Source: Candidatus Methanomethylophilaceae archaeon (GTDB lineage Archaea; Thermoplasmatota; Thermoplasmata; Methanomassiliicoccales; Methanomethylophilaceae). Taken from it: a DNA stretch of 45,626 bases. Made by a program: the position numbers and the translations under genes. Under the pieces are notes generated by a model. It saw only the letters and a program-made list of their open reading frames with translations, had not been told where the DNA came from and ran no database searches. Each line of letters starts with the position of its first letter. Within the stretch, counting starts at the first letter, position 1. The stretch is taken from assembly GCA_944321505.1 (NCBI GenBank), contig CALULN010000002.1:1-45626 (forward strand). Reading direction: 5' to 3'. Below, one piece after another: positions 1 to 45,626 of this stretch.

Positions 1-172
1 AGACCCCCTCGAGGATGACGTCCTCGTCCTCCGGATCGCAGAGGAAGCGGCCCCCGTCGCCGATGCACGGGCAGTCCTTCATGGAATCGATGTACCTGTC
101 GGTGACCATGCAGACATAGCCGCGGAGATCCGCATCCAGGTTCTCGCAGGCGTAGCAGCCCCAGCCGTTCAT
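1..172 (-). CDS. Small Cys-rich hypothetical protein, C-terminus cut by window edge
   Basis: The frame opens with ATG (complement of 170-172) and stays open to the left edge, giving 57 residues beginning MNGWGCYACENLD. It has Cys at residues 6, 9, 21, 34, 36 and 44, including CYAC and CPC, which suggests a small metal-binding or disulfide protein. An AGGAGG ribosome site lies just upstream, and the ATG overlaps the TGA of a short upstream frame by 4 bp (ATGA), suggesting translational coupling. I do not recognise the family; the true C-terminus is outside the window. Confidence 0.5.
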   Translation of the reverse strand, partial: MNGWGCYACENLDADLRGYVCMVTDRYIDSMKDCPCIGDGGRFLCDPEDEDVILEGV

Positions 173-258
173 GCGGAGGCCTCCTCGGTCTGACGGGCAG
201 GTTCCTCCCCTCCGGGGAGGAGCTGAGAGGGTTCGAAGCCGAACTTCCGCACCATCAT
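169..258 (-). CDS. Possible 29-residue leader peptide or small protein
   Basis: A short frame starting with tandem ATG codons encodes MMVRKFGFEPSQLLPGGEE and continues to ...EEASA. Its TGA overlaps the ATG of the downstream Cys-rich gene in the pattern ATGA, the usual geometry of coupled genes. A TATA-like stretch (complement of about 284-290) would place a start of transcription near the ATG. No homology is recognised. It could be a genuine small gene, a regulatory leader, or chance; the coupling and the AGGAGG inside its 3' end are the only support. Confidence 0.35.
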   Translation of the reverse strand: MMVRKFGFEPSQLLPGGEEPARQTEEASA

Positions 259-410
259 CAATGTCTGGCTCTATGTTTTCCGAGATATTCCCGTAAACGG
301 GTTCGTATCCCCGCATCCTCGAATCCAGGCGTTTCCGGGCGAAAAACGAAGGTTAACGGTATGGTATGCTTCTTTTAAATACTACCCCTTGTATGCGAAC
401 CGCGATCAAT

Positions 411-671
411 ATGTCTGAGAAAACCAAGAAATTCAAACTGCAGTCGATCGACACCTTCTCGACCCTGATCCTGTCCGCGTTCTCCCTCGTGGCGGCACTG
501 GCATGGAACGAGGCCATCAAGTCTCTCATCGGACAGTTCCTGTCCGCTGGCGATGACTGGATCGGAATGGTCATCTACGCAATCATCGTCACCATACTGG
601 CTGTCATCGTCATCCTGGCCATGAACGCCCAGGTCGCGAAGCTGAAGGCCGGTCTCGAGGACGACGAGTGA
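411..671 (+). CDS. DUF5654-type small membrane protein
   Basis: This 86-residue protein has two predicted membrane helices (about residues 15-33 and 48-72) and an acidic C-terminus (LEDDE). The stretch AFSLVAALAWNEAI matches my recollection of the DUF5654 family of small archaeal membrane proteins, whose function is unknown. The start MSEKTKKF at 411 is chosen over an in-frame upstream ATG because a TATA box (TTTTAAAT, about 373-380) lies some 30 bp upstream, implying a leaderless or near-leaderless mRNA. Its stop abuts the stop of the convergent gene that follows. Confidence 0.75.
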   Translation: MSEKTKKFKLQSIDTFSTLILSAFSLVAALAWNEAIKSLIGQFLSAGDDWIGMVIYAIIVTILAVIVILAMNAQVAKLKAGLEDDE

Positions 672-1841
672 TCAATCCTCATCCGCCAACACAGGCCGGG
701 GCAGAGGGGGCTTGCGCCTCCCGAGCTTCTGCCGGTTGGCGGCAATATACTTAACCATGTTCGACCCGGACAGCTCGACGCTGGACGGGCCGGACCTCAC
801 ATAGTACGCTTCTGTCTTCCCGTCTCTGAGGAACACCGGGATGGGGCTCTTCTTGCACGTCACCATCATTACCGCCCTCTCGTCGAAGGGGACCACCCTG
901 AAGGAGATGTAGGGGTTGAACTCGTCCCCGATCTGGTTGGATATCAGGTGCGTCATGTGCAGGTTCATGCGGTCCCTGCTGTCGAAGCTGGCCTCGTCGA
1001 TCCCGGTGATGTTGCCGGAGTCGTCCACGCCTATGAGCAGCGTCCCGCCGTCGGTGTTCAGGAACGCCACCAGCGTCTTCAGGACCGCTTTCTCCATCCT
1101 CTTGTCCTTCTCCCCGGTCTCCAGGTTGGTGCGCAGGGTGGACTTGAACTCGGTGTGGTCGGTCTCGCCTCCGGAGATGACCTCTAGCACCTTCCTCCTG
1201 TCGCTGTCGGCATCCATCCCCAGGGCCTCCGAGTTCACGTAGAGGAAGTTGAAGACGGTGTGCCTGAACACGGTGGTGCGGTCCAGCATGAAGAACAGGC
1301 ATATCAGGACGCACCCGACGGTGACGTACAGGAGGTTGTCGAACATCTCCTGGTAGTAGGGCATGCCGTCGACGCTGCTGAGGTAGTACGCCGCCATGGT
1401 GGCTATGGAGTACATGGCGACCCCGAAGCAGAACGCCTCCAGGCTTATGAGCCCGCCCTTCTCGTCGGCGGATCCCGGCATCTTGCCGACGATGACATAT
1501 GCCAGTATGTATCCTATGAGGCTGAGGATTATCCCGAGGAACACGTAGCTGGCCGCCTGGAAGATTCCGTGGCCGCTGACGGTCTGACCCAGGGTGGAGA
1601 GGGTCAGCCCCGCCACCGAGAACACCAGCATCATCGGCGGTATGTGGATCACCTGGCGGTCGAACATCATGGTGCCGGCCACCAGCAGGACCACCACCAG
1701 GGAGAGCATCCCGTCCCAGAAGTCCAGGAGGGCGAATCCGGCGATGCTCATCAGGAGGCTCAGGGCCAGGAGGATCCAGTAGAGCCTCATGGTACGGGGG
1801 TCCATCGCCTTCCGTCTGGTCGGCGTGACGGTGTCCTGCAT
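672..1841 (-). CDS. Membrane-anchored Schlafen/AlbA_2 domain protein
   Basis: The protein has 389 residues. About residues 17-190 form six or seven hydrophobic helices. Residues about 226-352 resemble the Schlafen AlbA_2 domain (pfam04326 family): E231-F-K233, the hallmark GGTLLIGVDD at 265-274, and YVRSG at 347-351. The domain is found in putative nucleic-acid-binding or nuclease-like proteins, usually soluble and joined to wHTH domains; tethering to a polytopic membrane domain is unusual. A TATA-like TTTTATC (complement of about 1862-1870) lies about 25 bp before the ATG. The gene converges on the DUF5654 gene with adjacent stop codons. The role is unknown; membrane stress sensing or nucleic-acid defence are guesses. 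Confidence 0.7.
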   Translation of the reverse strand: MQDTVTPTRRKAMDPRTMRLYWILLALSLLMSIAGFALLDFWDGMLSLVVVLLVAGTMMFDRQVIHIPPMMLVFSVAGLTLSTLGQTVSGHGIFQAASYVFLGIILSLIGYILAYVIVGKMPGSADEKGGLISLEAFCFGVAMYSIATMAAYYLSSVDGMPYYQEMFDNLLYVTVGCVLICLFFMLDRTTVFRHTVFNFLYVNSEALGMDADSDRRKVLEVISGGETDHTEFKSTLRTNLETGEKDKRMEKAVLKTLVAFLNTDGGTLLIGVDDSGNITGIDEASFDSRDRMNLHMTHLISNQIGDEFNPYISFRVVPFDERAVMMVTCKKSPIPVFLRDGKTEAYYVRSGPSSVELSGSNMVKYIAANRQKLGRRKPPLPRPVLADED

Positions 1842-1946
1842 GCCCAGAGTATCCGCTGGGCGGGATAAAACACTTGACGAACCAGGCAGAACGGAGGTGC
1901 GATTATCTTTAAGTACCGAGAGCAGGTTCCGCAGTCATCCGGAGTA

Positions 1947-2333
1947 ATGATCTTGGCATTCCAGAGAGACAACAACGGCGGCACGGGAGGGTCCGGCAGC
2001 GGCGGCAACCGCGGCGGCGGACAGCATAAGGGCGGCCAGCAGAACAGCAGGAAGCCCCGCCCCAAGACCCGTGAGGCCACCAAGCGTCAGTCGATGCTCA
2101 ACACCCACAAGCTCGCGCCCTTCAAATACGACATGAACGAGATCCTCTCCTCCACGCAGATGGATCCCGCCAAGGCATCGTCGTTCCTCGCATCCGTCAT
2201 CGCGAAGGCGTCCCGCCAGTCCACCAGGGAGGCCAAGGACTTCGTGAAGACCTACCTCGAGGCCGAGGAGATCACGAAGGACGAGCACGACCGCATCTGC
2301 AGGCTGCTGGACAAGTACAGCAAGTACCGCTGA
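1947..2333 (+). CDS. Gly-rich basic protein with helical C-terminal domain
   Basis: This is a 128-residue protein of unknown family. Residues about 8-48 are low-complexity and rich in Gly, Asn, Arg, Lys and Gln, with NRGGG-type stretches like disordered RNA-binding tails. Residues about 55-128 are predicted to be helical and charged, ending LLDKYSKYR. There are no membrane segments or cysteines. The start follows GGAG at 1941-1944, and a TATA box (CTTTAAGTA, 1907-1915) lies upstream. A strong hairpin follows the stop. A nucleic-acid-associated role is inference from composition only. Confidence 0.65.
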   Translation: MILAFQRDNNGGTGGSGSGGNRGGGQHKGGQQNSRKPRPKTREATKRQSMLNTHKLAPFKYDMNEILSSTQMDPAKASSFLASVIAKASRQSTREAKDFVKTYLEAEEITKDEHDRICRLLDKYSKYR

Positions 2334-2352
2334 TTCAGGATGTGTCTCTCAC

Positions 2353-2374
2353 ACCGTGCCGCTTCCGGCACGGT
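2353..2374 (+). terminator. Hairpin after the Gly-rich protein gene
   Basis: A perfect 9-bp inverted repeat (ACCGTGCCG / CGGCACGGT) with a CTTC tetraloop lies 19 bp after the stop and is followed by TTTGAAC. It is probably a terminator or 3' stabilising hairpin. Confidence 0.55.
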
Positions 2375-2396
2375 TTGAACGTCGTTAAGTGCAGTG

Positions 2397-2502
2397 ATTG
2401 TTGCACGTTCATTCATTTTAGTGCAATATTGTTTCAAAAACTCCTTCATAAAGGTAGGAATTGAAACAACGTTGCAATATCTCTGGAAGAAGGGTTATAT
2501 AC
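2397..2502 (+). promoter_or_regulatory. Repeat-rich promoter of the methyltransferase-like operon
   Basis: This AT-rich stretch contains a perfect 9-bp inverted repeat (TTGTTTCAA at 2429-2437, TTGAAACAA at 2461-2469), a second inverted repeat TTGCAC/GTGCAA (2401-2406, 2421-2426), and a direct repeat TGCAATAT (2422-2429, 2473-2480). The TATA box TTATATAC (2495-2502) is followed 31 bp later by the ATG at 2534. The nested repeats immediately upstream of TATA suggest one or more regulator sites; the regulator is not identifiable here. Confidence 0.6.
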
Positions 2503-2533
2503 AGTCCCCTCTCATGCAGTTACCGGGATTACT

Positions 2534-3655
2534 ATGGGTTACGAAGAATTGTTCCCCCCGAATGACCTCAAGGAGTGGCACCCCAACGCCGCCAAGAGGT
2601 TCGCGAGTCCCTTCGTGGACAACTACCACGACCGTATCGACGTCGATCCCATCATGCTGTCGAACGCGGCCGTGCACTGCGGGTTCACGATCAGGGACTT
2701 CTACGAGAAGCCCGAGCTCGGAATCCACTGCGTCGGATACGTCGCAGAGCTGTTCGACCTCCTGCCCGTTACCCACTGGTTCTTCTCCCTCCCCTGGGTC
2801 AGAGAGCTGGGCGTCACGCTGGAGTACAAGGACACCCTGCCCCCGGTCTCCACCGGACCCATCATCTCCGAGCCCGAGGACGTCCTCAAGCTCGAGCCCA
2901 TCGGCAAGGAGGAGCTCCTGAAGGGTTCCACCGTCCCCCTGTACTACAACCTGTACGACTATGTACAGAAGAACCTGCCCCACACCCTGGTCCCCATCTC
3001 CTACGGATTCGACCTGTGCGGTGCAGGCGCAGAGCTGGTCGGTGTCGAGAACTTCATCATGTGGACCTTCACCGAGCCCGAGGTCGCCCACAAGCTGGTC
3101 GACACCTACGTCGAGACCTCCATCAACGGAGCGGAGTGCCTGGCTGACAAGTACGGCTCCGCCATGCTGATCGTCGGTTCCGTTCTGGCCAACAACGATA
3201 TCTTCAGCGACGAGCAGGTGGAGGAGTACTCCGCCAAGAAGATGCGCCACTACACCGACCAGTGCTTCAGGAGAGGTGCCGGACCCCAGGTGTTCTACCA
3301 CCTGTGCGGTAACCACGAGACCGACTGGAAGGTGTTCAAGAACAACCTCATCTGGTCCCCGTTCAACGTGTTCCAGATCGGATACGAGGGACAGCACGAG
3401 TTCCCCGCTGACAAGCTGAAGGAGAACTTCCAGGATGTCACGACCATCATGCCCGGTGTCGACACCAAGCTGATGATCAACGCGAACCCCAAGAAGGTCT
3501 ACGAGCGCGCCAAGGAGGTCCTCCTGGCCGGACGTGACGCCAAGAAGGGATTCATCCTCGGTACCTGCTGTGAGACGCCTCCGTACACCCTGCCCGGCAA
3601 CCTGCTCGCATTGACCAGGGCTGCAAGGGACTTCGGTACCTACGGAACATGGTGA
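2534..3655 (+). CDS. Uroporphyrinogen decarboxylase-fold cobamide methyltransferase-like protein
   Basis: The 373-residue protein belongs to the URO-D/MtaA superfamily, in which zinc-dependent members move methyl groups between corrinoid proteins and thiols such as coenzyme M. Visible zinc ligands are H256-X-C258 (HLCGN) and C345/C346 (GTCCET), the His-X-Cys...Cys pattern of MtaA/MtbA, although the spacing of 87 is longer than in the other copy in this window. The C-terminus diverges from classical MtaA (PPYTLPGN). The gene follows a repeat-rich promoter and is 10 bp upstream of a small gene preceded by a good ribosome site, so the two are likely cotranscribed. The substrate is unknown. Codon bias toward C-ending codons is strong, consistent with high expression. 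Confidence 0.75.
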   Translation: MGYEELFPPNDLKEWHPNAAKRFASPFVDNYHDRIDVDPIMLSNAAVHCGFTIRDFYEKPELGIHCVGYVAELFDLLPVTHWFFSLPWVRELGVTLEYKDTLPPVSTGPIISEPEDVLKLEPIGKEELLKGSTVPLYYNLYDYVQKNLPHTLVPISYGFDLCGAGAELVGVENFIMWTFTEPEVAHKLVDTYVETSINGAECLADKYGSAMLIVGSVLANNDIFSDEQVEEYSAKKMRHYTDQCFRRGAGPQVFYHLCGNHETDWKVFKNNLIWSPFNVFQIGYEGQHEFPADKLKENFQDVTTIMPGVDTKLMINANPKKVYERAKEVLLAGRDAKKGFILGTCCETPPYTLPGNLLALTRAARDFGTYGTW

Positions 3656-3665
3656 GGTGAGAAAA

Positions 3666-4106
3666 ATGGAGTACATTATCGCTGATGAGGTCCTGGCCAA
3701 CATCGAGAAGAGGGGCCTGAAGGTCGACGACGTCAAATCCGTCATCGAGGGCGCTGGAGACGACAGGATCTACAACGGATCCGTTTTCATCGCCAAGAAG
3801 GAGATCGGAGACTTGACCGTCTACGCCCGCTACGCTGTGGACGGCGACAAGGTCACCGTTGAGGCTGGCTACTGCCACAAGATGAAGATCCTCGACATCG
3901 TCCTGGTGGGCGAGGACTCCGAGTGGAAGTACTGCAAGAACGGCGAGGTCGTCAAGACCGGCCACACCAACCTCACGTACCTGGGCGCAACCAGGTCCGG
4001 ACCCTCGCTCGTCGAGCCCAAGTCCGGCCAGTCCTGGATCGAGGAGTACCTGGCAGCCGGTGCACTCACCACTGCCGAGGGACTGTTCCAGCAGAAGAGG
4101 GCATAA
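3666..4106 (+). CDS. Conserved-looking small protein paired with the URO-D-fold gene
   Basis: This 146-residue soluble protein is not recognised. The ATG at 3666 is preferred over GTG 3657 because GAGGTGA (3654-3660) sits 5 nt upstream of it. The N-terminal half (about 1-80) looks like an alpha/beta fold with three short strands (VFIAKKEI, LTVYARYA, VTVEAGYC). The C-terminal half has a single CKNGEV motif and ends in an Ala-rich helix EYLAAGALTTAEGLF. The tight spacing to the methyltransferase-like gene suggests an accessory subunit or partner for the same pathway. That is context-based inference. Confidence 0.65.
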   Translation: MEYIIADEVLANIEKRGLKVDDVKSVIEGAGDDRIYNGSVFIAKKEIGDLTVYARYAVDGDKVTVEAGYCHKMKILDIVLVGEDSEWKYCKNGEVVKTGHTNLTYLGATRSGPSLVEPKSGQSWIEEYLAAGALTTAEGLFQQKRA

Positions 4107-4191
4107 GCGCTTCGGCGCTTCCCCAAACCCCTTAAACCCCTTCCCATTCTATCGCACGGGTTATATCTGGCCTTCCCGATTCCCCCTTCCG

Positions 4192-5547
4192 ATGTCCGAG
4201 AAGATCGGTGAGACGGACGCGCTCTGCCCGGAGTGCCTCAAGACAATACACGCTGAGAAGATCGCCGAGGGTGGCGATGTCTACATCGTCAAGACCTGCC
4301 CGGAGCACGGCACATGGAAGGTTAAGATCTGGTCCGGCGCGGACGACTACCGCCGTCTCTATGACTTCGCCGCGGTCCCCAAGACCCCGGCGAGGTTCGC
4401 GGTGGAGAAGGTTGTGGATTGCCCTCATGACTGCGGACTCTGCGACCGCCACCTGCAGCACACCTGCCTGAACGTGGTGGAGGTCACCAACCGCTGCAAC
4501 CTCAACTGCCCCATCTGCTTCGCCACGGCCAACGGATGCGGCTACGACTACCATCCCGACATGGAGACCATCCGCGGCATGTTCCAGACGGTGGTGGACT
4601 ATGTGAAGAGCCCCCGCTGCGTGCAGCTGTCCGGCGGGGAGCCCACCGTCAGGGACGACCTGCCGGAGATCGTCCGCATGGCCAAGGACATGGGCATCGA
4701 GCACATAGAGATCAACACCAACGCCCTCCGCATCGCCAAGGACGTAGACTATCTGAGGGCGCTCAAGGATGCCGGCGTGGACGACTTCTACTTGCAGTTC
4801 GACGGCACCGACGACGAGATCTACATGAAGACCCGCGGAAGGCCCCTGTTCGCGATCAAGGAGCAGGCCATCGCCAACTGCGCCGAGGTGGGCATCGGGA
4901 TCACACTGGTGGTGACGGTGTCCCCGGACATCAACCTCCATCATGTGGGGGAGATCATCCGCTACGCGGCGACGAAGGTCCCCACGGTAAAGGGCGTTCA
5001 CTTCCAGCCGATATCGTACTTCGGCAGGTATCCAATCGAGCCCGAGGACGAGAACAGGGTGCTCCTGCCGGATCTGGCGAAGGCGATCGAGGAGCAGACC
5101 AAGGGCATGCTGAAGGCGGACAACTTCGTCCCCACATCCTGTTCCAACGTCCACTGCGACCTGAAATCCCTGTCCATAGTGCTTCCGGACGGCTCCCTGT
5201 TCCCCCTGACCACCATGGCCCTGGGGCCGCCCTGCAGCACGGAGAACGTGGCGGACAAGACCCGCTCCGAGGTGTCCAGCCTGTGGAAGTACATAGAGGA
5301 CACCATGGACGGTCCTGCGGAGAGCGACGACAACTCCTGGAGGACTTTCGTCAACAGGGCGAAGACCCACTACCTGACGGTGTCCGCCATGGCGTTCCAG
5401 GATGTGTGGACGGGGGAGGTGGAGCGCTGGGAGCGCTGCTGCATCCATGTGGTGACACTGGACGGCAAGCTGATCCCCTTCTGCCTGTTCAACACCACCG
5501 CCCGCGACGGCACGACGCTGTACAGGCGTCAGACCTTCTGCAGGTGA
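4192..5547 (+). CDS. tes: Tes/MJ0619-family radical SAM protein, putative tetraether lipid synthase
   Basis: The protein has 451 residues. The radical SAM cluster is CNLNCPIC (CX3CX2C) near residue 100, followed by QLSGGEPT. It is preceded by CPHDCGLCDRH and by an N-terminal CPEC/CPEHG pair, and followed by further Cys in CSNVHC, GPPCS, ERCCIHV and PFCLFN. This layout of extra clusters matches the MJ0619/Tes family, which joins archaeol phytanyl chains tail to tail into biphytanyl tetraethers; a pterin methylase role was proposed earlier for the family. The start is set at MSEKIGE because TTATATC (4161-4167) is 31 bp upstream. The family also contains paralogues of unknown role, so the exact reaction is not certain. 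Confidence 0.7.
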   Translation: MSEKIGETDALCPECLKTIHAEKIAEGGDVYIVKTCPEHGTWKVKIWSGADDYRRLYDFAAVPKTPARFAVEKVVDCPHDCGLCDRHLQHTCLNVVEVTNRCNLNCPICFATANGCGYDYHPDMETIRGMFQTVVDYVKSPRCVQLSGGEPTVRDDLPEIVRMAKDMGIEHIEINTNALRIAKDVDYLRALKDAGVDDFYLQFDGTDDEIYMKTRGRPLFAIKEQAIANCAEVGIGITLVVTVSPDINLHHVGEIIRYAATKVPTVKGVHFQPISYFGRYPIEPEDENRVLLPDLAKAIEEQTKGMLKADNFVPTSCSNVHCDLKSLSIVLPDGSLFPLTTMALGPPCSTENVADKTRSEVSSLWKYIEDTMDGPAESDDNSWRTFVNRAKTHYLTVSAMAFQDVWTGEVERWERCCIHVVTLDGKLIPFCLFNTTARDGTTLYRRQTFCR

Positions 5548-5550
5548 TCT

Positions 5551-5571
5551 TGCGGGGGGATGACCCCCGCA
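5551..5571 (+). terminator. Hairpin between convergent genes
   Basis: An 8-bp GC stem, TGCGGGGG / CCCCCGCA, with a 5-nt loop lies just after the radical SAM gene stop and before the end of the convergent zinc-ribbon gene. It lacks a T-run, so a 3'-end stabiliser is as likely as a terminator. Confidence 0.45.
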
Positions 5572-5614
5572 GAAAACACATTCCGAATAGCGGATAAGCG
5601 GTTTACTTTCGTGT

Positions 5615-5917
5615 CTACCTTCTGTAGTAGCCGAACTGGTTGTGGTAGTTGGAGACGACCCCGTTCATGTAGTTGGACAGGAACTTCTCCTTCTCCTTCG
5701 TGTTGACGACGAAGCCGTTGAGGGGGAACTCCGCATCGCAGTGGACGCACCTCACGTACTTGCAGTTCTTGTTGGCCTGGGGGCATGCCCTGCAGGCGAT
5801 GGCCCTGGACTGGAAGAGGCTGAACTCCTTTCCGCATCTGGGGCACTTGAACCTGTGCGTCGAAGAGAGGAGCTGGGGTGTCACGCCTGCTCTTGCCATC
5901 TCGGGTGTTAGCACCAT
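5615..5917 (-). CDS. Zinc-ribbon hypothetical protein
   Basis: The 100-residue protein has clustered cysteines: CPRC (residues 25-28), CRAC (42-45), then C52, C57 and CVHC, enough for two zinc sites. The C-terminal tail is rich in Tyr and Asn (ending FGYYRR). There are no membrane helices. The frame starts at ATG 5917; a TATA-like GTAAATACC (complement of about 5950-5958) lies upstream, back to back with the promoter of the rightward ligase gene. A nucleic-acid-binding or structural role is plausible but unproven. Confidence 0.65.
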   Translation of the reverse strand: MVLTPEMARAGVTPQLLSSTHRFKCPRCGKEFSLFQSRAIACRACPQANKNCKYVRCVHCDAEFPLNGFVVNTKEKEKFLSNYMNGVVSNYHNQFGYYRR

Positions 5918-6001
5918 TCTTTACGCCTCGGACCGGTATGGGTGACCGGGTATTTACATACCACCCCCTGCTTTATCTACGTGCCTGGCCATTGCCTGTC
6001 C

Positions 6002-7450
6002 ATGGGCGCCAAGGAATACATGATGTCCCTCATAGTCAGGCGGAGGCTGCTGTCCAACAAGGTCCCGGCGGACCACCCGGCTCCGCTGGAGGGATGGATC
6101 GAGCTGAAGGCCAGGAAGACCTTCATGAAGAACCGCGAGCTGAGGGAGGACATCGGCAGATCCGACCTCGGCACGCTCACAAGGGCGGACTTCGAGAAGT
6201 ACCAGCTCTTCCGCGTCAGGGAGCAGATGCGGTACGCCATGGAGAACGTTCCCTTCTACCGCGACCGCTTCAAGGCCCTCGGCATCAGGCCGGAGGACAT
6301 CCGCACCTACGACGACCTGCTGAAGATACCGCTCACCGAGCCCGGGGACCTGGCGGAGAACTCCATGCTGTTCTACGGGGTATCAGCCACCAAGATGGCC
6401 AGGGAGTTCACCACCACCGGCACCACCGGCCATCGCAAGTCCATCGGGTTCACAGCATCCGATCTGATATCCAAGATCGACATCATCTCCTCGGCGCTGA
6501 AGGGCGTCGGGATGTCCAAGGGGGACAGCCTCCACATCATGTTCCCCCTGGTCACCGCATGGGACCCCAGCCTGCTGATGGTGGGGGCCTGCGGCATCCT
6601 TGGGTACGGATCCTCCGTCTGCGCGGAGACGGACACCGAGAAGCAGCTGCAGGTGATGAGGGACTCCCACGCCACCTTCATCATCGGCCTGCCCTCCTTC
6701 ATCTACCGCGTCACCGCGCTGATGAAGGACAAGGACCTGAGGTCCATGGGCATCAGGAAGATCATCTCCACCTCCGAGCCGCTGTCCGAGAGCATGAGGG
6801 CGCTGCTGGAGGATGCCTGGGGATGCAAGGTCATCGACGTCTGGGGGATGACCGAGTTCGGTCTCGCCTGCGCCATAGAGTGCGACTGCCAGAACGGCCT
6901 GCACACCGACGAGGCCAACATGATCATGGAGATCATCGACCCTGAGACCGGCAGGCACCTGCCGCCGGGGGAGAAGGGAGAGCTCGTGATCACCTCGCTG
7001 AACGCCCAGGGCACGGTGCTCATACGCTACCGCACCCGCGACATAACCGCGTTCATCGATCCGCCGTGCGACTGCGGCGCCATGTTCAACAGAAAGATCC
7101 TGAAGCCCGGCGGGAGGATGGACCTCCAGTTCAAGATCGGCATGGGACACAAGGTGTACCCCCTGCTGTTCGACGAGGCGGTCTTCGTGGACCCCCGGGT
7201 CCTGGACTACCAGGTGGAGATCTCCAAGGACGGGTACCGCGACTTGCTGACCTTCAGGGTGGAGGCCTCCGAGCCATCGGAGGAGCTGGTTTCGAAGCTG
7301 GTGGACTCCGTGTCGAAGGTGATGGAGGTGGCCGACGGCATATCCGAGGACCTGGTATCGACTCCGAAAGTGGAGTTCGTCGAGCCCGGCAGCATGGAGT
7401 ACGCCGTCAAGGCGAAGAAGATCCGGGACCTGAGAGGGAGCTTCGATTAA
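6002..7450 (+). CDS. Phenylacetate-CoA ligase (PaaK)-like adenylate-forming enzyme
   Basis: The protein has 482 residues from the ATG at 6002, chosen because the TATA box GCTTTATCT lies about 28 bp upstream. It belongs to the ANL superfamily, which activates carboxylates to acyl-AMP and then acyl-CoA. The phosphate loop is TTTGTTG (about 137-143), the aromatic adenine-pocket motif is DVWGMTEFG, and YRTRDI supplies the hinge region. PaaK-like proteins are common in methanogens, where the substrate is usually unknown; aryl acids are the classic substrate. Its stop overlaps the convergent GGGP synthase stop by 4 bp. The substrate cannot be read from sequence. Confidence 0.8.
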   Translation: MGAKEYMMSLIVRRRLLSNKVPADHPAPLEGWIELKARKTFMKNRELREDIGRSDLGTLTRADFEKYQLFRVREQMRYAMENVPFYRDRFKALGIRPEDIRTYDDLLKIPLTEPGDLAENSMLFYGVSATKMAREFTTTGTTGHRKSIGFTASDLISKIDIISSALKGVGMSKGDSLHIMFPLVTAWDPSLLMVGACGILGYGSSVCAETDTEKQLQVMRDSHATFIIGLPSFIYRVTALMKDKDLRSMGIRKIISTSEPLSESMRALLEDAWGCKVIDVWGMTEFGLACAIECDCQNGLHTDEANMIMEIIDPETGRHLPPGEKGELVITSLNAQGTVLIRYRTRDITAFIDPPCDCGAMFNRKILKPGGRMDLQFKIGMGHKVYPLLFDEAVFVDPRVLDYQVEISKDGYRDLLTFRVEASEPSEELVSKLVDSVSKVMEVADGISEDLVSTPKVEFVEPGSMEYAVKAKKIRDLRGSFD

Positions 7451-8181
7451 CCCTTCACGGCGTCTATGACGGCCTTGAGCTTGCCGGGGTCGTGGCAGCG
7501 CTCCACGAAGGTGCCGGTGACGACGACGTCCGCGCCGGCATCCCTGGCGGCCTTGGCCGCCTCCGGGGTCTTTATCCCGCCGCCGACTATCAGAGGCACG
7601 GAGAGCACTCCTTTGACTGCGGAGATCATCTCCGGCGGAACGGGCCTGTCGGCGCCGCTTCCGGCCTCGAGGTAGACGAGGCTCATCCCCATGAGCTCGC
7701 AGCCCAGGGCCCAGGACATGGCGCCCTTCAGGTCGTCCCTCTTCACGGGCTCAGCCTGTCCGACCTCCCCGACCTTCATCCCGGGCTCCACGATGATGTA
7801 GCCCATGGATATGGTCTCGATGCCGATCTTCTTGACCGCCAGGCTGGCCATCGCCTGGGCGCGTATGACCCACTTGAGGTCGGTGCTGTTCACCAGGCTC
7901 ATGTAGAACATGGCATCCGCCTTGGACGCCAGTGCGTGGGGTCCGGCGGGGAAGTAGATCACGGGGAGTCCTGTCCTGGCCTTGATCCTCTCGGCGGTCT
8001 CGTCCAGGTTCTCGTTGCTGATGCCGGTGGATCCGCCGATCATTATGGCGTCCGTGCCCGCATCCTTGCACATCTGTGCCAGCTCCGCGGCCTCCTCGGC
8101 GGACTGCTTGTCCGGGTCCAGGAGGGACATGTGGAGCGTGCGCTTCCCTAGGTTGCCGAGTATGAAGTCTCTGACAGTCAA
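7447..8181 (-). CDS. Geranylgeranylglyceryl phosphate synthase
   Basis: This TIM-barrel prenyltransferase joins geranylgeranyl diphosphate to sn-glycerol-1-phosphate, the first committed step of archaeal ether lipid synthesis. Family motifs are LHMSLLDPDK, GGSTGI, YFPAGP, YLEAGSGA and IVGGGI. The start is uncertain: GTG 8229 would add 16 residues without family resemblance. TTG at 8181 gives 244 residues (TVRDFILGNLGKRTLHMS...), the usual family length, and fits a TATA-like TTGAAATACC (complement of 8212-8221). It lies downstream of trmG10 in the same direction and 1.9 kb from the Tes-like gene, so two lipid genes are close together. Confidence 0.9.
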   Translation of the reverse strand: MTVRDFILGNLGKRTLHMSLLDPDKQSAEEAAELAQMCKDAGTDAIMIGGSTGISNENLDETAERIKARTGLPVIYFPAGPHALASKADAMFYMSLVNSTDLKWVIRAQAMASLAVKKIGIETISMGYIIVEPGMKVGEVGQAEPVKRDDLKGAMSWALGCELMGMSLVYLEAGSGADRPVPPEMISAVKGVLSVPLIVGGGIKTPEAAKAARDAGADVVVTGTFVERCHDPGKLKAVIDAVKG

Positions 8182-8233
8182 TCTCCCACCGTCTGAAAGT
8201 ATCCCTATGCGGTATTTCAACCCTTGCACTGGC

Positions 8234-9259
8234 TCAGTGGCGGAGCAGGTGGTAGTGCCTGGAGAGTGAGCCGTGCACCCTCTGCTCGTAGTAGGCGTCC
8301 AGGCGCATGGACTCCACGTCCATCCTGTGCGGCAGTATGACTCCGGCGCAGCCGTCCTCCGAGACTGTCTCGGAGAAGGCCTTCAGCGCTCTGCGGTAGA
8401 TGCTGTCGATGGGCTCCCCGCCGGTGTGGGTGGATCTCCCGTAGGGGGGGTCGGTGGCTATGACGTCGACCTCGCCGAACGCATCCCTGATGCCGGAGAC
8501 GTCCGTCACGGCGGAATCGTGGAGCTCCAGCCCGTAGAAGTCCATGTTCTCCTGGGTGCCGGCGATCATCTCCTCGTCGAAGTCCGACACCATGGCCTTC
8601 ATGCCCATCATGGCCGCCTCTATGGCGATGCCGCCCGTCCCGCAGAAGGGGTCCAGGACGGTGGAGCCGCGTTTCGCTCCGGTGAGGTTGATCAGAGCCC
8701 TGGCGTACCTGGGGTGCAGCGAGATGGGGGAGAAGAACGGGCGCTCGCCCACCTTCCTGGTCTCCAGGGCGTTGCGGTCCACCTCCCTCTCTCCGAGGAA
8801 GAGGTGGACACGGTCGCTCATGATCATGTGGACCTCCAGGTCCGGTGACTTGAGCCTCACATCGTTCTTCTTGGACAGTATGCCGCCGACCTTGCGGACC
8901 AGGTCCTGGGAGTCCACGTCCTTCATGCGGGCCTCGAACCTGTGGCATCTGACGGCGAACGTGCCAGGGGGCAGCTCCACACCGAGCACCGGCGATGTGT
9001 CGTCCGGGTCGAAGGAGCACAGGTGCCTGCCGATCCTGTGGGTCAGGGATATCCTGTCGGCGACGGGGTCCACGCAGGCGGGGTCCATCTCCGCGATGAT
9101 GTACCCCGGGCCCTCCGCAACCACGTTCGCACTGCCGGTTTCCGCCTCTATGCATTTCTTGGCCTCTGCGGCGCACATGACCTTGTGCTCGCCGGACAGC
9201 TCGAAGAAATAGGCGGGGGGCATGGCCCCCTGATTGTCCGTCTCAGTCTTTAATACCAT
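8234..9259 (-). CDS. trmG10: tRNA (guanine(10)-N2)-dimethyltransferase
   Basis: The 341-residue protein has an N-terminal THUMP-type RNA-binding region (about 10-150) followed by a Rossmann methyltransferase domain. The SAM-binding motif is [15 protein letters not shown] and the catalytic motif is DPPYGRS, both typical of archaeal TrmG10/Trm11, which dimethylates G10 in tRNA. The start overlaps the 3' end of radA by 17 bp, so it is probably translated from the radA message. Confidence 0.9.
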
Positions 9260-10187
9260 CTTCGGTGACCATGAAGACGGCCTCTCCCTCCGGCAGGTTG
9301 GGGGAATCGATGAGCCTGGCGACCCTCTTCCCGGCCTTGCCCTTCCTCAGGTAGATGCGGAACGTGGCCGTGTGCCCAACGATGTGTCCGCCGATGGGGC
9401 GGGTGGGGTCTCCGAAGAAGGCGTCCGGCTTGGCGGCGACCTGGTTGGTGACCGCGATGACGGCGTTGTTGAGGGTGGCGAAGTTGAGCAGGTCGTGCAT
9501 GTGCCTGTTGAGGACCTGCTGCCTCTCTGCGAGGGTGCCCCTGCCCACGTACTCGGCCCTGAAGTGCGATGTGAGGGAGTCCACGATCATCAGCCTGACC
9601 TTGGTCTGCTGAGCCAGCTCCATCGCCTTCTCCACCAGCAGGATCTGGTGCTGCGAGTTGAAGGCCCTTGCGACATGGATCCTCTTCAGGGTGGCCTCCG
9701 GGTCCAGACCCAGATACGTGGCCATCTGCACGATCCTCTCCGGCCTGAAGGTGTTCTCCGAGTCGATGATGATGACATCGGAGTCCAGACCGCCCCTGTC
9801 CTCGGGCATGGTGGCGTTCACCGCCAGCTGGAAGCAGACCTGGGTCTTGCTGCTGCCGAACTCGCCGAAGAACTCGACGATGGACTGGCTCTCCAGTCCT
9901 CCCGCCAGCAGCTCGTCGAACGCCTTGGATCCGGTGGTGAGCTTGACGATCTCCTTCCTCCGCTCCATGATCTCGCTGCCGGTCTCGAATCCTCCGATGT
10001 CGGCCACCAGCTTGGCTCCTTCGATGATGTCCATCGCCTTCTTCTCGCCGATCTCGCACCTCTCCGCGAGATCCCCCGGTGATGCTACCGCGATGGCCAA
10101 AAGATCGTTGTAACCCGCTTCGTGGAGCTTCTCTGCTATGGCTGGTCCTACTCCTGGTATGTCTTCTAGGGTTTTCTCTGCGACCAT
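9243..10187 (-). CDS. radA: DNA repair and recombination protein RadA
   Basis: The 314-residue archaeal RecA/Rad51 homologue forms the strand-exchange filament in homologous recombination. An N-terminal helix-hairpin-helix domain ([13 protein letters not shown], about 9-21) precedes the ATPase core. Walker A is GEFGSSKT (108-115), with Ser where GxxxxGK[ST] usually has Gly before Lys. Walker B is LMIVDSLT, followed by the family signature [16 protein letters not shown] and an L2-like GGHIVGH. GGAGGTCAT precedes the ATG and CTTTAAGTA (complement of about 10221-10230) is the likely TATA box. It is the first gene of radA-trmG10-GGGP synthase. Confidence 0.96.
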
Positions 10188-10309
10188 ATTATGACCTCCG
10201 GTTCTTCCATGGGCTCACCCTACTTAAAGCGATTCTGGAGAGGTGACCGAATACCGCCGAATGCCGACGCCCAAAAGCCTTAATATAAAGGCGCGGGATT
10301 CATGGCCCG

Positions 10310-10666
10310 ATGGCCAAGAAGAGGAAGGTAGGCGAGCCCAAGGAGCCCGAGTACGAGTTCGTCCCGCCGGAGTTCGACGAGAAGGAGTACATCTACAAGG
10401 ACCTCTACGGTACCAAGGTCACGATCATCTGCGCCGTCCTGGCCGTCATCGTCGGAATCTGCGCCGGCTGCATCACCAACATGTGGAGCTGGCTGGGCGG
10501 CCTGCTGCTCCTAGTGGTCGTCCTGCTGGGGATGAAGCAGTTCCTCACCCTGCTCCGCTTCGACGCCGAGCTGGTCGAGACCAAGACCATGCTGGGGAAC
10601 TACATCCTGTACATCCTGCTGGCTCTCGGCGTTTGGACGCTGATGGTCAACCCGCCCTTCGTCTGA
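10310..10666 (+). CDS. Small three-helix membrane protein of unknown function
   Basis: The 118-residue protein has a basic start (MAKKRK), an acidic/aromatic stretch to about residue 35, and three predicted membrane helices (about 38-58, 60-78, 95-115). A TATA box TTAATATAAA (10280-10289) lies about 25 bp before the ATG, so the mRNA is essentially leaderless. No family is recognised. It stands alone between divergent radA and convergent cca. Confidence 0.65.
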   Translation: MAKKRKVGEPKEPEYEFVPPEFDEKEYIYKDLYGTKVTIICAVLAVIVGICAGCITNMWSWLGGLLLLVVVLLGMKQFLTLLRFDAELVETKTMLGNYILYILLALGVWTLMVNPPFV

Positions 10667-10714
10667 AGGGCATGGAAACCCATTCACCTTCTTCAGGTTC
10701 CTCCACAGGACCTT

Positions 10715-12037
10715 TCAGCGCTCCCACGGCATCTGCGGGCGCATCAGCCTCGTGAGCAGCATCTCGTCCGCGGTGCCGAGGGCCTCCTCATGGTTCAGGA
10801 CCCTCATGGCGGAGACGTCCAGGTCCCTGCCGATGCCGGCCCTGTGGATCTCCGCCCTCAGGACCTCCTCGGCCGTGCGGTGCTTCCTCTCGGTGACCAC
10901 CGTCCATCTCCCGGCCTCCACGAAGGGGCTGCCGTACGGGTTGTCCCTCCATTTGGCCAAGAAGTCCGCGGAAGTGCCCACCCATACCGGGGGGCCGGCA
11001 TGGGTGTGCAGTTTGGGGAGCACGTCCCTCTCCATCTCGAAGATGATGACGGCCTTCTCCGCATCGTGGCCGTGGACAGCCCTGAGGGGCCCGAAGCCGT
11101 TCTCGCCCAGCCTCCGCCACAGGGCGTATTGGCTCTTCCAGATCTGGGCCTGGAGGTTCTCGTCGATTATGCCGGGGTTCGGGAACATCACCGCCATCAG
11201 CCTGGTGCCGCGGGCCTCCGCTTCCGCGCGGATGCAATCCCTGGTCATGGGCTCCTCCGGTCCGGGGAAGAAGAACCGTGTGCCGGGGGACCCAAGGTAC
11301 TCTCTGGCGGCTATGATGAACCTGCACATGGTGTCCAGGTGGACCGCCGAGGCGACGTTGCGCTTGGGGTCCACGGGGTCGTAGAACACCAGCGGGGCAT
11401 CCATGTCCGGGCCCTTCCTCTCCAGGGAGACCACGGTGCCCTCCTTCCACAAGGATGCCGCCTTCAGCAGTCCGCGGAACCCGCCGAACCTGAGGGTGAG
11501 GATCTCGCAGAGGTATCCGGAGAACCCTCTGATCTCCGGTTCCGCCCCGTAGGTTCCGATGCCCTTCATGAACGCCTTGGTCAGGCGCATCTCGTCGCGC
11601 ATGGCGGCGTCCGTATGGGCGAGTATGTAGTCGGTGTGGAACGGGGTGCGGTCAACCGCCGTCTGCAGGTGCTCGGCGGAATCCACGGCATAGCAGGGGA
11701 CCATATCCACCGATAGTCCGCGGAAGCTCCCGGTGGTGTAGGGATGCTCCGCGTACATCATGCGCCCGGAGATCAGGTCCACGCCTGCCTCGATGCCGAT
11801 GCGCTCCATGTCCTCCTTGGGCACGGATTCCGGGAACATGACGAAGAGGTCCACGTCCGGGTCCCTGAGGTATGTGCCCTTGGCGACGGAGCCCACGTAT
11901 CTCACGGAGACGTCGATGCCCCTGGCCGCGAAGTAGTCCTGGGTCATCCTCCTGAGCTCCTCCGCGGTCTCCACTATCGCCGCGCACTCCCCGGGGGATG
12001 GGACGATGCGTGCGAGCACCTCCTTCTCCGTATCCAT
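10715..12037 (-). CDS. cca: CCA tRNA nucleotidyltransferase (archaeal class I)
   Basis: The 440-residue enzyme adds or repairs the 3' CCA end of tRNA. The polymerase-beta-type head has G49-S50 (VGSVAKGTYLRDPDVDLFV) with catalytic D61 and D63, and a third carboxylate in SVDMVPCYAV. The later sequence includes FSGYLCEILTLRFGGF and FFPGPEEP, typical of archaeal CCA enzymes and unlike class II enzymes. The length is the family norm. A TATA-like TTTATTATC (complement of about 12061-12069) precedes the ATG. Confidence 0.94.
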   Translation of the reverse strand: MDTEKEVLARIVPSPGECAAIVETAEELRRMTQDYFAARGIDVSVRYVGSVAKGTYLRDPDVDLFVMFPESVPKEDMERIGIEAGVDLISGRMMYAEHPYTTGSFRGLSVDMVPCYAVDSAEHLQTAVDRTPFHTDYILAHTDAAMRDEMRLTKAFMKGIGTYGAEPEIRGFSGYLCEILTLRFGGFRGLLKAASLWKEGTVVSLERKGPDMDAPLVFYDPVDPKRNVASAVHLDTMCRFIIAAREYLGSPGTRFFFPGPEEPMTRDCIRAEAEARGTRLMAVMFPNPGIIDENLQAQIWKSQYALWRRLGENGFGPLRAVHGHDAEKAVIIFEMERDVLPKLHTHAGPPVWVGTSADFLAKWRDNPYGSPFVEAGRWTVVTERKHRTAEEVLRAEIHRAGIGRDLDVSAMRVLNHEEALGTADEMLLTRLMRPQMPWER

Positions 12038-12131
12038 GGCCCCGCGATGCTTATGGCCGATAATAAACAGTTCGACATCCTTCTCCCCGGCATCGTGCCA
12101 GGATTAAATATCCGCCTTCGGATTCGAGAGC

Positions 12132-13073
12132 ATGCGCAGATGCCCCGAGTGCGGCCAGTTCTGGGACGACAGCGAGCCCTTCTGCCGCCATTGCGGCAGG
12201 GATCTGTCCGACGCCGACAGGGTCGACCCTCAGCAGGCGATGGCGCAGGAGTCCCGCGGAGGGTCCCTGGTCACCATCCTGATCCTGGCGCTCTGCGTGA
12301 TGATGATCGTGCCGATGGTCATGGGCTTCCTGAATCCGCCCGTGAGCCCGGGGCACACGGACCTGGAGAAGGAGTACGTCTGGGAGTTCCAGGGCCACAC
12401 CTTCTCGGTGTCCCTTTCGATAGACGAGGCGGATCTGAAGGCGGCGGAGTCCACCACGCTCCCCCGCACCGGTTCGGCCTACGCGGAGGCTCCCGCGGGC
12501 ATGCATGCCGCCAAGGAGTACGTGGTGGTCGGCAGGACAGTGACCGTACTGTGCGATGCTCTGTGGAGGGAGTACTCCGACTTCGTGTCCGTTTCCGGGA
12601 ACGAGGGGTACATCAACGCGACCGACTTCGCGAACTATCTGCTGGCGTTCGTGAACACAGTGATCACCTACCAGGAGGATCCCACGTCATCGGACGGGTC
12701 TAATGAGTATTGGCGCCTGCCGGTGGAGACCCTGTACCTCGGGTACGGCGACTGCGAGGACACATCCATCCTCATGTCCGCCATATGCAACTGCATGAGC
12801 ACCCTGTCGGATGCGGAGGGCCGTGCGTTCGCGCCTGGGGACTACATCGAAAGCGCGTGCATATTCCTGCTGCCCGAGCATGCTATGGCGGGTGTAAGCC
12901 TCTCGACGGATCCGGCAAACGGATGCTATGTGTCCGTAGACGGAATGAGGTACTATTTCTGTGAGACAACCCTCGACAGCAATTTCAGTCTTGTGCACGC
13001 GGGTCATCAAGATTCAAAGTACTTCGGTGCCTTCGCGCTGCCGCTCGTAGGCTATGTGAACTCGTACGCATGA
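12132..13073 (+). CDS. Zinc-ribbon, membrane-anchored transglutaminase-like protein
   Basis: The 313-residue protein opens with a zinc ribbon (C4, C7, C18, C21) and has one membrane helix (about 46-67), then an extracytoplasmic domain. That domain resembles the transglutaminase-like superfamily: GYGDCEDTSIL supplies the candidate nucleophile C208 and acidic E209/D210, and LLPEHAMAG supplies candidate H250. These proteins act as peptidases, ligases or binding domains; the substrate is unknown. TATA TTAAATA (about 12104-12110) is 22-28 bp upstream. It converges on another zinc-ribbon/one-helix protein with directly abutting stops, suggesting a functional pair. Confidence 0.65.
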   Translation: MRRCPECGQFWDDSEPFCRHCGRDLSDADRVDPQQAMAQESRGGSLVTILILALCVMMIVPMVMGFLNPPVSPGHTDLEKEYVWEFQGHTFSVSLSIDEADLKAAESTTLPRTGSAYAEAPAGMHAAKEYVVVGRTVTVLCDALWREYSDFVSVSGNEGYINATDFANYLLAFVNTVITYQEDPTSSDGSNEYWRLPVETLYLGYGDCEDTSILMSAICNCMSTLSDAEGRAFAPGDYIESACIFLLPEHAMAGVSLSTDPANGCYVSVDGMRYYFCETTLDSNFSLVHAGHQDSKYFGAFALPLVGYVNSYA

Positions 13074-13757
13074 TCATGCGGGTGTGACACTGATGACCAG
13101 TTTACCGGAAGCATAAGGTTGCGGCCCGCCGGTTAATTCCAGCACAGATGTGCGTTTGTTCAGATCAATGGTGAGAGATGCGCCTGTTTGGCTCTGGGAA
13201 CCGCTCAGTATGCTGATCACACTTCCTTTTTCCCCAGTCGCATTGGGCTCCGTGGTGAGGAAGACGGTAATCTCCACAATTGAGGTGCCATTCACCGGTG
13301 GGATATCCAATTGTATCTGCCTATCCATCGCCTCTCCATTGACATCTATTCTGAATGGAGCGCTGGTGTAAGGGGCACTTCCGATGGATACCTCGAGGAC
13401 GAGGTTTGCGTATGGGCAGGGTTCGTCGAGTTCGAATTCCTTAGATTCAGGATTGTAGTACTTCCCGTCTTGCTGGATGTTGTACAGCGTGCCGTCGTCC
13501 GAATGGATGACAAGGTCCTCGACGCTGAACGTGATGATGTATGAGTCTTCGGTCGCAGGACGGCTGTTGTCATCATTGAGGATGTAGTAGACGCCCGCCG
13601 CCACCAGGATTGCCGCGACGATCAATGCAGCGATGGGGATCAGCTTCCCGCCGGAGGAGGGCTTTGGAGCGATGCCTGCACGTAAGGGTGCGCCGCATTC
13701 GGGACAGCAGTCCGCACCCTCCCTCGTCTCGGCGCCGCATCTCCCGCAGAAACCCAT
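13074..13757 (-). CDS. Zinc-ribbon, single-helix membrane protein with extracytoplasmic domain
   Basis: The 227-residue protein starts with a zinc ribbon (C4, C7, C17/C18, C21), then a Pro/Ser linker, one membrane helix (about 40-60), and a beta-rich domain of about 160 residues exposed outside. The outer domain is not recognised. Its architecture mirrors the neighbouring transglutaminase-like protein, with which it shares a stop-to-stop boundary. A clear TATA box (CTATAAATA, complement of about 13778-13786) lies inside the 3' end of the upstream MBL gene. The gene body looks less GC-rich than its neighbours. Confidence 0.6.
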   Translation of the reverse strand: MGFCGRCGAETREGADCCPECGAPLRAGIAPKPSSGGKLIPIAALIVAAILVAAGVYYILNDDNSRPATEDSYIITFSVEDLVIHSDDGTLYNIQQDGKYYNPESKEFELDEPCPYANLVLEVSIGSAPYTSAPFRIDVNGEAMDRQIQLDIPPVNGTSIVEITVFLTTEPNATGEKGSVISILSGSQSQTGASLTIDLNKRTSVLELTGGPQPYASGKLVISVTPA

Positions 13758-13781
13758 GCCCCTCCATCTGGAACTGGATAT

Positions 13782-14615
13782 TTATAGGTCCCAAGCAGGG
13801 CTCCAGTCGGGTCTGGACGCCTCCAGGTCCTCGATCGTGATGGAGTCGCCGATGGTCAGGCGCATCAGGTCCCTGCCGGCCATGACTCTGCACCTGGTAG
13901 CCTTCTCCGCCTTCTCCGCCTGGGCGTTCTCGTCATGCTTGAGCATCACGATCCCCAGATGGATCAGCACTGTCAGCTCCGGGCGGACCCTCCTCACGAA
14001 ATCTATCGCATCGTCGGTGCACAGATGGCCGGCTATGCGGTTGTCGTCCGGCGTGGTCACCGGAAGCAGCAGCACCCTTGATCCGATGTACTGCTCCGCG
14101 ATCCTGTCGGAGTAGGCGGTGTCGCTGACATACGACACTATGCCGTCGGGGGTGTTGAATCTGAACCCCACGTTGCAGGGGTCGCTGTGGTCCGCTTCGG
14201 TGATCTCCGTCTCCATGCCGCAGATGTCCAGGACGTCCCCGGCCTTGATGGTGGCCGTCTTCTCCGGTATGGAGAGGTGGTAAGAGGACATGCAGGGCCC
14301 CAGCCCGTCGTGCCCGGAGATGACGCTCTCCGTGCCGTAGAACGCACCGCGCTTCACCCATCCGCCGTAGGTCATCCCCTCGATGGCGCAGGCCGCGTCG
14401 GAGTAGTGGTCCGGATGGCAGTGGGAGACGATGATGGCGTCCGTCTTCCTCAGGTCGTAGCGGATGCCGCACATGTTGGTGAGGGCCCCCGGACCGGGGT
14501 CCACGTGCACGGTGCCCTTGCCGGCGTCCAGCAGGAATCCGCCGGTGCTCCTGGCCTGGAACATGGTGGTGTGCCTCCCGCCTCCGGTGCCGAGGAAGGT
14601 CAGTACGGTGGCCAT
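13782..14615 (-). CDS. Metallo-beta-lactamase fold hydrolase
   Basis: The 277-residue protein has the MBL metal motif H65-X-H67-X-D69-H70 (SHCHPDHYSD), an N-terminal TFLGTGGGRHTT and a later VSYVSDTAYSD that supplies the bridging Asp region. This resembles the RNase Z/PhnP-like branch of the fold. The substrate (phosphodiester, RNA or other) is not evident. The frame continues open far upstream antisense to the next gene, but the MBL domain begins at ATG 14615. It is divergent from the 5'-deoxyadenosine deaminase gene. Confidence 0.8.
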   Translation of the reverse strand: MATVLTFLGTGGGRHTTMFQARSTGGFLLDAGKGTVHVDPGPGALTNMCGIRYDLRKTDAIIVSHCHPDHYSDAACAIEGMTYGGWVKRGAFYGTESVISGHDGLGPCMSSYHLSIPEKTATIKAGDVLDICGMETEITEADHSDPCNVGFRFNTPDGIVSYVSDTAYSDRIAEQYIGSRVLLLPVTTPDDNRIAGHLCTDDAIDFVRRVRPELTVLIHLGIVMLKHDENAQAEKAEKATRCRVMAGRDLMRLTIGDSITIEDLEASRPDWSPAWDL

Positions 14616-14690
14616 GCGACCCCCTATGCTTCCAAGGTATAACGGTTTGGTCAGATACCAGATATATAGTGGGAATCCCTGGGACGGCTC

Positions 14691-15980
14691 ATGATCAGAG
14701 TCATCCGCGACGGATGGATAGTGACCCAGGACCCCGAGCGCAGGGTGCTGAGAGGGGATGTGGCCATCGACGGCGAGAGGATCCTCTCCGTCGGCGGGAG
14801 GTATGAAGGCGGGTTCGACGAGGAGATCGACGCCTCCGGCGACATCGTGATGCCGGGGATGGTCAACACCCACACCCACGTGGCCATGTCCGTCATGAAG
14901 GGGGTCGTGGACGACCTCTCCTTCCCGGACTTCCTGGACAAGGTCTTCAGGATCGACGCGGACCGCACCGACGACGACCTGGACATCGGCGCCAGGCTGG
15001 GCTGCATGGAGATGATGCGCGGAGGGACCACCACGTTCGTGGACCTCTACTACTCCGAGGACGTCATCGCCGAGGCCGTGAAGGATGCGGGGATAAGGGG
15101 CGTGCTGTGCTGGTGCGCCCTGGACCCGGACAAGACAACCCAGAACGGGGACCCGGTGGACAACGCCAAGGCGTTCCGCTCCAAGTACAAGGGGGAGAGG
15201 AAGATCCTGCCCTCCATCGGCCTGCAGGGGGTGTACGTATGCGGAGAGGAGACCTGCGTCCGCGCCCACGAGTACGCCGTCTCCGAGAACATACCTCTGA
15301 ACATGCACCTGTCTGAGACCCGCGGGGAGGTGAACACTCACATCAAGGAGACAGGGAAGCGCCCCGCCGAATGGCTGGACTCCATCGGCGTGCTTTCTCC
15401 CAACGTCATCGCGGCCCACTCCGCATGGCTGACCATGAACGAGGTCCGCCTGATGGGGAGGGCGGGGATGTCCGTGTCCCTGTGCCCCGTGTCCAACATG
15501 AAGCTGGCCACCGGCGGCGTGGCCCCGGTGCCGGAGTTCCTGGAGAACGGGGTGAACGTCTCCCTGGGGACGGACGGCAACACCACCAACAACTCCCTGG
15601 ACATGCTGTCGGAGATGAAGGTGTGCGGCCTGCTGCAGAAGTCCAGCAGATGGGACGCCAGGGTTACACCTGCCCAGAGCCTGCTGGACTTCGCCACCAT
15701 CAACGGCGCCAGGGCCATCGGCATGGGGGACTCCATCGGATCGATAGAGGCGGGGAAGATGGCGGACATCGTGATAATGGACGGGAAGGCACCCAACCTC
15801 AGGCCGCTGCTGCCGGACAACATCATCGCCAACATCGTCTATTCCGGCAGCAGCCTGAACGTGAAGACCGTCATGTGCCAGGGCGATATCGTCGTGGACA
15901 ACGGCAGCATCATGACTTTGGACTGCGAGGACGTCCTGTCCCGCTCGGAGGGGATGTGGGAGTCCCTGTGCAGGAGATGA
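14691..15980 (+). CDS. dadD: 5'-deoxyadenosine deaminase
   Basis: The 429-residue amidohydrolase has metal ligands H61-T-H63 (GMVNTHTHVAM), a further His in NMHLSET and AAHSAW, and the final Asp in LGTDGNTTNNSLDM. This pattern marks the MtaD/SAH deaminase group. In methanogens the member DadD deaminates 5'-deoxyadenosine, a by-product of radical SAM enzymes, and also acts on SAH and methylthioadenosine; that role suits a genome with Tes-like radical SAM enzymes. TATA AGATATATAG lies about 25 bp upstream. The stop overlaps the next start (ATGA). Confidence 0.85.
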   Translation: MIRVIRDGWIVTQDPERRVLRGDVAIDGERILSVGGRYEGGFDEEIDASGDIVMPGMVNTHTHVAMSVMKGVVDDLSFPDFLDKVFRIDADRTDDDLDIGARLGCMEMMRGGTTTFVDLYYSEDVIAEAVKDAGIRGVLCWCALDPDKTTQNGDPVDNAKAFRSKYKGERKILPSIGLQGVYVCGEETCVRAHEYAVSENIPLNMHLSETRGEVNTHIKETGKRPAEWLDSIGVLSPNVIAAHSAWLTMNEVRLMGRAGMSVSLCPVSNMKLATGGVAPVPEFLENGVNVSLGTDGNTTNNSLDMLSEMKVCGLLQKSSRWDARVTPAQSLLDFATINGARAIGMGDSIGSIEAGKMADIVIMDGKAPNLRPLLPDNIIANIVYSGSSLNVKTVMCQGDIVVDNGSIMTLDCEDVLSRSEGMWESLCRR

Positions 15981-16831
15981 GCTATGCGGACAGGGTCTCC
16001 TTCGAGCGCCCCGATCCGGCGGCGCTGAGGGAGCGGGGCATGGTGTGCGCGGACATGCACTTCCACACCAGGTGCTCCGATTCATTCACCTCCCCATGGT
16101 CGGCACTGAAGCTGGCCAGGAGGCGGGGGGTGGGCTTCGCCGTCACCGACCACAACCTGGTTTCCTCGGCGGTGGGGCTGTGCAGGGAGAAGGGAGCCGA
16201 CGACATCGTGATCCCGGGGATGGAGATCAGCGCCTGGGACGGACCCCACATCCTCGTGTACTTCTATGATTGGAGGGACCTGGAGTCCTACTGGAGCAGG
16301 CATGTGCATCCCCATATGTCCGGCAACCCGTGGCTGGCCATCCGCAGAGGGACCCGAGAGATACTGGAGTCCCTGGAAGGGGAGAGCTGCGTGGTGTCCG
16401 CCGCGCATCCGATGGGCTATCCTTCAGGCAACAAAGGCGTCGAGAAGTGCATATCGAAAGGCATCCTGGGCGACGACATATGCGATCTCCTTGATGCGTA
16501 CGAGGTGATCTGCAGCGGCATGACCCGCAGGAGCAACCTCGCCGCATTGGCCAATGCGGAGCGCCACGGACTGGGGATCACCGGCGGGACGGACGGCCAC
16601 CTGGGGTCTGAGCTGGGCAACGTGGTCACCGCCGCATGCGCCGATGATGCGGACGGCCTACTGGATGCGGTGGCATCGGGGAGGTCGATCGTCATCGGCA
16701 GGGAGAAGAGCCTGCCCTGGAAGGTGGCCATGGGCGGCGCCTGCACCCTGCGCTTCCTGCCGCATACCCCCTCGGCATTGAGGGTGCATCTGAGCCAGAA
16801 CATCACCGGGCGCTTCAGGCGAGGCCTCTGA
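15977..16831 (+). CDS. PHP-domain metal-dependent phosphoesterase
   Basis: The 284-residue protein carries PHP motifs: H28-X-H30 (DMHFHTRCSDS), T57-D58-H59-N60, GMEISAWDGPH, AAHPMGY and GGTDGH. PHP enzymes hydrolyse phosphoesters with a trinuclear metal site; the substrate is unknown. The ATG overlaps the dadD stop by 4 bp, with AGGAG just upstream, so the two are coupled. A link to nucleoside by-product handling is possible from context. The 3' end overlaps the convergent cardiolipin synthase gene by 17 bp. Confidence 0.8.
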   Translation: MSYADRVSFERPDPAALRERGMVCADMHFHTRCSDSFTSPWSALKLARRRGVGFAVTDHNLVSSAVGLCREKGADDIVIPGMEISAWDGPHILVYFYDWRDLESYWSRHVHPHMSGNPWLAIRRGTREILESLEGESCVVSAAHPMGYPSGNKGVEKCISKGILGDDICDLLDAYEVICSGMTRRSNLAALANAERHGLGITGGTDGHLGSELGNVVTAACADDADGLLDAVASGRSIVIGREKSLPWKVAMGGACTLRFLPHTPSALRVHLSQNITGRFRRGL

Positions 16832-18266
16832 AGAAGCTGGATACCACGACCTTGACCGTGTTCCTGAACCCTTTGCGGGCATATTCCTCGCAGGAGTACT
16901 CGGTGCTGCATTCCAGGTCTCTCAGGAACGCCTCCTCCATCTGCCGGCACACCCTCTCGGAGTAGACCATGGCGTTGGTCTCGAAGTTGAGGCGGAGGGA
17001 GCGGTCGTCCATGTTCGCCGATCCCACCGATCCTATGCGGCCGTCCGCCACCAGGGTCTTGGAGTGGACGAACCCGTTGTTGTAGAGGTACACCCTCACG
17101 CCGTACTTCATCAGCTTGTTGGCGCAGGACATGTTGTTCCAATAGACGAACGGATGGTCCGGCTTGTCCGGGATGATTATCCTCACGTCCACGCCTCTCA
17201 TGGCCGCCGTGCGGATGAACTCGTTCATGGCCTCGTTGGGGGCCAGGTACGGCGTGTGGATGTAGAGGCGCTCCTTGGCGTAGTGGGCGATCCCCTCGTA
17301 CTGGAACTGGACTGGGTTCTCGGACACCACGTCCGGTCCTCCGGACACCAGCTGCATGGAGTCCGTGCCCACGTTGCCGTCCTCCCTTATGTACTTCCTG
17401 GGGTCCGGTATGTCGTCGCGGCTGGAGTAGTTCCAGTCCGCTATGAACCTGAGGCAGCAGACTGCATGGGCGTCACCTTCTATGCGCACGGCGGTGTCCC
17501 TCCAATGACCCAGCTTCCCTTTGCCCAGGTACTCGTCGCCGATGTTGAAACCGCCGACATAGGATATCCTGCCGTCGATGACGGCGATCTTCCTGTGATT
17601 GCGGTTGTTCTTCTTGGGGCTGAGGAGCAGTGTGATCGTCTTGTGGAACAGTGCGAACTTCCCGCCGGCCTCCTGGAACCTCCTGATCCCTTCCTTGGGC
17701 CCTTTGCCGTTGCCGAAGGCGTCGGTCAGCAGCCTGACCTCCACCCCCTCCTCCGCCTTCTGTGCCAGCAGATCCATGAGGCGGTTGCCCAGGTCGTCGT
17801 TGCGGATGATGTAGTACTCCATGAACACGTACTCGCGGGCGTCGGCGATGTCTTCGAACAGCCTCCTGAATTTGTCCTCGCCCTCGGTCAGCAGGTCGAT
17901 GCTGTTCCCCGAGGTGAAGGCCATCCCGCCGGATCTCTGGATGTAGGCGGCGACTTCCGAGACGAAAGCGTCCTTCTCGTTCCCCTCGGTCTTCATGGCC
18001 TCGATGCGGGCACGCTCCTCCCTCAGGCTCTCGATGAGTACGCTGTCGTCCACCCCTTTGACGCTGAACACCCTGCGCATGTAGAACGTCTGTCCGATGA
18101 ACAGGTAGAGCACGAATCCGATGATGGGGAGGAAAACCATCACGACGATCCACATCAGGAAGCTCTTGGGATCCTCCTTCTCCAGGAAGAGCATGACGAT
18201 CATCAGGATGATGTCAAGAACGAGTATCAGCAGCACGGGTATCCCGAAGAGCTCGCCCAGGACCAT
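16815..18266 (-). CDS. cls: Cardiolipin synthase-like phospholipase D family protein
   Basis: The 483-residue membrane enzyme has two N-terminal helices and two HKD motifs: NHRKIAVIDG and VHSKTLVADG...GSANMD. Cls enzymes join two phospholipids through a shared glycerol; archaeal homologues make glycerol di-archaetidyl cardiolipins. ATG 18266 is preferred to an in-frame TTG two codons upstream because TTAATAAC (complement of about 18289-18297) is about 25 bp away. The bacterial-type length and layout fit acquisition from bacteria, though this family is widespread in archaea. Confidence 0.88.
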   Translation of the reverse strand: MVLGELFGIPVLLILVLDIILMIVMLFLEKEDPKSFLMWIVVMVFLPIIGFVLYLFIGQTFYMRRVFSVKGVDDSVLIESLREERARIEAMKTEGNEKDAFVSEVAAYIQRSGGMAFTSGNSIDLLTEGEDKFRRLFEDIADAREYVFMEYYIIRNDDLGNRLMDLLAQKAEEGVEVRLLTDAFGNGKGPKEGIRRFQEAGGKFALFHKTITLLLSPKKNNRNHRKIAVIDGRISYVGGFNIGDEYLGKGKLGHWRDTAVRIEGDAHAVCCLRFIADWNYSSRDDIPDPRKYIREDGNVGTDSMQLVSGGPDVVSENPVQFQYEGIAHYAKERLYIHTPYLAPNEAMNEFIRTAAMRGVDVRIIIPDKPDHPFVYWNNMSCANKLMKYGVRVYLYNNGFVHSKTLVADGRIGSVGSANMDDRSLRLNFETNAMVYSERVCRQMEEAFLRDLECSTEYSCEEYARKGFRNTVKVVVSSFFRGLA

Positions 18267-18477
18267 GTGCAACCAATCGTCATGTGCTGTTATTAACCGA
18301 ACGGTGTACTCCGGAGTACAAATGTCTGATTCCTAGGTGTCCGCTTCCGTAAAACTATAAATCAAAACGTGCGGGTACCCCGACAACTGTCTTTCCGCTG
18401 CGCCCGACGCAGACGGAGCCTGCCCGAATGGGCGAGGTGGTGGTAGAATACAGTTCGTAGACGATCTGAACAAGTTC

Positions 18478-19962
18478 TTGGAACCCGTCAACGATGCGAT
18501 CGTCGCCGCCGACAACGTGATATGGTATGTCGGTCTGGCGATGATCCTCGCCGCGGGTCTCTTTTTCCTGTATAAGTTCAGGCTTATGCAGTTCGTCAGG
18601 CTTCCGGAGCACATCAGGCTCCTGAAGCCCAAGGAGCAGAAGAAGAGGGAGGGTGAGACCAGTACGATCTCCTCCCTGCAGGCCTTCCTCGTGGGGATGG
18701 GCGCCCGTATCGGCGTAGGTAACATCTCGGGAGTGGCCACCGCCATATTCATGGGCGGTGCGGGAGCCATCCTGTGGATGTGGATCTTCGCCTGCATCGG
18801 CGCATGCACAAGCTTCGTGGAGTCCACCCTCGGACAGATGTTCAAGGAGAAGAAGTCGGACGGCCAGTACCACGGCGGTCCCGCATACTACATCAAGAAC
18901 GGCATGAAGAACCACAAGTTCGCGATCTTCATCGCCTTCTGGATCATCATCACGTACGGTGTCGGATTCGTGGCAAACCAGGCCTCCAACGCCGCCAGCG
19001 CCTTCACGTCCCTGGCTCCCGAGATGGAGTATCTGGGCGTGATCCTGGCCGTCGTGTTCGCAGCCATGACCGCCTTCCTGGTCTTCGGAGGGATCGTCCG
19101 TGTGGCCAGGGTCTCCGAGTGGATGGTCCCTCTCATGGCCATCGGATGGATGGTCTTCGCCCTCGCCGCGGTGGTCGTCAACTTCCACTACATCGACGAT
19201 GCCATCGCCCTCATATTCACCGACGCATTCGACTTCAAGAAGATCATCGGCGGATTCACCGGGAGCTGTATCATGTGGGGTCTCAGGAGGGGTGTGTTCT
19301 CCAACGAGGCCGGTATCGGTTCCGTTGCCAACATCGCATCCTCCGCTCATGTGGAGCATCCCATCCGCCAGGGCTACCTGCAGTCCATCGGCGTCCTGAT
19401 CGACACCGTCGTGGTCTGCTCCGCCACTGCCTTCCTGCTGCTGACCTTCTTCCCCGACGGACTCGTCGAGGGAGGCATGAACGTCATCGCAGGCAGTGCT
19501 ATTGAGGGTGGTCTCTTCGACACCACGCCTCTGGCTCCGGTCCAGCAGGCTCTGTCCGCCACTCTGGGCGGCGATTGGACGCTGTATCTGCTGGCGATCT
19601 TCATGTTCGTGTTCGCCTTCAGCAGCCTGATATCGTACTACTCGATGTCCGAGGCCAACCTCAGGTTCATCAAGGACTCCAAGAAGGGCCTGTTCATCCT
19701 GAGGGTGGTCGTCGTTCTGGCGGTGTTCATCGCCTGCATCATCCCCGTCAGCATGGTGTGGAACCTGATGGACCTGTTCATGGCGGTAATGGCGATCCTG
19801 AACATCTACGCCCTGTTCCATCTGTACAAGTACGTCGTCGCGGCGCATGACGACTACCGCAATCAGAAGGATGCGGGAGTGGAGGTGCCGGAGTTCTTCG
19901 TGGACAACATCAAGGATTCCGGGCTGGATACCAGCGGGATAACCGTCTGGGACAAGGAATGA
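18478..19962 (+). CDS. Alanine/glycine:cation symporter (AGCS family); start unclear
   Basis: The protein is polytopic, about 494 residues from TTG 18478. It carries AGCS signatures: GARIGVGNISGVATAI, GGPAYYIKNG and RRGVFSNEAGIGSVANI. These carriers import Ala or Gly with Na+ or H+. No ATG or GTG exists in frame near the N-terminus. Convincing protein sequence (FVDDLNKFLEP) extends upstream of TTG 18478 to an ATA codon at 18448 that sits 7 nt after GAGGTGG, and an ATG at 18428 in another frame encodes MGEVVVEYSS before a stop. So the start may be TTG, a rare ATA, or ATG 18428 with a frameshift. TATA is at about 18353-18360. Confidence 0.85.
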   Translation: MEPVNDAIVAADNVIWYVGLAMILAAGLFFLYKFRLMQFVRLPEHIRLLKPKEQKKREGETSTISSLQAFLVGMGARIGVGNISGVATAIFMGGAGAILWMWIFACIGACTSFVESTLGQMFKEKKSDGQYHGGPAYYIKNGMKNHKFAIFIAFWIIITYGVGFVANQASNAASAFTSLAPEMEYLGVILAVVFAAMTAFLVFGGIVRVARVSEWMVPLMAIGWMVFALAAVVVNFHYIDDAIALIFTDAFDFKKIIGGFTGSCIMWGLRRGVFSNEAGIGSVANIASSAHVEHPIRQGYLQSIGVLIDTVVVCSATAFLLLTFFPDGLVEGGMNVIAGSAIEGGLFDTTPLAPVQQALSATLGGDWTLYLLAIFMFVFAFSSLISYYSMSEANLRFIKDSKKGLFILRVVVVLAVFIACIIPVSMVWNLMDLFMAVMAILNIYALFHLYKYVVAAHDDYRNQKDAGVEVPEFFVDNIKDSGLDTSGITVWDKE

Positions 19963-19978
19963 GGGGCGCGAGCCCCTC
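19961..19978 (+). terminator. Hairpin at the end of the AGCS gene
   Basis: GAGGGGC / GCCCCTC with loop GCGA overlaps the stop codon and is followed by CTCTTAAACG. It probably acts as a terminator or 3' stabiliser. Confidence 0.5.
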
Positions 19979-20001
19979 CTCTTAAACGCTTTAACCTATT
20001 C

Positions 20002-20394
20002 TCAATCGGAACGGAGCTTCCTCCGGGCCTTCTCCATGAATTTCGCGTTGTCCACGACGAACCTCTCATGGGTGCCAGACGCCACGACTCCGAAGGGGTC
20101 GCGGACCTCGGCGGAGAACACCAGCCTGCGGCGGTCCACTTCGATCAGCTCCACCGTGCATTCGACATCCAGGCCTTCAGGGGTGGAGTCGCTGTGGGCC
20201 ATGTCCACCCTGGTGCCGACGGTGGATGTGCCCTCTTCCAGGTAGGGGCGGACGCATTCCGAGGCGGTCATCTCGGTCAGCAGGACGATCATGGGCGTTG
20301 CGAAGACCGGCAGGCTGCCGCTGCCTACGGCGTCGGCGAGGCGGTCCCTGCCGGCGTTCATGGACATGGTGTGCTTCAGTCCGGGTTCGATCAT
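20002..20394 (-). CDS. Hot-dog fold thioesterase (FlK-like)
   Basis: The 130-residue protein resembles fluoroacetyl-CoA thioesterase-like hot-dog proteins: LPVFATPMIVLLTEMTA with the conserved active-site Glu region, VGTRVDMAHSDSTP, then three beta strands ending GTHERFVVD. Members hydrolyse short acyl-CoAs; the natural substrate here is unknown. A TATA-like GATTATTATC (complement of 20416-20425) is about 25 bp upstream, giving a leaderless mRNA separate from the upstream ferredoxin-like gene. Confidence 0.78.
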   Translation of the reverse strand: MIEPGLKHTMSMNAGRDRLADAVGSGSLPVFATPMIVLLTEMTASECVRPYLEEGTSTVGTRVDMAHSDSTPEGLDVECTVELIEVDRRRLVFSAEVRDPFGVVASGTHERFVVDNAKFMEKARRKLRSD

Positions 20395-20424
20395 GAGCGC
20401 TCCAGCACGCTCATCCGATAATAA

Positions 20425-20985
20425 TCATTGCGGCTTCCCGTCCCTTCCCAGGACCACCACGCGGAATGGGATGTCCTTCCCGGATTCCCTGACCGCATAC
20501 TCGGCCTTGGATGCGAGAGGGGAGCAGCAGGGGACCATCATGCGCACCACGGTGACGCTCCTGACGTCGTTCCCGGAGATGATGGATGCGAGTTTCTTCT
20601 CGTCCACCTTCGAGAGCTTGGGGCATCCGATGACCAGCGCCCCGCCGCCGTACTCTCCGACCACGTCGGCCTTGAAGGCGGAGCAGTCCGCGGCGACCAG
20701 GAGGTCCTTCCCGTCGAAGGCGGGGTTCCTCTCCGCCACCAGCTCCAGCTTCACCGGCCACTGGGGGCCGTCCGCGGAGAGGCCGATAGGGACGGTCATG
20801 CCGCTCTCGACGAAGGAGATGGCATCGGCGGGGCATGTTGGCAGGCAGTCGCCTATGCCGTCGCAGAGCCAGGGCTTGGAGACGACGGCCTTGCCGTTCG
20901 CCAGTTCGATGACTCCCTCGTGGCAGGCGCTGACGCACAGTCCGCAGCCGTCGCATCTGTCCCTGTCGATGGCAACCGTCCTCAT
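20425..20985 (-). CDS. Ferredoxin-type iron-sulfur protein with extra C-terminal domain
   Basis: The 186-residue protein has a first cluster motif C11-X2-C14-X2-C17-X3-C21 and a second with only three Cys in the usual spacing (C41, C47, C51; Ile at 44), so the second site may be a 3Fe-4S cluster or use another ligand. About 115 further residues contain ADCSAF, IGCPKL and VPCCSPL, Cys motifs seen in some redox accessory proteins. It starts 5 bp after the AbrB-PhoU gene, so they are probably cotranscribed. The electron partner is unknown. Confidence 0.7.
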   Translation of the reverse strand: MRTVAIDRDRCDGCGLCVSACHEGVIELANGKAVVSKPWLCDGIGDCLPTCPADAISFVESGMTVPIGLSADGPQWPVKLELVAERNPAFDGKDLLVAADCSAFKADVVGEYGGGALVIGCPKLSKVDEKKLASIISGNDVRSVTVVRMMVPCCSPLASKAEYAVRESGKDIPFRVVVLGRDGKPQ

Positions 20986-20990
20986 GGTGA

Positions 20991-21980
20991 TCAGTCCATG
21001 GCGGAGTTGATGGCGATCTCCGCGATGTCGATTGAATACTCGATTATCCTCTTAACGTTGCTGGAGAGCATGCTGACGGCCACGGCGGAATCCGCCGCCA
21101 GCCCGGTTCCGACGCTGTGCAGCTTCACGATCCCCTCCAGGGCGGTCCTGCATCTGCCGATGCAGTCGTTGGCTGCCACGGCGTCCTTGCCCATCAGGGT
21201 GTCCATGGATTCCAGGAACAGGGAAGCGAGGCCCATGTCCTCCACGATCCCGGCGATGGCGCTCAGGGCCTTCGGGTCGTCCACATTGGCCAGATAGCCG
21301 TTCATGGACACCACGTGGTCGCCGATCCTCTCGATGATCCTGGAGACTATGTAGAAGTCGGTCATCTCCTCTGGGGATATGCCGATCTTGCGGTACAGCG
21401 CCGGACGGCTCTGGAATATGTGGTTCTGCCTGGCTATGAGCCAGTCGAGGCGGTCGATGTCCCTGTCGCGCTTGTCCAGGTCGGGGGCGGAGCGCCCCTC
21501 CTTCAGGGCCGCCAGGGTCTCGGCGATCATATTCCTGACAAGTATCCGCATGCGGTCCAGGCTCTTGCGGGGCCGCATCTCCGCTGGATCCATGAGGTCC
21601 TTGATGACTATGTTGCGCCCGTCCTCCTCCAGGATCTCGAAGCCTATTGACGTCTGTGTGAAGTCCTCGGCCGCGTTGGAGATGGACGGATCCATGTCTG
21701 TCTTGGAGATGAGTTCGATGGTGTCGTATCCCGCCATGTATGATCCGACCAGCAGCCTGTAGGCCAGGTCGGTGTCCATGTCGTCGGTGACCTCGATGCG
21801 GCGCCTGTCCTTCGCTCTGGGCCCGCTGTCCCCGCGGGAGTTTATGATCAGGCTCCCGTCGGTGCCGTTCTCCAGGTAGACGGTGTCGTTCTTCTTCAGG
21901 TTGCAGCTCTCGATCCACTCCTTCGGGAGGGTAACGATGTACGAGGAGCCCCCTGTCATCTGGAGCTTGCGGCTCTCCAT
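20991..21980 (-). CDS. AbrB-PhoU phosphate-response regulator
   Basis: The 329-residue protein joins an N-terminal SpoVT/AbrB-type DNA-binding domain (MESRKLQMTGGSSYIVTLPK, about 1-45) to two PhoU-like helical repeats (about 90-325). Such fusions are archaeal phosphate-uptake regulators thought to bind DNA directly. ATG 21980 is chosen because AbrB domains typically begin there and a TATATATC box (complement of 22003-22010) lies about 26 bp upstream; ATG 21992 is possible from a second TATA at about 22015-22027. A half-conserved copy of the pst operator lies upstream, hinting at autoregulation. It follows phoU after a terminator. Confidence 0.85.
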   Translation of the reverse strand: MESRKLQMTGGSSYIVTLPKEWIESCNLKKNDTVYLENGTDGSLIINSRGDSGPRAKDRRRIEVTDDMDTDLAYRLLVGSYMAGYDTIELISKTDMDPSISNAAEDFTQTSIGFEILEEDGRNIVIKDLMDPAEMRPRKSLDRMRILVRNMIAETLAALKEGRSAPDLDKRDRDIDRLDWLIARQNHIFQSRPALYRKIGISPEEMTDFYIVSRIIERIGDHVVSMNGYLANVDDPKALSAIAGIVEDMGLASLFLESMDTLMGKDAVAANDCIGRCRTALEGIVKLHSVGTGLAADSAVAVSMLSSNVKRIIEYSIDIAEIAINSAMD

Positions 21981-22035
21981 GTGGCTTTTCATATCGGAAT
22001 CCGATATATAGATAATCCATATAAAGAATATATGT

Positions 22036-22054
22036 CTATATAGAATACATATAG
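22036..22054 (-). promoter_or_regulatory. Pst-like operator upstream of the AbrB-PhoU gene
   Basis: CTATAT-N7-ATATAG contains ATATAGAATACATAT, which matches 13 of 15 positions of the palindrome found twice before pstS. It lies immediately upstream of the TATA-like elements of this gene. It is a candidate binding site for the AbrB-PhoU protein itself; this is inference. Confidence 0.5.
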
Positions 22055-22087
22055 TATCGGAATCTGGCTGTCCTCTATCGGACGATT

Positions 22088-22118
22088 CAAAAAATGGAAC
22101 GGAGGGGCCGGAGCCCCT
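22088..22118 (-). terminator. Terminator after phoU
   Basis: AGGGGC/GCCCCT with loop CGGA (22103-22118) is followed on the minus strand by CCGTTCCATTTTTT. This is a good intrinsic-type terminator that separates the pst operon from the AbrB-PhoU gene. Confidence 0.6.
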
Positions 22119-22123
22119 GTTTC

Positions 22124-22771
22124 TCACCTGATGACCACGTGCATGCCGGTGACCATGAAGTTGATCTTCTCGGCCATCTTGCACGCATGGTCCCCCACCC
22201 TCTCCAGGAACTTGAGGATGGAGATGTAGTAGGTGCACACGTCGGCGCTGTTCTCGTTGGAGTTGATGAACCCGACTATCTCCATGAGGCTCTTCCTCAT
22301 GGTCTCGTCCAGGTAGTCGTCCTTCTCCACGATGCTGCCGAAGCCGTCCACGGACTTCTCCTCGAAGCCCTTGGTTACGATCCTCACCATCTCCACCACG
22401 GTCCTACCCATGGGGGCGATGAGGTCCCTGGGGGGGTACGACTCCCTCTGGGACAGGTACTCGGTGGCCACGGCGATGTTCTTGCTGTACTTGCCGATGC
22501 GCTCCAGGTAGGTGATGGACTTCAGCACCGCCACTATGGTCCTGGTGTCCACCGCCGTGGGCTGGTAGAGGGTCAGGATCCTGGTGGCCATGTCCTCTAT
22601 CTCGGTGTCGTACCTGCTGATGGCCTCGAAGTCGGCTATGACCTTCTGGGCCTTCTGCACGTCGTCGGTGGTGACGGCGTCCACGGCGGCGGCGATCATC
22701 TCCGCCGCCAGGTCGCCCATCTTCACGGTCTCCGCGATCATCGCGTCTATGTCGTTGACGAATCTCTGCAT
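22124..22771 (-). CDS. phoU: Phosphate transport system regulator PhoU
   Basis: The 215-residue, all-helical protein has two PhoU repeats; YLERIGKYSKNIA and FLERVGDHACKMAE each carry the E-R-[IV]-[GA]-[DK] metal-cluster motif. PhoU links PstSCAB transport to regulation. The start sits 4 bp after pstB, behind a ribosome site read as GGTGATATCATG, the same 12-mer that starts the permease gene. It is the last gene of the pst operon. Confidence 0.93.
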   Translation of the reverse strand: MQRFVNDIDAMIAETVKMGDLAAEMIAAAVDAVTTDDVQKAQKVIADFEAISRYDTEIEDMATRILTLYQPTAVDTRTIVAVLKSITYLERIGKYSKNIAVATEYLSQRESYPPRDLIAPMGRTVVEMVRIVTKGFEEKSVDGFGSIVEKDDYLDETMRKSLMEIVGFINSNENSADVCTYYISILKFLERVGDHACKMAEKINFMVTGMHVVIR

Positions 22772-22775
22772 GATA

Positions 22776-23570
22776 TCACCCGAATCTCCCGGTGAGGTAC
22801 CTCTCGGTCATCTCCTCCCTGGGCTTGTTGAACAGCGGCTCGGTCTCCCCGAACTCGATCATCTTGCCCAGGTACATGAAGCCGGTGTAGTCGCTGATGC
22901 GTGACGCCTGCTGCATGTTGTGAGTGACGATTGCCACGGTGTAGTCCTTCTTCAGCTCTATGGCCAGGTCCTCGATCTTGGAGGTGGCGATGGGGTCCAG
23001 CGCGGAGGTGGGCTCATCCATCAGCAGCACCTCGGGGTTCACCGAAAGCGCCCTGGCGATGCACAGCCTCTGCTGCTGCCCTCCGGACAGGCCCAGGGCG
23101 GACTTGTCCAGGCGGTCCGCCACCTCGTCGTAGAGGGCGGCCTTCTGGAGGCAGGACTCCACGATCTCGTCCAGCTCCGCCTTGTCCCTGATGCCGTGTA
23201 TCTTGGGACCGTAGGTGATGTTGTCCCTGATCGACATCGGGAAGGGGTTCGGCTTCTGGAAGATCATGCCGATCCTGGTCCTCAGTGCGTTCAGATCCAC
23301 GTCGGGGGCGTACAGGTCCTCTCCGCGGAACAGCATCTGCCCCTCGATCCTGCATCCCTCGACCAGATCGTTCATCCTGTTGATGCTCCTGAGCAGGGTG
23401 GATTTCCCGCATCCCGAAGGCCCGATGAGGGCGGTGATGCGGTTCTTCTTCACCGGCATGGAGACATCGAACAGGGCCTGCTTGTCGCCGTACCACAGGT
23501 TGATGTTCCTGATGTCTATGACGACCTCTCCGCCGGGGCTCCCGGCGTTCTCTGTGTTGATGCTATCCAT
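22776..23570 (-). CDS. pstB: Phosphate ABC transporter ATP-binding protein PstB
   Basis: The 264-residue ATPase has Walker [10 protein letters not shown], the PstB-specific [16 protein letters not shown] region, Q-loop [11 protein letters not shown], signature [15 protein letters not shown], Walker [13 protein letters not shown] and an H-loop THNMQQ. It powers phosphate import through the fused permease upstream. It starts 6 bp after the permease stop with GGTGAT as ribosome site. Confidence 0.96.
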
Positions 23571-23576
23571 TTGGAA

Positions 23577-25580
23577 TCACCATCTGATCTTCTTGTTGCT
23601 GCGGTACCTGATGACCGAGGCCAGGAGGAACATGGCCAGCACCAGTATCAGCAGGACACAGGCGGTCCCGTACTGCTGGGCGGTGCTCCCGGGCACCTCC
23701 ATCGACAGGTAGTAAAGGTGGTAGGGCAGGGCCATGACGGGCTCGAATATGCTCCCGGCCATGGAAGTGGAGAATCCCACCGCCGCCGTGAACATGATGG
23801 GTGCGGTCTCTCCCGCCGCACGTCCGACGGCCAGGATGGAGCCGGTCATCACGCCGCTTATCGCTGCGGGCAGGATGACCTTCACGGTGGTCTGCCATTT
23901 GGATGCGCCCATGGCCCTGGAGGCCTCCCTGAGCTCGTGGGGCACCGCCTGTATGGATTCCTCCGTCGTCCTGATGATGACCGGCAGGATCATCAGCGCC
24001 AGGGTGATCCACCCTGCCGCCATGGACCTGCCCCAGCCCAGCATCTGGACCAGCGCGGCCATGCCGAACAGTCCGAAGACGATGGACGGCGTGCCGTTGA
24101 GGATATCGATGGCCTCCCTGATGATGCGTGTGCTCCTGGTGTTCTTGGAGTACTCCGCCAGGTACACCCCGGCGATGATCCCCAGAGGCAGGGCGATGGC
24201 TATGGTCCCTGCCATGAGCTCCAGGGTCCCGACAATCGCCGGGTATATGCCTCCCTCGAGGCCCATGTTGCTGGGTTCCTGGGTCAGGAAGTCCAGGGAC
24301 AGGGCGGGTATGCCATTGATGAAGATGTAGCCTATGATCACAACGAGGATGAGCACCACGAACCCCATCAGGAACCCGAGGCCGGTGTGGCAGATCTCCT
24401 GGGTGGTCTTCGCGTTGCCGGTCTGCAGGTACCTCAGCCCGATCGCCACGGCCGCGACGACAACCGCCGCAAAGACTATCGCCATGAGCTCGTCCACGAA
24501 CAGCGACAGCATCATCCAAGCGAACACGAACAGGAGCACGGCTCCCGCCGCGCGCATGATGAGCTGCTTGTTCTTGTGGGCCTTGGCGTAGACCTCCGAC
24601 TCCACGATGGGGCCGATGATGCGGTCGATAAGGGAGGAGAACCTGCCTTCTTTGGCATCCTCCTCCCCGAATCTGCGCTTGGTCCTCCTGATGACCGCGC
24701 GAGCGCAGAAGTTGATCAGGAGCACGATGACCATCAGCACCAGGGCAAGGGCGAACAGCGAGGAGTAGTGGACGCTGCCGACGACGACCTCGGGCATCTC
24801 CCCGGCAAGAGTGCCGGTGATGGTCGTAATGACAGAGAATATGTTCCATATGGGCTCGGGGAACACCGGGCTGTTGCCGGTGACCATCATCACCGCCATG
24901 GTCTCTCCTATCGCCCTTCCTATTCCGAGGATCGCCGCCGCGGAGATCCCGGAGATCGCAGCGGGGACGATGACCTTGATGGTGGTCTCCCACTTGGAGG
25001 CCCCCATGGCAAGGGATGCCTCCCTGTACGACTGGGGGACGGCGTGTATGGCGTCCTCCGACACGGATATGACGGTGGGCAGGGCCATGACCCCCAGCAG
25101 CAGGGAGCCTGCCAGCCAGGAGGATCCGTACACGGTCTGTCCGCTGAATATGTCGAGGATGAGCGGGACCAGCAGGATCAGTCCGATGAATCCGTAGACC
25201 ACCGACGGTATCCCCGCGAACACCTCGCACACGGGTTTGAGGATGTTGCGGTACTTCGCCGGGGCCACTTCCGATATGTATATTGCGCATCCAACTCCCA
25301 CCGGCACGGCGAACGCCACCGCACCGAGCGTGACCAGGATGGTGCCTGTGATTACCGGCACCGCGCCGTAGATCCCCTCTGCGGGATCCCACTCGGTGCC
25401 GAAGAGGAACTGCAGGATGCCGACGTCCTTGAAGGCATCCACGCTGTTGTACGCAATGAACAGTATGATCAGGAAAATCGCAAGCACGGCGACACCGGAC
25501 ACTGCGGTGAGGATGTGCTTGATGATCTGGTCTTTGTCCGCGCTCTTCCTCTTCGCCAGGCCGTACTGATATGCTTCCAT
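23577..25580 (-). CDS. Fused PstC-PstA phosphate permease
   Basis: The 667-residue single chain contains both permease halves. The N-terminal half is PstC-like, with the EAA loop in REASLAMGASKWETTIK and the following AIGETMAVMM. The C-terminal half is PstA-like, with REASRAMGASKWQTTVK and RAAGETAPIMFTAAV. A long linker with extra hydrophobic segments (about 300-380) joins them. PstC and PstA are usually separate proteins of about 300 residues each. No stop or start interrupts the junction, so this is a real fusion, not a frameshift. The ribosome site is GGTGATATC before ATG; a strong hairpin separates it from pstS. Confidence 0.92.
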   Translation of the reverse strand: MEAYQYGLAKRKSADKDQIIKHILTAVSGVAVLAIFLIILFIAYNSVDAFKDVGILQFLFGTEWDPAEGIYGAVPVITGTILVTLGAVAFAVPVGVGCAIYISEVAPAKYRNILKPVCEVFAGIPSVVYGFIGLILLVPLILDIFSGQTVYGSSWLAGSLLLGVMALPTVISVSEDAIHAVPQSYREASLAMGASKWETTIKVIVPAAISGISAAAILGIGRAIGETMAVMMVTGNSPVFPEPIWNIFSVITTITGTLAGEMPEVVVGSVHYSSLFALALVLMVIVLLINFCARAVIRRTKRRFGEEDAKEGRFSSLIDRIIGPIVESEVYAKAHKNKQLIMRAAGAVLLFVFAWMMLSLFVDELMAIVFAAVVVAAVAIGLRYLQTGNAKTTQEICHTGLGFLMGFVVLILVVIIGYIFINGIPALSLDFLTQEPSNMGLEGGIYPAIVGTLELMAGTIAIALPLGIIAGVYLAEYSKNTRSTRIIREAIDILNGTPSIVFGLFGMAALVQMLGWGRSMAAGWITLALMILPVIIRTTEESIQAVPHELREASRAMGASKWQTTVKVILPAAISGVMTGSILAVGRAAGETAPIMFTAAVGFSTSMAGSIFEPVMALPYHLYYLSMEVPGSTAQQYGTACVLLILVLAMFLLASVIRYRSNKKIRW

Positions 25581-25608
25581 GATATCACCGGTATGGTTGG
25601 GAAAAGGC

Positions 25609-25627
25609 AGGGGGGCCGTACCCCCCT
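25609..25627 (-). terminator. Hairpin between pstS and the permease gene
   Basis: AGGGGGG / CCCCCCT with a 5-nt loop is followed on the minus strand by GCCTTTTCCC. It probably attenuates or stabilises the message so that the binding protein is made in excess over the permease. Confidence 0.55.
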
Positions 25628-25637
25628 AGAAAAAGGT

Positions 25638-27235
25638 TCAGAGGTCCTTCAGGGCTCCGATGCTCACGTATCCGATTGCACCCTCGGTGTTCTGCACCTG
25701 GGTCAGGACGGCACCGGTGGAGTTCTGCTCGGGAACGCCCGCCTTCATCTCCCAGCCCTCGAGTGCCTCTCCCATCTTCTCGTCGAAGCACTCTCTGGTA
25801 CCGGAGGAGTCGTCCCTGGCGATGACGGCGATCAGCTTGTCGTTGCCGCCGACCTCCTTCCAGTTGGTGATCTCACCGCTGTAGATCTTGGCGATCTGCT
25901 CGAGGGTCAGGTTCTCGACGCCGGCGTTGTTGACGATGACGGCGACTCCGTCCCTTCCGATCTGGATGGAGGACAGACCCTGAGCGGTCTCCTCGTCCTT
26001 CAGGTCGCGGGAGCACATGCCGATGTCGGACTGGCCGGAGGCGGCATTGCTGGCGCCCACACCGGATCCGCCACCGCTGACGGTGATGCGGATGGTGACG
26101 CCTGCGTCGGCGTACTCGGCCTCGTAGGCCTCGACCAGCTTGTTCATGATGGGCTCGATGGTGGTGGAGCCGGAGATGTCGAGGATGATGTCCTGAGTGG
26201 GAGCGGTGGTCTCGGTCATCTGGTCGGCGCCAAGGGGCACGAACTCCTCTGCAAGGACTGCCTGTCCCTTCTCGCTGGTGACGTAGTTGAGGAAGTTCTG
26301 CACCTCATAGGGAGCGTTCTCCAGCTCGCCCTTGATGCAGACGATGAGGTTCCTCTGGATCTCGTAGGTTCCGTTGGTGACGTTGTCCTCGTTGGCCTCG
26401 ACGTTGTTGACGTCGAGGGCGTAGGTGCCGGTGGGTCCGTTGAGGTCCTTCAGGGCCCCGATGCTCACGTATCCGATGGCGCCCTCGGTGTTCTTGACCT
26501 GGGTCAGGACGGCGCCGGTGGAGTTCTGTTCGGGCACCCCGGATTTCATCTCCCATCCGGGCAGGGCTGCCTCCATCTTCTCGTCGAAGCACTCTCTGGT
26601 ACCGGAGGAGTCGTCCCTGGCGATGACGGCGATCAGCTTGTCGTTGCCGCCGACCTGGTTCCAGTTGGTGATCTCTCCGCTGTAGATCTTGGCGATCTGC
26701 TCGAGGGTCAGGTCCTTGACCCCTGCGTTGTTGACGATGACTGCCACCCCGTCCCTTCCGATCTGGACGGAGGACAGGCCCTGGGCGGTCTCTTCAGCTT
26801 TCAGGTCGCGGGAGCACATGCCGATGTCGGACTGGCCGGACGCGGCGTTGCTGGCTCCGACTCCGGATCCTCCGCCGCTGACGTTGATGCTGATGGTGAC
26901 TCCGGCATCGGCGTATTTCGCGGTGTAGGCCTCCACGAGCTTGTTCATGATGGGCTCGATGGTGGTGGATCCAGAAATGTCAAGGGTTATGTCCTGGGTA
27001 GGAGCGGTTGTTTCGGTCATCTCGTCCTCGGGGAGGGGCACGAACTCCTCTGCGAGGACTGCCTGCCCGTCGGCGCTGGTGACGTAGTTGAGGAAGTTCT
27101 GCACGTCGTAGGGAGCATTCTCCAGCTCGCCCTTGATGCAGACGATCAGATTCCTCTGGATCTTGTAGGTGTTGTTGGTGACGTTGTCCTCGGTGGCGGC
27201 CACGCCGTCGATGCTGACGGCGTATGTGCCCTCCG
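25638..27235 (-). repeat. 801-bp tandem duplication within pstS
   Basis: Two copies of a unit of about 801 bp make up nearly the whole gene. For example, the stretches starting at 25638 and 26439 match with only a few substitutions, and those around 25780-25850 and 26581-26651 are almost identical. The high DNA identity, including third codon positions, suggests recent duplication or ongoing gene conversion. Confidence 0.85.
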
Positions 27236-27329
27236 AAGAAGACTTGTCGTCCTTGAGGAGCAGGTATCCGCCCACTCCCGCGATGGCGACGATCACCACA
27301 ACGATGATTGCGAGTATCTTCTTGTCCAA
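25638..27329 (-). CDS. pstS: Tandem, circularly permuted phosphate-binding protein PstS
   Basis: The 563-residue protein has an N-terminal membrane helix (about 5-25, no lipobox Cys). After it come a PstS C-terminal tail (about 35-99), a PstS body (113-296), a second tail (303-366) and a second body (380-563). The bodies hold the phosphate-site motifs SGSTTIEP, SGGGSGVGASN, SDIGMCSRD and RDDSSGTRECF. Both tail and body recur at 267-residue spacing (801 bp), with long near-identical DNA stretches, so the duplication is recent or homogenised. The order tail-body-tail-body is a circular permutation of normal PstS. The start is TTG (complement of 27327-27329), set by GAGGTG at 27338-27343. It heads pstS-pstCA-pstB-phoU. 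Confidence 0.9.
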   Translation of the reverse strand: MDKKILAIIVVVIVAIAGVGGYLLLKDDKSSSEGTYAVSIDGVAATEDNVTNNTYKIQRNLIVCIKGELENAPYDVQNFLNYVTSADGQAVLAEEFVPLPEDEMTETTAPTQDITLDISGSTTIEPIMNKLVEAYTAKYADAGVTISINVSGGGSGVGASNAASGQSDIGMCSRDLKAEETAQGLSSVQIGRDGVAVIVNNAGVKDLTLEQIAKIYSGEITNWNQVGGNDKLIAVIARDDSSGTRECFDEKMEAALPGWEMKSGVPEQNSTGAVLTQVKNTEGAIGYVSIGALKDLNGPTGTYALDVNNVEANEDNVTNGTYEIQRNLIVCIKGELENAPYEVQNFLNYVTSEKGQAVLAEEFVPLGADQMTETTAPTQDIILDISGSTTIEPIMNKLVEAYEAEYADAGVTIRITVSGGGSGVGASNAASGQSDIGMCSRDLKDEETAQGLSSIQIGRDGVAVIVNNAGVENLTLEQIAKIYSGEITNWKEVGGNDKLIAVIARDDSSGTRECFDEKMGEALEGWEMKAGVPEQNSTGAVLTQVQNTEGAIGYVSIGALKDL

Positions 27330-27401
27330 GGTATTGCACCTCGGAGCGTGACTCCCCGCTGCGCCGTATATAGTTGTTCGAAGTAATATATTGGTTGGAA
27401 T

Positions 27402-27449
27402 ATATCAATATAGAATCTATATATCTCTATATAGAATCTATATTGATAT
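27402..27449 (-). promoter_or_regulatory. 48-bp palindromic double operator upstream of pstS
   Basis: Two copies of the perfect 15-bp palindrome ATATAGAATCTATAT lie at 27408-27422 and 27429-27443, 21 bp apart (two helical turns). They are embedded in a larger near-palindrome in which 21 of 24 base pairs match between the arms; the outer 13 bp (27402-27414 and 27437-27449) are perfect. TATA-like elements for pstS lie just downstream at about 27365-27393. This is a strong candidate phosphate-response operator. Confidence 0.75.
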
Positions 27450-27487
27450 TATCTGTATGATTCAAGGGAACCGGTGCGGTGCGGATG

Positions 27488-27880
27488 TCAGAGGGATGCT
27501 ATGTACGCATCCAGCTCCGCCGTGTCCCCCGCCTTCAGCTTCTTCTTGACCGAGGTGAAGTACGAGCATCCGATCCCCAGCTTCTCGCTGACGGCATTGC
27601 ACTGCGCATCGCCCTTCTCGCCGTCGAACATGCAGCACAGGAACGCCGAGATCCTCTTCTGCGAAAGCAGCGGCCTGTTGACCTCTATGAAGCGGCGGAT
27701 CTCCTTAGATATCCCGCCGGCATGGACGCGGCTGCCGAACACAACGCGGTCCGCCGAGGAGAGGTCCCCGGGGCCTGCTTTCGACACGGGCACGGCCTTC
27801 CCGCCGGTCTTCGATGCTATGTACTCCGCCGCGGCCTTGGTGTTCCCCGCAGTGGATGCGTAGATTATGACTGGTCCCAT
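27488..27880 (-). CDS. Flavodoxin-domain protein
   Basis: The 130-residue protein has the flavodoxin FMN phosphate loop near the start (YASTAGNTKAAAEYIA), then VVFGSRVHAGGISKEI, which resembles the short flavodoxin/HemG-like group. It probably transfers electrons with FMN; it is at the short end of the family, and the partner is unknown. A single gene divergent in regulation from pstS upstream, it ends 60 bp after the pst operator region. Confidence 0.8.
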   Translation of the reverse strand: MGPVIIYASTAGNTKAAAEYIASKTGGKAVPVSKAGPGDLSSADRVVFGSRVHAGGISKEIRRFIEVNRPLLSQKRISAFLCCMFDGEKGDAQCNAVSEKLGIGCSYFTSVKKKLKAGDTAELDAYIASL

Positions 27881-27949
27881 CGGTCCCGCTTAATGGATGC
27901 ATATAGAAAAACGTCGCGATGAATCCGGGATATGCAGAAAAAGGAAGGT

Positions 27950-27971
27950 GCGGACGGGATGCCCCGTCCGC
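27950..27971 (-). terminator. Terminator after the MFS gene
   Basis: GCGGACGGG / CCCGTCCGC with an ATGC tetraloop, followed on the minus strand by ACCTTCCTTTTTC. A 9-bp stem plus a T-rich tract supports intrinsic-type termination of the leftward MFS transcript. Confidence 0.65.
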
Positions 27972-27980
27972 TGTTTGGCA

Positions 27981-29285
27981 TCAGTTCCTGGCTTTCTCCT
28001 TGGACAGGAATGCGCAGATGCATCCGATGACCATCAGGATGACGGCCATCATCCAGACAGTCTCGTACTGGGCGAGGGTCTTGTCCGCGACGATGACACC
28101 TGCGATGGTGATCAGGATGGCGCCTCCCGCGAAGGGGAACAGGTTGAGGGCAGCGGTGGATGTGCCCGCCATTCCCACCGGGAAGAGCTCTTTGATCTGC
28201 GCATAGGACACCACGAAGAATCCTCCGAAGAATCCGAACAGGAAGTTGATCACGTACTGGATGGCGGCGTTGCCGACGAAGTCCGGGTTACCGGCGGTCT
28301 GCCAGATGACGGCCCAGATGATGGTGTACATCACGGTACCGACGATGATGACCTTCTTCCTGGATTTGAGGACCTTGTCGGAGAGCATTCCCGCCAGGGG
28401 GCATCCGACGACCATTCCCACACCGACCATGGTGATGAACATGGCGTAGGTGTTGGTGTCGTATCCGCCGACGTTGCCGTAGAATCCGCCGGCCTGGGAG
28501 GCCTGCCAGAGCATGATGGTTCCGTAGATGCAGAAGAACCATATGGCCAGGGGCCAGAATTTCATTCCGCTGGTGAAGGTCATCTTCAGGGCCTCCATCA
28601 TGGGCACCTGCTGGGAGGTGGACTCGGTGATGGGCTCACCGGTCTCCTCGGAGACGATCTCCTCGATGGAGGGCAGACCCATCTCCTTCGGGTGGTTCCT
28701 GACCAGGACGTAGGTCAGGACACCGATGATTGCGGTGATGGCGGCCAAGACGTAGTAGGTTCCGTCGATGCCCAGGTTCTCCATCATGATGACCATGGGG
28801 GTAGCGGCGGCGATTCCTCCGACGTTACCGACCAGCAGCAGTATGCCGCTCATGGATGCGAACTCGTCCTTCTTGTACCAGACGGCCAGCACCTTCATGA
28901 TCGGGATGTAGATGACTGCCGCACCGATACCGATGACGAACTTACCGGCGATCATCACGTTGAAGTTGTTCATGGGCTCGGCGACCGCACAGAGCACGGA
29001 ACCGAGGGCCAGCAGTATGATGAACACCGAGGCGGCCTTCCTGGGTCCGAATTTATCGGTGAGGATTCCGCTCGGCAGCTGCATCAGCGTATATGCATAG
29101 AGGTACGCCGAAGCCAGCAGAGCAACCGAGGCAGAGCCGACCTGGAACGCGTCCTCCATCATACCGGAGATGGCGCCTCCGGTGGTCCTGTGGAAGTACA
29201 CGAAGAAGTAGGCTATCGCCAGGACGATGAAGATAATCCAGCGGTAGCTGAGCACCTTCTTCTTCTCTTCTGGATTGATTGTCAT
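27981..29285 (-). CDS. MFS transporter of the methyltransferase-linked regulon
   Basis: The 434-residue, 12-helix major facilitator carries the loop 2-3 motif GILTDKFGPRK, and FVYFHRTTGGAIS in helix 1. It resembles organic-anion/sugar-phosphate type carriers rather than drug pumps; the substrate is unknown. The promoter (TATA TATATAGA, complement of about 29353-29361) has the CGAACATGTTCG palindrome 7 bp upstream, shared with the divergent regulator and with the MtaA/MtbA-like gene, so import of a methylated substrate is a reasonable guess. Confidence 0.85.
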   Translation of the reverse strand: MTINPEEKKKVLSYRWIIFIVLAIAYFFVYFHRTTGGAISGMMEDAFQVGSASVALLASAYLYAYTLMQLPSGILTDKFGPRKAASVFIILLALGSVLCAVAEPMNNFNVMIAGKFVIGIGAAVIYIPIMKVLAVWYKKDEFASMSGILLLVGNVGGIAAATPMVIMMENLGIDGTYYVLAAITAIIGVLTYVLVRNHPKEMGLPSIEEIVSEETGEPITESTSQQVPMMEALKMTFTSGMKFWPLAIWFFCIYGTIMLWQASQAGGFYGNVGGYDTNTYAMFITMVGVGMVVGCPLAGMLSDKVLKSRKKVIIVGTVMYTIIWAVIWQTAGNPDFVGNAAIQYVINFLFGFFGGFFVVSYAQIKELFPVGMAGTSTAALNLFPFAGGAILITIAGVIVADKTLAQYETVWMMAVILMVIGCICAFLSKEKARN

Positions 29286-29368
29286 TTGTATTCCTCTATC
29301 GATTTCGGCAAAGACAGGGGAACCAAACCTTGGGCTAGGGATGCCTCAGGAATCTATATATCGGCCTT

Positions 29369-29384
29369 CGCGAACATGTTCGCG
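29369..29384 (-). promoter_or_regulatory. CGAACATGTTCG operator, MFS promoter
   Basis: The perfect 16-bp palindrome CGCGAACATGTTCGCG lies 7 bp upstream of the leftward TATA box of the MFS gene. Two further copies exist at the promoters of the regulator and the methyltransferase. Confidence 0.75.
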
Positions 29385-29391
29385 CTGGAAA

Positions 29392-29403
29392 CCCTATATA
29401 GGG
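29392..29403. promoter_or_regulatory. CCCTATATAGGG palindrome between two operators
   Basis: This perfect 12-bp palindrome lies about midway between the two CGAACATGTTCG operators (centres 21 and 19 bp away). It could be an additional regulator site or a symmetric TATA element. Confidence 0.4.
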
Positions 29404-29410
29404 GTGCTAA

Positions 29411-29422
29411 CGAACATGTTCG
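29411..29422 (+). promoter_or_regulatory. CGAACATGTTCG operator, regulator promoter
   Basis: This perfect 12-bp palindrome lies 8 bp upstream of the rightward TATA box CTTTAATAAA (29431-29440) of the HTH regulator gene, suggesting autoregulation. It is 40 bp centre to centre from the MFS operator. Confidence 0.75.
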
Positions 29423-29460
29423 CATCACGTCTTTAATAAAGCGTTTCATAGTCAGATTGC

Positions 29461-30144
29461 GTGCAGTTCGCTAGGATAGTGGTGGACCGCAGGGTCGACG
29501 GGGAGCGCCCGCTGGGCAACGCGTGCCACATGATCCTGCCCATCAGGGTATGGGACGCAGGCGTCAAGGTAGAAGTGGTCAGATGCTCCTATCTGGGGGA
29601 CGGCATGGGCCGTTCGCTGATCAGGATCACCGATCCCACCGGGCTCAACGGCTCCAGGATAATGATGAACACCACCGGCAGCCTGATGGGGGAGTACTCC
29701 GTCACCAAGGTTTCCAACCATTACTATCTGGCTATCATCCTCAACAACAACTGCCGCTTCGCCCAGCTGATAGCGGAGTCGGGCGTCTTCATGATACGCG
29801 CCATACCCTACGACGACTACGTGACGGAATGGCATCTGCTGGCTCCCAACAACATGATGATCACCAAGCTGGTGGAGCGCATCCGCCAGTTCGGGTACAG
29901 GGTCGAGAAATGCCAGTCCACCAATCTGGAGGCGGAGGGCACACTCACGCCCAAGCAGTACGAGGTGCTGCGCTACGCCTTCGAGAAAGGGTACTACGAC
30001 GTGCCGAAGCGGATCAGCACCGAGGAGCTGGCCGCCCAGTTCGGGCTGTCGAAGTCGACGGTGTCCGTCATAATCAGGAGCGCTGAGCGGAAGGTAATAA
30101 GCCTGTTCTTCAGCCAGAACTCCGACGTCGAGGACATAAAGTGA
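29461..30144 (+). CDS. Bat-like HTH_10 transcriptional regulator
   Basis: The 227-residue protein starts at GTG about 25 bp after its TATA box (leaderless). The C-terminal region (about 160-220: LTPKQYEVLRYAFEKGYYDV...ISTEELAAQFGLSKSTVS) is the HTH_10 domain of bacterio-opsin activator-like archaeal regulators. The N-terminal 150 residues are a ligand- or signal-sensing region of unknown fold. The gene lies between the MFS gene and the methyltransferase gene, and all three promoters carry the same palindrome directly upstream of TATA, the place expected for an activator. It is the natural candidate to bind it. Confidence 0.85.
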   Translation: MQFARIVVDRRVDGERPLGNACHMILPIRVWDAGVKVEVVRCSYLGDGMGRSLIRITDPTGLNGSRIMMNTTGSLMGEYSVTKVSNHYYLAIILNNNCRFAQLIAESGVFMIRAIPYDDYVTEWHLLAPNNMMITKLVERIRQFGYRVEKCQSTNLEAEGTLTPKQYEVLRYAFEKGYYDVPKRISTEELAAQFGLSKSTVSVIIRSAERKVISLFFSQNSDVEDIK

Positions 30145-30184
30145 GAAAAGGGAAGGGGTTTGGAGGATCCCATGGGTCTTCGGA

Positions 30185-31219
30185 TCAGTACCTGTAGGCC
30201 TTGATGGCCTCCACCATGGCGGCCAGGTTCTCCTTCTTGATGAGAGCGGAGAGACCGCATCCGGCGGATATGATGCTGAATCCTGCGTCGGCGCTCCTGA
30301 TGGCGTCGTGCTTGACCTGCTCGGGGGTCCCCTGCAGCAGCGGGTTGACCACGCCGACGTTCCCGATGAGGGCGCATCTGCCGGCGTTCTTCTCCACGGC
30401 CTTGTAGGGGTCGGTCTTCTCCTCGAGGGACAGTCCGTCCGCGTTGGAGGAGATCATCTCGTCCAGCATGGGCAGCATGTTGCCGCAGATGTGCAGGACC
30501 TTCTTGGTCTCCTTCAGGGGCTCGTAGACCCAGCGCAGGTTGGGAGCGGCGAACTCCTGGAACATCTCCGGGGAGATCATATCGTAGGACGCAGTGGGTT
30601 CGGACATCTGGATGGAGTCGAATCCCACGTGGTTCTCCACATACTCGAGCCACATCCTCTCGTACTCGCTGGCGTACTTGGTGAACTTCTTGGTCACGTC
30701 GGGCTCGGTGATGGTCCAGAGGATCAGCGACTCGGTGCCCGCCAGGTGGCCGGCGATGGTGAAGGGCCCGGTGACTCCCAGCAGGGTGGGCAGCTCCTTG
30801 GACAGCGGGTCCTTGTTGATGATCTCCGCCGCCTCGAGGATGACCTTGTTCCTGGGCTTGTTCAGCATCTCCTTGACGTCCATGGTCTCGAAGTCGGGGT
30901 CGGGGTTGCCGTGGAACGGGCTTCCCTTGACCATGGGCGTGGAGTTCTTCTTCCCCAGGTCCACGGTGCCTCCCAGGGCCTCCACCTCGTACGTGAGGCA
31001 GTAGGGGATCCTGATGGACTCCAGCCCCACGAAGGGGTACATGCCCAGACCGAGCTTGGCCATGAGCTTCGCGTCGACGTGCACCTCGGGCCATGCGGCC
31101 CCGGTGTAGTCCATGAGTTCGGTGGTCCCGGCGGTGGTCATCCCGCAGACCGGGGGGCGGTCCGCCTTCTCGCCCTTGATTGCGATTTGGAATCTCTCCT
31201 TGGGTGTGTATTCTGACAT
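30185..31219 (-). CDS. MtaA/MtbA-type methylcobamide:coenzyme M methyltransferase
   Basis: The 344-residue URO-D-fold zinc enzyme has H243-X-C245 (VLHICGN) and C321 (SAGCGLS), the His-X-Cys-X(about 75)-Cys zinc site of MtaA/MtbA that activates coenzyme M. The family moves methyl groups from methylated corrinoid proteins to CoM for methanogenesis from methanol or methylamines; which one cannot be told here. ATG 31219 is chosen over an upstream in-frame ATG because GGAGTGAT precedes it. The gene converges on the HTH_10 regulator and its promoter has the shared operator. Confidence 0.85.
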   Translation of the reverse strand: MSEYTPKERFQIAIKGEKADRPPVCGMTTAGTTELMDYTGAAWPEVHVDAKLMAKLGLGMYPFVGLESIRIPYCLTYEVEALGGTVDLGKKNSTPMVKGSPFHGNPDPDFETMDVKEMLNKPRNKVILEAAEIINKDPLSKELPTLLGVTGPFTIAGHLAGTESLILWTITEPDVTKKFTKYASEYERMWLEYVENHVGFDSIQMSEPTASYDMISPEMFQEFAAPNLRWVYEPLKETKKVLHICGNMLPMLDEMISSNADGLSLEEKTDPYKAVEKNAGRCALIGNVGVVNPLLQGTPEQVKHDAIRSADAGFSIISAGCGLSALIKKENLAAMVEAIKAYRY

Positions 31220-31293
31220 TTTCACATCACTCCGGGTCGATCCCGCTGTCTTTGCCACTGTTTAGCACGGATCTGAGACGGTATAATGGAAAG

Positions 31294-31309
31294 CGCGAAC
31301 ATGTTCGCG
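31294..31309 (-). promoter_or_regulatory. CGAACATGTTCG operator, methyltransferase promoter
   Basis: CGCGAACATGTTCGCG, identical over 16 bp to the MFS operator, lies about 5 bp upstream of the leftward TATA-like ATTATACC (complement of about 31281-31288) of the methyltransferase gene. Confidence 0.75.
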
Positions 31310-31329
31310 ATTCTGCCTCTGAAGGGACG

Positions 31330-31776
31330 TCAGGAACGGGAATTCTTTGCGAATTCCGCGGAGGGGCATCTTGTCCTGAGGATGACCATCGCGGCATCAT
31401 GATCGGAGGGGGTGACGGCGATCATGCGGCGGTACTCCCGGTCATAGCGTATGGTGATGCACCCGGATGCGGTGCAGTGGCTCCCGGCGACGATCCCTTC
31501 GGATTCCTCTACTCTGTATATGCTGTCGTAGCGCGCGGGGACCTCTCTGAACGACAGGTCCTTCACCTCTATTGCCTCGGGGCCGAAGACGTACCTCGTC
31601 GTCAGCGGATAAAGGATGATCAAGGCGGATACCAGGACGAGCGCGATGCCGGCGATCGCTCCGGAGATGCCGCGGAGAAGGATGAAGGCGCAGACGGCTA
31701 TGATAAGGAAAACTGCGGAGCAGACCGTAGTCGTCCTGCCGATCCTGCCTCTGAGCACCACTGTCTCCCAAGCCAT
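31330..31776 (-). CDS. Two-helix membrane protein with PH-like domain
   Basis: The 148-residue protein has two predicted helices (about 17-37 and 40-58), then a beta-rich region (RYVFGPEAIEVKDLSFREV...ITIRYDREYRRMIAVTPSD) resembling bacterial PH domains of the YdbT type. It probably sits at the inner membrane face; function unknown. A strong TATA (TTTATATATATAG, complement of about 31790-31802) lies about 20 bp before the ATG. Confidence 0.65.
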   Translation of the reverse strand: MAWETVVLRGRIGRTTTVCSAVFLIIAVCAFILLRGISGAIAGIALVLVSALIILYPLTTRYVFGPEAIEVKDLSFREVPARYDSIYRVEESEGIVAGSHCTASGCITIRYDREYRRMIAVTPSDHDAAMVILRTRCPSAEFAKNSRS

Positions 31777-31822
31777 GCCTGTCCGTATCCCCTATATATA
31801 TAAATCCGGGACCCGGAGCGAC

Positions 31823-32851
31823 TCATCCGAGGTCCTCTCTGCGGATGCCCACTCTGCCTTTGAACCCGGCTTCCAGGTGCCCCTTCTCCTCTTTGATGTC
31901 ATCCAGTATGGCGGCCAGGGACCCACGGTCGTCGATGCCCTGTGCCAGCCTCCTGCGGTGCTCCCTGCATCCGTCGCATCCGGCCACGAACCTCGGGGCT
32001 ATGCTCCTCATCCGCCTGACCGCCGGCCTCTCGCCGAGTTCTTCGAACAGGATGTCCGCCAGCTCCAGGCACCAGTCCGCCTGCTGAGAGACCATCGGGT
32101 CGCCGGGATGGCTGCCCGTCTCGAGCATCTCGTTGATCTGGGTCAGCAGGAACGGGTTCCCGATGCCGCCTCTGGCCACCATGACCGCCTGCGCTCCGGT
32201 GCATTCCATGGCCGCGACGGCATCCTCGGGGGAGTAGATGTTGCCGGAGATGACGAGGGGGATGCCCATGTCCTCCCCAAGCCCTCTGACGAGATCGTAT
32301 CTGGGTCTCCCGGAGTACATGCTCGCGGCGGTGCGCACGTGCACGGCTACGGCATCCGCACCGGAGTCCTCCAGGATGCAGATTAGTTCCCTGAACACGA
32401 TGCTGCCGTCATCCCTTCCGAGGCGGATCTTGGCGGTCACCGGGATATCCACTGCATCCTTCACGCTTTCCACGATCCTGCCGCACAGGTCCGGGTCCGC
32501 CATCAGCGCCGACCCCTCCCCTTTCCGCACGACCTTCTTCGCCGGGCAGCAGAGGTTCACATCGATGAACGCGATGGAGGGGTTGATGTCCAGCGCTTTA
32601 ACGGCCGCGTCCGCCATGGTCTGCGGGTCGTGGCCGTAGAGCTGCAATCCCGTAGGTACGGTCGGTTCGAAATCCAGGAACTCCTCCCTGCAGGAGGGGT
32701 TCCGCAGGACGGCGGCGTCGGAGACCATCTCCGTGACGCAGGCCGACGCCCCGAACCGGGACATGAATCCGCGGTATCCTGCGGATGTGTATCCCGACAT
32801 GGGCGCCAGCACGACCCTTCCTTCCAGATGCAGGCTGCCTATGCTCCACAT
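31823..32851 (-). CDS. tRNA-dihydrouridine synthase
   Basis: The 342-residue FMN enzyme reduces uridines in tRNA. Motifs: LAPMSGYTSAGYR, NLCCPAKKVVRKGEGSAL (catalytic Cys), KIRLGRDDG, VHVRTAASMYSG and VISGNIYSPEDA, then VMVARGGIGNPFL. The C-terminal helical tail has C-D-G-C (VAGCDGCREH), perhaps an extra metal site. The ribosome site GGAGGGGAC is directly before ATG. Which tRNA position is modified is not evident. Confidence 0.88.
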   Translation of the reverse strand: MWSIGSLHLEGRVVLAPMSGYTSAGYRGFMSRFGASACVTEMVSDAAVLRNPSCREEFLDFEPTVPTGLQLYGHDPQTMADAAVKALDINPSIAFIDVNLCCPAKKVVRKGEGSALMADPDLCGRIVESVKDAVDIPVTAKIRLGRDDGSIVFRELICILEDSGADAVAVHVRTAASMYSGRPRYDLVRGLGEDMGIPLVISGNIYSPEDAVAAMECTGAQAVMVARGGIGNPFLLTQINEMLETGSHPGDPMVSQQADWCLELADILFEELGERPAVRRMRSIAPRFVAGCDGCREHRRRLAQGIDDRGSLAAILDDIKEEKGHLEAGFKGRVGIRREDLG

Positions 32852-32906
32852 GTCCCCTCCGGCGAACAGTGTGCATCAAGGGGGAGGAGGCTATGAATCC
32901 TGCGCC

Positions 32907-33326
32907 TCAGCTCTTCCTCTGTGCATAGTAGGCATCGATGCGCTCGGACATCTTGACGTAGATGGTGTGGAGGGCCCTCCTCTCGCTTTCGTCCATGGTG
33001 GAGAAGAGGTACTCCATGCACTCGTCGGAGCACCTCTGGGCGATCTCCCGGGCCTTCGCGCCCTCGGGCGTGAGGGTTATGCTGCACTCCCTGCCGTTGG
33101 GGCGTATCTCCACCAGGCCCTTTGCCTCCAGCTGCCTGGTGACCCTGGTGGTCAGGGCCTTGGTGACGCCCGCCCTCTCGGAGAGTATGCGGTTGGAAAG
33201 CCCCTCGGTCTCGTCGAGCTCCAGGAGGAACACGCTCATGGACACGGTGACGCCGGTGCCCTTGAGCTTGTCCTTCATCATGGTGTGTATGAACTTCTTG
33301 ACCTCGTTGGGCCGTTTGATATCCAT
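32907..33326 (-). CDS. MarR-family transcriptional regulator
   Basis: The 139-residue winged-helix protein reads NRILSERAGVTKALTTRVTRQLEAKGLVEIRPNGRECSITLTPEGA, a clear MarR wHTH with wing. It lies 77 bp downstream of a QacA/EmrB-type pump gene in the same direction, with a hairpin between them, and the pump promoter carries two near-palindromes. It is probably the repressor of the pump and, through cotranscription, of itself. Confidence 0.85.
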   Translation of the reverse strand: MDIKRPNEVKKFIHTMMKDKLKGTGVTVSMSVFLLELDETEGLSNRILSERAGVTKALTTRVTRQLEAKGLVEIRPNGRECSITLTPEGAKAREIAQRCSDECMEYLFSTMDESERRALHTIYVKMSERIDAYYAQRKS

Positions 33327-33373
33327 CGGGAATCCGCATGCCGTTCAGATCAACTCCGTGACGGGTATGATGC

Positions 33374-33393
33374 CCCCCGCCTTGCGGCGGGGG
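33374..33393 (-). terminator. Intra-operon hairpin between pump and marR
   Basis: CCCCCGCC / GGCGGGGG with a TTGC loop lies between the MFS stop and the MarR start. There is no T-run directly after it; partial termination or mRNA processing would lower regulator output relative to the pump. Confidence 0.45.
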
Positions 33394-33403
33394 TAAAGGA
33401 ACG

Positions 33404-34948
33404 TCACTCCTCCTCCCGGGTAGGGGTCTTCACTTTGAAGACCAGGCCGATGATCACCAGGAGCAGCAGCAGGATGCCACCGATCAGGAAGGACATGTCC
33501 ACGCTGTTGGCGAAAGCCTCCAGGATGTTCTGCACATACGGAGCGAATACCATGTACTCGAGGTCGCCCTCCATGACCTTGGCCACGATGTCCAGCACTC
33601 CGGTGTCGTGGGGCACCTGCGCGAATATGTCCGCAGGCAGCAGGGACTCCAGGTTCCCGGTGATGGACGCCGTGATGATCATGGAGAAGATGGCCGTCCC
33701 CATGGTGGCTCCGATGGACCTGATCAGGTTGACGGAGGATGTGGTCATTCCCATCTCCCTGGGGGCGGAGCTGTTCTGCACGGCGGTCATGATGACCGAC
33801 ATCATGCATCCGAGGCCTAGACCGAGGACGAAGGTGCTGCCGCAGTAGAACGTGATGGTGGTGCCCAGGGTCATGGTGGACATCATGTACAGTCCGACGA
33901 AGCAGAGCACGGGGCCCACGATCAGCCAGGGGCGGTACCCGGTCCTGTTGACGTACCTCCCGCTGGTCAGGGAGGTTATCATCATCCCGGCGACCAGTGC
34001 GAGGGAGTAGAATCCCGCCTCCAGGGTGGTCAGGCCGAAGATGTAGATGGCGAACATGGACGCATAGGTCATGGCACCCATCATCCCGATGCCGTAGATC
34101 AGCATGAAGATCCCTGAGAGCACCACGGTCTTGTTCTTCAGGAGGTGGGGTGCCAGCAGAGGCTCTTCGGCTCTCCTCTCCCTCATGACGAACAGCACCA
34201 GCAGCACGACGGCGACCGCGATCATGATCGCGCTGGTGGAACTGGCCCACTCGAAGTTCTTGCCGCCCAGCTCGATGAACAGCAGGACATCCAGCAGGAG
34301 GACGGACAGCAGGCAGATCCCTGCGGTGTCCACTTTCTGGTCCGCCCTGATTACGGGGGTGGGGAACTTCTTCACGGTCAGGAAAATGCTGGCGATGGCC
34401 AGAGGCACGTTGATGTAGAAGATCCAGTGCCAGGAGATGGTCTCGGTTATGTAGCCTCCGATCAGGGGGCCGATTCCGCTGCCGATACCGAACAGTGCGC
34501 CCATGACGCCCTGGATCCTGGCCCTCTGGCTGGGGGCGTAGAAGTCAGCGACGGCCGCGGTGGCCACGGGGATCAGGATACCTCCGCCGAATCCCTGCAC
34601 CGCACGGCATATGATGAGCATCTCCATGTTGACGGAGAGTCCGGCGACTATGGAGCCGACGATGAACAGACCCAGTCCCAGGAGGAACAGGGGCTTCCTC
34701 CCGAACATGTCCGACAGCTTCCCCGCGATGGGGATCATGATGGTCTCACACAGCAGGTACGCCGTGATCATCCATGAGTAAAGGTCCGACCCGTTGAGGT
34801 CGGCGGCGATGACGGGGCCGCATGTCCCGACGATGGTCCCGTCGAAGCATGCGATAAGCATCGCCAGGAAAATACCGGCCATGGTCACGTTGCGGACCTT
34901 GGGGTCGATGTTCTTCCAAGTGATCTCTTCTTGAGTGATGCTTCTCAC
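33404..34948 (-). CDS. DHA2-type MFS multidrug efflux pump (EmrB/QacA-like)
   Basis: The 514-residue protein has about 14 helices, with CFDGTIVGTCGPVIAADL in helix 1 (the D1 motif region of DHA2 pumps), GKLSDMFGRKPLFLLGL (motif A) and GPLIGGYITETISWHWIFYINVP (motif C region). It probably exports toxic amphipaths using the proton gradient. The start is GTG 34948, about 27-35 bp after the TATA box CTATAAATAG (complement of 34975-34984), hence nearly leaderless. MarR-type operators flank that TATA box. Confidence 0.9.
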   Translation of the reverse strand: MRSITQEEITWKNIDPKVRNVTMAGIFLAMLIACFDGTIVGTCGPVIAADLNGSDLYSWMITAYLLCETIMIPIAGKLSDMFGRKPLFLLGLGLFIVGSIVAGLSVNMEMLIICRAVQGFGGGILIPVATAAVADFYAPSQRARIQGVMGALFGIGSGIGPLIGGYITETISWHWIFYINVPLAIASIFLTVKKFPTPVIRADQKVDTAGICLLSVLLLDVLLFIELGGKNFEWASSTSAIMIAVAVVLLVLFVMRERRAEEPLLAPHLLKNKTVVLSGIFMLIYGIGMMGAMTYASMFAIYIFGLTTLEAGFYSLALVAGMMITSLTSGRYVNRTGYRPWLIVGPVLCFVGLYMMSTMTLGTTITFYCGSTFVLGLGLGCMMSVIMTAVQNSSAPREMGMTTSSVNLIRSIGATMGTAIFSMIITASITGNLESLLPADIFAQVPHDTGVLDIVAKVMEGDLEYMVFAPYVQNILEAFANSVDMSFLIGGILLLLLVIIGLVFKVKTPTREEE

Positions 34949-34953
34949 CTTGA

Positions 34954-34997
34954 GTTCACTTGTAAACAGAGGTCCTATTTATAGTTCACATGTAAAC
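34954..34997 (-). promoter_or_regulatory. Pair of MarR-type operators flanking the pump TATA box
   Basis: GTTCACTTGTAAAC (34954-34967) and GTTCACATGTAAAC (34984-34997) differ at one position and are 30 bp apart. The second is palindromic at 12 of 14 positions. One lies at the predicted transcription start and the other just upstream of TATA, ideal for repression by the linked MarR protein. Confidence 0.75.
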
Positions 34998-35127
34998 AAT
35001 CGCCGCACTAAGACGCACATTCCGTATGGATTCGATGCTGGCACATCCCTCAAACACCGTAGCAGCACCCGCCCTGAATCGAAGTCTGGTTTATATCCGC
35101 CTCCGCCGTTAGACCCTCGGTGATCCC

Positions 35128-35628
35128 ATGAAGGTGACCAGCAGCGCGATAGAGGGCGGCGTGATCGCCGCGAAGTACGGATGTAGAGGCGACGTGTTCG
35201 TCAACGGGATGCCGGGACTGTCCATCCCATTCGAGATCATCGATGCCCCGGCAGGTACGGAGAGCTTTGCCGTGATATTCGACGACTACGACGCGGTGCC
35301 GGTGTGCGGCTTCGACTGGATCCACTGGACCATCAGCGACTTGCGGAAGCCCTCTGTGAAGGAGGGCGAGTCCCACAACAGCCCCGACTTCACGGAGGGG
35401 TGCAACAGCTGGCACAGCGCCGCATCGGACAACAGCATCGAGGAGGCCACCGGCTACGGCGGCCCCGCACCTCCAGACAGGGAGCACAGGTACACCCTGA
35501 AGGTCTACGCTCTGGACACCGTCCTGGACCTGAAGAGGGGGTTCAGGCTGAACGAGCTGTACTTCGCCATGCAGGGGCACGTCCTGGCGCATGCCAAGCT
35601 GGTGGGCAGGTACTCACCCGAGGCATGA
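35128..35628 (+). CDS. PEBP/YbhB-family protein
   Basis: The 166-residue phosphatidylethanolamine-binding-protein-like fold has [23 protein letters not shown], the characteristic IHWTI in place of the usual HW[VL], [14 protein letters not shown] (the conserved G-P-x-P-P-x-x-x-H-x-Y motif) and a C-terminal ALDTVLDL. Archaeal members are of unknown function. The ribosome site GGTGAT (35119-35124) and TATA TTTATATCC (35090-35098) precede ATG. Confidence 0.9.
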
Positions 35629-35659
35629 GTGCTTAAGGGGACATCCGCATACGGGGTGC

Positions 35660-36415
35660 ATGGATATGTCTGACACCATGAGGCTGGTGCTCCTCCGCCA
35701 CGGGGAGAGCGTCTGGAACAGGGAGAACCTGTTCACCGGATGGACTGACGTGGACCTCTCCGACAAGGGGAGGGAGGAGGCCAGGGCTGCCGGCGTCCTG
35801 ATGAGGGACAACGGCCTGGATTTCGACATCTGCTTCACATCGTACCTGAAGCGCGCCATACACACCCTGAACCTCGCCCTCGAGGCCATGGACAGGGAGT
35901 GGCTGCCGGTGGTCAAGGCCTGGCAGCTCAACGAGCGCCACTACGGCGCCCTCCAGGGGCTGAACAAGTCGGAGACCGCCGAGAGGTTCGGGGAGGAGCA
36001 GGTCAGGGTATGGCGCAGATCCTACGCCACGCCCCCGCCGGAGCTGTCCCCGGATGACGAGAGGAACCCCGCCAGGCAGGAGATGTTCAGGACCGTCCCG
36101 GAGGATTCCCTCCCGCTGACGGAGAGCCTGAAGGATACCGTCGCCAGGGCGGTGCCGTACTTCGAGAGTGAGATCAAGCCGAGGATGCTGGCCGGGGAGA
36201 GGGTGCTCATCGCCGCCCACGGCAACTCCCTCAGGGCGCTGGTGAAGGTGTTCGACGGCATGTCGGACGACGACATCGTCGGCGTCAACATACCGACGGG
36301 CGTGCCGCTGGTCTACGAGTTCGACAGGGGCTTCAACGTGGTGTCCAAGAGGTACCTGGGCGAGGACGTGGAGGCCAAGATGGCCGCTGTCGCGAACCAG
36401 GGCAAAGCCAAGTGA
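35660..36415 (+). CDS. gpmA: 2,3-bisphosphoglycerate-dependent phosphoglycerate mutase
   Basis: The protein has about 251 residues. Hallmarks: [51 protein letters not shown] and [12 protein letters not shown]. It interconverts 3- and 2-phosphoglycerate in glycolysis/gluconeogenesis. Most archaea use the unrelated apgM enzyme, so this bacterial-type gene is a likely transfer. ATG 35660, 35666 or 35678 could be the start; 35660 fits a weak TATA (CTTAAG, 35633-35638), while GGGGTG (35654-35659) would better serve 35666. Confidence 0.92.
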
Positions 36416-36423
36416 TCTGTGGG

Positions 36424-36438
36424 GGGGGGTCACCCCCC
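36424..36438. terminator. Bidirectional GC hairpin between convergent genes
   Basis: GGGGGG-TCA-CCCCCC lies between the mutase stop and the convergent DUF4143 ATPase stop. It is a simple strong stem that could end both transcripts; there is no T-run on either side. Confidence 0.4.
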
Positions 36439-36441
36439 GGT

Positions 36442-37845
36442 TCATTCCGAATACCTCCGGCGTATCTCATCCAACGAGGACAGGTCGACCTCGTTCTCCG
36501 GGCGCGGATCGATCGCATCCATGAACGAGGCCGCGAACAGAGGGTAGTGGCGGACGCCCTTCTCGTCGGTGAAGACATTCCTAGTCTCGAACATGATCCC
36601 GTCTGTGCTGTATTCCCTCATGACGCGGTTCAGGGACCTGCAGCTTCTCTTCTCTCCGGATTTCACTTCTACGCAGCAGACGCGGCCGTTCACTATGGTC
36701 ACGAAGTCCACCTCCATCCTCGGATCGTCTTTGAAGAGGTACATCAGCCTGCGACCCTGGGTGCGGAGCGCCTGGGCAATGGCGTTCTCCGCCACCGCCC
36801 CCATGTTCGCATCCGCGTGCCCTTCCACCACCGCGGTCATGACGGTGTCGTCGTACATGGATGTCAGCACTCCTGTGTCGACTATGTAGAGTTTGAACCT
36901 GTCAGTTTGCAGTCTCTCCTCCAGAGGGCTTACGGGTTCGGTGAGGCAATTGCAGGTCATGGTGATGTTCGCCATCTCCAACCATTCCAATGCCGGGGCG
37001 AAGTATCTGAATCCAGTGCTCTTGGTGCCTTCTGCCAGAGGTCTGTGCGGATCCTCGACTTTGCTGAACATGAACCTCTTGTTCTCGCTCGCGAGCATCC
37101 TCGGCACAGAGTCCAAGCAGGCCCCAGTCAATGATTTAGCGGTTCCCGTGGCATATGATGCGATATCATCCAGATATCCATCGATCAGTTCCTTGTGCAC
37201 TGCCCGGGCCTCGGATATGAGCCGGGAGGCAGCGAAGGATTTCACTGCATCCGGCATGCCACCCACTGCCAGGTACAGGGAATACATCTCCGAGAATGTG
37301 GAGAAAAGCGAACTATCTATCGGCTCAGTCTTCGATATGCTCCCGGTCACTTCATCTATGGCTCTCTGAGGCATGCCGAGCGCCCACAGGAACTCCTCGA
37401 AGTCCATGGGGTGCATGGTAACTCTTTTCAGATATCCCATCGGGTGCAGGCCCACCTCCTTCATCCTGATGCCGATGAGCGACCCGGATGCGATGACCTT
37501 GTATCTGCCGTCTTCTGCTAAGGGTTTCAGAGCAGTGCGTGCTGCCGGACAGTCTTGGATCTCATCCAGGAACAGCAGGGTCTTTCCGGGTTCGAATTTG
37601 AAATCCATGTACCGTGCGCTGAGACGGGTGATGATGTTGTCGACTTCTGACCCTCCTTCAAATGACGCGCACGCTTGCGGTGTGTTTTTGAAGTTTATCT
37701 CCAGGAAGCGGCCAGGGTATCTGCGTTGACAGAACTCTCTGATTGAGAATGTCTTCCCGATTTGGCGCGAACCTGTGATCAAGAGAGCCCTCTTGCCATC
37801 GGATCTGTCCCAGGCATCGATAATCGCATCGATCTTCCTGCGCAT
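36442..37845 (-). CDS. AAA-type ATPase with DUF4143 domain
   Basis: The 467-residue protein starts at MRRKIDAI (ATG 37845). Walker A GSRQIGKTF and Walker B LLFLDEIQDCPAA belong to the AAA_14 family, followed by a DUF4143 C-terminal nuclease-like fold (DTGVLTSMY...AENAIAQALRTQ...EVDFVTIVNGRVCCVEVKSG). The ExK-type VEVKSG end recalls restriction-like nucleases. Such genes are abundant in gut archaea and bacteria and their role is unknown. Two copies of a 19-bp direct repeat lie at its promoter. A second member of the family is divergent, 237 bp away. Confidence 0.88.
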   Translation of the reverse strand: MRRKIDAIIDAWDRSDGKRALLITGSRQIGKTFSIREFCQRRYPGRFLEINFKNTPQACASFEGGSEVDNIITRLSARYMDFKFEPGKTLLFLDEIQDCPAARTALKPLAEDGRYKVIASGSLIGIRMKEVGLHPMGYLKRVTMHPMDFEEFLWALGMPQRAIDEVTGSISKTEPIDSSLFSTFSEMYSLYLAVGGMPDAVKSFAASRLISEARAVHKELIDGYLDDIASYATGTAKSLTGACLDSVPRMLASENKRFMFSKVEDPHRPLAEGTKSTGFRYFAPALEWLEMANITMTCNCLTEPVSPLEERLQTDRFKLYIVDTGVLTSMYDDTVMTAVVEGHADANMGAVAENAIAQALRTQGRRLMYLFKDDPRMEVDFVTIVNGRVCCVEVKSGEKRSCRSLNRVMREYSTDGIMFETRNVFTDEKGVRHYPLFAASFMDAIDPRPENEVDLSSLDEIRRRYSE

Positions 37846-37869
37846 GAGATGTCGACGCGATGTCTGTAT

Positions 37870-37920
37870 ATCAGATTTTCGGAGGTTTTTCTGAATCAAA
37901 AATCAGATTTTCGGAGGTTT
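37870..37920 (-). promoter_or_regulatory. Direct repeats at the leftward DUF4143 ATPase promoter
   Basis: ATCAGATTTTCGGAGGTTT occurs at 37870-37888 and 37902-37920, period 32 bp; a shorter copy TCAGATTTT is at 37997-38005. On the minus strand the first repeat runs into GATATACAG, the likely TATA box, about 22-27 bp before ATG 37845. The repeats are probably operator sites for a dedicated regulator or the gene product. Confidence 0.6.
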
Positions 37921-38010
37921 GTTTGATGCGAGCGCCAGGATCCCCGATGCACCGACTCTGTCCGGAGAAGCGTGAGTGGTACGTTCTGACTTCATGTCAG
38001 ATTTTTTGAT

Positions 38011-38072
38011 ACCCAAAAAATCGAAATTCTTTGATTTTTAGGTACCCTATTTTTCAAATACCTTTCAAATAC
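38011..38072 (+). promoter_or_regulatory. Repeats at the rightward DUF4143 ATPase promoter
   Basis: An inverted repeat AAAAATC/GATTTTT (38016-38022, 38033-38039) is followed by two direct copies of TTTCAAATAC 11 bp apart (38052-38061, 38063-38072), one of which may double as TATA. The ATG follows at 38083. The sites differ from those of the leftward ATPase. Confidence 0.45.
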
Positions 38073-38082
38073 ATTCAGAATC

Positions 38083-39501
38083 ATGGACAGGCTTATCGAG
38101 AGGAAGCTGCTGGAATGGAAGGATTCCCCGGACAGGAAGCCTCTCGTCGTTCTGGGGATGCGCCAATGCGGCAAGACGTACACGCTCCGCCGTTTCGGAG
38201 AGGAGCATTACAGTAGCACGGTCTATCTCGATTTCGAGAGCATGCCGGAGCTGAGGGACGTGTTCTGGAATCTCGATCCGATGCGCATAATCGAAACGCT
38301 TTCCAAGAGGTTCGGTCCGATAACGCCGGATACTCTGATGATCTTCGACGAAGTCCAGATGTGCTACCCCGCACTGACGTCGTTGAAGTATTTCTGTCAG
38401 GACGCTCCCGAATACCATATCGTCTGTGCGGGTTCGCTTCTGGGGGTGTCCCTGGCGGACAGGAAGGGGGCCGACAGTGGGTTCTCGTTCCCTGTGGGAA
38501 AGGTCGACTTCCTGAGGATGCGCCCGATGTGCTTCGGCGAGTTCGTGATGGCAAGGCTTGGAAGGGAGACATTCGAGTTCATGGACTCCCTCAGACCGGA
38601 ACAGCCGCTGCCGGACGGTCTGATGCGGACCCTGGAAGCCGCGTACCGGGAATATCTTCTCGTCGGAGGGATGCCGGAAGCCGTCTCCAGATGGTGCGAG
38701 ACCGAGGACATGTCGGCAGTCAGGCGTCTGCAGCGCGGAATCATAACCTCCTTCGAGCGTGACATGTCCAAGTACAGCGGAGAGGACTTCGGCAGAATCA
38801 ATGCTGTCTGGAGTTCAGCGGCTTATCAGCTGGCGGAATCTGGTGACAGGTTCAGGATGAAGGATGCCGGCGGATACATGAAGACGCTGGCGGGGCCTAT
38901 CGGATGGCTGCTGGGAGCCGATCTGCTGCACAGGGCCTGGGAGGTCAACGATGATCGCGTTCCTCCGGAGCCTCGCGGTTCGATCTACTACAAGCTGTAT
39001 TTCCCCGATGTGGGTCTGCTCACCTGCAGGGCGGGTGTCGAGTATGACACCCTCTCTGTGAAGGACGGACGCACTTCCGTCATCAGGGGAGCCATCGCCG
39101 AGAATTTCGTACTGAACGAATTGGATTATGCTCTGGATACGGACGGGGATGCCTACTACTGGATGAACAGGCCGGGCACCGCAGAGGTGGATTTCCGCGT
39201 TACGATCGGACCCGATCCGGTTCCTGTTGAGGTCAAGTCCGGCCACGTGGGCAGGATGCAGAGCCTGGAATGCTATTGCTCCAAATACCGTCCCAAGGCG
39301 GCGTTCGTGGTCTCCGGCAGGAATGTACGCATAGGCGGCGAAGGAGAGTTCACATTTGTGCCGTTGTACATGGTTTGGAAGTTCGCCATGTACGCGGAGG
39401 CGGCGGGCCTCACTGTCCGTCCGATAAACCCTCCTCCGCTCCGCAGGTGGTCTCCGGAGGATGAGATGCCGGGTGCGCTCTTGGGAGATGGGCAGGTTTA
39501 A
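38083..39501 (+). CDS. Second AAA-type ATPase with DUF4143 domain
   Basis: The 472-residue protein has Walker A GMRQCGKTYTLRRFG, Walker B LMIFDEVQMCYPA and sensor CAGSLLGVSLA, then a DUF4143 part (YKLYFPDVGLLTCRAGV, IAENFVLNELDYAL, AEVDFRVTIGPDPVPVEVKSGHVG). It belongs to the same family as the leftward neighbour, but sequence differs throughout, so they are old paralogues, not a recent duplication. Function is unknown. Confidence 0.88.
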   Translation: MDRLIERKLLEWKDSPDRKPLVVLGMRQCGKTYTLRRFGEEHYSSTVYLDFESMPELRDVFWNLDPMRIIETLSKRFGPITPDTLMIFDEVQMCYPALTSLKYFCQDAPEYHIVCAGSLLGVSLADRKGADSGFSFPVGKVDFLRMRPMCFGEFVMARLGRETFEFMDSLRPEQPLPDGLMRTLEAAYREYLLVGGMPEAVSRWCETEDMSAVRRLQRGIITSFERDMSKYSGEDFGRINAVWSSAAYQLAESGDRFRMKDAGGYMKTLAGPIGWLLGADLLHRAWEVNDDRVPPEPRGSIYYKLYFPDVGLLTCRAGVEYDTLSVKDGRTSVIRGAIAENFVLNELDYALDTDGDAYYWMNRPGTAEVDFRVTIGPDPVPVEVKSGHVGRMQSLECYCSKYRPKAAFVVSGRNVRIGGEGEFTFVPLYMVWKFAMYAEAAGLTVRPINPPPLRRWSPEDEMPGALLGDGQV

Positions 39502-39597
39502 TTCGCCGATGCCGATTGGCCTTCCGGCTATCGCAGAGCAGTCACGCTGCGTCCGCGGAGTGATCCCGGACGGAGGTCGGTCCAATCTGTGATTACT

Positions 39598-39618
39598 GTG
39601 TATATTATGCATATACAC
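39598..39618 (+). promoter_or_regulatory. GntR/YtrA operator
   Basis: GTGTATAT-N5-ATATACAC is a perfect 8+8 palindrome immediately upstream of TATA TTATATAC (39619-39626). It is centred where a repressor would block transcription-factor binding. GTGTA...TACAC half-sites fit the YtrA-type GntR regulator encoded just downstream. Confidence 0.7.
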
Positions 39619-39655
39619 TTATATACAACCATGCCGTACGGGGAACCAGAGGGAA

Positions 39656-40030
39656 ATGGAGATCGTCATAAGCAACTCCAGCGGGAAGCCGATCTATGAG
39701 CAGATCACCGACCAGGTGAAGAGCCAGATCATGTCAGGTTCGCTCAAAGCGGGGGAGCCCCTGCCCAGCATGCGCGTGCTGGCGGCGGATCTGAAGGTCA
39801 GCCTGATAACCACCAAGAGGGCGTACAACGACCTGGAGGCGGAAGGGTTCATAGAGACGGTGGCCGGCAAGGGCAGCTTCGTGGCCGCCCAGGATCCGGC
39901 CCTGCTCCGTGAGGCCAACCTCAGGCTGGCCGAGGACGGGATACGCAGGGCGGTGGAGGTTGCCAGGCGCAGCTCGATAACCAAAGAGGAGCTGCTGGAG
40001 ATGGTCGACATCCTGTACGACGGTGATTGA
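39656..40030 (+). CDS. GntR-family regulator, YtrA type
   Basis: The 124-residue protein has the GntR wHTH (PIYEQITDQVKSQIMSGSL, then PLPSMRVLAADLKVSLITTKRAYNDLEAEG, then KGSFVA) with only a short C-terminal helical tail, the layout of YtrA regulators that control adjacent ABC exporters. The start follows GAGGGA. The next gene begins 3 bp after its stop. It probably autoregulates through the palindrome upstream. Confidence 0.88.
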   Translation: MEIVISNSSGKPIYEQITDQVKSQIMSGSLKAGEPLPSMRVLAADLKVSLITTKRAYNDLEAEGFIETVAGKGSFVAAQDPALLREANLRLAEDGIRRAVEVARRSSITKEELLEMVDILYDGD

Positions 40031-40032
40031 AG

Positions 40033-40878
40033 ATGGACAACGCTGTGGAGATCAGAGGGCTCTGCAAGTCATTCGGGTCCTTCGGGCTGGAAGATGTAAG
40101 CCTGGACATACCGAAGGGCTACGTGGTCGGCCTCATCGGCGAGAACGGAGCCGGGAAGACCACGCTCATCAAGTGCATGACAGGCGCCTGCAGCATCGAT
40201 TCCGGGGAGGTGTCGTTCCCCTCCGGAGGCAGGCCGGAGGTGGGGGACATCGGCATCGTGTTCGATGAGTGCCACTTCTTCCCCAACATGAGCGGGGCTC
40301 AGATCGGGGGTGTGATGTCGGGGATGTTCCCCAAGTGGGATCAGGCATCCTACGAGAGGCTGATGTCCGGGTTCGGGATCCCTCTCGACAAGAAGCTGAG
40401 GGAATACTCGCGCGGCATGAAGATGAAGATCCAGGTGGCGGTGGCGCTGTCCCACGATCCGAAGCTGGTGATCCTGGACGAGGCCACCGCCGGCATGGAT
40501 CCCGCGGCCAGGGACGAGTTCCTGGACATCGTCATGGGGTACATGGCCGACGAGGAGCACACCGTGCTCATGTCGTCCCACATCACCACGGACCTGGAGC
40601 GCGTGGCGGACTACATAGCCTTCATCCATGAGGGCAGGGTGCTGATGTACGGCACCAAGGACGACATAATGGAGAACTACGGGATCGCCAAGGGCCGCGA
40701 GACGGACGTCCTCTCCATCGGCAGGGAGAACATCGTCAGCATCCGCAGGGACGGGTACAGCGTCTCCGCGTTGGTGAAGGACAGGAAGGGGGTCGGAGAG
40801 GCGTACCCGGAGCTGGTGGTGGACCCCGCGTCCCTGGACGACATAATGGTGATGATCATCAGGGGGGATGTGGCATGA
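40033..40878 (+). CDS. ABC transporter ATP-binding protein (YtrB-like)
   Basis: The 281-residue ATPase has Walker A GENGAGKTTLIK, a signature region YSRGMKMKIQVAVALS (the glycine motif is replaced by YSRGM), Walker B LVILDEATAGMDP and H-loop SSHIT. This variant signature is usual in ABC-2 exporters partnered with GntR regulators. ATG 40033 is chosen because GGTGAT (40022-40027) lies 5 nt upstream. Likely a drug or peptide-antibiotic response exporter; substrate unknown. Confidence 0.88.
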   Translation: MDNAVEIRGLCKSFGSFGLEDVSLDIPKGYVVGLIGENGAGKTTLIKCMTGACSIDSGEVSFPSGGRPEVGDIGIVFDECHFFPNMSGAQIGGVMSGMFPKWDQASYERLMSGFGIPLDKKLREYSRGMKMKIQVAVALSHDPKLVILDEATAGMDPAARDEFLDIVMGYMADEEHTVLMSSHITTDLERVADYIAFIHEGRVLMYGTKDDIMENYGIAKGRETDVLSIGRENIVSIRRDGYSVSALVKDRKGVGEAYPELVVDPASLDDIMVMIIRGDVA

Positions 40879-41492
40879 TGAGCCTGGTCAAGAAGGATCT
40901 GGCACTCGTGAAGGGAGGCATCATATGGCTGGGCCTGTTCGCTGCGGTGTTCTGCTTCCTGTTCATAGACAGGTCGAATTACGTCATGTGTATCGTGGCG
41001 CCGGTGCTGTTCTCCTCCCTGGCGTCCACATCCTTCGCCTGGGACGACCAGTGCCAGTGGAACGTCTTCGCCGTGTCCTCCGGAATCGACAGGAAGGAGA
41101 TCGTGCGCTCCAAGTACGTCTCGTCCGCGTTGGTCATACCTATAGGGGCGGTCATCGGCGCGGTCATCGCCGTGGCGGTGACCTTCGGCGACGGATTGGA
41201 TCTCGCGAGCATCGCCGTCAACACCCTGACGGGCATCGTCCTGAGCGTGGTGATATTCAGCATAGGGATCTGCGTGAACTACGTCACAGGGAACAGCATC
41301 CGGGCGCAGTACCTCTCCATCATCATACTGATGGTGAGCGTCATAGCCCTGGTGTCCGGCACGGTGTTCGCCAACAGCCTGCTGGGCGGAGGGATGGCTG
41401 TCATCCTGGCGTTCCTGGTGGCTGTGATGGCAGTTGTGGTGCTGGTGACCTACAGGATCTCCTGCGACAGGTTCCTGAAGCGGGACCTCTGA
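40875..41492 (+). CDS. ABC-2 type permease
   Basis: The 205-residue protein has about six hydrophobic segments and no other domain, matching the short ABC-2 permeases paired with YtrB-like ATPases. The cytoplasmic loop FAWDDQCQWNVFAVSSG resembles the DEKxxW...YALPxS motif of that group. Its ATG overlaps the ATPase stop (ATGA), so the two are coupled. Followed by a terminator. Confidence 0.82.
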   Translation: MMSLVKKDLALVKGGIIWLGLFAAVFCFLFIDRSNYVMCIVAPVLFSSLASTSFAWDDQCQWNVFAVSSGIDRKEIVRSKYVSSALVIPIGAVIGAVIAVAVTFGDGLDLASIAVNTLTGIVLSVVIFSIGICVNYVTGNSIRAQYLSIIILMVSVIALVSGTVFANSLLGGGMAVILAFLVAVMAVVVLVTYRISCDRFLKRDL

Positions 41493-41505
41493 CATGGGGG
41501 ATCGC

Positions 41506-41536
41506 CCTCCCCGGAAGGGGAGGGGAATCATTTTTT
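41506..41536 (+). terminator. Terminator of the GntR-ABC operon
   Basis: CCCTCCC / GGGAGGG with a 5-nt loop is followed by GGAATCA and a T6 run (41531-41536). It ends the rightward operon and overlaps the 3' end of the convergent ATPase gene. Confidence 0.7.
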
Positions 41537-42985
41537 CTCGCACGACTCCGCCCACTTTCCGATATCTTTCAGGGACACGAGTCTGATGTTCAGGTCGGGG
41601 CGGTCCGCTTCCAGGTCCATGGCGTCCTCGGTGAAGCCCGATCTGGAGAACAGCATGTACCTGATGCTCTCTCCTCCCATCATCGCCGCTTCCGAACGGT
41701 GCATGAGCTCCCGGATTTCGCGTACGCCGATCTGCCTCCTGCTGAATTTGCACTCCGCCATCATCACATATGCGGTGTCAGAACCGCCGATCTCCGCCAC
41801 CACATCAATATCGGCGTCTTCGGTGAGGGCCCTGCCGTCTTCGCCCCTCACCAGTCTGCCGTTCTCTTTGATCGGGACCTTCCCCCACCACCCTCCGATC
41901 CAGGTGCAGGATTCGGTTGAACCGATATACTGTGCGCAGATGTACTCGAACCTCCTCCCGTAGAATGTCTCTATCCTGCCTTTCAGGATGCCGTAGGCGT
42001 CGGCGCTGTCCATGTCCAGGAGGGATTCGTTGCCTGCCAGCACGCTGTAGCAGAAGTCCATGAACCCGTCCTTGATGCGGTATGCCACCTTCGAGCGCCT
42101 CTTCCCATACGGCACCCTCTTCTCCACATAGCCCAGCAGGATCAGCCGGTCGAGCACGCAGACGCATCTGCTCTTGGACAGTCCGACGGCATCGGAGATC
42201 GTTCTCAGATCCGACGCGCCGTTCCCGATGGCTGACAGCACCCCCATGTGGGTGTCCTGTGGGGATGCCTCTATGGCGATCAGGTTCCTGGACTCCAGGT
42301 ACAGCGGGGGGACGCGTCCGAGGAACATCCGGCGGATACCATCCTCCACGCTGTCGTAGGCCGACATCATCTCGTGGTACAGCGGTATGCCCGAGCAGAT
42401 GGCGTATGCCCTGACGCGGTCCTCCTCGGAGAGGCCGGGGTGGAACAGGCGGGCCTCTCTGTACGGGAGCGGACGGAGGTTCATCTGCACGGGGAATCTC
42501 TGGAACAGCGGTCTGTCCGCATTGTTGAGCTCTCCGGTCATCGCCGAGATCGATGAGCCGCAGATGATGAGGAAGATGTTCTGCCGCTTCATCCTTCCAT
42601 CCATGTATCTCATCAGAGATGCCGGGACATCTTTGAACAGGGCGATGGCGTCGGGAAGCTCATCCATAACAACAACTGTCCGCTCCTCCGGGTCCAGCGA
42701 CTCCAGGAACCTCACGACGTCGTCGAAGTTATGCATCACCTCTGCTATGCGGCGGAATCCATCGCCGGTGTAGGCGGAGATATCCTCGGATATGTGCTCC
42801 ATAACCTTGTCCGCTTCGCTGCCGGCGAAATTGAACCTGATGCTGGGCTTCCCTTCGCAGAACCGGTCGATGAGGGTGGTCTTCCCGACCCTGCGCCGGC
42901 CGTATATGGCGCATCCTCTGACGGTATCCGAGGAGAAGTGCCTCTCCAGCATGGACAGCTCTTCCGTGCGCCCTATGAACCTCAT
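41528..42985 (-). CDS. Archaeal AAA-type ATPase with DUF234 domain
   Basis: The 485-residue protein starts at MRFIGRTEEL, typical of archaeal pfam01637 ATPases, and this ATG (42985) is about 23 bp after the TATA box ATTATACACC (complement of about 43003-43012). Walker A is GRRRVGKTTLIDRF and Walker B is TVVVMDELPDAI; a winged helix (DLRTISDAVGLSKSRCVCVLD) precedes the DUF234 nuclease-like part with DADIDVVAEI and VMMAECKFS (D...ExK). Function is unknown; a DNA-binding or defence-like role is often suggested. Promoter repeats lie immediately upstream. Confidence 0.87.
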   Translation of the reverse strand: MRFIGRTEELSMLERHFSSDTVRGCAIYGRRRVGKTTLIDRFCEGKPSIRFNFAGSEADKVMEHISEDISAYTGDGFRRIAEVMHNFDDVVRFLESLDPEERTVVVMDELPDAIALFKDVPASLMRYMDGRMKRQNIFLIICGSSISAMTGELNNADRPLFQRFPVQMNLRPLPYREARLFHPGLSEEDRVRAYAICSGIPLYHEMMSAYDSVEDGIRRMFLGRVPPLYLESRNLIAIEASPQDTHMGVLSAIGNGASDLRTISDAVGLSKSRCVCVLDRLILLGYVEKRVPYGKRRSKVAYRIKDGFMDFCYSVLAGNESLLDMDSADAYGILKGRIETFYGRRFEYICAQYIGSTESCTWIGGWWGKVPIKENGRLVRGEDGRALTEDADIDVVAEIGGSDTAYVMMAECKFSRRQIGVREIRELMHRSEAAMMGGESIRYMLFSRSGFTEDAMDLEADRPDLNIRLVSLKDIGKWAESCEKK

Positions 42986-43015
42986 GAGATTGCATCGCAT
43001 GCGGTGTATAATATT

Positions 43016-43066
43016 GTTCTGAAAAAGTGAACGATTTCAAAACGTTCAGAAAAAGTGAACGATTTC
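43016..43066 (-). promoter_or_regulatory. Direct repeats at the DUF234 ATPase promoter
   Basis: A 23-bp element beginning GTTC(T/A)GAAAAAGTGAAC occurs at 43016-43038 and 43044-43066, with 22 of 23 matches and 28 bp period; each copy also has a GTTC...GAAC inverted core. The first copy begins 4-5 bp upstream of the TATA box, the same geometry as at the leftward DUF4143 gene. Confidence 0.65.
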
Positions 43067-43172
43067 GTCACGTACAGGAAGTCACAGCATCTTCGCGGGT
43101 TTCCTGCCGATGAACGGATCGGTAGCGGACGCACGATCTTCTGTTATGTTGCTCTTCAGGCGTGCTGATCAT

Positions 43173-43189
43173 GGATATATTTTTATACT
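43173..43189 (-). promoter_or_regulatory. Orphan TATA box
   Basis: On the minus strand this reads GTATAAAAATATATCC, an excellent archaeal TATA box, with the operator array directly upstream. No intact gene begins within 200 bp downstream; the next leftward gene, the DUF234 ATPase, has its own promoter. On the plus strand TTTTTATAC could also serve, with the array then at the start site. Confidence 0.45.
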
Positions 43190-43264
43190 GTTCCACTGGG
43201 TGGAACGGAAGCCTGTTTGTTCCATTGAATGGAACAGATGCGTGTCCGTTCCATTCGATGGAAC
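43190..43264. repeat. Three-copy palindromic operator array, 29-bp period
   Basis: GTTCCA-N5-TGGAAC occurs at 43190-43206, 43219-43235 and 43248-43264, with perfect 6-bp arms in every copy, an exact 29-bp period and unrelated 12-bp spacers. It lies in the 332-bp gap 42986-43317, which otherwise holds only the ATPase promoter repeats and the orphan TATA box. It looks like a cooperative regulator-binding array; no gene it controls is obvious. Confidence 0.75.
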
Positions 43265-43317
43265 ACCTGGTTGTGCCAGCACAGCATGATGTTGTCAGCG
43301 GAATGCGGGAAACGGGC

Positions 43318-44829
43318 TCAATCCTCTTCTTCCGGCTCATCGTCGAACCCGGATCCGTCCTTGCCGATGAACTCGTGGGGGACCACATCGTCCTTCCCCA
43401 CCATGAGGTACGCTATCGCCAGGATGACGGCGCAGAGGATCCCGGCGACGAGGCAGCACAGCTCCACGCTGCTCTCGAACACCTCGACCACCTTGTCGTG
43501 CAGCACCAGGTAGTTCTCCACCAGCCACAGTATGCCGTTGCTCCCGATGCCGTCGCCGATGGAGCCCACCACGGCGGACACCCTGTGGTCCAGGATCGCC
43601 GTGTAGGATGCGACGCCCAGGAGGATGCCGATGAAGCGGGATGACATGGTCACCGCGGTCACCGATCCCATGTCCGTCACTTTCGTGGTCCCCTGGATGC
43701 TGCAGAGTATCTCCGTCACCATGCATCCGAGGCCCAGGCCGATGATGAAGAGGGACAGCCGCACATAGTTCATGCCCAGCATCAGGGTCTGCGAAGCCAC
43801 GGCGAACCCGATCATGACGATTACGGCGCCGATCATCACCCACGGCCTCACGCCGGTGGAGTTGACCTTCTTCAGGCCGATCATGGACGTTATCCCTCCT
43901 CCGGCCAGCAGGAACAGGAAGGTCAGGCTGGCCTCGTAGATGCTCACTCCGATGCCCAGCAGCATGAACCTCATGAGGAACTGCACCATGCCCAGTCCGC
44001 AGAAGCCGGCCATGAACATGCAGGCCATGCTTCCGACCCTGGTCATCCCCATACGGCGGGGCAGAACGGGGTCGTCCGCCCTCCTCTCGACGTATCCCAC
44101 TGCGAAGGACAGGATGAGCGCAGCCAGGACCATCGCTCCCGTTCCGATGCTGACGAGCTCCATCTCGTCGTTCACGAGCTGGGACATGATCATCAGGTCC
44201 GCGATCAGCGCCGCAACGAGGACCGTCCAGAGGATGTCGTGACCTCCCGTCCTGCGGGCGTCCTGCTCCGGGAGCCCCCTCATCGCCACCGCCCATCCGA
44301 CGAGCATCAGTGCCGCTTCCAGGCAGAAGGTGTACCTCCATCCGGGGTCGATGCCGAAGCCGGAGTCCATGACGAACCACCAGCCGATCATGGCGCCGTA
44401 GAGGGAGCCGAAGGCGAAGGCGGCGGTCATCACCTCATGGGGGTGCCCCCTCTCGGAGCGGGGGTACATGCGCCCCACCGACGCCAGCACGACGGCGAAC
44501 ACGGTGCCGGCGCCGATGCCTTGGACGGTGCGCATGGCCACCAGCATGCTCTCCGTACCGGTCACGGCGCAGAGCAGGGCGCCGATGACGAAGACGGCCG
44601 CGCCGGCTGTGAGCACCTTCCGGGGACCGTAGACGTCGGTGAGCTTGCCTGCGGCGGGGAGCACGGTGACCTCGGCGATGATGTACATCGAGAGCACCCA
44701 TTTCGAGTCGACATCGTGCCCGATGTCCGTGACCATCATGAGGATGTCCGGGAACTGCATGATCATCCAGCCCATGCTGGAGACGAACATGCAGACCGCC
44801 AGGCCGATGACCGCAGTCCTCCTGTCCAT
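43318..44829 (-). CDS. DHA2-type MFS transporter
   Basis: The 503-residue protein has about 14 helices with GKLTDVYGPRKVLTAGA (motif A) and an acidic C-terminal tail (DDEPEEED). It is related to the other QacA/EmrB-type pump in this window but only distantly. ATG 44829 (MDRRTAVIGL) is preferred over ATG 44889 because a TATA-like CTTATCACC (complement of about 44856-44864) lies about 30 bp upstream and helix 1 begins right after it. Substrate unknown. The palindrome array lies past its 3' end. Confidence 0.85.
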   Translation of the reverse strand: MDRRTAVIGLAVCMFVSSMGWMIMQFPDILMMVTDIGHDVDSKWVLSMYIIAEVTVLPAAGKLTDVYGPRKVLTAGAAVFVIGALLCAVTGTESMLVAMRTVQGIGAGTVFAVVLASVGRMYPRSERGHPHEVMTAAFAFGSLYGAMIGWWFVMDSGFGIDPGWRYTFCLEAALMLVGWAVAMRGLPEQDARRTGGHDILWTVLVAALIADLMIMSQLVNDEMELVSIGTGAMVLAALILSFAVGYVERRADDPVLPRRMGMTRVGSMACMFMAGFCGLGMVQFLMRFMLLGIGVSIYEASLTFLFLLAGGGITSMIGLKKVNSTGVRPWVMIGAVIVMIGFAVASQTLMLGMNYVRLSLFIIGLGLGCMVTEILCSIQGTTKVTDMGSVTAVTMSSRFIGILLGVASYTAILDHRVSAVVGSIGDGIGSNGILWLVENYLVLHDKVVEVFESSVELCCLVAGILCAVILAIAYLMVGKDDVVPHEFIGKDGSGFDDEPEEED

Positions 44830-44963
44830 GAACGTCGCAGGCGCGGATGGGTGATAAGGGTTCTGCTTATGAGGCAGTGCCGTATTCATTACCGGCGGCA
44901 GTGTATCGATGATGCACTGACATCGGGATGTGTGAGAATGGTCCCCACTCCCTGATTTGCTAC

Positions 44964-44979
44964 TTGGCATTTTTGCCAA
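44964..44979 (-). terminator. Small hairpin after the recombinase gene
   Basis: TTGGCA-TTTT-TGCCAA lies just beyond the recombinase stop. It is short, with A/T-rich loop; possible terminator or part of a site for recombination, not proven. Confidence 0.3.
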
Positions 44980-44980
44980 T

Positions 44981-45626
44981 TCAATCACCCAATCCGACTC
45001 TGCGGGACATGGCCAGCTGGTGTGCGTACAGTTTGCCAAGGGCGTCGCTCATGTCGTCGAGGTTCACACCGATGTACCTTAGGGTGGTCTGGATGTCCTC
45101 ATGGCCGTAGAGCTTCGATATCGTCTCTATCGGGGTCCCGGCGTGGTACAGGTTACGGCCGAACGTCCTCCTGAGGGTGTGGTTGCTGAAGTCCATCCCG
45201 AGGCGGTCGCGGACCTTGTGGATCACCGCACGGTCCAGGCTGTGACCCCTTTCGGTGTATGCCCCGCCGGCGGGCTTGTCTACATAGTGGCACCAGATCA
45301 GCAGGTTGTCCGGGACAGGCCAGGCTGGTTTGTACGATCTGATCCTCGAGACTACTTGGCACGTTCCTCCAGCCATCTCCTGAAGACCCTCTCGCTGTCC
45401 GGATGGAAGGGGATGGTCCTCCATTTCCCCTCCCCGCGGCCTTTGCCGCAGACCGAGATGGAGCACTTGCGGGGGTCGTCGCTGAAGTGGACGTCGCCCA
45501 CGCGGAGCTTGATGACCTCGGAGACGCGGAGCCCCATGCAGAGCTCCAGATGGATGACGATGTCCTCCAGAGGGGTCTTGGGGGCCTGCATGAGTCTGAT
45601 GCATTCCTCGTCGGAGAGCCAATCCA
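44981..45626 (-). pseudogene. Tyrosine recombinase/integrase, frameshifted and cut by window edge
   Basis: Two adjoining frames together encode the catalytic part of a tyrosine recombinase. The upstream frame (from the right edge to TAG at 45352-45354) has the first Arg in GLRVSEVIKLRVGDV and the beta-hairpin Lys region GKGRGEGKWRTIPFH. The downstream frame (to 44981) has HTLRRTFGRNLYHAG (H-x-x-R), GHEDIQTTLRYIG (His and the nucleophilic Tyr). The two join at about 45350 if one base is lost or gained. All catalytic residues survive, so the break is recent, a sequencing error, or programmed. The N-terminal domain lies outside the window. Confidence 0.8.

What the first reader, a model, noticed from the sequence alone, without database searches (positions are those of the whole stretch)
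25638..27329. PstS built from two tandem circularly permuted units
After the membrane helix the protein runs tail-body-tail-body, where tail is the C-terminal segment of ordinary PstS and body the rest. Unit length is 267 residues (801 bp). The central body1-tail2 pair has normal order, while tail1 must pair with body1 by permutation or with body2 across the whole chain. Both bodies keep all the phosphate-loop motifs. It is therefore either a two-site binding protein covalently tethered to the membrane or a domain-swapped ring-like chain. The DNA identity between units suggests recent duplication or gene conversion. I know of no described PstS of this type.
Basis: partly seen in the sequence, partly recalled or inferred. 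Interest (0 to 1): 0.8.

Follow-up and report, generated by a model that had tools for sequence, protein, structure and literature searches.

The report
Tandem circularly permuted phosphate-binding protein
A gut-type methanogen catches phosphate with a membrane-anchored protein made of two copies of the usual binding domain, each with its tail moved from the end to the front; relatives show that this rearrangement of a common nutrient receptor has happened several times and kept most of its intermediate stages.

Summary
The 563-aa pstS product (25638-27329, minus strand) reads anchor helix, tail1, body1, tail2, body2, in units of 267 residues (801 bp). Both tails match the C-terminal segment of solved PstS proteins.

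It is not a misassembly. Five genomes in the family have the same tail-body-tail-body order, one of them a single-contig genome. Sixteen others have a SINGLE tail-body unit (one is frameshifted), including the closest relative, in the same genus. The genes checked sit directly before pstCA and pstB. With only one tail and one body, the natural reading is a circularly permuted PstS, so the window gene is best read as two permuted units in tandem.

AlphaFold2 agrees: the single unit scores pLDDT 93; in the full chain the weak joint lies between body1 and tail2, and sequence-order superposition of body1-tail2 on ordinary PstS fails (about 20 A).

The order also holds in-line duplicates (body-tail-body-tail) and ordinary PstS, and a tree rejects a single origin of the permuted form. 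A different PstS permutation occurs in an unremarked crystal structure (4h1x) and in other archaea.

New variant of a known kind: a permuted type I binding protein (TpMglB-2) is published. I found no paper on permuted PstS.

The parts
25638..27329 (-). pstS gene, tail-body-tail-body, TTG start, 563 aa
   Evidence: ORF; domain order; NCBIfam TIGR02136 365 bits against a cut-off of 206.6
27255..27323 (-). N-terminal membrane helix (aa 3-25), no lipobox cysteine
   Evidence: sequence; helix 3-25 in the AlphaFold2 model, followed by a low-confidence stretch 24-32
27027..27227 (-). tail1 (aa 35-101): C-terminal segment of ordinary PstS, here first
   Evidence: tail HMM 3e-25; aligns to 4q8r 184-241 through its copy tail2
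26442..26996 (-). body1 (aa 112-296): PstS body with the phosphate-site motifs GSTT, GGGSG, SRDL, RDDSSGTR
   Evidence: body HMM 2e-77; motif residues invariant in 21 permuted units
26427..26441 (-). joint body1-tail2 (aa 297-301, NGPTG), proposed hinge between the two binding units
   Evidence: HMM-normalised joint 6-9 aa in the five tandem proteins against at most 4 aa in 35 ordinary ones; pLDDT drops to 69 at aa 291-300
26223..26426 (-). tail2 (aa 302-369)
   Evidence: tail HMM 5e-25
25641..26192 (-). body2 (aa 380-563), ends at IGALKDL with no tail after it
   Evidence: body HMM 1e-76; PF12849 stops at position 190 of 267
23577..25580 (-). fused PstC-PstA permease, next gene of the operon
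   Evidence: two BPD_transp_1 stretches in one 667-aa ORF; follows the permuted pstS genes in relatives
22776..23570 (-). pstB ATPase
   Evidence: PF00005 6.5e-32
22124..22771 (-). phoU-like ORF
   Evidence: position directly after pstB; identification by sequence reading only
27402..27449 (.). double copy of a palindrome (TATAGAATCTATAT) upstream of pstS, candidate operator or promoter element
   Evidence: 2 exact copies, 0 expected by chance; one core copy upstream of the single permuted pstS of the sister genome

Best explanation
This is a two-site phosphate-binding protein made of two circularly permuted PstS domains in tandem, held to the outer face of the membrane by one N-terminal helix. 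In each unit the tail lies before the body, and a 13-16-residue linker joins what were the original C- and N-termini. Each tail packs on the body that FOLLOWS it (tail1 with body1, tail2 with body2), so each unit closes into a normal two-lobed PstS with its own phosphate site. The short joint between body1 and tail2 is the hinge between the two beads. Both beads deliver phosphate to the adjacent fused PstC-PstA/PstB transporter. The gene arose by in-frame tandem duplication of a single permuted pstS like that of its sister genome. The single permuted form presumably arose by the classical route: duplicate body-tail into body-tail-body-tail, then lose the outer body and the outer tail. Shown: the order, the relatives, the operon, the tree and the predicted fold. 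Inferred: phosphate binding by both units, the evolutionary path, and any benefit of two sites.
For: (1) Single tail-body proteins of about 300 aa, which hold one tail and one body only, occur in 16 genomes of the family (one frameshifted) and in 8 of other families of the order. The window's nearest relative G094, in the same genus, is one of them. (2) Five tandem tail-body-tail-body genes exist (G000, G051, G053, G073, G074). G053 is one contig, 99% complete. (3) The permuted genes checked lie directly before pstC/pstA; pstB follows wherever the contig reaches that far, as in an ordinary pst operon. The window genome has no other pstS. (4) AlphaFold2 of one tail-body unit gives pLDDT 92.7, pTM 0.82. 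Over 194 columns it superposes at 2.3 A on 4h1x, a solved PstS in which the tail also precedes the N-terminal body part. (5) The full chain gives pLDDT 90.4, pTM 0.55. Confidence drops at aa 24-32 and around aa 291-300 (the body1-tail2 joint) but not at the tail1-body1 linker. Foldseek aligns it to ordinary PstS 4gd5 over 266 columns only at 20.9 A rmsd, so body1 and tail2 do not form one PstS domain in the model. (6) The body-to-tail joint is 6-9 aa in tandem proteins against at most 4 in 35 ordinary ones (Mann-Whitney p=3e-4). Tail-to-body linkers are alike in tandem (13-16) and single permuted (11-17) proteins. (7) In the tree the two units group together to the exclusion of G094, support 100/98. 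(8) In-line tandem body-tail-body-tail proteins exist in the same order.
Against: No binding, stoichiometry or expression data. The AlphaFold2 pairing depends partly on the alignment: tail-body and body-tail rows were nearly balanced on body1 (10 against 11), but body2 had only two rows. In a chain of near-identical units a swapped minority form cannot be excluded. Most genomes are metagenome bins. The step from body-tail-body-tail to tail-body is not caught within one clade: the in-line tandems found lie beside, not inside, the permuted clades.
Confidence: 0.8

Rival explanations
1. Domain-swapped chain: body1-tail2 in the middle is an ordinary PstS domain, and tail1 and body2 at the two ends close a second domain across the chain.
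For: body1-tail2 is in normal order and matches the whole PF12849 model. An ordinary single body-tail gene (G064, L009) is nested among permuted and tandem relatives, as if it were the middle of such a chain.
Against: Single tail-body relatives have no partner at the far end. The body1-tail2 joint is longer than in all 35 ordinary proteins. In the AlphaFold2 chain this joint is the weak point and body1-tail2 does not superpose on ordinary PstS.
Confidence: 0.12
2. Assembly artefact: two ordinary pstS genes in tandem, or a strain mixture, collapsed into a false tail-body-tail-body frame.
For: The genome is a 31-contig assembly and the units are 87% identical, so repeats could confuse an assembler. 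In G053 the two units are 99% identical.
Against: Five genomes share the order; G053 is a single contig. The same permuted order occurs as a non-repetitive single unit in many genomes, including the sister species. The units differ at 34% of fourfold sites and the flanking operon is intact.
Confidence: 0.02
3. Only one unit is active in transport; the second is a degenerate spacer that moves the working unit away from the membrane.
For: The anchor is N-terminal and archaeal cells may need reach through a surface layer (inference only).
Against: Both bodies keep all the motif residues that are invariant across 21 permuted units. In G053 the units are 98.8% identical, so neither is degenerating.
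Confidence: 0.06

Closest known systems
PstS, short-form phosphate ABC transporter binding protein (TIGR02136 / PF12849; solved examples 4q8r, 4gd5, 1twy)
   Same: Sequence family, phosphate-site motifs, operon position before pstCA-pstB, predicted two-lobed fold of each unit.
   Different: Order of segments is circularly permuted in each unit; two units in one chain; N-terminal helix instead of a cleaved signal or lipobox.
PDB 4h1x, Streptococcus pneumoniae PstS 2 (SP_2084), and the Allobaculum and archaeal family f26 proteins found here
   Same: Natural circular permutation of PstS in which the tail runs into the N-terminal body part through a short linker.
   Different: The break lies inside the body, between the NW-V-GG and RD-SGTR motifs, not between body and tail; single unit. 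I found no paper that remarks on this structure.
TpMglB-2 (Tp0684), circularly permuted glucose-binding protein, 'Type Ic' binding proteins (PMC4990184)
   Same: A natural circular permutation of an ABC-transporter binding protein that still binds its ligand; membrane-tethered.
   Different: Type I fold, sugar ligand, a different break; single unit, and no intermediates were described in the passages read.
GlnPQ tandem substrate-binding domains (PMC8025302)
   Same: Two binding domains in tandem serving one ABC importer.
   Different: Fused to the permease, not permuted; the domains differ in specificity.
In-line tandem PstS (body-tail-body-tail), Methanocorpusculum petauri L083 and order members L184-L188
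   Same: Two PstS units in one chain; pstC/pstA follow in those checked.
   Different: Normal order within each unit.

Membership tests
PstS phosphate-binding protein family (TIGR02136, PF12849) | Sequence above the curated cut-off | tested here: met
   TIGR02136 365 bits, cut-off 206.6; PF12849 273 bits, cut-off 27
PstS phosphate-binding protein family (TIGR02136, PF12849) | Phosphate-site motifs in each body | tested here: met
   GST, GS-G, S in GM-SR, R and SGTR invariant in 21 permuted units, both window bodies included; their equation with the E. coli contact residues is from general knowledge
PstS phosphate-binding protein family (TIGR02136, PF12849) | Lies in a pst operon | tested here: met
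   pstCA and pstB follow directly
PstS phosphate-binding protein family (TIGR02136, PF12849) | Segments in the standard linear order within each binding unit | tested here: not met
   tail-body-tail-body; this is why it is filed as a variant
PstS phosphate-binding protein family (TIGR02136, PF12849) | Binds phosphate | not testable with these tools
   no assay
Circularly permuted proteins | Same fold with N- and C-terminal segments exchanged | tested here: met
   order by HMM and PDB alignment; unit model superposes at 2.3 A on permuted PstS 4h1x and at 3-5 A on the part shared in order with ordinary PstS
Type Ic binding proteins (TpMglB-2) | Type I (sugar-binding) fold with the N-lobe strands moved to the C-terminus | tested here: not met
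   the best PDB matches by sequence and by fold are PstS-type phosphate-binding proteins
Tandem substrate-binding-domain importers (GlnPQ type) | Binding domains fused to the permease | tested here: not met
   pstS stops at 25638; pstCA starts separately at 25580

The most novel reading that the evidence does not exclude
PstS in this archaeal order is a natural laboratory of circular permutation. Ordinary, in-line tandem, single permuted and tandem permuted forms all coexist in working pst operons; the permuted state arose several times independently at the same break point; and it can probably revert, because the middle of tail-body-tail-body is itself an ordinary body-tail PstS.
Probability: 0.6. 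Interest if true: 0.75.

Novelty: new variant of a known kind. Interest (0 to 1): 0.62.

Why it matters
Circular permutation by tandem duplication is a textbook route for which intermediates are seldom seen in one protein family. Here nearly every stage is present in living genomes, in the same operon, and repeatedly. That allows direct tests: whether the break point is dictated by structure, whether permutation changes how a tethered receptor meets its transporter, and whether two sites on one tether speed phosphate capture. It also warns that profile-based annotation reads such proteins as truncated or oddly duplicated PstS.

Tried and rejected
Misassembly: rejected by relatives. Single origin of permutation in the family: rejected by AU tests (all permuted rows one clade p=3e-14; window lineage + g14 p=1e-4; window lineage + g7 p=3e-6; all tandem units one clade p=5e-64). 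These groups were named after seeing the tree, so the p-values are indicative.

First genome-contig scan with the window protein alone found nothing; the alignment query worked. Ten paper searches found no description of a permuted or tandem PstS; most subscription papers are not held, so this is weak negative evidence.

Considered and not adopted: that tethering alone explains the permutation, as proposed for TpMglB-2, because ordinary relatives here appear to carry the same kind of N-terminal helix (sequences).

Full report
What is there. The gene at 25638-27329 on the minus strand (TTG start, 563 aa) encodes an N-terminal membrane helix followed by two repeats of 267 residues (801 bp). HMMs built separately for the PstS body and the PstS tail find tail, body, tail, body. 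Pfam finds one complete PF12849 domain over body1-tail2 and an incomplete one over body2. Compared with solved PstS proteins, the body of a unit matches 4q8r residues 6-178 and its leading tail matches residues 184-241. Unit identity is 88% in protein and 87% in DNA, with 34% of fourfold sites changed, so the duplication is not fresh.

It is not an assembly error. A search of 102 genomes of the same family gave 56 with PF12849. Classified with my HMMs, they show three architectures. There are ordinary body-tail proteins (35 rows). There are single permuted tail-body proteins of about 300 aa: 15 intact rows plus G016, whose gene is frameshifted. And there are tandem permuted tail-body-tail-body proteins in G000 (the window), G051, G053, G073 and G074; G053 is a single contig. 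In the relatives checked, the permuted or tandem gene is followed directly by pstC/pstA (fused in this family), and by pstB where the contig reaches that far. The window genome has no other pstS. Named records place the relatives in Methanomethylophilaceae / Methanomassiliicoccales; the window genome itself is unnamed.

How the units pair. A single tail-body protein has only one tail and one body, so in it the tail must pack on the following body unless it dimerises by swapping. The same linker (13-16 residues in tandem, 11-17 in single permuted proteins) joins tail to body in both kinds. The body1-to-tail2 joint of tandem proteins is 6-9 residues beyond the model ends, against at most 4 in 35 ordinary proteins (p=3e-4). 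In most of the five this joint is an acidic or polar insert (for example DNEEDTG, EPDDSTG, DDSSEVTG); in the window it is NGPTG. AlphaFold2 of one unit gave pLDDT 92.7. The full chain gave pLDDT 90.4 but pTM 0.55, with confidence dips after the membrane helix and at the body1-tail2 joint. That pattern suits two rigid beads of undefined relative orientation. Foldseek could align the chain with ordinary PstS 4gd5 over 266 columns only at 20.9 A rmsd, so body1 and tail2 do not form one domain in the model. The single-unit model superposes at 2.3 A over 194 columns on 4h1x, a solved PstS in which the tail also precedes the N-terminal body part. I therefore favour two beads, tail1-body1 and tail2-body2. 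The limits are that AlphaFold2 output depends on the alignment and that no coordinates were available to inspect contacts directly.

How it evolved. In a maximum-likelihood tree of units the two units of each tandem protein group together, or within one tight cluster for G073/G074. The window's units are sister to the single permuted protein of G094, in the same genus. The tandem state therefore arose several times, or units are homogenised within chains. AU tests reject one clade of all permuted rows (p=3e-14) and joining the window's lineage with the permuted lineages of g14 or g7 (p=1e-4, 3e-6). Widening to the order added eight single permuted proteins in two other families (f5, f6) and five in-line tandem proteins (body-tail-body-tail, 580-615 aa). 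Methanocorpusculum petauri has another in-line tandem (L083). Ordinary, in-line tandem, single permuted and tandem permuted PstS thus coexist, which are the stages expected from permutation by duplication. G064 has an ordinary body-tail protein nested among permuted ones (borderline, p=0.04), which suggests that the middle of a tandem can be cut back to the ordinary form. Independent permuted lineages of this family break at the same place, right after the IG-L--L end of the body.

Relation to known things. It is PstS by sequence, motifs and operon but fails the standard order of segments. The nearest structural precedent is PDB 4h1x, S. pneumoniae PstS 2. The alignment shows it to be permuted at another point: C-terminal body part, tail, N-terminal body part. 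Allobaculum mucilyticum (L104) and nine genomes examined in a second family of this phylum (L215-L223) share that order. The nearest published precedent I found is the permuted glucose-binding protein TpMglB-2, for which ligand binding was shown (PMC4990184). Tandem binding domains are known from GlnPQ (PMC8025302). I found no paper on permuted or tandem PstS in ten searches of the held library, which does not cover most subscription journals.

Confidence. Order and recurrence are shown. The bead pairing is well supported but predicted. Two-site binding and any physiological gain are inferred.

Noticed in passing
L104:4587-5768 (Allobaculum mucilyticum, complete genome) and PDB 4h1x: PstS permuted at a different break (C-terminal body part, tail, N-terminal body part), a lipoprotein directly before pstC/pstA; the same order is in a solved S. 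pneumoniae structure for which I found no comment.
   Followed up: partly
L215-L223 (nine genomes, family f26 of the same phylum): The 4h1x-type permuted PstS, about 300 aa; the two read in full (L215, L221) carry a lipobox-like cysteine. One of these genomes (G252) also has an ordinary PstS (L224).
   Followed up: partly
L057:2965-4776 and L058:1991-4843 (G073, G074): A third PstS permutation (part of domain 2, tail, start of body) followed by a membrane-protein-like region, with no pst genes found nearby, in genomes that also have tandem permuted PstS; possibly a decayed derivative turned sensor.
   Followed up: no
window 27402-27449: Two copies of a 14-nt palindrome TATAGAATCTATAT at 21-bp spacing upstream of pstS (none expected by chance); one core copy upstream of the G094 gene. 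Candidate operator for the phosphate regulon.
   Followed up: partly
window 20991-22238: ORF whose later part reads like an archaeal AbrB-type DNA-binding domain joined to a PhoU-like domain, directly after a phoU-like ORF (22124-22771); likely regulator of the operon.
   Followed up: no
window 23577-25580: PstC and PstA are fused into one 667-aa permease; conserved in the family and in Methanocorpusculum, but they are separate hits in families f5/f6.
   Followed up: partly
L184-L188, L083: In-line tandem PstS (body-tail-body-tail). In L184-L186 the first units group together apart from the second units, so that duplication is older than those species.
   Followed up: partly
window 22920-27386 (+): A 1488-codon open frame antisense to pstB-pstCA-pstS, with no sign of coding; probably a by-product of codon usage.
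   Followed up: no
L056:2678-3602 (G016): Single permuted pstS broken by a frameshift (or a sequencing error) within the body.
   Followed up: no

Follow-up and report, generated by a model that had tools for sequence, protein, structure and literature searches.

A conserved palindromic operator before carrier, regulator, and methyltransferase genes in Methanomethylophilaceae, with complementary leaders in the carrier and enzyme messages

The window, by which we mean the whole 45,626-nucleotide stretch of DNA analyzed here (Candidatus Methanomethylophilaceae archaeon), contains a real and conserved regulon, in part a variant of a known system, in which one exact 12-bp palindrome, CGAACATGTTCG, precedes the genes for an MFS carrier, an HTH_10 regulator, and an MtaA-like methyltransferase (Table 1). 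We interpret it as a local substrate-induced regulon in which the operator-bound regulator activates its targets and pairing between two leaders couples the corresponding messages, an overall reading to which we assign a probability of roughly 0.6. Methanomassiliicoccales are a source of methane in ruminants and in the human gut, and the literature searched for this order yielded no regulon with a defined operator. The site, the promoter geometry, the likely regulator, and the targets are now defined well enough for an experimental test.

Table 1. Features of the regulon, with positions in the window
Feature	Position	Strand	Basis
MFS carrier, MtpP-like	27981..29285	-	Pfam MFS_1; MtpP search of own genome
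Word CTGTCTTTGCC in carrier leader, complementary to methyltransferase leader	29307..29317	-	Leader comparison, duplex, statistics
TATA-like box, carrier promoter	29354..29362	-	Sequence and spacing over aligned promoters
Palindrome CGCGAACATGTTCGCG, operator on carrier side	29369..29384	.	Sequence search, genome count, Markov expectation
Symmetrical TATA-like CCCTATATAGGG between the two left-hand operators	29391..29402	.	Sequence
Palindrome CGAACATGTTCG, operator on regulator side	29411..29422	.	Sequence search, genome count
TATA-like box CTTTAATAAA, regulator; TSS predicted at or near GTG start	29431..29440	+	Sequence; inference
One-component regulator, ACT/NikR-like N-domain, HTH_10 C-domain, GTG start	29461..30144	+	Pfam, homologues, model
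MtaA-like methylcobamide:CoM methyltransferase, ATG at 31219	30185..31219	-	Subfamily scores, 4AY7 alignment
Word GGCAAAGACAG, predicted 5' end of methyltransferase mRNA	31246..31256	-	Leader comparison, duplex, genome count
TATA-like box CATTATACC, methyltransferase promoter	31280..31289	-	Sequence and spacing over aligned promoters
Palindrome CGCGAACATGTTCGCG, methyltransferase operator	31294..31309	.	Sequence search, genome count

The exact 12-mer is found three times in the window (29371-29382, 29411-29422, and 31296-31307). All three copies are perfect, as an earlier sequence-only reading of this DNA had claimed, and the same 16-mer, CGCGAACATGTTCGCG, surrounds the first and third but not the middle copy. 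That reading also depended on a nonrandom distribution of the palindrome, which is what we find, with five copies in the whole genome (1.385 Mb), three of them at the module, against Markov expectations of 0.003 to 0.008 per window and 0.08 to 0.23 per genome; the pattern read backwards, used as a control, has 0 copies genome-wide. The fourth copy is located within an ORF with a metallo-beta-lactamase fold (C29), and the fifth precedes a gene for a small membrane protein by about 195 bp (C1) and has no obvious promoter role, so both look incidental. Allowing one mismatch gives 13 sites in the genome, and neither an exact nor a one-mismatch site occurs at its corrinoid loci or other methyltransferase loci. 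The expectation that a genome scan would uncover the rest of the regulon thus failed, as no corrinoid or other methyltransferase locus with a good site came to light, and a wider palindrome regulon in this genome was rejected for want of any convincing further member.

Each copy in the window lies directly upstream of a TATA-like box (ATATATAG for the carrier, ATTATACC for the methyltransferase, and TTTAATAAA for the regulator), the placement that the sequence-only reading had described, at a spacing of about 8 to 9 nt that is slightly more than its 5 to 8 bp. Alignment of 50 promoters on the site revealed a fixed layout, CGAACATGTTCG-N9-TTATATA, in which the TATA box (consensus TTATATA) begins at around +10, with an A+T fraction of 0.92 to 0.94 at +12/+13, and the palindrome is mostly 70 to 120 bp upstream of the start codon. 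Decayed palindromes in relatives retain the TATA-proximal half, ATGTTCG. The constancy of the distance between site and TATA box over 50 promoters suggests activation; such an unvarying place just before the TATA box is in keeping with an activator touching the basal factors, and it is compatible with repression too. The UAS of the Bat regulon shows, in general terms, a comparable upstream activator placement (PMC1447603, PMC3184054). As CCCTATATAGGG sits between the two left-hand operators, the regulator promoter of the window is readable in two ways. In the closest relative (G117), the corresponding carrier-regulator interval contains a single copy of CGAACATGTTCG, and the double operator copy is therefore not general.

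Homologs of the regulator were identified in 77 of the 147 genomes of the order. Across the family, carrier and regulator are both present in 24 genomes and both absent from 66, with 2 genomes coding for the carrier only and 10 for the regulator only (Fisher p = 2e-13); G046, a genome 82% complete, has a carrier and no regulator match. In many Methanomassiliicoccales relatives the exact 12-mer adjoins regulator, carrier, methyltransferase, or corrinoid genes, and the same exact word is found at module promoters despite regulators that are only 31 to 43% identical. Every copy of CGAACATGTTCG is at the module in genomes such as G016, G096, G110 to G112, G116, and G117. Exact 12-mers outside the module were discarded as a regulon across the order, being mostly within coding genes (background). 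A few of them precede other genes, like the one in G034 (L047 1501), where an APC-type permease gene follows after about 140 bp; this is possibly another target in the genus of that genome. Relatives from Methanomassiliicoccus (L137, L138, L164, and L171) have a variant site such as CGAACATATCCGCC.

The module appears in two layouts. Layout A consists of the methyltransferase gene, the divergent regulator gene, and the carrier gene (the window, most of genus g1, g12, g5, and G016), while layout B runs (regulator), carrier, corrinoid, and methyltransferase (G032, G096, G102, G044, G083, G045, G047, and G037), with the palindrome before the carrier and before the corrinoid transcription unit and not before the internal methyltransferase gene. 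In the g7 genomes (G045, G047, and G037) the sites are at a module with no adjacent regulator gene, and a regulator homolog is found elsewhere. The corrinoid gene lies inside the module with its own palindrome at, e.g., L079 to L081, L083, L084, L120, and L122. The proposal that the corrinoid protein would be encoded elsewhere hence holds for the genome of the window, where it is outside the palindrome regulon, and not for these many relatives; the description of the module as complete does not survive the absence of a corrinoid gene from the window locus. Three MAGs of Methanothrix, a distant archaeal lineage, have CGAACATGTTCG about 80 bp before a lone MtpP-like carrier with no regulator beside it (L142 4523, L146 1048, and L167 3953), at a TATA spacing unlike that of Methanomassiliicoccales, and contamination of these MAGs is possible.

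The regulator, a protein of 227 residues, matches HTH_10 (PF04967) with 72.9 bits (cut-off, 23.1), and a search of its own genome retrieved only itself. A Pfam scan of the protein found no sensor domain (no PAS/GAF). The sensor domains of Bat are PAS/GAF, and the label "Bat-like" given by the sequence-only reading suits the HTH and not the sensor domain, which is predicted to be ACT-like. In the AlphaFold model (pLDDT 87), the N-domain is ACT/ferredoxin-like and carries an inserted beta region, and the HTH resembles that of sigma-4; VIA-align placed NikR and ACT/NIL domains at the top (Z about 9 to 10.7), the top hits of Foldseek had low TM-scores, and no sequence relatives in the PDB were found at E 0.01. 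The modeled ACT/NikR-like fold seems to be a common arrangement that points to no clear function, and the predicted sensor domain could bind a small molecule or metal. Three cysteines (C22, C42, and C98) are invariant in 27 homologs of the regulator; they could coordinate a metal, or a thiol ligand could react with them. The HTH_10 DNA-binding domain is shared with Bat, which controls bop in Halobacterium (PMC1447603, PMC3184054), and several genes are under UAS-type control there, as in the module of the window. The DNA site is different, and the window regulator has the predicted ACT/NikR-like sensor instead of that of Bat.

Assignment of the three genes to a carrier, an HTH_10 regulator, and a CoM methyltransferase of the MtaA/MtbA subfamily was borne out by Pfam and subfamily scores. 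The methyltransferase passes the cut-offs of the PRK06252 subfamily (305.8 against 244) and of the MtaA/CmuA subfamily (TIGR01463, 254.4 against 235.4) and stays under the equivalog cut-offs (290.9 of 400 for MtaA and 209.8 of 600 for MtbA). It aligns full-length with M. mazei MtaA (4AY7), keeping the H-x-C motif and the distal C, and the three residues matched to that structure (H243, C245, and C321) are invariant in the homolog alignment; in MtaA/MtbA-type enzymes these are the zinc ligands. We rejected it as an MtpA ortholog, as it is 29% identical to MtpA versus about 45 to 46% to a second MtaA-like enzyme of its own genome (C4:37783). Two MtaC-like corrinoid genes of this genome each adjoin an MtaB-like gene, and a solitary corrinoid gene (C4:41460) has no adjacent first methyltransferase. 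Its product is 41 to 45% identical to module corrinoids and MtpC and is, from this similarity, a candidate partner of the window methyltransferase. The solitary corrinoid gene and the second MtaA-like gene are a few kilobases apart in this genome (G000 C4:37783-41795; L109, L114).

The kinship of the carrier links the module to a known system. MtpP of Methanosarcina sp. KYL-1 has the window carrier as its best match in the genome (50%, 1e-138), identity to Methanosarcina MtpP is 48 to 50%, and in the carrier tree both form neighboring groups of one family, with an unsure root. Scanning named genomes with a carrier profile recovered Methanosarcina loci with corrinoid, methyltransferase, and carrier genes and a regulator of about 286 aa downstream, an arrangement that matches mtpCAP-msrH. 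PMC7374477, drawing on Fu and Metcalf 2015, describes mtpCAP-msrH as needed for growth on methylmercaptopropionate. An MtpP-like carrier known from this system means that the module is not wholly undescribed, contrary to what the sequence-only reading had proposed. With mtpCAP-msrH of Methanosarcina acetivorans it shares the carrier family, a single dedicated regulator in the locus and, in relatives, a corrinoid and a CoM-methyltransferase-family protein beside the carrier. It differs in its MtaA-like rather than MtpA-type methyltransferase, in the lack of a corrinoid gene at the window locus, and in its regulator, HTH_10 plus an ACT-like domain here and an unlike protein of about 286 aa in Methanosarcina, with no MsrH-type regulator in the window. 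The palindrome was not found at the Methanosarcina loci. As a separate observation, Desulfovibrio sp. An276 (L179) codes for a carrier about 58% identical, apparently split across two frames, beside a URO-D-type methyltransferase gene, a possible case of transfer to bacteria.

By analogy with mtpCAP-msrH, and given the mtsAB homologs reported in the order, methylated thiol acids appear to be the likeliest substrate class of the module. Papers on Methanomassiliicoccales describe these mtsAB homologs, with the substrate unproved (PMC10673518, PMC4153887, PMC5011839). MtsAB is a pair of a corrinoid and an MtaA-family protein proposed for methylated thiols, like the corrinoid-containing modules, which are probably what those papers annotate as mtsAB; the searched portions of the three papers name no carrier, operator, or regulator.

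The second level of organization is in the leaders. Over 11 to 16 nt, the leader of the carrier mRNA is complementary to what is predicted to be the 5' end of the partner mRNA, that of the methyltransferase or the corrinoid protein, and the window leaders (29285-29334 and 31219-31257) have a predicted duplex of -34.5 kcal/mol. The carrier word is located upstream of the Shine-Dalgarno sequence, and the partner word mostly begins 34 to 42 nt past the palindrome, near the transcription start predicted from the TATA box. The words change from lineage to lineage, e.g., GAAGTCTTTGCCC/GGGCAAAGACTTC in G110/G111, GAGATCCTTGCCC/GGGCAAGGATTTC in G112, CCTTGTTCTGCCA/TGGCAGAACAAGG in G047, GCCTCCGATTGCC/GGCAATCGGAGGC in G096, and TCCTACCCTTGCC/GGCAAGGGTAGGA in G118. 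In the window CTGTCTTTGCC is matched by GGCAAAGACAG, which has one further genomic occurrence, inside a long ORF, and an Rfam scan of the leaders gave nothing near the gathering score. DNA inversion between the complementary words was rejected, the orientation being identical in all linked loci inspected.

Fifteen lineages have 15 distinct words, and the complement follows each change. The best 13-nt complementarity scores 23.1 for cognate leaders versus 14.6 for swapped partners (permutation p = 2e-5, 15 lineages), and the duplex energies for layouts A and B were -34.5 and -32.2 versus -24.9 and -20.4 kcal/mol (p = 5e-5 and 1e-4). Among 14 anchored leader pairs, 91 to 97% of the cells pair, both members have changed in 9 to 12 pairs, and covariation scores 0.77 to 0.81, against 0.22 when shuffled and at most 0.28 when slid; the anchors of this alignment were picked by complementarity, a choice for which the 15-lineage permutation allows. 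Tested against every position of its own locus, the match in a single genome has a typical p of about 1e-3, with relatedness not removed. Within genus g12, two compensatory double changes and a single G-U separate G112 from G110/G111. The long partner leader of G101 (L082) had kept this genome out of the set from which the rule was derived, and it has 13 of 13 Watson-Crick pairs near the predicted position of +39. G016 (L072) and G102 (L081) fit poorly, and G035/G036, in which carrier and corrinoid genes are unlinked, have no long leader complementarity, so linkage may matter. In folding predictions the carrier Shine-Dalgarno sequence is unpaired with a mean probability of 0.29 in the leader alone and 0.66 with the word occupied; blocking other 13-nt stretches raised it as well, to about 0.46 on average among the values listed. 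Methanomassiliicoccus relatives with tandem carrier and methyltransferase genes have instead a strong cis hairpin over the carrier Shine-Dalgarno sequence.

The sequence constraint on the leaders is strong, and from it we infer a molecular meaning: leaders that are complementary and coevolve probably belong to messages that pair. Covarying complementarity between two transcripts, one mark of mRNA-mRNA riboregulation, is present here between transcripts with predicted ends. Coupling of two archaeal mRNAs that frees the carrier Shine-Dalgarno sequence, suggested by compensatory change in some 15 lineages beside an invariant transcriptional operator, is a proposal for which we see even odds; if true, it would be a new kind of archaeal posttranscriptional coupling, the literature searched for mRNA-mRNA coupling having returned bacterial cases only. 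In Listeria, as described in PMC8079631 (citing Ignatov 2020), the protein-coding hly and prsA2 mRNAs pair and couple functional partners, there through contact between a 3' untranslated region (UTR) and a 5' UTR, with an effect on stability. By comparison with that account, the archaeal module would use two 5' leaders and a predicted opening of the Shine-Dalgarno sequence, as suggested by covariation.

Taken together, the regulator would bind CGAACATGTTCG immediately before the TATA box, help to bring TBP/TFB to the promoters of the carrier and methyltransferase genes, and control its own gene too. The MtpP-type carrier would probably import a methylated thiol acid (methylmercaptopropionate, for example), and the MtaA-like zinc enzyme would transfer the methyl group to coenzyme M from a corrinoid protein, encoded outside the palindrome regulon here and inside the module in many relatives. 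The Shine-Dalgarno sequence of the carrier, predicted to be concealed by the carrier leader, would become accessible when the 5' nucleotides of the methyltransferase or corrinoid mRNA pair with the masking strand and open the carrier for translation in trans. The carrier would then be translated only with the enzyme mRNA present, making import dependent on the enzyme message.

The same regulator and operator could also work in the opposite sense, with repression through exclusion of TBP/TFB for as long as no substrate is bound. The operator is immediately next to the core promoter, in g12 the operator of the regulator's own promoter appears between a TATA-like element and the start, which is typical of autorepression, and repression is common among small one-component regulators; yet the carrier, methyltransferase, and corrinoid sites are upstream of the TATA box at a constant distance and best kept in their TATA-proximal half, for which contact with basal factors is the better fit, and we find repression unlikely. 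That the palindrome is bound by a regulator other than the adjacent HTH_10 protein would surprise us considerably more. The g7 modules and the Methanothrix carriers do have sites with no regulator alongside, but the three g7 genomes hold a regulator homolog elsewhere, the co-occurrence of carrier and regulator is highly significant, and the regulator gene itself bears a site in many genomes. About the substrate we are much less certain, and the chance that MtpP kinship is misleading, the carrier being an exporter or the substrate a different methylated compound (methoxylated, a quaternary amine, or other), falls only a little short of even: identity to MtpP is limited, the methyltransferase is MtaA-like rather than MtpA-like, and the tree root is unsure, against which Methanosarcina and Methanomassiliicoccales both have this carrier family next to genes for corrinoid proteins and CoM methyltransferases.

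The leader words, for their part, might act on DNA, as an asymmetric site of a second factor in opposite orientations or as arms of an invertible or structural repeat. They do form inverted repeats in the DNA, their complementarity is confined to linked loci, and G-U shows no clear excess over A-C among the mismatches. This is nonetheless the less likely option because the word changes fast while its complement follows, even within one genus and next to a fixed operator. The single relative orientation in the loci inspected, the lack of a genome-wide set of word copies, and the position of the words at the predicted transcription start and beside the Shine-Dalgarno sequence also argue against it, and we consider it improbable relative to pairing of the two messages.

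Last, near the regulon (25638-27329), the sequence reads as a gene, with TTG as its start codon, for a phosphate-type binding protein whose two tandem halves closely resemble each other; it adjoins a double-length permease gene (667 aa) and PhoU-like genes.
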